DNA from: a virus
Reading direction: 5' to 3' (one strand)
DNA length: 33,405 nucleotides
Virus record (IMG/VR): IMGVR_UViG_3300043470_003072
Span: 1 to 33,405 of that record
Position 1 is the stretch's first letter; every line of letters begins with the position of its first letter. Shown one piece after another: positions 1 to 33,405 of this stretch. A model generated the notes under the pieces. That model searched no databases, was not told the DNA's origin, and worked only from the letters and a program-made list of their open reading frames with translations. The position numbers were made by a program, and so were the translations under genes.

Positions 1-144
1 TTTCAAAAATTGTATGGCACCAACGAAGAACCTTTGTACATGACCTGGAGAGTTGATGAAGGACAAAAAGCCACCGACAATGCCGGTACAATCGTTGCTA
101 TCAAAGGCGAAACGCGCAATAGGCCAGTGTTTTACACACCTTAA
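1..144 (+). CDS. 3' end of an unidentified gene
   Basis: An open frame runs in from the left edge and stops at TAA 142-144, leaving 47 residues that end in NRPVFYTP. The fragment is rich in alternating hydrophobic and polar residues, which suits a beta-rich C-terminus, but I recognise no family. It lies directly upstream of late promoter A and the prohead protease, so it closes the preceding transcription unit. It could be phage or, if this is the edge of a prophage, a host gene. Confidence 0.6.
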   Translation, partial: FQKLYGTNEEPLYMTWRVDEGQKATDNAGTIVAIKGETRNRPVFYTP

Positions 145-151
145 AAAGTAC

Positions 152-187
152 TGTCCTATTTTATGATTGGTGGTTAGGTAATATTTG
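152..187 (+). promoter_or_regulatory. TGTCCTA late promoter A
   Basis: TGTCCTA at 152-158 is followed by T-rich sequence and, 32 bases from its first base, by TTTG at 184-187 in the context AATATTTGTAC. Bacteroidetes promoters use a TAnnTTTG -7 box; here the first T is replaced by A. The same pair at the same spacing occurs before three other phage units. It would drive the protease/capsid operon, with a start near 194 and a leader of about 20 bases. Confidence 0.6.
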
Positions 188-213
188 TACTGTGAAATAA
201 TTTTTTCAGTGCA

Positions 214-1569
214 ATGAAAGCCAACACGCTTAGTCTTTTAAATTCTCCTTGGATGATTACCGATGCCGGTAAAAATTCTCTTTATCCTGAATTGCTTTCT
301 TTATTGAAAGGCAAAGAACCGGTTAAAGGCGAAAACAAAATCCCGGCAGTGTTCATGTCATTGGATGATGATACTGAAACTATTGACATTCCTGAAACTT
401 CTTCAAACTCACAGTACATTTCTGTACTATCTATAAAATCTCCTTTATTTAAGTATGATCAGTATTGTGGTCCGGTTGGAACCCGAACCATGACACGTGT
501 CTTAAAAGAATGGGAAGCCAATGACAGCATTGTTGGTGTTGTACTTGATATTGATTGTCCGGGTGGACAAGTATCGGGATTGGCTGAGTTTGCTAAATTC
601 ATTAATAATTACTCCAAACCTATTGTGGCCTATACTGATGGTATGGTGGCCTCGGCTGCGTTTTATATTGCTGCCGCTTGCAAAGGCGGATTTATAGCTA
701 ATGAGTTTTCGGATTTCATTGGTTCTATTGGTACGATGTTACACTATGTAGATTTTGATACCTATTTACAAAAAGAAGGTGTAACAGTTGAGGATATTTA
801 TGCCACCGGATCAATCAGAAAGAACGAAGAAGTTCGTGCTATGAAGAAAGATGGCAGTCAGAACTTGATTGTTACCAAAATACTTGATCCTTACCGTGAC
901 CAATTTGTAAGCGATATGAACGCCTACAGACCTGGAATGAACTCCGAAGTATTTGACGGTGCCGTTTACAAACCACAAGAAGCCATTGAGCTTGGATTGT
1001 TGGACCAAATAGGCACGTTACAAGATGCTTTTGATAAAGTGGTTTCACTTTCGCAAAGCACTACCCAACCCACAAATTCTAATACTAATATTAATACTAT
1101 GTCAACAACAAAAAAACTTCCAAGAGTGGAAGCTGTTTTGGGTTTAGAAGCTCCATTAGCCATCTCGGAAAATGGAACGTTTTTGAATGAAGAGCAGCTT
1201 GACACCGTAGAAGGTCATTTGGAATCATTGGAAACCCAAAATACCAACTTGACCACACAACTGACAGAAGCTAATACAGCGCATCAAAGTGCTATAGCTG
1301 AGACAGAAAGACAACTTACCGGAGCTACCGACAGCTTAACCGCTGCTGAAGCTTCTGTTGATGCTACGTTAGCCGCTGCAGGTTTACCTGTTGCCGGAAC
1401 GCTAACTGAAAAACTTACTGCTTTAAATACTTATGCTGCTGAACAAGGAGCAAAAGACGGAGCAGCTCACACGAAACCTGTAGTTGATGCTTCAGCAGAT
1501 ACTGGAAAATCTTTTGATTTTGTTGATGCCCAAGCTTCTCACAATCAAATTGCTAACTCTATAAAATAA
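214..1569 (+). CDS. Prohead protease (S49/SppA-like) with C-terminal scaffold
   Basis: 451 residues. Residues about 65-275 form a ClpP/SppA-type serine protease fold: LDIDCPGGQVSG at 111-122, the probable nucleophile Ser147 in GMVASAAFY, a GSIGTM segment at 170-175, and a Lys203 in GSIRKNEE matching the SppA catalytic lysine. Residues from about 296 to 451 are low-complexity, Ala/Thr/Glu-rich and probably helical, as expected of a scaffolding domain. In phages such as lambda this arrangement cleaves scaffold and portal during capsid maturation. It sits 5 bases upstream of the major capsid gene, the standard order. The family assignment is firm; the scaffold role is inferred from position and composition. 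Confidence 0.88.
   Translation: MKANTLSLLNSPWMITDAGKNSLYPELLSLLKGKEPVKGENKIPAVFMSLDDDTETIDIPETSSNSQYISVLSIKSPLFKYDQYCGPVGTRTMTRVLKEWEANDSIVGVVLDIDCPGGQVSGLAEFAKFINNYSKPIVAYTDGMVASAAFYIAAACKGGFIANEFSDFIGSIGTMLHYVDFDTYLQKEGVTVEDIYATGSIRKNEEVRAMKKDGSQNLIVTKILDPYRDQFVSDMNAYRPGMNSEVFDGAVYKPQEAIELGLLDQIGTLQDAFDKVVSLSQSTTQPTNSNTNINTMSTTKKLPRVEAVLGLEAPLAISENGTFLNEEQLDTVEGHLESLETQNTNLTTQLTEANTAHQSAIAETERQLTGATDSLTAAEASVDATLAAAGLPVAGTLTEKLTALNTYAAEQGAKDGAAHTKPVVDASADTGKSFDFVDAQASHNQIANSIK
1099..1569 (+). CDS. Candidate nested scaffold protein (internal start)
   Basis: Codon 296 of the protease gene is ATG in the context AATATTAATACTATGTCAAC, an A/T-rich, weakly structured stretch resembling real Bacteroidetes starts. 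It begins MSTTKK, much like the capsid gene's own MSTIS at 1575. Starting here gives a 156-residue protein holding only the scaffold-like domain. In lambda the scaffold Nu3 is made in exactly this way from inside the protease gene C. The start is inferred; nothing in the sequence proves it is used. Confidence 0.42.
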   Translation: MSTTKKLPRVEAVLGLEAPLAISENGTFLNEEQLDTVEGHLESLETQNTNLTTQLTEANTAHQSAIAETERQLTGATDSLTAAEASVDATLAAAGLPVAGTLTEKLTALNTYAAEQGAKDGAAHTKPVVDASADTGKSFDFVDAQASHNQIANSIK

Positions 1570-1574
1570 AGAAC

Positions 1575-2588
1575 ATGTCAACAATTAGCGTACAAGACGT
1601 TCAAAAAGAGCTTAATGAATATATTAAGTCGAACACTGATGTGGTAGCTGCCGGCGTTTATGCCGATGAAATTACCATTAATAAGTACTGTAAAACCCTT
1701 ACTGCTATCAAAGGTAAGTATCCGCAGTTTCACAGTATTTTAACTAGAGTTGTCCAAGGCTTTAAAGCCGAATGGCAAGAATTGGGCGAAGCTCAGTTTA
1801 AACAAAAAATGATGCAGAATTACCATCAAAAGGTAAACTATCCTGTTATTCCATCTGAAATTTTGAATTCATGGTTGGCAGAACTTTACACTGAAGGTAA
1901 AACTGCCGCTGATCATCCAATTTCAAAATACATCATGGATGACTTGATGTTGAAAGTGATTGATGATTTGGAAGATTTATCACAATTGGGTGAATACGAT
2001 GCCGACCATTTTGATGGTGAATTCGGAAACTCAATTGATGGTATTGCAAAACAAGTAGAGAATGCTTTGGCAAACACTACTCATCCGGCTTACAGAATTC
2101 CTTTGACTGCCATCACTCCTGAGAATATTCTTGATGAAATCAAGAAATTCGAAAAAGGTTTACCAAAGAAAACTCGTAGAAAATGCAAACAAATCTTCAT
2201 GAGTGACACTCAAATGTTGGAGTTTGCTGACCAATACGAGCAAACATATGGCACGAAAGTGACATACAAAGATGATGATACCATCAAAACTCCATTGACA
2301 AAAATGGAAATTGTTGGATTGCCTTTCATCCCGGACAGTTTGATTTTTACAACCGTTCCAGGAAACATGGTTCGTTTAATTGACATTTTCGACAAACCGG
2401 CTGTAACCGATATTCAGGTATTGGATTACAAATTGAAAGTGTTCATGGAATTCTGGTTGGGTTACGATTTCTTAATTAACCAATTGCTTTATGTAGCTGT
2501 TTATGACGGTGGAGCAAAAGGATTGAGAAATTCAGCTCAAATGAAATTGTACTACGGTGCAGAAGACCATTCAATTGATTCTGAGTAA
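1575..2588 (+). CDS. Major capsid protein
   Basis: 337 residues, within the usual size for HK97-fold capsid proteins, directly after the protease-scaffold gene and followed by a strong terminator, as expected for a highly expressed structural gene. No signal peptide or membrane segment. Features consistent with the fold are a helical N-terminal half, then beta-rich stretches such as MEIVGLPFIPDSLIFTTVPG (about 238-257) and a long C-terminal hydrophobic run LDYKLKVFMEFWLGYDFLIN. I do not recognise a diagnostic motif, so the call rests mainly on position, length and the neighbouring protease. Confidence 0.75.
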   Translation: MSTISVQDVQKELNEYIKSNTDVVAAGVYADEITINKYCKTLTAIKGKYPQFHSILTRVVQGFKAEWQELGEAQFKQKMMQNYHQKVNYPVIPSEILNSWLAELYTEGKTAADHPISKYIMDDLMLKVIDDLEDLSQLGEYDADHFDGEFGNSIDGIAKQVENALANTTHPAYRIPLTAITPENILDEIKKFEKGLPKKTRRKCKQIFMSDTQMLEFADQYEQTYGTKVTYKDDDTIKTPLTKMEIVGLPFIPDSLIFTTVPGNMVRLIDIFDKPAVTDIQVLDYKLKVFMEFWLGYDFLINQLLYVAVYDGGAKGLRNSAQMKLYYGAEDHSIDSE

Positions 2589-2595
2589 ATAAAAT

Positions 2596-2622
2596 ACTTC
2601 CTGCTTAGGCAGGAAGTTTTCA
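2596..2622 (+). terminator. Rho-independent terminator after capsid gene
   Basis: Perfect 9-bp stem ACTTCCTGC (2596-2604) and GCAGGAAGT (2609-2617) with a TTAG loop, followed by a short T-run. It lies 8 bases after the capsid stop codon. With no obvious new promoter before 2645, read-through probably feeds the next gene at a reduced level, setting capsid far above the tail protein. Confidence 0.8.
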
Positions 2623-2644
2623 TTAATTTTTAAAAACATAGATC

Positions 2645-3211
2645 ATGCAATTAGAAAATATAGGCTCAGAGGTTTGTGAACCAATCGGTGGAACCGGTGT
2701 TACCCTTTATTGGGGTTTGCTTGGTGATTTTGAAACACTTCAAGAAGTGAAGTCTATTTGTGGCGAATCAGAAGGTGCAGCGGCTAACTTTACCGAGTTG
2801 GCAGAAATCACCACAAGCCACGTATTGAAAGCCGGGAAGAAATTACGCAAAGTAGTCTTCACGACTGAAACCGGTTCGATTGTGACTACACAAATCGGAG
2901 AAAAAGGCAGACGCTTGTTTGAAAACAGTTTTGTGATTGAGGTTCCGGGTTCTGAAGCCAACTTGCTTGGTTTCTCTCGTTACATCAAAAATCAAAAATT
3001 GATTGTTTTCATTGAAGAAGCAGGTTCAGGAAGAGTAAGACAATTGGGGAACAAAAGAGTTCCGGCTTGGGTTGACACTCAAGAAGGTGGATTGGAAGCT
3101 GCAATTGAAGGCAAAAACGCCATAACTTACACTTTTAAGGACAAAGCGATGGGCCACGCACCAATTTACTCAGGTAACTTGGATAGCTTAGTGGCAACCG
3201 ATTCAGAATAA
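2645..3211 (+). CDS. Probable major tail tube protein
   Basis: 188 residues, start ATG after an A/T-rich leader (TAAAAACATAGATC). The protein is predominantly beta-like, with no membrane segment. It has strand-rich segments KLRKVVFTTETGSIVTTQIG (about 66-85) and a C-terminal NAITYTFKDKAMGHAPIYSG (about 158-177), resembling the sheet pattern of siphophage tube proteins. Its placement after the capsid gene and before a terminator suits an abundant virion protein. A head decoration or completion protein is the main alternative; I see no diagnostic motif. Confidence 0.45.
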   Translation: MQLENIGSEVCEPIGGTGVTLYWGLLGDFETLQEVKSICGESEGAAANFTELAEITTSHVLKAGKKLRKVVFTTETGSIVTTQIGEKGRRLFENSFVIEVPGSEANLLGFSRYIKNQKLIVFIEEAGSGRVRQLGNKRVPAWVDTQEGGLEAAIEGKNAITYTFKDKAMGHAPIYSGNLDSLVATDSE

Positions 3212-3238
3212 TATTTTGGTAGGTTATAGATTAGGTTG

Positions 3239-3270
3239 AAAAACCGTTGCAGTGATGTAACGGTTTTTTT
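3239..3270 (+). terminator. Rho-independent terminator
   Basis: Stem AAAAACCGTT (3239-3248) and AACGGTTTTT (3259-3268) with a 10-base loop and a continuing T-run. It ends the capsid/tube unit and forms the left boundary of the 3271-3776 insert. Confidence 0.8.
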
Positions 3271-3271
3271 A

Positions 3272-3279
3272 TATCTTTG
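3272..3279 (+). promoter_or_regulatory. Host-type promoter (-7 box TATCTTTG)
   Basis: TATCTTTG matches TAnnTTTG exactly and lies immediately after the terminator. A TTG at 3247-3249, 22 bases upstream of the box, could act as the -33 element, within the terminator stem. No TGTCCTA is present. Transcription would start near 3286 and produce the structured leader before the gene at 3426. Confidence 0.5.
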
Positions 3280-3293
3280 AGTGTCGAAAAATT

Positions 3294-3428
3294 GAAAGTA
3301 TCATGAAAACACTTCCCATTACATTACAGCAGGAGTTCGTAAACCGCAAGGAACGACGGTTGACTATCTTTTGATACTTTCACCGGACAACTCCTGCTAC
3401 AATATAACTGTCAAAAGAAAGTATCATG
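3294..3428 (+). promoter_or_regulatory. Structured leader / candidate pseudoknot switch
   Basis: Ordered elements: S1a GAAAGTATCA (3294-3303), S2a AGCAGGAGTT (3328-3337), a small hairpin AACCG (3342-3346)/CGGTT (3357-3361), S1b TGATACTTTC (3372-3381), S2b AACTCCTGCT (3389-3398), S1c GAAAGTATCA (3417-3426). S1a with S1b and S2a with S2b are perfect 10-bp pairs that cross, giving an H-type pseudoknot. S1b can instead pair with S1c, which runs into the ATG at 3426 and would mask it. S1a and S1c are both followed by TG, so GAAAGTATCATG (12 bases) is repeated. This is a visible arrangement; its function is inferred. Confidence 0.55.
3303..3374 (+). CDS. Short upstream reading frame (23 aa)
   Basis: ATG at 3303 lies in the same GAAAGTATCATG context as the start of the downstream gene and opens a 23-codon frame (MKTLPITLQQEFVNRKERRL... 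then TIF) ending at TGA 3372-3374. The frame contains S2a and the small hairpin, and its stop codon is the first three bases of S1b. A ribosome finishing here would cover S1b and affect which pairing forms. It is in the same register as the downstream gene. No repeated codon suggests an amino-acid attenuator. It may be a leader peptide or merely a duplicated start context. Confidence 0.35.
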   Translation: MKTLPITLQQEFVNRKERRLTIF

Positions 3429-3728
3429 TATGATTATCAAGAACAAGTAAAAGCGTTCCTGCAGGAACATTTTACACCGGCTAGTGCCGAGACCGCCAAT
3501 GTAAAGATGACCACCGGTTCAATCCTGGAGTTTCTTTTTAAGACTTTCCCAAAGGATTGCATTTCTGATTATGAGTTGAATGATATCCTGAATCAATTAA
3601 AGTTTGAACGTGGTACTTTTATGGAAGTTGATTACAATGATAAAGAGCAATTGGTTAGCGGTTGGTTCTTATTTAATGAAACTATGGCACAGGCTTTATT
3701 GAAGACTAAACAAGTAGAAAGCGAATAA
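3426..3728 (+). CDS. Unidentified 100-aa protein behind the structured leader
   Basis: A soluble, acidic 100-residue protein with no signal peptide or membrane segment. Residues about 27-70 (MTTGSILEFLFKTFPKDCIS followed by a helix and a strand) could be a winged-helix-like fold, which would fit a regulator or assembly chaperone, but I recognise no family. It is the only gene between a terminator/promoter pair on the left and a terminator/late-promoter cassette on the right, so it has its own transcription unit. Its start codon is the 3' end of the switchable GAAAGTATCATG element, suggesting translational control. Confidence 0.65.
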   Translation: MYDYQEQVKAFLQEHFTPASAETANVKMTTGSILEFLFKTFPKDCISDYELNDILNQLKFERGTFMEVDYNDKEQLVSGWFLFNETMAQALLKTKQVESE

Positions 3729-3750
3729 TCAACCTATAGGTTTATTTTTT

Positions 3751-3774
3751 AGCCACCCAATCGGGTGGTTTTTT
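3751..3774 (+). terminator. Rho-independent terminator (CCACCC-AATC-GGGTGG)
   Basis: Stem CCACCC (3753-3758) and GGGTGG (3763-3768), loop AATC, then TTTTTT. Late promoter B begins 8 bases after the stem. An almost identical terminator with the same 8-base gap precedes promoter E at 21328. Confidence 0.85.
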
Positions 3775-3776
3775 AT

Positions 3777-3815
3777 TGTCCTACTTTTTAATTTTTACAC
3801 TTTCCATATTTGTAC
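3777..3815 (+). promoter_or_regulatory. TGTCCTA late promoter B
   Basis: TGTCCTA at 3777-3783, T-rich spacer, and TTTG at 3809-3812 in CATATTTGTAC, exactly 32 bases from the first base of TGTCCTA, as in promoter A. The extended TATTTGTAC is also shared with promoter A. The start would be near 3819, so the first gene must begin at ATG 3831, not upstream. It drives the glycosyltransferase island and probably the packaging genes. Confidence 0.62.
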
Positions 3816-3830
3816 TATCAATTTGCATTT

Positions 3831-4538
3831 ATGGATATCCTGTATATACTTGGAAAAGGTTCGCCGTTTAACAATGAAGAGTTACGTTACTCTTTACGCT
3901 CTTTAGCACGTTATGGTAGTAATATTGGGAAAGTTGTATTGATAGGTTCAAGACCTGATTTTCTTGATTATTCAAAAATAGAACATCATTCTTTTATAGA
4001 AACCGGTGTTAAGGAATATCGAATTGCTTCAAAAATTATGCACGCTTGTGCTATTGGAGCTGTTAAAGGGGATTTTCTTTTTTGCAATGATGATTTCTTT
4101 TTTACACGACCATTTGACTGCAACAATTTTCCTAATTACTACCAAGGCTGTTTGCATCATGGTGATTCAATTGCTACTGCTTATCAAGATCATTTGCGAT
4201 TGACTCGAGATTACTTATTGAGTCAAGGCACAACAGCCAATCATTTTGACATGCACTGCCCTATTATTTACAACAGTGAAAAGTTTTTGGCTTTGGCTCC
4301 GGCTTGGGAATATTCAAAAAACAGTATTGGGATGGTTGTTAAGTCTGTTTATGCTAATATGTACCGTGTTCCAGGAAAGATTTATCGTGATGTAAAGTTA
4401 AAAGAATTGATATCTGAAACCGATTACCAACGAATTAAATCAGTTGAGTGCTTCAGTATTTATGATCAGGCATGGAGCCGAGGTGTTAAAAGCTATTTAG
4501 AACAAAACTTTACCGAAAAATCACCGTGGGAACTATGA
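3831..4538 (+). CDS. Stealth-like sugar (phospho)transferase
   Basis: 235 residues from ATG 3831. The N-terminal half matches the pattern of the Stealth family: NNEELRYSLRSLARYG (14-29), a hydrophobic strand KVVLIGSRPDFLD (34-46), and CNDDFFF (85-91) where Stealth proteins have the acidic NDD motif. Family members transfer sugar or sugar-1-phosphate units in capsule and surface glycan synthesis. The protein is soluble and shorter than many cellular members. It overlaps the next gene by ATGA, so the island is translationally coupled. A GT-A-type glycosyltransferase with the same acidic motif is the alternative. Its role could be host surface modification or virion glycosylation. Confidence 0.65.
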   Translation: MDILYILGKGSPFNNEELRYSLRSLARYGSNIGKVVLIGSRPDFLDYSKIEHHSFIETGVKEYRIASKIMHACAIGAVKGDFLFCNDDFFFTRPFDCNNFPNYYQGCLHHGDSIATAYQDHLRLTRDYLLSQGTTANHFDMHCPIIYNSEKFLALAPAWEYSKNSIGMVVKSVYANMYRVPGKIYRDVKLKELISETDYQRIKSVECFSIYDQAWSRGVKSYLEQNFTEKSPWEL

Positions 4539-5125
4539 AGCCATTAATCAACATATTAATCCGCCACACTGCCGGAAGAGAAGAAAGTTATTATAAAGCC
4601 CTGGATAGTATTGCCAAGCAGACTTATAAAAACGTTCGTGTGGTGGTGGGTTATGACTTTAGCAGTTCGCACTTTGCTATTCCGGGTGATGTGTTTGATG
4701 TTTTTTTGAAAGCCGATAAATCACTTGGACCATTTTTTTACAACGATTATTGCAATGCCTTAAAAAAGCACGTGAGTGAAGGGTGGTTTTTCTTTTTGGA
4801 TGATGATGATTATTTGGCCAATGAAACGGTTTTGGAAGAATTATCGAAACATTTTGATGATGATTATCATGCAATTGTGTGCCAAATGAGCCGAGCCAAT
4901 GGCAAAGTAAAACCCAACGATGATTTGATTAAATCAGGAAGCATTGAAAGCGGAAGGATAGGATTACCGTGTTTGATTTTAAGAAGCAGCTTAAGAGGTT
5001 GGGGAGATATCGAACCAGTTGAAAATGGGGATTATTTATGGATTAAGCATATTACCGAAATAGTACCAACAAAATTTATTAAACACGTGGTGGTTCATTC
5101 GCCACAAAGAAACTTTGGAAGATGA
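4535..5125 (+). CDS. Family 2 glycosyltransferase
   Basis: 196 residues from ATG 4535, the start that overlaps the previous stop as ATGA; a GTG nine bases upstream is less likely. It has the GT-A opening PLINILIRHTAGREESYYKA (3-22), then IAKQTYKNVRVVVGYD (26-41), and the metal/nucleotide-sugar binding acidic cluster LDDDDY at 88-93. No membrane segment. Compact length suggests a catalytic GT-A domain with little else. It overlaps the following transferase by four bases. The family is clear; the donor and acceptor are not. Confidence 0.78.
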   Translation: MKPLINILIRHTAGREESYYKALDSIAKQTYKNVRVVVGYDFSSSHFAIPGDVFDVFLKADKSLGPFFYNDYCNALKKHVSEGWFFFLDDDDYLANETVLEELSKHFDDDYHAIVCQMSRANGKVKPNDDLIKSGSIESGRIGLPCLILRSSLRGWGDIEPVENGDYLWIKHITEIVPTKFIKHVVVHSPQRNFGR

Positions 5126-5715
5126 GACTATCAATCCTGGTGTGTAGCACCCAAAACCGTTACAACAACTTTTTGTTGAAAATATTGGATCAACTGTTTT
5201 CCCAGTGCGCTGCTTTGCCACTGCATTTGCATTGCGAGGTGGAAGTGATTACGGTCATTGATAACAAATGCCGAATGCTTGGCACCAAACGCAACGATTT
5301 GCTAAACATGGCACAAGGTGATTATGTGGTTTTTGTGGATGATGATGACCGTGTGAGTGATGATTATGTTCAGGAGTTATTGGATGCCGTGACTGTTGGT
5401 GCTGATGTCATTACGTTTGAAGTAGAAGTTTCTTTGAACGGAAACGAACCAAAGCCGTGTTATTATGACATGCGCTATAAATCAGATTATAATTTGCCGG
5501 ATAGTTACCACCGATTGCCGAACCACATCATGGCTGTGAAGCGCGAATTGGCATTGGCCACCAAATACCAAGACATTTTGAAAGGTGAAGATGCGGACTA
5601 TAGTAAGCGATTGGCACCATTATTAAGAACTCAACACATCATTGAAAAAGTATTGTATTACTACGATTATAGCGATGTGACCACCGAAACGCAACAGAAA
5701 CTTAAAAGAAGATAA
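5122..5715 (+). CDS. Family 2 glycosyltransferase
   Basis: 197 residues, start overlapping the previous stop as ATGA. GT-A signatures: MRLSILVCSTQNRYNNF at the N-terminus, KRNDLLNMAQGDYVVFVDDD (56-75) ending in the acidic DDDD at 73-76, and a later GEDADYS motif where an acidic residue commonly serves as catalytic base. Soluble and single-domain. It differs enough from the preceding transferase to suggest a different donor or linkage rather than recent duplication, though both share the DDDD form of the acidic motif. Confidence 0.8.
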   Translation: MRLSILVCSTQNRYNNFLLKILDQLFSQCAALPLHLHCEVEVITVIDNKCRMLGTKRNDLLNMAQGDYVVFVDDDDRVSDDYVQELLDAVTVGADVITFEVEVSLNGNEPKPCYYDMRYKSDYNLPDSYHRLPNHIMAVKRELALATKYQDILKGEDADYSKRLAPLLRTQHIIEKVLYYYDYSDVTTETQQKLKRR

Positions 5716-5716
5716 A

Positions 5717-6010
5717 ATGAAAAGTATAAAAATTTCAATTCGAATCGTGCTGCTTTTTGCAGCAATAATGGTTTTCTCTTTTATTGGGGAATATCTACAT
5801 GATTTTTTTGGTGATTGGAAATGTCAAGGAAGTATTGAAAGAGTAACAGACAGTTATTCTTACAAAGGATGCAATTATGGTGATTTTGGTTTTCATGATC
5901 CTAGTTGGCATTGGGGATATCGACATTGGATTTTCTTTTTAATGGGATTCTGTCTTTCAATAGTTCAGGCAGTTGGAATTATTAATTTAATTAATAAAAA
6001 AGATGCTTGA
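5717..6010 (+). CDS. Small membrane protein with two predicted membrane segments
   Basis: 97 residues with hydrophobic segments at about 7-27 (ISIRIVLLFAAIMVFSFIGE) and about 72-91 (FFLMGFCLSIVQAVGIINLI). The intervening loop has two cysteines (WKCQG and KGCNYG) that could form a disulfide, and an aromatic/His-rich stretch HDPSWHWGYRHW. It starts 1 base after the upstream stop and overlaps the next glycosyltransferase by 8 bases, so it belongs to the island. It may anchor or export a glycan intermediate, or be a superinfection-exclusion protein. I recognise no family. Confidence 0.6.
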   Translation: MKSIKISIRIVLLFAAIMVFSFIGEYLHDFFGDWKCQGSIERVTDSYSYKGCNYGDFGFHDPSWHWGYRHWIFFLMGFCLSIVQAVGIINLINKKDA

Positions 6011-6662
6011 TGTAGTTATTTTATCGAATGCCAAAACCTTAGAGTTGAGCAGAATTACAGCCAATTGTATTGACAGTTTGTTGGCTTCTAATAGTGCAAA
6101 AAATATTTTTGTTGTAGAGCAAAACCAAGGTATTGACTGGAGCGAAGGACATGATAATATCCGGAATATTTATTTGGATATGCCTTTCAATTACAATCAG
6201 TTTGCCAATATTGCGGTTAAGCATTGCCGAAGTGAATGGATTTGCATTGCCAACAACGATTTGATTTTTCATGAAGATTGGTTCCGCGAAGTCTATAAAG
6301 CCAATTATCCTATTTGTTCTCCACGATGCCCGGATGATAAACGCCAACAAAACATTACCAAAAACGAAATTGGGGAACAAGTTGGCCGTCATTTATCGGG
6401 TTGGTGCTTTGTTATTAAGCGTTCGCTTTGGGAAGAAATTCGAGGTTTTGATGAAGACTTCTCTTTTTGGTGTGCAGATAACAGTTTGATGGAACAACTA
6501 TTGGCGATTGGTATTAAGCCAATGGTTTTAAAGAATTCGATTGTAAAACATTTGGGCAGTAAAACATTGGTAACGATGGAAAACCGCGAAGAACTCACTC
6601 GCGACCAGGTGAAGAAATTCAATAAAAAATACAATAAAAACTTATTCGGATGGGGAACTTAG
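6003..6662 (+). CDS. Family 2 glycosyltransferase
   Basis: 219 residues. N-terminal strand MLDVVILSNAKTLELSRIT, then FNYNQFANIAVKHCRSEWIC (62-81) and the acidic motif IANNDLIFHEDW (82-93). Downstream, LSGWCFVIKRSLWEEIRGFD is the typical acceptor-side region of family 2 enzymes where a conserved G-F-D follows the sugar-binding helix. Soluble, GT-A fold predicted. It overlaps the membrane protein upstream by 8 bases and the coiled-coil protein downstream by 13. NND rather than DXD is common in this branch. Donor and acceptor unknown. Confidence 0.82.
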   Translation: MLDVVILSNAKTLELSRITANCIDSLLASNSAKNIFVVEQNQGIDWSEGHDNIRNIYLDMPFNYNQFANIAVKHCRSEWICIANNDLIFHEDWFREVYKANYPICSPRCPDDKRQQNITKNEIGEQVGRHLSGWCFVIKRSLWEEIRGFDEDFSFWCADNSLMEQLLAIGIKPMVLKNSIVKHLGSKTLVTMENREELTRDQVKKFNKKYNKNLFGWGT

Positions 6663-7384
6663 TCGAAGAATGGATTGCTGCCGGTTGCGATTATGCTTCG
6701 GGAGTTGCTTTGTATAATCAAATCGGGAAAAACAAACTCCTGAAGAATAACTTTGCCCGAAATAAAAGCATTGCCAACCAAAAGAAGTTGGACTATGAAT
6801 TGCGAAAGTTTCTTTCGGTTAAAGCCAAACCAATAGTTGAAAAAGTTGCCAATATTGCCCAAAGTATCAATGTAGAAGCCATTGTTGAGCATCAAGTGCA
6901 GCAATACGAAAGCAAGCAAACCGAATTGATTAAGCAATTGCCTGAAGAATTACTTCCGGTTTTATTTCGTGCCAATCTTTTATTTAGAGAAAGCTGCATT
7001 TTAAAGCTTCAGTTGAATAATATGCCTGATGAAGCCGAAAGTGAATCTTTAAAAATTCAGTTGCAAATTGATGATAAACTGAAAGAAAACCGATTGTGTT
7101 GGAAGCAGATTGATCACTATTTAGAGCATAAACAGTTGCCAAAAATTGCCAAGTCACAATTTGACAACTTAACGCCTGCCGAGTTGGTAAAGCGCCAACA
7201 GTATCACTTTCAGAATATTTCGAAATTAAAAAAGAGAATTACTGAAAACCGTAATCTTTTGTCAACTACAGATTCTGTGAGTGTAAAAGCGCGCCTGGAA
7301 CGCACTTTGGCCAAGCAGGAAAGCGATTTGTTGGCAAAGGAAAATGAATTACAAACTTTAACGAATTTGGTTAATGGAAAATAA
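6650..7384 (+). CDS. Conserved-type phage protein, helical, unknown function
   Basis: 244 residues, almost entirely helical and charged, with heptad-like stretches from about 95 to the C-terminus (for example LKKRITENRNLLSTTDSV and KARLERTLAKQESDLLAKEN). The N-terminus EEWIAAGCDYASGVALYNQI (5-24) recalls hypothetical proteins in Bacteroidetes prophages found beside terminase and methyltransferase genes; I recall that pattern but cannot verify it here. No membrane segment. It overlaps genes on both sides, linking the glycosyltransferase island to the packaging block. A role in DNA packaging or head assembly is an inference from place only. Confidence 0.6.
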   Translation: MGNLVEEWIAAGCDYASGVALYNQIGKNKLLKNNFARNKSIANQKKLDYELRKFLSVKAKPIVEKVANIAQSINVEAIVEHQVQQYESKQTELIKQLPEELLPVLFRANLLFRESCILKLQLNNMPDEAESESLKIQLQIDDKLKENRLCWKQIDHYLEHKQLPKIAKSQFDNLTPAELVKRQQYHFQNISKLKKRITENRNLLSTTDSVSVKARLERTLAKQESDLLAKENELQTLTNLVNGK

Positions 7385-8705
7385 TATAAAAGTTCCACCA
7401 TTAGAGTGGTACAATGAAAAACGAAAAGTAAAGGATTTAGTTCCGTTTGAATTCAATCCGAGAAAGCTGACTGAGGAAAAAAAGCAGCTGCTTATCAATA
7501 GTATTGAAAAATTCAACCTTGCGGAAGTTCCTGCCATTAACCTGGATAATGTAATTATTGCCGGGCATCAAAGAATTAAGGTCTTGATGGAAATTGGCCG
7601 CGGTGAAGAAGATATTGATGTTCGCGTTCCGAATAGGCTTTTGACTGAAAAGGAATTCAAGGAATACAACATTATATCGAACGTTCCGGTCGGTTTTTGG
7701 GATGTGGATGTTTTGGAAGAACATTTTCAGGATATCGACCTGGAAGCTTTGGGATTGTTTGCAGATGATATTCAGGTGCCATTGGAATTGATGGAAGAAG
7801 GCGATAATGAAACGGAAACCAATTTTGAGCCGATTCCACCGAAAGAAACGATTTCGAAGTTTGGCGATGTTTATACTTTGAAGTCGATTGATAAAGACTT
7901 GGAGCATCGATTGGTTTGTGGTGATAGTACAGAACTTGAGTATTATTTAAGTCTTGGAAGCACTGCTGATTTAGTTATGACTGATCCACCATACAATGTA
8001 AATGTGGAAGGTGGAACTTCTGAGAAGTTGACCATTGCCAATGATAACATGAAAAGCGATGATTTTTATCTGTTCTTAAGAAAGTTTTATGCAAATTCAT
8101 TTACTATTTCTAAACCCGGCGCTCCGATTTATGTTTTCCATGCCGATACTGAAGGCGTAAACTTTAGAAAGGCATTAACTGATGCCCGTTTTAAATTATC
8201 GCAGTGTTTGATTTGGTTAAAGAATTCGATTGTAATGTCGCGACAAGATTACCACTGGAAGCACGAACCTTGTTTGTATAGCGAAAAACCAATGGATCAG
8301 GAAGAAGAAGTGACTGAGCACGAACCTATTCTTTATGGATGGAAAACCGGTGCAGCACATCCTTGGCACGGTGACAGAAAGCAATCTACTATTTTAGAAT
8401 TCAAACGACCATACCGAAGCGCCGAGCACCCAACAATGAAGCCTATTGAAATGATTGTTTACCTGATTAAAAATAGCAGTAAGCAAAAAGAGATTGTGCT
8501 TGATCCTTTTGGTGGTTCCGGCACTACTTTGATTGCCTGCGAAAAAAGTTGGCGAAATGCTCGCGTGATTGAATTGGGCGAAAACTATGTGGATGTTCAT
8601 GTCAAGCGATATATGATGTATATGGAAGAAAACGGTCTTTCGTTTGAGATTTACAAAAATGGTCAACTTTTGACCAAAGATGAACTGGATAAATACCTGG
8701 AATAA
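7374..8705 (+). CDS. ParB-like nuclease domain fused to beta-class DNA methyltransferase
   Basis: 443 residues. Residues about 15-100 are a ParB/Srx-type domain with FNPRKLTEEKK, then NVIIAGHQRIKVLMEIG containing the GHQR motif (64-67). Residues about 160-425 are an adenine/N4-cytosine methyltransferase: DPPY at 204-207 precedes the SAM-binding LDPFGGSGTT (377-386), which is the beta-class order, and the TMKP segment near 354 is also conserved. Such fusions are frequent beside phage terminase genes. It probably methylates phage DNA to evade restriction or to mark DNA for packaging. DPPY suggests N6-adenine. No restriction partner is visible, so it is likely an orphan enzyme. Confidence 0.9.
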   Translation: MENNIKVPPLEWYNEKRKVKDLVPFEFNPRKLTEEKKQLLINSIEKFNLAEVPAINLDNVIIAGHQRIKVLMEIGRGEEDIDVRVPNRLLTEKEFKEYNIISNVPVGFWDVDVLEEHFQDIDLEALGLFADDIQVPLELMEEGDNETETNFEPIPPKETISKFGDVYTLKSIDKDLEHRLVCGDSTELEYYLSLGSTADLVMTDPPYNVNVEGGTSEKLTIANDNMKSDDFYLFLRKFYANSFTISKPGAPIYVFHADTEGVNFRKALTDARFKLSQCLIWLKNSIVMSRQDYHWKHEPCLYSEKPMDQEEEVTEHEPILYGWKTGAAHPWHGDRKQSTILEFKRPYRSAEHPTMKPIEMIVYLIKNSSKQKEIVLDPFGGSGTTLIACEKSWRNARVIELGENYVDVHVKRYMMYMEENGLSFEIYKNGQLLTKDELDKYLE

Positions 8706-9268
8706 TGGCAAAGCAAATCATTCCTGTTAAACCGGACCGTGATACTACGTTTGAAAGTATTATGGCTTACCACCTGAACCCGGAGAAGTACAAACTTTCG
8801 GAAAAGCAGGAAGAAATTCGCAAACGTTGGGCGGAAGTCTTGACTTTGCGATTAAATTACTATTCCAGGATTCAGGTTGCTAATAAGCTGATTGAAGACC
8901 ACGGAATATCTTTGGCACAGGCTTATATTGACATTCGGAACTCGGAATTGCTTTATGGTAATGTTTTAAAAGCAGACCGTGAAGGCACCAGGGCGATTTT
9001 GTTTGAATATGCGCATAAATACTACCAACGCGCTGTGCAGAAGAATGATTTAAAGGCTCAGGGCAAAGCATTGGATTTGATGGCTGAATTTGGCGGATTG
9101 AAAGAAATGGACAATCCGGAGTTTAATCCTGAGAAGTTGGAAAACAAAGAAATCAAAATCGTTATGGATCCTAAGCTTCAAAAGATGCTTTTTGAAATGG
9201 TGAGTAAAGGAGTGGCTGATTTCAATAGTTTAAACGTGACCGATGTGTCTTTTGAAGATGTAAAATAA
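8705..9268 (+). CDS. Terminase small subunit (probable)
   Basis: 187 residues, ending one base into the start of the large subunit gene. The N-terminal part contains a helix-turn-helix-like segment RIQVANKLIEDHGISLAQAY (55-74), followed by helices that suit an oligomerisation core and a C-terminal tail (VMDPKLQKMLFEMVSKG). This matches the plan of small terminases, which recognise the packaging site and stimulate the large subunit. The start overlaps the methyltransferase stop. Without the neighbouring large subunit the call would be weaker. Confidence 0.75.
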   Translation: MAKQIIPVKPDRDTTFESIMAYHLNPEKYKLSEKQEEIRKRWAEVLTLRLNYYSRIQVANKLIEDHGISLAQAYIDIRNSELLYGNVLKADREGTRAILFEYAHKYYQRAVQKNDLKAQGKALDLMAEFGGLKEMDNPEFNPEKLENKEIKIVMDPKLQKMLFEMVSKGVADFNSLNVTDVSFEDVK

Positions 9269-10761
9269 TGGTAGTAGTAAAAGACATACAACTGACAATT
9301 CCGCAGCTTTGCGCAAAGTTGGCACCGCAAAAAAAGAAGCATTATGAATGGGGCCGTGGTTCCGGAAAGTCAACCGCTTTAGGTGGTGATATGCGTGAAA
9401 TGGTGGTGCAGATGCCTAGAGCATCATTTGCTTTGGTAGGCGCTACTTATAGTCAGATACTTTCGCGCACGCTTCCTAGTACTATTGAAGGATTGGAAAT
9501 GTATAACATCTTTCAGGATGTGGACTATGTGGTTGGAAGAAGTGGAAAGAAGAATGGATTTGCGATGCCGTTCCAACCACCAAACCAATGGAACAATGTG
9601 ATTCATTTTAGTAATGGTGCTATATTTCAGTTGGTTTCTTTGGATAATCCAAACACTGGCCGTGGTTTAAATGCTTACGGTGTTATTGGTGATGAGGCAG
9701 CTTTATTAGATCCTGAGAAGTTATACAACAACGTTAAAACTACCAACCGTGCAAAAAAGGCTATATTTGAAAAGGCTTCAATGCTTGGTGCTGAGATATA
9801 TGCCAGCTCCACTCCTATTACCAAAAAAGGCAGATGGTTTATTGAGGTGGAAGATTTAGCTAAGCAGCACCCGGATATGTATTACTTCAGTAAGGCTAAT
9901 GCATTTAGCAATCCACACATTAGAAAGGAGTGGTTCCTAGAGATGAAGAACGAAGCGCCGAGTCAGATGTTCTATGAAGCTGAGATATTAAACATAAGAC
10001 CAAAGGAGATTGCCAATGGTTTTTATGCTAATCTAATCCCTGAGAAGCATTACTATACTGACTACAATAACAGCTACTTGGAGACTGTTGGAGTAGTGGC
10101 AAAGCAGGAACACTTTACCTGCAACCAAGACAATGATGTGGAACGCAATAAGCCGTTGATAGTATCATTGGACTTTGGTGTGTTCAACTGTTGTGTTGTA
10201 TCACAACTGCAGGAGCATGAGTATAAGGTGTTGAACTCCTTTCACGTTAAGTCACCAAAGCTATTGGATGATCTATTCATTGAACAGTTCATCCCTTACT
10301 ACTATCCACACCTGGAGAAGGTAATCTATTTATATGGTGGCCACGATGGTAACAACCGTTTACCTAATAGCAGCAAGACTTTGTTCCAACAGGTGGAAGA
10401 CTTACTAAGGGAACATGGTTGGTCCGTTCACCTTATGACACGTGGTGCCGCTGCTACCCACTATGATAAGTACTTACTCATCAATGCAATGCTTAAAGGT
10501 CATGGTAAGCTTCCGGTAATCCGAATCAATGAACATAACAATCAGGATTTGATTGTGTCATTGGAGCGTGCCGAGGCGCGTGAGTCTATCAATGGCAATG
10601 GTGTTGAGAAGAACAAATCATCCGAGCGAAACCAATCTATACTACAGCAACATGCGACACACATGTCGGATGCTTTTGACATTCCATTGCTATCTATGTT
10701 CAATGATAAGTTCAAAGGAACAAATTCGTTTTTATCTGAATTTTCGATTACAACCAAGTGA
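9268..10761 (+). CDS. terL: Terminase large subunit
   Basis: 497 residues. ATPase part: Walker A-type GRGSGKST at 29-36, adenine/coupling stretch LVGATYSQILSRTLPSTIE, and Walker B ending YGVIGDEAAL with the Asp142-Glu143 pair. Nuclease part: SLDFG with Asp302 begins the RNase H-like fold, and DAFDIPLL near the C-terminus supplies further acidic residues. The enzyme translocates DNA into proheads and cuts the concatemer. Normal family length. From about 9880 to 10690 codon choice shifts toward GAG, ATA and CTA relative to the flanking sequence, which may mark an exchanged segment. Confidence 0.93.
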   Translation: MVVVKDIQLTIPQLCAKLAPQKKKHYEWGRGSGKSTALGGDMREMVVQMPRASFALVGATYSQILSRTLPSTIEGLEMYNIFQDVDYVVGRSGKKNGFAMPFQPPNQWNNVIHFSNGAIFQLVSLDNPNTGRGLNAYGVIGDEAALLDPEKLYNNVKTTNRAKKAIFEKASMLGAEIYASSTPITKKGRWFIEVEDLAKQHPDMYYFSKANAFSNPHIRKEWFLEMKNEAPSQMFYEAEILNIRPKEIANGFYANLIPEKHYYTDYNNSYLETVGVVAKQEHFTCNQDNDVERNKPLIVSLDFGVFNCCVVSQLQEHEYKVLNSFHVKSPKLLDDLFIEQFIPYYYPHLEKVIYLYGGHDGNNRLPNSSKTLFQQVEDLLREHGWSVHLMTRGAAATHYDKYLLINAMLKGHGKLPVIRINEHNNQDLIVSLERAEARESINGNGVEKNKSSERNQSILQQHATHMSDAFDIPLLSMFNDKFKGTNSFLSEFSITTK

Positions 10762-10787
10762 TTTTCATATTTCCTGAAAATTCTTTT
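10761..10787 (+). terminator. Weak terminator after terminase
   Basis: ATTTTCA (10761-10767) and TGAAAAT (10775-10781) form an A/T stem overlapping the terL stop, followed by TCTTTTTT. The stem is weak. The rest of the gap to 10946 is very A/T-rich and without a gene; it includes a TTGATTT/AAATCAA inverted pair (10872-10878, 10889-10895) of unclear meaning. Confidence 0.4.
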
Positions 10788-10946
10788 TTGGAAAGTGAAA
10801 AAATTTTAAGGGACAGGCGTGCCAAAACGTTTAAAAATATTTTTCATAAAACAAAAAAATAGTATAAAATATTGATTTTTAGATTTTTAAATCAAAAAAA
10901 AATAGAATTCAGCATCTTAAATCCCTGATTTTCATTTAAAAATTAC

Positions 10947-10982
10947 TGTCCTATTTTTTGACCACTCGATTATTCAATTTTG
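10947..10982 (+). promoter_or_regulatory. TGTCCTA late promoter C
   Basis: TGTCCTA at 10947-10953 with T-run, and TTTG at 10979-10982 (context CAATTTTGAG), again exactly 32 bases downstream. The ATG at 10987 lies only 4 bases past the TTTG, so the message would be leaderless or almost so. It drives the portal/connector/fibre unit. Confidence 0.55.
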
Positions 10983-10986
10983 AGGT

Positions 10987-11331
10987 ATGAATAGTCAAGT
11001 AGTTTTTTTAAAGGAAGCCGTTAAGATTATTGGCCTTAGAGACAGAGAAGGAAAACCTTTTCCGTTTGATTTGCGTTACCGCACTTTCAATTCTCAAACT
11101 AAACAAGGCGGGAAAATGGTTGATTACAAAGGCGCAAAGTATTTACCGGATGCCAATCCAAACGCTTTACCATCACTTGCACCCGAAGCCGTTTTCGCTC
11201 GAGACAAATCTTCACGCAACCCGAACCACTTCGACAACAGAACCCGAAACATCGAACTGCCATCAGGCGAAATAAAAAAAATCCGCATTGACTTCATCAT
11301 TGAAATCAACGGCAATAAGGTCATTTACTAA
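10987..11331 (+). CDS. Unidentified 114-aa protein upstream of portal
   Basis: 114 residues, basic, soluble, with mixed strand/helix content. A central segment FPFDLRYRTFNSQTKQGGKM and the C-terminal IDFIIEINGNKVIY suggest a small beta-rich fold. It starts four bases after the promoter C core; the next in-frame ATG is codon 44, which would discard a well-formed N-terminus. It overlaps the portal start by one base (TAATG), so it is co-translated with the portal. I recognise no family; a minor head or portal-associated protein is the simplest guess. Confidence 0.6.
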   Translation: MNSQVVFLKEAVKIIGLRDREGKPFPFDLRYRTFNSQTKQGGKMVDYKGAKYLPDANPNALPSLAPEAVFARDKSSRNPNHFDNRTRNIELPSGEIKKIRIDFIIEINGNKVIY

Positions 11332-12689
11332 TGGGAAATAGCAACACACAATTTATTGGAGACATCGCAATATCAAAACACAAAGGTGTTGGTGCTGTCT
11401 ATAACTTCAAGAACAGCGTTGACAAAAACACCAACACTGTGACCACCGTAAAAGTCGAAGTCAAAGACAAAACCGGTGAAATTGCTTCCTGGGGTAAAAA
11501 CAACAAATACCCACAAGAAATTGTGGAAGCCATGTCACAATCAGGCTCCGGTTCTGCTGCCTTGCGTTTTTTACGCAAAGCACACTACGGCGGTGGGATA
11601 ATTCTATTTGATGATGAACCAACCGAAGACGGAAAAAAAGCCATCAAACTAATCCAACCGTCTTCCAATCCTGAAATCGATGCGTTTTTCAAAAAATCGC
11701 AAATCAAAAAGTACCAAAAAGAAATCATTGCCGACCTAGAGTGGTTCGCTATTTGTTTTCCGGAGTACATTCTTTCAGACAACTTTGAAAAAATCAACCG
11801 CGTTAAAAGACAAAAATCCGCCTGGTGCCGCTTTGAAGTTGCCAATCCTGAAAACGGATTAATCGAAAAGGTTTACATCTCACAAAAATTTGGTCGCGAA
11901 ACCGCCACAGTTGGTTCCGAGTTTGTTTCCGAAGTGCCACACATTGATCCTTACTGGTCTGTGGAAGAAGTAAAAGCTTTCTGCAAAGAAAACAACATCA
12001 AAAAATTCATCCGCCCTGTATTTTATCCGCTTATCGATGAAGGTTACTATCCATCACCGGCTTGGCATTCTATTATAAAAAATGGTTGGTTAGAAGTAGC
12101 CAATTCGGTTCCGGCTTTGAAAAAAGCCATGTTTAAAAACCAAATCACAATCAAATACCAAATCGAAATAGACGAACGCTACTTCGAAACCAAATACGCT
12201 CCGAACTGGAAAGAAAAGAAAGTCGAAGACCGAATCCAAATCCGAGAAGAACTTATCAATTCTATCAACGAATCTCTTTCAGGAAACGATAAAGCCGGCA
12301 CTTCTATTCAATCTATGATGTTTGTAGATGAAAAAGGTCAACAAACATCAGCCATAAAGATAACTGCCATCGATGACAAACTCAAAGACGGCTCCTATCT
12401 ACCCGAAGCCGAAGCTGCCAACTCCGAAGTCCTTTTTGCCTTTGGTGTAGATCCTTCACTTATTGGTGCCGGAATCCCGGGTGGAAAACTCGGAGCAGGT
12501 TCCGGTTCTGATAAGCGCGTGGCATTCGATATCCACCAGGCTTTAAGCAAAACCGACCGCGAGTTCTCACTCGAAACCCTAGAGTTTGTTTTCGATTACA
12601 ACGCTTGGACTCCTAAAATTGGAATCCAAGACACCGTGATCACCACTTTAGATAAAAACCCAACAGGAACCCAAACCGCAACACAATGA
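11331..12689 (+). CDS. Portal protein (probable)
   Basis: 452 residues, the usual size of siphophage portals. Portal-like features are the N-terminal strand region followed by a long helical middle (KKVEDRIQIREELINSINES, about 303-322) and a C-terminal LLFAFGVDP-like segment, here EVLFAFGVDPSLIGAGIPGG followed by KLGAGSGSDKR, which resembles the portal stem/crown transition found in Bacteroidetes phages. It follows the terminase block and precedes a connector-like protein, consistent with head gene order. Forms the dodecameric DNA channel at the capsid vertex. No membrane segments. Confidence 0.75.
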   Translation: MGNSNTQFIGDIAISKHKGVGAVYNFKNSVDKNTNTVTTVKVEVKDKTGEIASWGKNNKYPQEIVEAMSQSGSGSAALRFLRKAHYGGGIILFDDEPTEDGKKAIKLIQPSSNPEIDAFFKKSQIKKYQKEIIADLEWFAICFPEYILSDNFEKINRVKRQKSAWCRFEVANPENGLIEKVYISQKFGRETATVGSEFVSEVPHIDPYWSVEEVKAFCKENNIKKFIRPVFYPLIDEGYYPSPAWHSIIKNGWLEVANSVPALKKAMFKNQITIKYQIEIDERYFETKYAPNWKEKKVEDRIQIREELINSINESLSGNDKAGTSIQSMMFVDEKGQQTSAIKITAIDDKLKDGSYLPEAEAANSEVLFAFGVDPSLIGAGIPGGKLGAGSGSDKRVAFDIHQALSKTDREFSLETLEFVFDYNAWTPKIGIQDTVITTLDKNPTGTQTATQ

Positions 12690-13654
12690 TATTTTCAAAC
12701 ACAGCCGATTTACAGCAGTACGTTACGGTAAACGATAGATTCAATTTTGAACGTTTTCAGCCTTATGTTACTAAGGCAGTAAACTCATTCACCAATCGTT
12801 ACGTTGGTAAACTTCACGTTGAACTTGAACAAGCAGAAAGCGGTGATGATTCCATAAAAAACGAAGCGCGCGAACACCTCAAAGCTGCCTTGGCAAACTT
12901 TGCCATGTTTCTTTATTTGCCATACATGCAAGTGCAAATGGAAAGCACAGGCATCAACGTAGCTCAAAACGAAAACCGTAAATCAGCCGAGTGGTGGCAA
13001 GTAAACGACATCCGCCGCGATTATTTGCGTGCCGGTCACGAAGCAATGGATTTACTGTTGGAAGTCCTGGAGAAAAACTCCGAGTTGTTTACAGACTATG
13101 CCACCAACTACAGCTCACAATACAAAGAACTCCTGGTAAAAAATGCCGATGAGTTCGACCGTTGGTATAACATTTTCCGTAGCCGCCAAACTTATTTGGC
13201 TATTGTTCCGGCTATGCGAATGATTGAAACCCAAATCTTTAAAAACAGCATCGCTGATGACTTTCTTAAAGATTTAAAGTCTTTCAATCCCGATGATTCT
13301 CATACCGAAGAACAAGCTGCAGCAATCGAAGCCAAGGCTAAAATAAAAGACTATCTGCAGCAAGCGGTGGTTTCTTTTACCATTGCCAAGATATACCACG
13401 AAGGGATGTTTCATTTTGATGCCAGTGGCGTAAAATTAAAATTCGATGTATTGCCTAATGAAAAAGTGCAAGCCATCGATTATGGTAAAGCGGCCGACCA
13501 ACTGCAACGCGCCATTAAGTCAAACATCGACAATGGCACTCAGTTTATGTTGTTGGCCAAAGAACTTATCGAAGAATTCTTTCCCGATGGACTATCAACA
13601 CAAGAATCAGTAAAAGCAACTGTCATCGGTAACGCTGGCATAATCGGAATTTAA
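12686..13654 (+). CDS. Head-tail connector-like protein (DUF6712-like)
   Basis: 322 residues, ATG overlapping the portal stop as ATGA. Largely alpha-helical, in two similar-length halves: about 1-165 begins DLQQYVTVNDRFNFERFQPY, and about 166-322 ends in a helical region with LLAKELIEEFFPDGL. The pattern resembles the DUF6712 proteins of Bacteroidetes phages as I remember them; this is not verified. Its place right after the portal suggests an adaptor that joins portal and tail. Confidence 0.55.
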   Translation: MIFSNTADLQQYVTVNDRFNFERFQPYVTKAVNSFTNRYVGKLHVELEQAESGDDSIKNEAREHLKAALANFAMFLYLPYMQVQMESTGINVAQNENRKSAEWWQVNDIRRDYLRAGHEAMDLLLEVLEKNSELFTDYATNYSSQYKELLVKNADEFDRWYNIFRSRQTYLAIVPAMRMIETQIFKNSIADDFLKDLKSFNPDDSHTEEQAAAIEAKAKIKDYLQQAVVSFTIAKIYHEGMFHFDASGVKLKFDVLPNEKVQAIDYGKAADQLQRAIKSNIDNGTQFMLLAKELIEEFFPDGLSTQESVKATVIGNAGIIGI

Positions 13655-13655
13655 T

Positions 13656-15287
13656 ATGGCAATTATAGCATCACAAAATCCATTTGAATGTACACCGGCT
13701 ACTCCTGCCCGATTTATAGGTGAGTTTGCCTCTTTGTCTGCTTTGCAAACAGCACATCCTACTGCGCCAGGTGGCTCTTATGCTGTGGTTAATGCAGACG
13801 GTGCCGATTTAATTTACTATTACTCCTTAACCGATGAGGATTGGTTCACCCAAGAAGGAGGTCCAGGAACAACCCCAACCTTACCACAAGTACTTGCCCA
13901 AGGCGACCGCACCATCCGTTTATCCGATGGCGATGGAGAAACCATTTTGGAACTTAACGACCGAGGAAAGTTGATAGATAATGGTAATGCAGATTATTTA
14001 TACCTAACAAAAGATTTGTTTCCTGATGATACAGTCTTAAAAATTTACAACTATAGTGAAACTGAATTGTTTGGTATATTGAATGAGGAATATGGCACTA
14101 TAATCCAAATTAACGATTCAATAATTGATGAATATACAGGAATAACGCTAAAGCCTGGTATTGCTATTTTGAAAAAAATGTATGGTTCAGAATATGAGGC
14201 TGAAGCGTGGATTTTATCTTATGAAGCACTAGATCTTTCAAAAGAAGTTTTTGGCTTAGGTAGCGTTGATAATACTGCTGATTTATCCAAACCTGTATCA
14301 ACAGCACAAGCGGCTGCTATTGCATCGGCTTTATCAACAGCACAAAGTTATACCGACAATATCAAATTAAAAAGACCGGCGCGTGTTGCCATAGATACAA
14401 ACGTTTCTTTAAGTGGTGATTTAACAGTTGGTTCAATTGTATTAGTTACCGGTGATGTTGTATTGTGTTTATCACAAACAGATGCCAAGCAAAATGGACT
14501 TTGGGTGGTTAACCAATTAGGGCCATGGGTTAGAACTCAAGACTTCCGTACCGGTTTAGATGTTTCATTTTGTTGGATTCCGGTATTGGCCGGAAATTAT
14601 GGTGCAAGATTCTTTTCAACAGGTGCTAATAGAATTGTTGGAACTGATAATATTAGTTTACAAGATCAAACCTTTTTGGCTTTACTTACAGGAATTTCCT
14701 TTAGTACCGGAACTGATATTGTTGCTGCCGATACAGTTATACAAGCCCTTGGTAAGCTTCAAAAGCAGTTAACCGATGTTCGTGCTGCTAAGTTGGATAA
14801 GCCATCTTGGATGTCGCAATCTACACCGAGAACGCTCGATAATACTACTGCATTGCAAAAGATTTTTAATGTGGGTAGTTCCGGCAATGGTTCTATGCCG
14901 GTTGTGGCCGGAAAAAGGTACAAGCTTTTAGGGTGGGTAAATCTTTCCGCATTGCCAGCTGTATCTAAAAATATTTCTTTTGGAATTTTAGGAACTGCAA
15001 CTGCATCATTTTTAAGTGGTGAAGCATTAGGTTTAGTTTCTTCTGCTCTATCAACTCCGCAACTACAAGGTTTAAGTTCGCTTTCGGTAACTCAAATTGC
15101 ATCAAATTCAGCTGCAACAGCCGGAAGAATGTTTATCAACCTTGATTTTATATGTAATGGTTCTGGAAACATTACTCCTTCATTAGCAATTTCATCTGCC
15201 GCTTCCGGTATGACCGTTGATAGCGCTTACTTCGAAAGATTTGAAATTGGAGATTCATCAGCAACCGCATCATCAGATATTATTTAA
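13656..15287 (+). CDS. Tail fibre / receptor-binding protein
   Basis: 543 residues, low in Cys and rich in Ser/Thr/Ala/Gly. A typical fibre linker appears at about 206-231: GSVDNTADLSKPVSTAQAAA, similar to the repeat that joins trimeric fibre domains. Before it, EGGPGTTPTLPQVLAQGDRT (67-86) is another common fibre segment. The last about 160 residues are beta-rich (SPSWM-type start, then repeated short strands) and likely form the receptor-binding tip. Starts two bases after the connector-like gene. Its place before the lysis genes, away from the baseplate genes, is unusual. Confidence 0.75.
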   Translation: MAIIASQNPFECTPATPARFIGEFASLSALQTAHPTAPGGSYAVVNADGADLIYYYSLTDEDWFTQEGGPGTTPTLPQVLAQGDRTIRLSDGDGETILELNDRGKLIDNGNADYLYLTKDLFPDDTVLKIYNYSETELFGILNEEYGTIIQINDSIIDEYTGITLKPGIAILKKMYGSEYEAEAWILSYEALDLSKEVFGLGSVDNTADLSKPVSTAQAAAIASALSTAQSYTDNIKLKRPARVAIDTNVSLSGDLTVGSIVLVTGDVVLCLSQTDAKQNGLWVVNQLGPWVRTQDFRTGLDVSFCWIPVLAGNYGARFFSTGANRIVGTDNISLQDQTFLALLTGISFSTGTDIVAADTVIQALGKLQKQLTDVRAAKLDKPSWMSQSTPRTLDNTTALQKIFNVGSSGNGSMPVVAGKRYKLLGWVNLSALPAVSKNISFGILGTATASFLSGEALGLVSSALSTPQLQGLSSLSVTQIASNSAATAGRMFINLDFICNGSGNITPSLAISSAASGMTVDSAYFERFEIGDSSATASSDII

Positions 15288-15289
15288 CC

Positions 15290-16033
15290 ATGGCAGACAA
15301 ACTATACATCCTATTCGACCAATCCGGTAAAGTAACCGGTCAAAACTATTTTGCCGAAGGTGAGCAACCGGAACTATCAACTGATATACTACCGACAATC
15401 AGCTCCGAAAATTTGTATTTCAACTCGGAAACCGGCACGTATTACGATGGCACTACCGAAGAAGAATTAGGTAACCGCCTTGCGCTTCACGTTCTTTATC
15501 CTGAGTTGGTAAATATGCCATACAAGCTAATCCAATTGGATAACCTGGAAGGCATCAAGCGCGATTCAACTTTAGCCGACAAAGGTTTGAAAGGCGAAAA
15601 GAAATACAAAAAAGAAGGGCAACTCGTTTGGAGTTCCGAAAAAAAATACTGGTTTCAGCCAGACGGTTATCCCGAGGGATTCCGCCGTATTATAAAGCTA
15701 TACAACATGAACGGTACCGTGGCCGACAGTTGGGAAATTTTCTTCCAGCTTTCTGATGATGATAAAGAGTTTTTCAAAAAACAGCAACGTGAATTGATTT
15801 TCGAGTATTTCAAAAGCCAACAGCCGGAACAGTTCGCTTTTTTGTACGGATATTTTAAAGAAGAAATTGATCGGTATGTAATGCGTGGTGGGACTGAATT
15901 ATCTAATACTTTAATCAATGCCGCCGATAATTATCCGTTGCAATTAGTTCGTGATGCTTTGTCGATGCAAGTACCAACCTTATCAGGTGGGTTTACAACA
16001 GTTTTACAAGGAATTTTAGCAGAATTGGTGTAA
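15290..16033 (+). CDS. Fibre-associated protein, unidentified
   Basis: 247 residues, soluble and acidic. The N-terminus MADKLYILFDQSGKVTGQNY followed by a glutamate-rich stretch resembles small proteins encoded after tail fibres, which often are fibre-assembly chaperones or a second fibre subunit. The middle has WSSEKKYWFQPDGYPEG (about 114-130) and an aromatic-rich helix QQPEQFAFLYGYFKEEIDRY (about 175-194). It begins three bases after the fibre stop and overlaps the next start. No family recognised. Confidence 0.55.
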   Translation: MADKLYILFDQSGKVTGQNYFAEGEQPELSTDILPTISSENLYFNSETGTYYDGTTEEELGNRLALHVLYPELVNMPYKLIQLDNLEGIKRDSTLADKGLKGEKKYKKEGQLVWSSEKKYWFQPDGYPEGFRRIIKLYNMNGTVADSWEIFFQLSDDDKEFFKKQQRELIFEYFKSQQPEQFAFLYGYFKEEIDRYVMRGGTELSNTLINAADNYPLQLVRDALSMQVPTLSGGFTTVLQGILAELV

Positions 16034-16452
16034 TGAGAAAGAATAAGTGGTATAAAGACTTTTCGCCGGAGGAACTCAAGCAAGCCTATGAGTCCATGCA
16101 CGCCGAAATGAACGGATTGGATTTCAAACATCCAATTCGAACACTCTTTATGCACGCTTGGGAAGATTTCAAAGCGGGAAAGTTCAGCTATGACGGTCCG
16201 ACTTTCGTTCGTTCGCGTTTTAAATCACGTTGGGAGCTCGCGAGTTTCATTCACGATTGGCGAAACTCTATGGGCAACGTTGGCAGTCAAGTAGATAATG
16301 AAATGTTTTCAGTAATGATTGCCTTGAATTACCCGATTAAATTAATCATTGAGCGTTGGATGTTCTGCCGATTGACTTTTATAAACGTATGGCGCCACAT
16401 GCTGAAAGGCACATATAACAACATTGTTCACATAAGACTTTACAAACTATGA
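16033..16452 (+). CDS. Unidentified 139-aa protein, DUF1353-like pattern
   Basis: 139 residues, basic. The segment ELASFIHDWRNSMGNVGSQV followed by DNEMFSVMIALNYPIKL has the H-D then D-x-x-F layout of the DUF1353 phage family (catalytic-looking His-Asp plus later Asp), but the rest does not match closely, so this is tentative. The C-terminal third has a hydrophobic stretch with many aromatic and basic residues (IERWMFCRLTFINVWRHMLK). Start overlaps the previous stop; its stop overlaps the next start. Situated between fibre and lysis genes. Confidence 0.5.
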   Translation: MRKNKWYKDFSPEELKQAYESMHAEMNGLDFKHPIRTLFMHAWEDFKAGKFSYDGPTFVRSRFKSRWELASFIHDWRNSMGNVGSQVDNEMFSVMIALNYPIKLIIERWMFCRLTFINVWRHMLKGTYNNIVHIRLYKL

Positions 16453-17369
16453 AACTACTAAACAACATCGCCCATGCAGTTCTATTACTATTCGTGTGGA
16501 ACTATTTATCACACATAACCGGATTCACAACTATGCCTTACAACGTGGGCGTAATAATTGGCATTGTGGTAGTAACATTTGTAGCCGGTGGCTTTTCCGG
16601 CGGAGTTAACGAATGGATGCAAGCCCAAATTGAAAAATCCAATTTCGATAAATGGGATATACTTTGGACTTTGGCCGGAGCTTACTTAGGTGCTGCCACA
16701 GCGGTATTTTTTCCACAGTACAAATCGGAGTTTCTTTTTGATGGCTCAATAGTAGTTTACGCTATTTATTGGTTGGCCATCGCCGTTAAATTGCGAATTC
16801 AAAAAAAGGAAGTGCCTACTCCTATAAAATTGCTTTTGATAGGCTTGTCTTTGATGGTGTTGTTTGTCCTAACATCATGCGAAAAGGAAATAGTGTTTGT
16901 ACCACTTGCACAGCGTGAAATTCCTTTGGATTACATGAGTGATAAAGAAGCTGAAATCATTCAACTAAACAACGGAAACCGAAAAGAACTCGGGCTTTCT
17001 CCATACAAAACAAGTTTAGACTTGTATCACTTGGCTAAGGGTAAAGCAATGCAAATGCATGATAGCGATAGTCTTTCACATTCTGATTTTGAAGAAAGAT
17101 ATGAAGCATCAGGAGCTTTATTTTTTGGCGAATCTGTGGCTTATGGATATCAAACCGCCGAAAGCACTTTGTCGGCTTATTACGGTTCGCCTGACCATGA
17201 ACCAATGTTTGTTAGCCCGGTGTATGAATTCATTGCTTCAGCTTGCTTTGGAAATTACAACTGCACACTTGTAGCTCGATATCGGCCATACAATAACAGC
17301 CAAAACCGAATCCTTGAAATTAAAGAAATACAAACCGGAAATATTTCCATCAAAACCGCAATGCAATGA
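16449..17369 (+). CDS. Membrane protein with C-terminal CAP (SCP/PR1-like) domain
   Basis: 306 residues. Residues 1-about 145 contain four hydrophobic segments: around 8-28, 31-52 (VGVIIGIVVVTFVAGG), 73-88 and 98-114, plus a fifth at about 128-142 (LLLIGLSLMVLFVLTSC) that ends in a lipobox-like LTSC. Residues about 160-280 match the CAP fold: an extended helix with NNGNRKELGLSPYK, then KAMQMHDSDSLSHSDF with the conserved His, and FGESVAYGYQTAESTLSAYY. The N-terminal half is holin-like. The lipobox in mid-protein suggests an ancestral lipoprotein joined to a membrane domain. It overlaps the holin by ATGA. Confidence 0.6.
   Translation: MKLLNNIAHAVLLLFVWNYLSHITGFTTMPYNVGVIIGIVVVTFVAGGFSGGVNEWMQAQIEKSNFDKWDILWTLAGAYLGAATAVFFPQYKSEFLFDGSIVVYAIYWLAIAVKLRIQKKEVPTPIKLLLIGLSLMVLFVLTSCEKEIVFVPLAQREIPLDYMSDKEAEIIQLNNGNRKELGLSPYKTSLDLYHLAKGKAMQMHDSDSLSHSDFEERYEASGALFFGESVAYGYQTAESTLSAYYGSPDHEPMFVSPVYEFIASACFGNYNCTLVARYRPYNNSQNRILEIKEIQTGNISIKTAMQ
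16865..16899 (+). promoter_or_regulatory. Possible intragenic TGTCCTA promoter
   Basis: TGTCCTA at 16865-16871 and TTTG at 16896-16899 (context GTGTTTGTAC) inside the CAP-domain gene. The spacing is 31 bases instead of 32 and the -7 box lacks the conserved A. It would start transcription just ahead of the holin/endolysin genes. Because it is in coding sequence the match may be chance. Confidence 0.25.
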
Positions 17370-17602
17370 AAAAACAAAACATCAAAAAAGGTTGGAAATC
17401 AACCTTAACCGGCATCATCATTTTATTGGCATCCTTAGCTTATATGTTTGTAACGCTAATGTTTCAGCAACCCATAAACTTTTACGTGTTTATTAGTGGC
17501 TTGCTTTGCGGAATCCTATTGCTTTTTTCGCCTGATACATTGATCAATAAAATTGAATCAATCATAGGAAAATTTTTTGACAACAATAAAAACCAGGAAT
17601 AA
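17366..17602 (+). CDS. Holin-like protein
   Basis: 78 residues with a basic N-terminus (MKKQNIKKGWK), then two hydrophobic segments at about 13-34 (LTGIIILLASLAYMFVTLMF) and 40-57 (FYVFISGLLCGILLLFSP), and a charged tail. This two-segment hairpin with short loop is a class II holin layout. It is encoded directly before a coiled-coil membrane protein and the endolysin. Start overlaps the CAP gene stop (ATGA). Holins oligomerise in the inner membrane to release the endolysin. Confidence 0.6.
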   Translation: MKKQNIKKGWKSTLTGIIILLASLAYMFVTLMFQQPINFYVFISGLLCGILLLFSPDTLINKIESIIGKFFDNNKNQE

Positions 17603-17604
17603 AG

Positions 17605-17928
17605 ATGGAAGCCAATCCTACCGACATCACAGCGATGAAAGTTGATATTGAAAAACTTACACGCCATTTAACAAAACAAGAAAAACTAAATGAAGATAAT
17701 TCATTGATCCTTTTAAATATTCAAACCGCTTTGCTTGGTACTGAATTCAATGATAAAAAAGGAATGGTGTATATTCTTAATGATATTGATAAGCGTGTTA
17801 AAGAAATAGAAAGAAAGCAAAATGAATATGATATTTATGTTAGTCAAGGTAAATGGGCCATTGGCATTGTAGCATCAACATTGATTGCTTTTGGCATCTA
17901 TATATTGAAAAAAATTAACGGAATTTAA
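17605..17928 (+). CDS. XhlA-like coiled-coil protein with C-terminal membrane segment
   Basis: 107 residues. Residues 8-78 are charged and heptad-patterned (MKVDIEKLTRHLTKQEKLNE, then DIDKRVKEIERKQNEYD), followed by a single C-terminal membrane segment about 86-103 (IGIVASTLIAFGIYILKK). This is the plan of haemolysin XhlA and similar phage membrane-lysis accessory proteins. Three bases after the holin-like gene and 13 bases before the endolysin, so probably part of the lysis machinery, as a holin partner or an antiholin. Confidence 0.55.
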   Translation: MEANPTDITAMKVDIEKLTRHLTKQEKLNEDNSLILLNIQTALLGTEFNDKKGMVYILNDIDKRVKEIERKQNEYDIYVSQGKWAIGIVASTLIAFGIYILKKINGI

Positions 17929-17941
17929 TACCCGCTGAAAA

Positions 17942-18460
17942 ATGAGTTACAATTTTTTAAAACGTGAACCGGCTCCCAAAATTTTGGTAGAAGCTTATAA
18001 ATTACTTGGGGTTACTGAGTTATTGGGTAAAGACAATAATCCGGTTATTTTAGGATGGGCTGATGCTGTTGGTTTAAAAAGACAATACACTGCCGATGAA
18101 ATTCCGTGGTGTGGTTTGTTTATGGCCTACGTTTGTCATAAAGCCGGAAAAGCTTTTCCGGTTAATCCGCTTTGGGCGCGCAATTGGGTAAACTATGGAA
18201 CGCCACAAAAAACCGCTATGCTTGGCGATGTGTTGGTTTTTTCCCGAAACGGTGGCGGCCATGTTGGAATTTACGTGGGAGAAGATGATAAATGTTATCA
18301 CGTACTTGGTGGCAACCAGGGTGATAAAGTTTCTATCATCCGAATCCAAAAAGTGCGCTGCATTGGTATTCGTAGAACTGCTTGGAGTGTTAAGCAGCCT
18401 GATAATGTTAGGGTGATAAAATTAAATGCTACCGGAGTAATCTCTACAAACGAAGCCTAA
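17942..18460 (+). CDS. Endolysin, CHAP/TIGR02594-type amidase or peptidase
   Basis: 172 residues, no signal peptide. The cysteine peptidase triad is visible: Cys57 in IPWCGLFMAYVC, His107 in NGGGHVGIYVGED, and Asn125 in HVLGGNQGDKV. ARNWVNYG (79-86) and GDVLVF (95-100) are also typical. TIGR02594-type proteins are single-domain phage enzymes that hydrolyse peptide or amide bonds in peptidoglycan. Absence of a signal peptide fits holin-dependent release. It is 13 bases after the XhlA-like gene and overlaps the following small gene by one base. Confidence 0.85.
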   Translation: MSYNFLKREPAPKILVEAYKLLGVTELLGKDNNPVILGWADAVGLKRQYTADEIPWCGLFMAYVCHKAGKAFPVNPLWARNWVNYGTPQKTAMLGDVLVFSRNGGGHVGIYVGEDDKCYHVLGGNQGDKVSIIRIQKVRCIGIRRTAWSVKQPDNVRVIKLNATGVISTNEA

Positions 18461-18723
18461 TGAATTTCCTGGATGCTTTTATCGATGAAAAAATACGCAA
18501 GCTGTATTTGAAAATTATGGCTATTGATTATGGCAATAAAAAATACATCAATAAAACTATTGAGCACATCAACATCCGGGAAAAAATCAGAATTTTTAAA
18601 ATAGTCATCAATCTAAAATCGAAGTATGAAATGGATTTTTCTGATGATCAAAAAAGGATGGATGAATTAATTGAAAAATCAAAATTATTAAAGAATGGAA
18701 AATGTATCAAAAGAAGGGAATAA
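18460..18723 (+). CDS. Small basic protein, unidentified
   Basis: 87 residues, rich in Lys and Ile, predicted helical, with no membrane segment. It contains KIMAIDYGNKKYINKTIEHI (about 18-37) and a highly charged C-terminus. It starts at an ATG sharing the final A of the endolysin stop (TAATG) and overlaps the next gene by 29 bases, so it is translated with the lysis block. No family recognised; a lysis timing factor is possible but unsupported. Confidence 0.5.
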   Translation: MNFLDAFIDEKIRKLYLKIMAIDYGNKKYINKTIEHINIREKIRIFKIVINLKSKYEMDFSDDQKRMDELIEKSKLLKNGKCIKRRE

Positions 18724-19360
18724 GTCTTTGTTAGGTGCTATTGGATTAGCTGTTTTTTTTATTTTTCTTTGGTTTAAAAGCTGCGGTAACCAACCGGATA
18801 AAATACCGGTAAATTTACCCGAAGTAAAAGGAAAATTTGAAGCGGTTAAGCCGGAGCAAAAGCCGGTTAACCATATTGTTGATGTCAACAAAAAGGTTTT
18901 TGGACAAAATTTGTCAAAAAAGGAATTGGAGTATTGGAAAGCTGAAGCCGAAAGACTATTCAAAGAGAATCAGGAAATGGATCAGGCTTTTATGAATGCT
19001 AATGATAGCCTTCAGCAATTGCTTTACAAAAACGCTATTAGCATAAAAACATTTAATCATAAGTTTGATAACGATACTTTGTCGGCCACCGTTAAAGGTT
19101 TGGTTCGTGGTGAAATTCAAAATATAGCACTCGATTATAAAATCAAATCCCGAAAGATTGAAATACCAAATCCGAAGGAAGTAAAGTTTAGAATGCTTGG
19201 CGGTGTTGAAGTTGGAAATTTTAAAGAGTTTAACGATTTTTCTGTTAAAGCTAATGTAGGCTTTCAACTTGGTTCCGGTGCAATTTTAAATTTTAGTGCC
19301 GATAATCAGAAGCGTTTTTATATGGGTTACTCAGTTCCGATATTTACGATAAGAAGATAA
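18695..19360 (+). CDS. Candidate spanin-like envelope protein
   Basis: 221 residues. After a short charged N-terminus there is one membrane segment at about 13-29 (LGAIGLAVFFIFLWFKS), then a Pro/Val/Glu-rich linker, a helical, coiled-coil-like region at about 73-110 (KKELEYWKAEAERLFKENQE), and a beta-rich C-terminus of about 80 residues ending GYSVPIFTIRR. The last part resembles outer-membrane-type strands. An inner-membrane anchor, periplasmic coil and outer-membrane-facing end are what a one-protein spanin needs to join the two membranes. It follows the endolysin. Alternative: an Rz-like inner subunit. Confidence 0.45.
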   Translation: MENVSKEGNKSLLGAIGLAVFFIFLWFKSCGNQPDKIPVNLPEVKGKFEAVKPEQKPVNHIVDVNKKVFGQNLSKKELEYWKAEAERLFKENQEMDQAFMNANDSLQQLLYKNAISIKTFNHKFDNDTLSATVKGLVRGEIQNIALDYKIKSRKIEIPNPKEVKFRMLGGVEVGNFKEFNDFSVKANVGFQLGSGAILNFSADNQKRFYMGYSVPIFTIRR

Positions 19361-19361
19361 T

Positions 19362-20120
19362 ATGAAACTCAAACTATCCATCCCCGAAAATTGGAACGAC
19401 TGTACCGATGCACAGTTGGTAAAAATTGCTTTGCTTATGAGCTCCGGCGTGAAAGGTTTGGTTTTCGATTACAAACTATTCCGAATCCTGGTAGCCGAAA
19501 AATGGTGGCATTTGTACACCAAAGCCAAAGTATTCTTTTTGCTTTCGTATGCGCCAATGCGCGAAATAAAACCATCATTCGACTTTATTTACCAAGCCAA
19601 CACGCTTACACGTTTCCCAAGCATTAAACCATTAAACGGCAACCAGTACTATTCGCCGCTTCCACAAATTTCCAATCTTACCATTGGCGAAATGGCTGTG
19701 GCCGATGACCTGCACATTAAATTTCGCAACACCGGTGATACTTCTATCCTGCCCTACTTGGCGGCCACGCTTTATGTAATGCAACAACAACCGAGACCGC
19801 CATACGACAAAAACGACTTATCATTCAAAGCGCCCGATTTCGAAAAGCTTTCACTGGGTGAACTCCTAGTCATTGAAATGGCTTTTGCCGGTTGCAAAGA
19901 ATACATCGCTAAGAAATTCCCAACGGTTTTCCCTGCCAAAGCCAATGATGTGAACAAAGCTAATCAAGCACCACCAAAGAAAGCCAACTCATCCCAATTT
20001 CCTAAATTGATACTGGAGTTATCCGGTGGCAAGTTTGGAACCCACGAACAAACGAGCCGAACCAACTGCTACGTTTTCCTAGCCGAATTTGAAAACCTTT
20101 TAAAACAACCCAAAAAATGA
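19362..20120 (+). CDS. Putative tail assembly protein
   Basis: 252 residues, soluble. N-terminus MKLKLSIPENWNDCTDAQLV is a recurrent opening of tail-module proteins in Bacteroidetes phages; I recall this but cannot check it here. The middle has NLTIGEMAVADDLHIKFRNT (about 105-124) and an Ala/Lys-rich linker at about 195-215 (KANDVNKANQAPPKKANSSQ), possibly a flexible joint. It overlaps the next gene by ATGA. Position before the tail genes and tape measure suggests a tail assembly chaperone. No frameshift signal is apparent. Confidence 0.5.
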   Translation: MKLKLSIPENWNDCTDAQLVKIALLMSSGVKGLVFDYKLFRILVAEKWWHLYTKAKVFFLLSYAPMREIKPSFDFIYQANTLTRFPSIKPLNGNQYYSPLPQISNLTIGEMAVADDLHIKFRNTGDTSILPYLAATLYVMQQQPRPPYDKNDLSFKAPDFEKLSLGELLVIEMAFAGCKEYIAKKFPTVFPAKANDVNKANQAPPKKANSSQFPKLILELSGGKFGTHEQTSRTNCYVFLAEFENLLKQPKK

Positions 20121-20614
20121 GCAACACACGCACCATAACAAACAAGACCATCACCGCTTTTATTAAAAGCATAGCCACAGCGCACGTAGATATTAATGGC
20201 TTTCATCGCTTCAACATGCAAGAAGTGAACAATGCATTAAGTGATGACATAAAATTACCGGCTTTGTTACTAGAAGCGCCAAGCATTAATTTAAGTTCCC
20301 AAACTAATATGGTTTCCAATTTCAACACCCGAAACATTTCAATGTTGATTATGGATCACGTACAAGGCACCGACAATTTTGAAGCCGAAGAAGACGTTTT
20401 GGAAAACTGCGAAGGCATTGCCCTGGATATTAATTCCTATTTGGTAAAATGTGCCAAAGACACAAACCATTTTCTTTTTGGTAAGTTCGACATCAACACC
20501 GTTCGCATTGAAAAAGCCGGTCCGCTATTCGACAACATGTTCGGGTGGAATATTCTCTTTGATATCAAAGCCCATGAGCCAATGTGCTTTGTGCCTGAGA
20601 AATGGAATTTTTAA
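20117..20614 (+). CDS. Unidentified protein, possibly tail terminator-like
   Basis: 165 residues, soluble, mixed helix and strand. It begins with a helix (KTITAFIKSIATAHVDINGF), then alternating strands including LPALLLEAPSINLSSQTNMV, a helix with ENCEGIALDINSYLVKCAKD, and ends in a strand-rich WNILFDIKAHEPMCFVPEKW. Layout and length fit tail terminator/completion proteins encoded before the tape measure, but no signature decides it. Promoter D begins two bases after its stop codon, so the gene is the last of its unit. Confidence 0.5.
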   Translation: MSNTRTITNKTITAFIKSIATAHVDINGFHRFNMQEVNNALSDDIKLPALLLEAPSINLSSQTNMVSNFNTRNISMLIMDHVQGTDNFEAEEDVLENCEGIALDINSYLVKCAKDTNHFLFGKFDINTVRIEKAGPLFDNMFGWNILFDIKAHEPMCFVPEKWNF

Positions 20615-20615
20615 C

Positions 20616-20651
20616 TGTCCTATAATTTCAATATAAAGTATCATAGCTTTG
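20616..20651 (+). promoter_or_regulatory. TGTCCTA late promoter D
   Basis: TGTCCTA at 20616-20622 and TTTG at 20648-20651, exactly 32 bases downstream. The -7 box TAGCTTTG is a perfect TAnnTTTG, the best of the set. Just upstream of the box, AAAGTATCAT at 20635-20644 repeats ten bases of the switch sequence at 3294 and 3417. A terminator lies only about 45 bases after the box, so any transcript starting here is very short unless read-through occurs. Confidence 0.6.
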
Positions 20652-20692
20652 AGACTGTAGATTTTTTTCATCTTGTTATTTTTTTATTCATT

Positions 20693-20722
20693 AAATCCAT
20701 TCTTAACCGAATGGATTTTTTG
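20693..20722 (+). terminator. Rho-independent terminator
   Basis: Perfect 10-bp stem AAATCCATTC (20693-20702) and GAATGGATTT (20709-20718), loop TTAACC, followed by TTTT. It separates promoter D from the secreted-protein gene and forms the left border of the second insert. Confidence 0.82.
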
Positions 20723-20723
20723 T

Positions 20724-20731
20724 TATTTTTG
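20724..20731 (+). promoter_or_regulatory. Host-type promoter (-7 box TATTTTTG)
   Basis: TATTTTTG fits TAnnTTTG exactly, directly after the terminator and 25 bases before the ATG at 20757. No TGTCCTA or clear -33 TTG lies at the right distance, since the terminator stem occupies that place. It resembles 3272 in being a promoter packed against a terminator. Confidence 0.45.
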
Positions 20732-20756
20732 TAAGTATAACTTTAAAAGATACATT

Positions 20757-21281
20757 ATGAAAAAATTGTTTTTACTATTGTTTTTAGTTTCAATGAGTGG
20801 ATTTTCTCAGGAAAAAATAAGCATTACACCTACAGGAGTTGCTCCGGTAGTAATTGAAATGCCAAGTCAAACCGCTGCCGAACTTTATAAAAAAACCAAA
20901 GAATGGATTAATATCTACTATAAAAATCCAAAAGAAGTTCTTAAAGGCGATATCGAAAACGATTTGATTCGCATTGATGGCTTTGCTGTTGGTGGTTATA
21001 AAACGAAATCTTTAGGATTATCCACAAGCTACGATTATTCATATACTATAGAAATACAGTTTAAAGACAATAAAATTCGTTATGATTATCAAGTAGGACA
21101 ATTTTGGGCTGCAGGTGCAAGATGTGTTTATGATTACACCGATTTTTTTAAAAATGATGGTACTGTTAGAAAGGTACATCAGTATTCTTATGAAACGATA
21201 AATCAAACCATCAACGACAATTACATTTCTTTTTGTGATTATTTAAGTGGAAAAACCCAAGCGCAAAAAAAAGACTGGTAA
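20757..21281 (+). CDS. Secreted DUF4468-like protein (moron)
   Basis: 174 residues from ATG 20757. The N-terminus MKKLFLLLFLVSMSGFSQ is a signal peptide with a Bacteroidetes-type cleavage site after about residue 17 or 18. The mature part has AAELYKKTKEWINIYYKNPK and KGDIENDLIRIDGFAVGG, the pattern of DUF4468 (TBP-like fold) envelope proteins common in Bacteroidetes genomes. The gene has its own promoter and is bracketed by terminators, a moron layout: probably host-derived and expressed in lysogens to change the envelope or exclude other phages. An upstream extension to 20673 would cross the terminator and promoter. Confidence 0.72.
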   Translation: MKKLFLLLFLVSMSGFSQEKISITPTGVAPVVIEMPSQTAAELYKKTKEWINIYYKNPKEVLKGDIENDLIRIDGFAVGGYKTKSLGLSTSYDYSYTIEIQFKDNKIRYDYQVGQFWAAGARCVYDYTDFFKNDGTVRKVHQYSYETINQTINDNYISFCDYLSGKTQAQKKDW

Positions 21282-21297
21282 AATAAATTATCTTATT

Positions 21298-21326
21298 CCA
21301 AAACCACCCAATAGGGTGGTTTTTTT
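21298..21326 (+). terminator. Rho-independent terminator (CCACCC-AATA-GGGTGG)
   Basis: Stem AAACCACCC (21301-21309) and GGGTGGTTT (21314-21322), loop AATA, continuing T-run. It nearly repeats the terminator at 3751-3774, with the same eight-base gap to the following TGTCCTA. Confidence 0.85.
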
Positions 21327-21327
21327 A

Positions 21328-21363
21328 TGTCCTATTTTAACTGCTTTTCCTCTCCGAAATTAG
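21328..21363 (+). promoter_or_regulatory. TGTCCTA late promoter E
   Basis: TGTCCTA at 21328-21334 followed by T-rich sequence. At +32 the bases are TTAG (21360-21363, in GAAATTAG) instead of TTTG, so the -7 box is degenerate. Placement after the terminator and before the tail unit (21380) supports it as the promoter that restores late transcription. It may depend more on an activator than the others. Confidence 0.45.
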
Positions 21364-21379
21364 CTGAAAAATAAGCATT

Positions 21380-21754
21380 ATGTCATCAGCCATTGACCGT
21401 TACAACCAGGAAAAAAAATTAGCAGGTGTTACCACTCGTGCCTTGCGTTCCGGCTTGCGCTACGCTATTGACAGAACTACTTATAAAAAATCGGGATTGG
21501 CACTTAACCAAGCCGGTTCTCGTGCTGTTTTTAAAGACCAACGTTTGCAAAGAGTAACGCTCAAAGCACCACACTATATTTTTAAGCAACACTATGGTTT
21601 TGAAGGCAACAAAAAAAACGGCATTATGATGCGCCTTAACCCTACCGATGTATTAAACAAAGCCATTGAACAAGCCAACGTGCTCGAAAAACTAGCCGAT
21701 GGTATAGCCGAAATAAGAATGGATCAAGTTACTGCACGCATAAATTTTAAGTAA
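21380..21754 (+). CDS. Unidentified tail-module protein
   Basis: 124 residues, strongly basic, soluble. Starts at ATG 21380, the first gene after promoter E. It contains KLAGVTTRALRSGLRYAIDR (13-32) and SRAVFKDQRLQRVTLKAPHY, with a beta-rich C-terminal end. The basic surface and its place directly before the tape measure suggest a minor tail or tail-completion protein. Length is in the range of such proteins, but no motif is diagnostic. Confidence 0.55.
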   Translation: MSSAIDRYNQEKKLAGVTTRALRSGLRYAIDRTTYKKSGLALNQAGSRAVFKDQRLQRVTLKAPHYIFKQHYGFEGNKKNGIMMRLNPTDVLNKAIEQANVLEKLADGIAEIRMDQVTARINFK

Positions 21755-21755
21755 G

Positions 21756-24700
21756 ATGTCAGGAAGAAAAGAAATCCCCAGAGAGTTATCCATTTACATC
21801 AACGACCGCCAAGTGATTAACTCACTCGGTGGCGTAACGCGTGAAATTGGGAAAGTAAATTCCGAAATGCGTAACCTAAACAAGAACTCAGCCACCTACG
21901 ACGAAGATTTAAAACGCTTGCAAAAAGATTTAGCGATATTAAAGGATAGACAGGCAGAGTTTAAAGAAGAAATTCAAGCTACTGCCGAAGTTTCCAACGA
22001 AGCCGCAGAAGCGGTTTCTAAAATTTTTATCGGACTTACTTCCGGCAATCTTAATATGGCCAGGGAAGGTATTGAAGGAATTCGCGGTTCGGTTTCCGGA
22101 TTAACAAAATCGGCAATGGCTTTTATAGCTACGCCTATTGGTGCTGCTATTGCAGTATTATCCGGTATTGCTATAGCCGCTAAAGCTGTTTTTGATTTTA
22201 ATAAAGGATTAGAAGAATCAAACAAACAGCTAAAAGCATTAGGAGTTTCAAGTAATGAAATTTCAAAAGTGCGCTCAGAAATTGAAGCTACAGCAGAAAC
22301 ATTCGATAAAGAGTTCAACGAAATTGCCGGTCGTGCTAATAGCTTATCGCAGTCATTTGGTATTTCAATGTCAGAAGCCAACCAAATTATTGCCGAAGGT
22401 TTAGCCAATGGCGGTGCTCAAAACAGTGAGTTTTTAGATAGTCTTGGGGAATATGATGAGTTTTTCTCTAAAGCAGGCTTTTCTGCTCAGGAGTTTATCA
22501 ATATTATCAATACAGGTTTCGAACTAGGTATTTATACGGATAAACTTCCTGATGCGCTAAAAGAAGCAGATTTATCATTAAAAGAACAAACTAAAGCTAG
22601 TAGAGATGCCTTGGTTAACGCATTTGGTGCTTCTTTTACTGATGATGTTTTAAATAAAGTTAGAACCGGTGAATTAACTACTAAGCAAGCTTTACAATCT
22701 ATAGCTGCTGAATCACAAAAAGCACAGCTTTCTCAACAACAACAAGCGCAACTTACAGCAGATATTTTTAAAGGTGCCGGAGAAGATGCCGGTGGTGCAT
22801 TAAAAATATTTCAAGCAATTGGTCAATCTGCTTCTAAAGAAATGTCTGCCACTGCACAAGCCCAACTTGAATTGGTAGAAGCCAATGAACGATTGAATAA
22901 AGCCCAAGCAGAACTTTTTGAGATTGAAGGTTTCGGTTCTATGTGGGATGTAATAAAAGCTAAATCTACAGATGCGCTTTCCAGTATACTGGAGTGGATT
23001 ATAGAGTTGAAAAACGACACTCAACCTTTAATTGATTTAGTTGGGATTTTATTTGTAGTGGCTTGGGAAAACTTAAAAGCAACCACCGAAGTAGTTTTTG
23101 ACTTTATTGGTGGATTGTTTCGCGCAGCTTCCAACACAATTAAAACCTTTGTTGATTTTTTCAAAGCTATTTTTAAAGGTGATTTTGGTGGAGCACTCGA
23201 AGCTATTAAAAATGGTTTCTTTAATCTTGGTGCCATTGTTCGAAATACTTTTGGCGGTATTTACAATGTAATTGTTGGCGCTTTACAAGGAATAGTGAAA
23301 GCGGTTTCTCCTATTTTAGAAAGCCTTGGAATTGATGTAGACAAACTACAGAAAAAGTTAGAAAGCTTTAAGGTTAAAGAAGTAAAGCTTAAAAGCTCTG
23401 GCGGTGGTGATGTGGTAGAAGAAGAAAAGAAAACCACCAAAGCCACCCAGGAAGAATTGTCAAAACAACAAGCCATTCGAGATGAAGCACGTAAAAAAGA
23501 AGAAGCAGAACGCCAAAAGGCTTTAGCCAAAAAGAAAGCAGACGAAGAAAAGGCGGCTAAGGAAGCCCTTGACCGTCAAGTTGCCTTAGCTAACGCTTTG
23601 GCTAGAGTTGCCAAAGCCGAGCTTGACTATTTTATTCTTACCAACAAAGGTAAAGTAGAAACTTCAAAGGAAATTACAGCCGAAATTTTAGCCGCCGAAA
23701 CCAATCGATTAAACGCTATTCAGGAGGCACAACTGGACCAACTTAATAAAGAGCGCGAAGCCAACATTGCTAAAGCCCAACGCGAAGCAAAATCGGTGGA
23801 AGAATTCAACGCCTTGCGCTTGGCTTTTGATACCGAGTACGACAATAAGCGACTTGAAATGGAATCGGCTACTTTGGATGCTATTTCGGCTTTGAAGCGC
23901 ACCAAAGAAGAGCAAGAAAAACAACTTCGCATGGAGCAGTTGGCTTATGATAATGAATTAGCATTATTAGAAGCTCAGTCTACAGAAGAAGCCGCCACTA
24001 TAAAACGCCAACAGCAATACGATAAAGAAGCTGCTGAATACTTTGATGCTTTATCCAAAAAGAAAATCACTTATGAGGAGTATTTAAAATTTATAAATGC
24101 CCTTGATAAGAAAAAAGCCGAAGATGAAAGATTAGCAAAAATTCAAGATGCTGCCAACACTTTAAATGAACTCGGAAAGTTAGCAGATGCCACAGTAGCT
24201 ATTTTTGGGCAAAACAAAGCGGCGGCTTCGGCTACTGCATTAATCAATGGAGGTTTGGCAATTACCGAGATTTTAAAAACACCATCAACATTGCCGGAAC
24301 CATTTGCTTCTATTTCGCGCGGCATTCAAATCACCGCTGCCGGTATTTCAACTGCTAAAGCTATATCGCAAATTAACTCAGCCAAACCACCAAAGCGTGC
24401 TAAGTTCTTTTTTGGTGGTCCAACCGGTAACACTGCAGCGTTTGGCAATGATGAATTTGGCAAAATGACCGGTGTAGTTCACGAAAACGAATGGGTAGCA
24501 CCACAAGCCATGACACAATCACCACGTTATGCTCCGATACTTTCCTATTTAGAAAGCGAACGCCAAAAAATTTACGGTAATAAGTTTGCCGATGGTGGAG
24601 AAGCTTCTCCCGGAACTTTAATTCCAGGAGCAACGATGCAAACTAATGATCCTTTGCTTTCAGCCATCAACCGCTTGAACGCTAATTTAGAATCGGGCAT

Positions 24701-24800
24701 AAAAGCCACGGCGCTTATCGGTTACCAAGATGCCGAAGATATTAAAACCCTTACCGAAGAAACCAGTCAGTCTAACCAAAACGGAACCTTGAACCAATGA
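21756..24800 (+). CDS. Tail tape measure protein
   Basis: 1014 residues, by far the longest gene, starting one base after the preceding stop. It has heptad-rich helices at the N-terminus (LKRLQKDLAILKDRQAEFKE), a hydrophobic segment at about 119-146 (AFIATPIGAAIAVLSGIAIA), a second hydrophobic region about 420-520 including LVGILFVVAWENLKATTEVV, and long charged coils at about 560-830 (repeated AKKKADEEKAAKEA-type sequence). A membrane-active middle with coiled arms is the tape measure plan; its length sets that of the tail. A Gly-rich HENEWVAP segment near 910 is also usual. Confidence 0.93.
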   Translation: MSGRKEIPRELSIYINDRQVINSLGGVTREIGKVNSEMRNLNKNSATYDEDLKRLQKDLAILKDRQAEFKEEIQATAEVSNEAAEAVSKIFIGLTSGNLNMAREGIEGIRGSVSGLTKSAMAFIATPIGAAIAVLSGIAIAAKAVFDFNKGLEESNKQLKALGVSSNEISKVRSEIEATAETFDKEFNEIAGRANSLSQSFGISMSEANQIIAEGLANGGAQNSEFLDSLGEYDEFFSKAGFSAQEFINIINTGFELGIYTDKLPDALKEADLSLKEQTKASRDALVNAFGASFTDDVLNKVRTGELTTKQALQSIAAESQKAQLSQQQQAQLTADIFKGAGEDAGGALKIFQAIGQSASKEMSATAQAQLELVEANERLNKAQAELFEIEGFGSMWDVIKAKSTDALSSILEWIIELKNDTQPLIDLVGILFVVAWENLKATTEVVFDFIGGLFRAASNTIKTFVDFFKAIFKGDFGGALEAIKNGFFNLGAIVRNTFGGIYNVIVGALQGIVKAVSPILESLGIDVDKLQKKLESFKVKEVKLKSSGGGDVVEEEKKTTKATQEELSKQQAIRDEARKKEEAERQKALAKKKADEEKAAKEALDRQVALANALARVAKAELDYFILTNKGKVETSKEITAEILAAETNRLNAIQEAQLDQLNKEREANIAKAQREAKSVEEFNALRLAFDTEYDNKRLEMESATLDAISALKRTKEEQEKQLRMEQLAYDNELALLEAQSTEEAATIKRQQQYDKEAAEYFDALSKKKITYEEYLKFINALDKKKAEDERLAKIQDAANTLNELGKLADATVAIFGQNKAAASATALINGGLAITEILKTPSTLPEPFASISRGIQITAAGISTAKAISQINSAKPPKRAKFFFGGPTGNTAAFGNDEFGKMTGVVHENEWVAPQAMTQSPRYAPILSYLESERQKIYGNKFADGGEASPGTLIPGATMQTNDPLLSAINRLNANLESGIKATALIGYQDAEDIKTLTEETSQSNQNGTLNQ

Positions 24801-26140
24801 TAACAATTAACGCAGCACCATCGGCAAATAAAATTATTTTAGATGGAAATGATACCATTATTTCTGTGACTTCCTCTAATGGGGTTGGACACTATTTTCG
24901 TGCGGAAATAAGTATTGATGATGAGCTTTTTGACACTCAGTCCTGGAGCCGTTTTGATAACTATAGTGCTAACAAAAATTTAAAAGCCTTATACAAAGAT
25001 TACTTTGAAACGGTTTTCAATCAAACTTTTACTCCGGGCGTTACAGAGCAAACCCATCTTAAAAAGAAAGTGTCAATCACTATCAAAGAATTTCTAATGT
25101 CGGATGATACAGAAGTAGCATTGGTTACACTTGCAGACTTTTATGTGATGTATAACGCCAAACCGGCTTCATTTTCTGATTCGGTTAAAGCAGCTTTTTT
25201 AGGACTAGATGCTCCTAAAATGTTGGTGCCTGTAAACGGAAAGATAAGCGTTCCGGTTTATACCAACACTGCTTCGCAAACGGTTGTGTTTACTTTAAAA
25301 GACAATTTCAACAATACTGTACACACACACACGGTAAGCAGTGGTACAGCCAAAAAAATATTTTTGTACAACTTTGATTTGAGCAATCATACTTTTGCCG
25401 AACTAACTACTCATTTTATTTTGTCTGTTACGGTAGGTTCTACTACAATAACACAGGCTTATCGCTATTTAAAACACCCTGATTTCACGGTTAAGGAAAT
25501 CGCTTTCTTAAACAATTTCGGTTATTTTGTTTACGCCTACCTAGACGGACAATTAAGTGTTGACAAAGGACTCAATGTAGAAAGCTTTGAACAAGAAGGT
25601 GGCATTGAAAAAGTTTTCGAAATTAACGAAGAAGACACTTACACCATTAACACCGGTTCGCTTTTAGCTTCTGAAAAAGCAATCATTACCCAAATTGCTA
25701 CTTCTTTACAAACAAAGCTTTTTTATAACAACGCCTGGTTGGAATTAGTTACCAATATTAAAAAAGTAAAAACCTACCAAGACCGCTTGAATAACTATTC
25801 AGAAAGCTTGTTGTTTAAACTAAATTCCAACAAAAGTGTTGCCAATAATTTTTATGAAGAAATTGAAGATCCTGTTATAAATTTTAATGATTTAGAATCA
25901 ACGGATGCTCGAAACTTTACGTTTTACTTTGACTTGAATTTTCCGCTTTACAATTTAGTAGTACAAGGCAAAGTTGGCGATGATTGGTTGGATGCAGAAA
26001 ACCTTCCAACAACAAGTCCGGCTACAATTTATGTTCCTTTTTATTGCAGAATATTTAGGCTTAAATCTATTTACAACGGAGTTAGTGTATATTCTAATGA
26101 AATCAATAATCCTTTTGCATCATGGGAATCATCAGAATAG
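24797..26140 (+). CDS. Tail tip / distal tail protein (probable)
   Basis: 447 residues, beginning with ATG overlapping the tape measure stop (ATGA). Largely beta-sheet, with repeated immunoglobulin-like strand patterns (for example VPVYTNTASQTVVFTLKDNF and NYSESLLFKLNSNKSVANNF). Ser/Thr- and Asn-rich. No membrane segments. Genes immediately after the tape measure usually encode the distal tail protein; here it is larger than the classic form, suggesting added carbohydrate-binding modules. Its stop is overlapped by the next start (19 bases). Confidence 0.6.
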   Translation: MITINAAPSANKIILDGNDTIISVTSSNGVGHYFRAEISIDDELFDTQSWSRFDNYSANKNLKALYKDYFETVFNQTFTPGVTEQTHLKKKVSITIKEFLMSDDTEVALVTLADFYVMYNAKPASFSDSVKAAFLGLDAPKMLVPVNGKISVPVYTNTASQTVVFTLKDNFNNTVHTHTVSSGTAKKIFLYNFDLSNHTFAELTTHFILSVTVGSTTITQAYRYLKHPDFTVKEIAFLNNFGYFVYAYLDGQLSVDKGLNVESFEQEGGIEKVFEINEEDTYTINTGSLLASEKAIITQIATSLQTKLFYNNAWLELVTNIKKVKTYQDRLNNYSESLLFKLNSNKSVANNFYEEIEDPVINFNDLESTDARNFTFYFDLNFPLYNLVVQGKVGDDWLDAENLPTTSPATIYVPFYCRIFRLKSIYNGVSVYSNEINNPFASWESSE

Positions 26141-28032
26141 TAAAAGACGGCATCGAGTTGTCTTATGTTAAGGAAACACTTAGCATTAGAAAAGAAAACA
26201 ACTCGTTAATCCGAGATTTAAAAATTTCGCACACCAACTTTCCGTTTCTATTGCCTGAAAACAAAAACTTAAAACTGGCTTTAGGTCCGCGCGACATTAC
26301 ATCTTTGAATAAAACCAAAACCGTTACTGTGCAAGTTTATGAAAACGATGTGCTTTACAGTGGTGAGCTTCAAATTTTATCCTATTTAAAAGGATACAGA
26401 AAAGCAAATCTTAAGTTTGCTTCTCCGGTATTAAGCATCATGAATAAAAAAATTTCCGACTTTATGCCAAAAATTTCTGTTACAGGAGCCACCACCGGAA
26501 TTCCTGATTATGTAACAGAAAGCGATACAGTATTTACCGGCGATGCATCATGGCCAACTTATGTTGCCGGACACATCAACCAAGGGTTTCCTGCAGTTAA
26601 ATGGAATTTCCCAACCATGTTGTGGAGAAATAAATTTGGCGAAAACTTAGAATCCGATGATGCCTGGATAAACTACAAGCAAAAGGTGAACCTTTTTATA
26701 GAAGATGTTTTTCAATTAAATACTTATGAGTATGTAACACCAGGGGAAATTGAAGTAGTCAATCAAAACGTGCCAATGCCACAAGTTTATTTGCTTTCTC
26801 CTTTGTTTTATGCATTGCAGAGTTTGGGTTTTGAATACTCGGGCAATTTTGTGACCAATGCTTTTATAAAAAAAATCATGTTACTGTCTTTTAAAGACAA
26901 CTTGACTAAAGTGCTTTTAAAAACCACTAATACAGATATTATTTGGGATGGAGCTTGGAGTACTTTTTTAATTGGCGTAATTCCATTTAATAGAAAAAGA
27001 GAAATAAGAGACATCACAGAAAGTGGTACTTATTCAATATCAATCAACTTCACGTTGGCAGCAGTAAGCACTATTTATCCGGCTTCTTTTTACACTAGGG
27101 TTGTGGTAAGAAGATACCAAAATATCATTGGATGGGTGGAAACTGACAACGAGGTTGTGTTTAGAAGAAAAAACCAAACGTCCGGCGAAGTTATTGAAGG
27201 CGAATTCACGATGGATTTTATTGCCGGTGATCGTATTTATTTCGACTTTGATTGCGTTCAAGAAGTAATGCCACTTTCTTATACTATTGGTTATAGAATA
27301 GGTAATGGTGACAAAGATTTTTATCAAATGCACCCAACGATTGATTTGGGAAGATATTTGCCTAATTGGACAGTTGCAACCTATTTAAACAACATTAAAA
27401 ACTGGTTTAACTTAAAGTTTGATATTGATGATTTAAGTAAAAAAGTAAGTTTAAATTTCAATGAAGATTGGCTTAAAAATCAGCAACCACAAGTATTAAG
27501 AAAATCAATGGCAATAAAATCTTATGATCCAAAGCCAATTGATTCTGTTCTTTTAAAATTTGAAAACGATGAAGATACAGCTATTTGGATAGATGACTCC
27601 GGAGCTGATATTTTCACCAATCAAGAAAGTTTCAATAATGAAGTTTATGACTGTAAATTTAAGTTTGTGCCAAATGAGAACTCAACAGCATTACTTTCTG
27701 AAGCTTTAGAAGACAAATCGGGAGTTGGTTTAATGATTTATGATGAACAAGCTGCTCCTTTAATTTCTGAATCTTATAATGGAAAAACTTTAAAAATTGA
27801 AGGTGCCGGCGGTATCTACGAAAGCTACTGGAAGTTATTCATTAGATTTCGTTTAAACGCTTCCGTTATTGAAATGGAAGGCGCATTTACCAAAACTGAA
27901 ATAGGTAAGTTTATCAAAGCCGAAAGGATATACACCAATAACCAAGACTGCATAGTTTCCTTACTGGAATACAAGGAACTGAATTCCGATTATTATCGAG
28001 TAACCTTTAAAGTTGAAACCTTTAACTTATAA
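26122..28032 (+). CDS. Tail tip hub / baseplate protein (probable)
   Basis: 636 residues, last gene of the tail unit, starting within the previous gene. N-terminal part begins MGIIRIVKDGIELSYVKETL, followed by LPENKNLKLALGPRDITSLN, and the central domain (about 100-400) is strand-rich. The C-terminal domain includes NYWKLFIRFRLNAS-type strand pairs. This matches the order tape measure, distal tail, hub, found in siphophages; the hub joins the tail tube to receptor-binding parts. No lysozyme or protease motif is visible. Confidence 0.6.
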   Translation: MGIIRIVKDGIELSYVKETLSIRKENNSLIRDLKISHTNFPFLLPENKNLKLALGPRDITSLNKTKTVTVQVYENDVLYSGELQILSYLKGYRKANLKFASPVLSIMNKKISDFMPKISVTGATTGIPDYVTESDTVFTGDASWPTYVAGHINQGFPAVKWNFPTMLWRNKFGENLESDDAWINYKQKVNLFIEDVFQLNTYEYVTPGEIEVVNQNVPMPQVYLLSPLFYALQSLGFEYSGNFVTNAFIKKIMLLSFKDNLTKVLLKTTNTDIIWDGAWSTFLIGVIPFNRKREIRDITESGTYSISINFTLAAVSTIYPASFYTRVVVRRYQNIIGWVETDNEVVFRRKNQTSGEVIEGEFTMDFIAGDRIYFDFDCVQEVMPLSYTIGYRIGNGDKDFYQMHPTIDLGRYLPNWTVATYLNNIKNWFNLKFDIDDLSKKVSLNFNEDWLKNQQPQVLRKSMAIKSYDPKPIDSVLLKFENDEDTAIWIDDSGADIFTNQESFNNEVYDCKFKFVPNENSTALLSEALEDKSGVGLMIYDEQAAPLISESYNGKTLKIEGAGGIYESYWKLFIRFRLNASVIEMEGAFTKTEIGKFIKAERIYTNNQDCIVSLLEYKELNSDYYRVTFKVETFNL

Positions 28033-28033
28033 A

Positions 28034-28061
28034 AAAAAGCCAATCAGTCGATTGGCTTTTT
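28034..28061. terminator. Bidirectional terminator between tail unit and integrase
   Basis: AAAAAGCCAATC (28034-28045) and GATTGGCTTTTT (28050-28061) form a perfect 12-bp stem with loop AGTC. It has T-runs in both directions and serves the converging tail unit (+) and integrase (-). It overlaps the integrase stop at 28044-28046. Confidence 0.88.
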
Positions 28062-29255
28062 GGTTAGTATATCATCCATACTCATAATCTCTGCATTGGT
28101 GATGCTCTCCACGATATGTACATAAATCATAGTTTCTGTTATTTTGGAATGCCCAAGTAGTTTTTGCAAGTTCACAACATTGCCACCCGACAATAAGTAG
28201 TTTGTAGCAAAAGTATGTCGCGCCACGTGAAAAGAAACTTTTTTAGTAATGCCACAAATTTTTGAGATAAACTTCAATTCGCGGTTAATGTATTCGCCGG
28301 TAAATTTGCCAAAGAAAACTACTTCAGAATCAATAAAGCTTTTTGCGGTTTTATTAAGCATTATTTTTTGAATCTTATCTGTTTTTTCTGCGGTAAAAAA
28401 CAACATATCACCTACTATATTATCAGCAGTTATTTTTTGAATATCGGAAATTCGCAATCCGGTAAAGCAAGAAAAGAGGAACCGTGCCAAAATAGCTTTA
28501 TGGGTTGCATTTATAAAATTGCTACCGAAGTAATCGTTTAGCTTAACTAATTCCTCTTTAGTCAAGAACACTCGGTCGCTTTTAAATTGCCGGTATTTGA
28601 TGTCGCTGTATAATATAGGAGTGATTATGCCGCGTGAGTTTGCTAAATGCAAGTATTTTTTAAAGGACTTTAAAAACGATGAAACCGTGTTTTCCTGGTT
28701 GTTAAGTGATTTTTTAAAATAGGCTGTTAGCTTATCAATAAACTGCTGATCTATTTCGTAAAAGAAAACCGTTTTTTTAAATTCCTTCAATTTGTTAAGC
28801 ATAGTAATTTGTTGTCGGTAAGTTCCGGGCTTTAGCTTTTGCTTTTGGTTTTCCATTTCCAGTTCCCAAAACTTACAAAAATCCAATCGAGAAGTTGGGT
28901 TATTATATTCATGGATTAATTTTTCCATTGTCAAAACCTGGTTGCCTAGTCTGTAGTTTACTTCAATACTATTAATACTGGAGAGTTCCTTTTCAATAAT
29001 TAAATTATAATCGTTGTAAAAATAATCTCCTGCTTTAACGCGCTGCTTTTTCTTATCGAAGTTTTCAGGTTTTACCGAAATATTCAAAGGAAAGCGTTTT
29101 CGCTTTCCAGCCAAGAAAATTTGTAAAAACAAAGCACAGGTTCCATCGGCGCGAACATAATCGGTTTTGATAAAAACTTTCGCAGTTAACTTCCCACTAA
29201 AATTCATTGGGTAGTTTGTTGGGAAGTTTTGGTGTAAAAATGTGGATAATGACAT
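28044..29255 (-). CDS. int: Tyrosine integrase
   Basis: 403 residues (387 if it begins at the second ATG, MNFSGK). N-terminal arm-type domain (about 20-110) typical of Bacteroidetes integrases: VFIKTDYVRADGTCALFLQI. SAM-like core-binding domain about 120-215. Catalytic domain with all residues: Arg268 in GLRISD, Lys291 in EKTDK, His343 and Arg346 in HVAR, His369 in LLGHSK, Tyr378 in MIYVHI. Converges on the tail unit through a shared terminator. The repeat at 29292 upstream of it is a possible core site. No excisionase is recognisable. Confidence 0.94.
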   Translation of the reverse strand: MSLSTFLHQNFPTNYPMNFSGKLTAKVFIKTDYVRADGTCALFLQIFLAGKRKRFPLNISVKPENFDKKKQRVKAGDYFYNDYNLIIEKELSSINSIEVNYRLGNQVLTMEKLIHEYNNPTSRLDFCKFWELEMENQKQKLKPGTYRQQITMLNKLKEFKKTVFFYEIDQQFIDKLTAYFKKSLNNQENTVSSFLKSFKKYLHLANSRGIITPILYSDIKYRQFKSDRVFLTKEELVKLNDYFGSNFINATHKAILARFLFSCFTGLRISDIQKITADNIVGDMLFFTAEKTDKIQKIMLNKTAKSFIDSEVVFFGKFTGEYINRELKFISKICGITKKVSFHVARHTFATNYLLSGGNVVNLQKLLGHSKITETMIYVHIVESITNAEIMSMDDILTKKPID

Positions 29256-29291
29256 AGTATGTAAATTTTACGGTTAGCCCTAAAACACTTG

Positions 29292-29331
29292 AGGCGCAAG
29301 GCTTTCCGTTAAATTGGAAAGACTTGCGCCT
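29292..29331. repeat. Inverted repeat with 8-base spacer upstream of integrase
   Basis: Arms AGGCGCAAG, mismatch G, CTTTCC (29292-29307) and GGAAAG, mismatch A, CTTGCGCCT (29316-29331) around GTTAAATT (29308-29315). Each arm has 16 bases with one mismatch. Such a design is seen in tyrosine recombinase core sites, where two recombinase-binding arms flank a 6-8 base crossover region, and in RNA hairpins. No T-run follows, so it is not a terminator. It is GC-richer than its surroundings. Confidence 0.7.
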
Positions 29332-29362
29332 TAGTAGTAGTGACCTCGACTGTATTACAACA

Positions 29363-29539
29363 TCATTCATTTGCTCCTTTGTTTTTAAGGCTATCAAAAT
29401 CCTTGGGTAGTTTATGGGTAGTGATATCGTTTTCAATGATTTCTTCTAAGCGCATAATTAACTCTGAACTGCTATCGCTGATCTCAATTTGCAAAACAAA
29501 TTCTTCTGTTTTTTTTTCAGATTTGTTATTTTTTTTCAT
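29363..29539 (-). CDS. Small acidic protein between repressor and integrase
   Basis: 58 residues from the ATG at 29539 (a second ATG at 29542 directly upstream is in frame and equally possible). The sequence runs MKKNNKSEKKTEEFVLQIEI, then an amphipathic helical stretch rich in Glu and Leu (SELIMRLEEIIENDITTHKL), ending KNKGANE. It begins inside the last codons of the repressor gene (ATGATG overlapping), so it is translationally coupled. No family recognised. Possibilities are an excisionase-like helper or repressor partner, both unproved. Confidence 0.55.
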   Translation of the reverse strand: MKKNNKSEKKTEEFVLQIEISDSSSELIMRLEEIIENDITTHKLPKDFDSLKNKGANE

Positions 29540-29894
29540 CATTGACTATTTCTAATACCTTTTTTCTGATACTTTTTTTGTCTAAATACACTAAAAAAGT
29601 GTTTTCAACAGGATCTTTACTGTACTCGGAACCGCTTTCTTGTAAGCTTTTAAGATTATCGTCTATATCATAAATGATTATTTCCTGCTTTCCTTTGCCA
29701 TAAAGCAGCCAATTCACATTCAAATCGGGGAAAATATCAACTAGCTTATTTAGAATATTAATACCCAATTCTCTTTTATCCCTACAAATAGGGTGAATAG
29801 AGTTATACAACAAATTATTTTTTTCGCAAAACTCTTTGATTTTAATTCCTTGTTTTTCAATTAAATAGGTTAATCTCTTTCCGGTTGTATTCAT
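29526..29894 (-). CDS. Phage repressor with helix-turn-helix
   Basis: 122 residues. N-terminal HTH of the XRE type: LIEKQGIKIKEFCEKNNLLY (recognition region to about 40), then an ILNKLVDIFPDLNVNWLLYG stretch (about 45-64), a hallmark of Bacteroidetes phage repressors. The C-terminal half (about 65-122) is acidic with strand-rich SEYSKDPVENTFLVYLDKKS and likely mediates dimerisation. It lacks a LexA/peptidase-like Ser-Lys pair, so is probably not RecA-cleaved. It is transcribed leftward, divergently from the early genes, from a gap holding two palindromes. Confidence 0.78.
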   Translation of the reverse strand: MNTTGKRLTYLIEKQGIKIKEFCEKNNLLYNSIHPICRDKRELGINILNKLVDIFPDLNVNWLLYGKGKQEIIIYDIDDNLKSLQESGSEYSKDPVENTFLVYLDKKSIRKKVLEIVNDEKK

Positions 29895-29912
29895 TTTTTT
29901 TATAAAAAAGTA

Positions 29913-29934
29913 ATCATAAATGATATTTTATATC
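29913..29934. promoter_or_regulatory. Candidate operator palindromes
   Basis: ATCATAAATGAT (29913-29924) is ATCAT/ATGAT around AA; GATATTTTATATC (29922-29934) is GATAT/ATATC around TTT. They overlap by three bases and lie between the repressor start and the promoter at 29944, where a repressor would control both directions. A weak TACTTTTT box on the minus strand at 29905-29912 would give the repressor a nearly leaderless message. Confidence 0.45.
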
Positions 29935-29943
29935 TTTTTTGAT

Positions 29944-29951
29944 TATATTTG
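29944..29951 (+). promoter_or_regulatory. Early promoter (-7 box TATATTTG)
   Basis: TATATTTG is a perfect TAnnTTTG, in the extended form TATTTGTAC shared with late promoters A and B. It faces the Cro-sized gene at 30021 and has no TGTCCTA. Two palindromes lie immediately upstream. Likely the repressor-controlled rightward early promoter. Confidence 0.6.
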
Positions 29952-30020
29952 TACTTGTAAAACGGCAATTATTACTCGCAAATTTAAGCCAAATTTATAA
30001 AACATCAATAGCAGATTTCT

Positions 30021-30263
30021 ATGATAACCTCTAAAGACAAACAAAAACTTAAGCACATTCCTTATCGAAATGCAAAATTGATACAAGAAATTTTGAAAGA
30101 ACTTGGAAAGCGAGTTTACTCTCCAAAAACCATTGCAAATGTATTTCGTGGCGAACATGAAAACCTTGATATAGAAGAAGCTTTCTACATTTTAAACAAA
30201 CGCATTGCGCTTAGAAAAAAGAAAATAAAAAAACCCGAAGCTGTAACTCCGGGTTCTATTTGA
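30021..30263 (+). CDS. Cro-sized DNA-binding protein (probable)
   Basis: 80 residues, basic. A helix-turn-helix-like segment runs from about 20 to 58: LIQEILKELGKRVYSPKTIA then NVFRGEHENLDIEEAFYILN, where SPKTIANVFRG resembles the recognition helix. C-terminus is lysine-rich (RKKKIKKPEA). It is the first rightward gene from the divergent control region, the location of Cro or antirepressor genes. ATG at 30021 leaves a leader of about 60 bases. The 3' end overlaps a hairpin that is a terminator for the opposite strand. Confidence 0.6.
   Translation: MITSKDKQKLKHIPYRNAKLIQEILKELGKRVYSPKTIANVFRGEHENLDIEEAFYILNKRIALRKKKIKKPEAVTPGSI
30225..30255 (-). terminator. Terminator facing left inside the Cro-sized gene
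   Basis: AACCCGAAG (30232-30240) and CTCCGGGTT (30247-30255) form a nine-base stem with one mismatch, loop CTGTAA. Read on the minus strand the stem is followed by TTTTTTTA (opposite the A-run at 30226-30233), a good Rho-independent form. On the plus strand the run is only TTCTATTT. It would stop antisense transcription entering the lysogeny control region. Confidence 0.6.
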
Positions 30264-30289
30264 TTATTAACCTTTAAAAGATTAACGTT

Positions 30290-30889
30290 ATGTTCAGCAA
30301 ATCTACAACAAATGTTGCAAATAAGCAACAGCTCATTCACCGGCTTCCTGCCGGAATGATGCAAGGTGATAAAAGCACCGAAATTTTTGGTTGTCGGGAA
30401 ACTCAAAAAGTTTATGCTTTATCTGATGGCAAATCCATTCCTTTCGAAGAATTAAATCCGGCATTAAGAGCACAAATCTTTGAAAAACTTCTTGATGACT
30501 CTAAAGCCTTGGAAGATTTAAAACACCTTTCACAAACGGAAGCCATTTCTAAATACGCTTTTTGTGTTTATGGTGCCGCCGATTCCAATGCTGATTTTTG
30601 CGCTAATGGCAAACTTAAAGAAGCGGATAATTTTATCTGCTCTAAGAATTGTCAATGCTTAAAATGGCAATCTAAAAACATCATTATTAATGGCAATCGA
30701 TTAACTATTCGTGAAATCGAAATCATTCAACTGTTGGCTACCGATAAATCAGATAAGATGATTGCTGATGAATTAGGCATCTCTACTTCTACCCTAGACA
30801 CACACAAAAATCATCTTTTTGAAAAAGCCGGTGTGTTTTCTAAAAACGGATTGATAATGTTGGCTGCCTCCGAAAAAATTGTACAGTAA
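30290..30889 (+). CDS. LuxR/GerE-type transcription regulator
   Basis: 199 residues. C-terminal GerE helix-turn-helix at about 138-195: LTIREIEIIQLLATDKSDKM, IADELGISTSTLDTHKNHLF, the last segment being the recognition helix. The N-terminal half has no receiver or autoinducer domain but contains Cys92, Cys104, Cys117, Cys121 and Cys123 in FCVYG and FICSKNCQCLKW, a cluster that could bind zinc or an iron-sulfur unit. It is the most likely activator of the TGTCCTA promoters in this window. The next start overlaps its stop as TAATG. Confidence 0.8.
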   Translation: MFSKSTTNVANKQQLIHRLPAGMMQGDKSTEIFGCRETQKVYALSDGKSIPFEELNPALRAQIFEKLLDDSKALEDLKHLSQTEAISKYAFCVYGAADSNADFCANGKLKEADNFICSKNCQCLKWQSKNIIINGNRLTIREIEIIQLLATDKSDKMIADELGISTSTLDTHKNHLFEKAGVFSKNGLIMLAASEKIVQ

Positions 30890-31023
30890 TGAGATTTTTA
30901 AAGCTATCACCGGATCAAGAACTTAAGCTTTTATGGATAATAGTAAAGTTCTGTGTCATCTCAATCATCATTTTATTCATTTTAATTTTTACACTAACAA
31001 ACACAACACCATGGGAACTATAA
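30889..31023 (+). CDS. Small single-pass membrane protein
   Basis: 44 residues starting at an ATG that overlaps the regulator's stop (TAATG). After a charged N-terminus (MRFLKLSPDQELKL) a membrane segment spans about 16-36 (WIIVKFCVISIIILFILIFT). It ends in TTPWEL, and its stop codon lies within the next gene, which begins at 31011. Coupled overlaps on both sides support real translation. Function unknown; short membrane proteins in this position can be superinfection-exclusion or toxin-like factors. Confidence 0.5.
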   Translation: MRFLKLSPDQELKLLWIIVKFCVISIIILFILIFTLTNTTPWEL

Positions 31024-31496
31024 AACTAAGTTATACAGCATCAGAAGCATTGGCTATGATGAAAGAACAATTTCCAAATGATTATCAAGACAGAATTAAC
31101 GTTGGAAAAAGACTTATTCCAAGGTTGAAAAAAATATACAAAAAAGAAACCTATCAAGAAGCCTATCAACGTTACATCAACTCCGGCTGCAGAGGTGAAA
31201 GTGCTATTATGATGTTGAGCGCTCTGCAGCAGTTGATTGATGAAGAAAAAGAAAACTTCAATAACTCGGTTCCCGGGATTATACTGCAACAAAATCAAAT
31301 TCTAGCCCAACAGGAAGCGCTCGAAGCTGATAAAAACATCCTTGAACTTGACCGCCGTGCTCTCAGGCAATTCTACCGACAAAAAATGGATGCCCTTAAC
31401 GAGCAGCTTACACAACTATGTAACACCATCGAAGTTGTTGACGCCGTTATTGTCAGCCAACCCAACTTGTTCAGTGCCTATCCAAGTGGTCAATAA
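31011..31496 (+). CDS. Unidentified early protein with C-terminal coiled coil
   Basis: 161 residues from ATG 31011, chosen over a longer upstream frame because the start MGTIKLSYTASEALAMMKEQ follows an A-rich leader (CACAACACC) and the upstream extension would lie inside the small membrane protein's gene. Residues about 85-150 are coiled-coil-like (QQNQILAQQEALEADKNILE). The rest is helical and charged. Early-region position suggests a DNA metabolism or regulatory accessory role. No family recognised. Confidence 0.6.
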   Translation: MGTIKLSYTASEALAMMKEQFPNDYQDRINVGKRLIPRLKKIYKKETYQEAYQRYINSGCRGESAIMMLSALQQLIDEEKENFNNSVPGIILQQNQILAQQEALEADKNILELDRRALRQFYRQKMDALNEQLTQLCNTIEVVDAVIVSQPNLFSAYPSGQ

Positions 31497-31497
31497 C

Positions 31498-31554
31498 ATG
31501 ACTGTAGCACAATATTATAAATTATTAACCCACCAACCGGACTGCAAACTGTAA
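31498..31554 (+). CDS. Possible 18-aa peptide
   Basis: A short frame MTVAQYYKLLTHQPDCKL follows the preceding stop by one base. It lies in the 118-base gap 31497-31614, in which I see no strong promoter or terminator. The overlap pattern typical of this operon is absent, and so short a frame could be chance. Confidence 0.2.
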   Translation: MTVAQYYKLLTHQPDCKL

Positions 31555-31614
31555 AGCTAACAAGCATACTAAAATTGGAACCACACATCCAGTTGGTTTA
31601 ATCAAAACAACAAA

Positions 31615-31809
31615 ATGAAAAAAGTACCTCTTTACACGCTCGCTCCCGATGATGTTTGCATCATTCAAAACATAAAAATGAAAGTTACCGCTACCAAAAC
31701 GGTAAAAGAAGAAGGCAATAATTCCTTTCAGCAAATTTATTGCAAAGCATTGGTTGGTAATCAAATGCTTCACGCACCTGCAGGTTTAATGGTTACTAAA
31801 GTTGAGTAG
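31615..31809 (+). CDS. Small beta-rich protein, unidentified
   Basis: 64 residues, MKKVPLYTLAPDDVCIIQNI, strand-rich throughout and without a signal peptide or membrane segment (the N-terminus is too short and polar). It starts after an A-rich leader (CAAAACAACAAA) and sits two bases before the XRE regulator. Could be a small DNA-mimic or anti-host protein, but there is no evidence for that. Codon use looks like neighbouring genes. Confidence 0.5.
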   Translation: MKKVPLYTLAPDDVCIIQNIKMKVTATKTVKEEGNNSFQQIYCKALVGNQMLHAPAGLMVTKVE

Positions 31810-31811
31810 TT

Positions 31812-32099
31812 ATGAAAACATATAATATAGTTACAAAGCCAGCTATAAAAACAGTTGTAAAAAAAATAAATATTCCAAGTCAAAAATTAGAAGTTGATTT
31901 AAAAGAATATTGCGGTATTAAAATTTTTGAATTAAGAACATCATTAAAATTAGATCAAATTTCATTTGCTAAAAATATAGCTATTACGAGATCTAATCTT
32001 TGTAGAATTGAATCAGGCAAACAGAGAATGTCATTAGATATTCTTCAAAGAATATGTGAAAGTTTTAATTTGAAATCATCTGATATACTTCCTTTTTAA
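31812..32099 (+). CDS. XRE-family helix-turn-helix regulator
   Basis: 95 residues. The C-terminal about 60 residues are an XRE/HTH_3 domain: IFELRTSLKLDQISFAKNIA, ITRSNLCRIESGKQRMSLDI, ending with FNLKSSDILPF. The first about 35 residues form a basic, hydrophobic extension (KPAIKTVVKKINIPSQKLEV). It lies between the small beta protein and the primase, and its stop is three bases before the primase ATG. Likely an early-gene regulator distinct from the lysogeny repressor. Confidence 0.78.
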   Translation: MKTYNIVTKPAIKTVVKKINIPSQKLEVDLKEYCGIKIFELRTSLKLDQISFAKNIAITRSNLCRIESGKQRMSLDILQRICESFNLKSSDILPF

Positions 32100-32102
32100 C
32101 CC

Positions 32103-33405
32103 ATGATTAAAGAAACCTCAATCGATGATGTTCGCAATGCTGATGCGGTTCAAGTCATAAGTCATTTTCTGCCCGATTTGAAACGTGCCGGCGCTGTTTA
32201 CCAATGCAAGTCACCTTTTACTAATGAAAAAAGCGCAAGCTTCACTGTTTTTCCTCGCACCAACACTTTCAAGTGTTTTAGTGGTGGTTCCGGTGGTGAT
32301 GCGATTAAGTTTGTGCAGCTTTACAAACGCGTTTCTTTTACCGAAGCCGTTGAGACCATTGCATCCATTTGCAATATTGTACTGCAGCACGAAGAAGTAA
32401 GCGAAGATGTAAAGCGAAAGCAAGACTATAAGCAAGAACTGTTTGACTTAATGTCGTTGGCTTCTAACAAATACGCAGGCGAATTGCTTAAGTTGGATGA
32501 TGCGCACTGGGTGAAGCAAATGATTGCCGAGCGACAAATTAACCAAGAAACCATTGCCGCTTTTGGCATTGGTTACGCTCCGGCAGATTTTAAGTTCCTA
32601 ACCAATCCAATTATTGAAAGCGCTAAACTAGAACTCGGAACCACCACCGGATTGGTTACAACCAAAGAAGGCAAAAGCTATGACTTCTTTCGCGACAAAC
32701 TGATTTTTCCTATTCACGATGCCAAAGGGAATGTGGTTGGTTTTGGTGGCCGCCGTTCCAACGAAGCCGATGGTCCTAAGTACATCAACAGCAAAGACAG
32801 TGATGTTTATAAAAAGTCCTCTTTGCTTTATGGTTTATACCAAGGCAAAGCCGAGATTGCCAAAGCGCGTACCGCTATCCTTGTGGAAGGTTATACTGAT
32901 GTGACTGCCATGCACCAAAACGGATGCGAAATTGCCGTGGCTAATTGTGGTACTGCTGCCATGTCACCAGTGCAATGTGGTTTGCTGAGCCGAATTGCCA
33001 ATCACATTATCATTTGCCGTGATAACGATGGCAGTGAGCTTTCAGAAAGCGGTCAGTTTCAAAAAGGGATTGGCGCTATGATGAAGGACATCAATATTTT
33101 ATTGGCTGCCAATTTCAAGGTATCGGTGATGATTTTACCTGAAGGAGAAGATCCGGACAGCTTTAGTTGTAAAACCGAAAATGCCAAAGATTACTTCTTA
33201 AACAAAGACAACCACGAAGATGCTGTCATTTGGAAAACCATGAAGTTAAAAAACCGTGCCGCCAATGATCCTGATGCGATATCAGAAATGGTGACCGAAG
33301 TAGCCGAAATGCTTTTCCAAATTAAAGATGATGTAAAGCGTGGGCATTACCTTGAAATAGTTCGCAAACTTATCAAACAACCGGCTAAGGTTTTAAAAGA
33401 CAAAA
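32103..33405 (+). CDS. DnaG-type primase, 3' end outside window
   Basis: 434 residues visible from ATG 32103; the frame is still open at 33405. Zinc-finger region 32-66 (YQCKSPFT, then FKCFSGGSGGDAIKF), RNA polymerase core region 195-245 (FRDKLIFPIHDAKGNVVGFG then a KYINS segment, ending LLYGLY), and Toprim motif VEGYTDVTAM (261-270) with DND at 307-309 as the second metal site. Only two of the four usual zinc ligands are present (Cys35, Cys58; the His is Thr40 and the last Cys is Gly61). It makes primers for phage replication. A helicase domain could follow beyond the window. Confidence 0.9.
   Translation, partial: MIKETSIDDVRNADAVQVISHFLPDLKRAGAVYQCKSPFTNEKSASFTVFPRTNTFKCFSGGSGGDAIKFVQLYKRVSFTEAVETIASICNIVLQHEEVSEDVKRKQDYKQELFDLMSLASNKYAGELLKLDDAHWVKQMIAERQINQETIAAFGIGYAPADFKFLTNPIIESAKLELGTTTGLVTTKEGKSYDFFRDKLIFPIHDAKGNVVGFGGRRSNEADGPKYINSKDSDVYKKSSLLYGLYQGKAEIAKARTAILVEGYTDVTAMHQNGCEIAVANCGTAAMSPVQCGLLSRIANHIIICRDNDGSELSESGQFQKGIGAMMKDINILLAANFKVSVMILPEGEDPDSFSCKTENAKDYFLNKDNHEDAVIWKTMKLKNRAANDPDAISEMVTEVAEMLFQIKDDVKRGHYLEIVRKLIKQPAKVLKDK

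Follow-up and report, generated by a model that had tools for sequence, protein, structure and literature searches.

A candidate C4-like bipartite antisense RNA family in phages of Bacteroidota

What kind of RNA is the leader of a 100-aa phage gene in which two perfect pairings cross, and in which a second copy of one strand runs into the start codon? The window, by which we mean the whole stretch of 33,405 bp analysed here, is the record of a temperate phage, with integrase, head protease, terminase and tape-measure genes. The leader has a terminator followed by a TATCTTTG box on one side and the 100-aa ORF with its own terminator on the other, and it thus heads a one-gene unit. The features needed below are the following.

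3241–3270 (+): intrinsic terminator of the upstream head operon, AAACCGTT..AACGGTTT plus a T run, by sequence
3272–3279 (+): Bacteroidota -7-type box TAnnTTTG, here TATCTTTG, a putative promoter
3282–3285 (+): a1, TGTC, upstream partner of a′, from box pairing
3294–3303 (+): b1, GAAAGTATCA, upstream target copy (S1a of the earlier note), from sequence and pairing tests
3303–3374 (+): 23-codon upstream ORF (uORF), its ATG overlapping b1 and its stop overlapping b′, from sequence and ORF comparison
3329–3397 (+): antisense RNA core, a three-way junction with closing stem 3329–3336/3390–3397, from covariance model, covariation and folds
3337–3356 (+): tetraloop hairpin UCGU-AAA-CC-GCAA-GG-A-ACGA, from fold and covariation
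3357–3385 (+): third arm, stem CGGU 3357–3360 / ACCG 3382–3385, from the covariation CAGC/GCUG, CAGU/ACUG, CGGU/ACCG
3372–3381 (+): b′, TGATACTTTC, antisense box in the loop of arm 3 (the competing strand), from pairing tests
3386–3389 (+): a′, GACA, the other antisense box, lying in the junction that links arm 3 to the closing stem, from pairing tests
3409–3412 (+): a2, TGTC, downstream partner of a′, from pairing tests
3417–3426 (+): b2, GAAAGTATCA, target copy running into the start codon, from sequence and pairing tests
3426–3728 (+): target gene, 100 aa, no Pfam or PHROG match, winged-helix-like model, from protein searches and model
3753–3774 (+): intrinsic terminator closing the one-gene unit, by sequence

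Crossing pairings and promoter region of the leader

The crossing pairings described in an earlier note are exact. GAAAGTATCA at 3294–3303 pairs with TGATACTTTC at 3372–3381 (11 bp when 3293/3382 is counted), and AGCAGGAGTT at 3328–3337 pairs with AACTCCTGCT at 3389–3398. The second GAAAGTATCA at 3417–3426, which runs into the ATG at 3426–3428, is likewise present, and the 12-base context GAAAGTATCATG is found both at 3294–3305 and at 3417–3428. The 23-codon ORF has its ATG at 3303–3305 and its TGA at 3372–3374, and the competing strand begins with this stop codon. Perfect 10-bp pairs that cross appeared in none of 5000 dinucleotide shuffles of the leader (3284–3430), while any 10-bp helix appeared in 46 of them, and nowhere else in the window do such pairs cross within 150 nt. 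Two features had been overlooked by the earlier reader, namely that the second pairing ('S2') closes a three-way junction with TGATACTTTC as the loop of its third arm, and that a 4-nt box, GACA at 3386–3389, has TGTC matches beside both GAAAGTATCA copies.

A box like TAnnTTT[G/A] is found 49–83 nt 5′ of the core in 9 of the 12 element sequences described below, and in the window a1 may sit at the extreme 5′ end of the transcript, coinciding with the transcription start or slightly preceding it. A different motif, exact TGTCCTAYTT, occurs at 152, 3777, 10947 and 21328 (+) of the window, ca 40–60 bp before the first gene of several operons. It is often followed by a TATTTG-like box, and it also precedes operons in most of the related phages examined (not in L029); it looks like a phage-specific, perhaps late, promoter element. 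The promoter of the leader lacks this motif, its only box being the host-type one, which may hint at synthesis of the RNA in lysogeny.

Relatives, core fold and covariation

As a single-protein query, the 100-aa ORF returned no relatives, and a DNA search against annotated phages gave no match. Homologues of the ORF were revealed through relatives of the capsid protein, and their alignment then yielded 12 viral loci and one Polaribacter genome. On inspection, 11 of the 12 viral loci are true homologues, L017 being an in-frame partial match, and the family has 13 members. Its structure model (mean pLDDT 81.5) has the order helix-strand-helix-helix-strand-strand-helix and is winged-helix-like; comparison with PDB structures gave nothing significant (best E 0.097). 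A DNA-binding regulator would be our guess for this protein.

The RNA element itself was located by pattern scans and two covariance models, R1 and R2, in the viral contigs L019, L020, L026, L029 and L048 and in the Flavobacteriaceae genomes L041, L042, L043 and, more weakly, L050. It is rare, with three strong matches in 400 Flavobacteriaceae genomes, none new in 398 genomes of the order and one weak new match in 395 of the class. The weak covariance-model matches L044–L047 and the pattern match L049 were left out of the family, and the high-GC matches of the pattern scans were discarded as chance. There is one copy of the element per phage record. We also observed, at 199–263 of L041 (reverse strand), a second and strongly diverged copy, L041b, in the same prophage region; its closing stem is AAAAGAG/CTCTTTT and its boxes again fit its own surroundings.

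Common to the 10 independent elements (12 sequences) is a core of 65–79 nt (lengths of 65, 69, 71, 72, 75 and 79 nt) that forms a three-way junction of a closing stem, a hairpin with a mostly GNRA-type tetraloop, and a third arm with the competing strand in its loop. The hairpin is usually UCGG-UA-GCG-GNRA-CGC-CCGA, and the third arm consists of a 4-bp stem (CAGC/GCUG, CAGU/ACUG or CGGU/ACCG) and a loop of 20–26 nt in most elements. The invariant bases belong to the stems or to the tetraloop. Independent minimum-energy folds give the junction in nearly all elements, the main exception being arm 3 of L029.

The relatives show compensatory changes, also in the closing stem (S2) and in S1. Double changes occur in 9 of 19 pairs in an alignment of nine sequences that was fitted to the covariance model, and a MAFFT alignment of six sequences, with five pairs changed on both sides, gives the same picture; all three helices are affected. 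In the nine-sequence alignment, the cells are paired in 98.2% of cases, compared to 30–49% in slid controls (25–49% over both alignments), and none of 500 shuffles reaches this value. In the leader of L016, the same core is found with S1 altered on both sides (GAAAACATCA / TGATGTTTTC). These relatives bear out one part of the earlier interpretation, in that the leader is structured and conserved and its variable strand can pair with an upstream copy or, alternatively, with the gene start.

Some homologues of the 100-aa gene lack the element, and their upstream regions deserve a separate mention. TGTCCTAYTT or a similar motif stands upstream in six such loci. The homologue leaders of L004 (10126–10249) and L003 (7921–8045) have another crossing fold, GCGAAACATT/AATGTTTCGC × CCCACGTAAG/CTTACGTGGG, with a loop that fits the gene start region (AAGATTC/GAATCTT in L003, GGAAAGT/ACTTTCT in L004), and they are possibly a second, unrelated type of antisense leader. 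In L009, L012 and L013, upstream of 2501, a short ORF (METATVLLGIAVLLTIADC..) takes the place of the RNA element and ends just before the start codon of the homologue. In L002, the gap that precedes the terminator and promoter of a 95-aa homologue contains a long hairpin, GCATTGTATTTAAC..GTTAAATACATTGC (10938–11003).

Antisense boxes, their targets and rival readings

In each element, the loop of arm 3 pairs with a site upstream of its own core (downstream of the promoter-like box in those elements that show one) and, with the exception of the L016 clade, also with the start region of the gene that it precedes. The match is perfect or nearly so in L026, where GTTCTGGTTCG matches CGAACTAGAAC at both places, in L041 (GTTCTGTTTCG) and in L043 (TGTGTGGTTCT). 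When judged against the regions of the other elements, the element's own upstream region is the best partner of this guide loop in 8 of 10 cases and its own gene start in 9 of 10. In a permutation test of the b′ targets, none of 20000 permutations reached the observed sums (p<5e-5 for each target).

The second box, a′, consists of the junction nucleotides after arm 3 (GACA, GAGA, GTCA, GGAA or GATA), and its partners are 4-nt boxes that precede the two target copies and are set off from them by a short A-rich spacer. Own pairing amounts to 26 of 28 positions for a1 and 27 of 28 for a2, with 4 of 5040 permutations in each case; the a′ and b′ boxes were recognised by inspecting duplexes, and this test of a′ is partly post hoc. 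In L026, L042 and L043, a2 overlaps the AUG itself, and for L050 no a′ match was established.

The b′ box is rewritten to fit its targets each time, and in most elements the adjacent a′ is rewritten too. In the clade of L016, L019 and L020, where no repeat flanks the core, the b1–b′ pairing is retained with a compensatory change, and the a2b2 target is only weak. The core precedes several unrelated genes, namely the 100-aa family and ORFs of 155, 53, 93, 49, 85, 91 and 96 aa. Since the same core is found before unrelated genes, the boxes are rewritten with each gene.

The genes on the upstream side vary as well. L016, L019 and L020 carry inserted accessory genes between head gene and element, a slot that is empty in the window. 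In L026 and L029, the gene immediately before the element, 140 nt upstream of the core, has a KilA-N or P22_AR_N antirepressor domain; near the elements, such genes occur only upstream and only in these two. HicA/HicB-like genes lie upstream of the element in L043, and lipoprotein- or membrane-like genes in L042, L048 and L050.

We consider it quite probable that the leader is a bipartite antisense RNA of the C4 kind, situated at the start of its own target transcript, and that most likely it represses translation of the downstream gene, here the 100-aa one. The core would present the 10-nt b′ in a loop and the 4-nt a′ in the adjoining junction, both matching a target, a2b2, which extends to the start codon of the following gene, and its duplicate, a1b1, at the 5′ end of the transcript. 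Pairing with a2b2 would block translation of the 100-aa gene, and pairing with a1b1 would compete with this and also cover the start of the small upstream ORF. Since transcription reaches b1 first, the nascent chain can have b′ bound to b1, which would leave the gene start open. Two events could then free b′, either a cut between b1 and the core, as happens in C4, or initiation by a ribosome at the uORF next to b1; the freed a′b′ would cover the start codon, whether in cis or in trans. If C4 is a guide, the core is probably excised or released in some other way, and would silence the gene in trans in lysogens and on an incoming phage. A point against the antisense reading is that the downstream gene is not an antirepressor.

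The leader could instead be a switch acting in cis only, without a separate antisense RNA, in which a ribosome at the uORF frees b′ so that the start is hidden, while otherwise b1 holds b′ and the gene is on. The uORF indeed starts right after b1, 26 nt before the core in the window and 29–32 nt before it in L026, L029, L041, L041b, L042 and L043, and in five of these it ends 38–47 nt past the ATG of the gene; transcription of b1 before b2 would also make a nascent-chain race natural. However, L016, L019 and L020 have no uORF and yet keep the b1–b′ pairing, the uORF of L048 is a mere start-stop, the uORF lengths are only mildly above the flank-shuffled expectation, and a complete compact three-way junction exceeds what such a switch needs. 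The translation coupling suggested in the earlier note may occur, in that most relatives have the uORF, but one clade has lost this frame while retaining the upstream pairing. We rank the antisense repressor above the cis-only switch, which we regard as unlikely though worth keeping in mind.

The ligand sensing proposed in the earlier note finds no support, since what would have to stay constant is rewritten from one phage to the next. A compact conserved junction in a 5′ leader with an alternative pairing is what a new riboswitch class could look like, but the invariant bases are only stems or the mostly GNRA-type tetraloop, the variable part follows the gene start, the downstream genes have no common pathway, and none of the Rfam riboswitch models matches the element, which makes this reading very improbable. 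Selection on the uORF peptide (QEFGSGNARQ and flanks), with the RNA folds being incidental, is just as improbable. In most relatives, the diverged L041b included, no stop codon interrupts the frame that passes through the core, but the double compensatory changes fall in all three helices, the core lengths given above are not in frame, and the L016 clade has no start codon. We give next to no credence to the repeats being the scar of an insertion or duplication, similar to target-site-like direct repeats around an inserted element. Direct repeats of ca 12–19 nt do flank the core in the window, L026, L029, L041 and L048, but a scar would leave two things unexplained, an internal strand that is complementary to the repeat and rewritten in every case, and a compensatory change in the L016 clade, where flanking repeats are lacking.

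Nor do mobile-element, ribosome-bypass, intron-like, CRISPR-like or type III toxin-antitoxin readings account for the strand that is rewritten to fit both the 5′ end and the gene start, and they were dropped. As to a tRNA-like closing stem, ARAGORN finds no tRNA and there is no conserved 3′ CCA.

Comparison with C4 and other known RNAs

The C4 RNA of P1/P7 (RF01695) shows the same order, that is, its own promoter, a1b1, a junction RNA and a2b2 at the start of a small gene. In P1, promoter P1c4 is followed by a1 (48255–48261), b1 (48269–48276), C4 (48343–48419), a2 (48423), b2 (48452) and icd (48470), and C4 folds into a closing stem, a hairpin with a UUCG loop and a third arm whose loop, UUCACUAAC, is b′, with CUGUCAA in the junction as a′. 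Alike are also the 70–80 nt three-way junction with a tetraloop hairpin, b′ in the loop of the third arm and a′ in the junction after it, and the core that is kept while the boxes differ between relatives (for C4, PMC5320573). Compared with the P1 C4 fold, the new element has three stems around the junction and the tetraloop hairpin; its arm-loop and junction boxes can pair with a target where a small downstream gene starts, and a second target copy lies between promoter and antisense RNA, as in the c4-a1b1 arrangement. Control of an icd-ant (antirepressor) operon is not seen, the downstream 100-aa gene having no Pfam or PHROG match.

C4 silences antirepressor synthesis (PMC12197685). It is cut from a longer transcript by RNase P, which in P1/P7 cleaves at the 5′ side of the closing stem to give a ~77-nt RNA; b′ blocks ribosome binding and a′ gives specificity, the variation being mainly in the target box (PMC5320573). 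No RNase P-type 3′ signal is conserved among the new elements. Their closing stem has 8 bp, compared to 17 in C4, and their tetraloop is mostly GNRA-type instead of UUCG. Unlike in C4, a short A-rich spacer separates the a and b targets, b2 reaches or lies behind the AUG, a uORF is frequent, and the downstream genes are not icd/ant. The hosts are Bacteroidota, whereas those of C4 are Proteobacteria, and C4 is listed for Proteobacteria and phages (Table 1 of PMC2864571). In the literature searched, whose coverage is incomplete, no C4-like RNA in Bacteroidota was found.

The Rfam C4 model (RF01695) has no match in the window or in seven related records at E<=10, and c4-a1b1 (RF03163) recognises neither the window nor its relatives; with P1 as positive control, the two models score 68.8 and 51 bits, respectively. 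Conversely, P1 C4 is not recognised by model R2. The statement in the earlier note that the leader belongs to no recognised class is therefore correct as far as the Rfam C4 model goes, but the anatomy is that of the C4 antisense RNA of P1/P7.

Two other kinds of RNA can be compared. Type III toxin-antitoxin RNAs (ToxIN) are likewise phage-associated, pseudoknot-capable RNAs located 5′ of a small gene, but the new element is single copy and not a tandem repeat, it has RNA-RNA boxes, and its 100-aa product has no family match. The preQ1-II and SAM-II pseudoknot riboswitches share the leader position and the alternative pairing near the start codon, but the element has no constant ligand-pocket sequence, and its pairing strand is rewritten with each gene.

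By its anatomy, the element would work like C4, but the models do not place it in the C4 family. Since neither covariance model finds the other RNA, and yet the anatomy is the same, we name the element a C4-like bipartite antisense RNA family of Bacteroidota phages. It is a separate, unlisted RNA family in viruses of Flavobacteria and relatives. We would give even chances to the further proposal that it is an independently evolved C4-type family, whose constant core is a retargetable cassette moved before unrelated phage genes, the boxes and both targets being rewritten together. The element would then be a natural modular scaffold whose target has been changed several times by evolution, and its boxes are predicted to reveal the silenced gene and the phages between which exclusion occurs. 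To our knowledge, C4 has until now been near-solitary as an antisense immunity RNA. The same design in Bacteroidota phages, without detectable homology, suggests that the arrangement a1b1 – junction RNA – a2b2 is a general phage solution.
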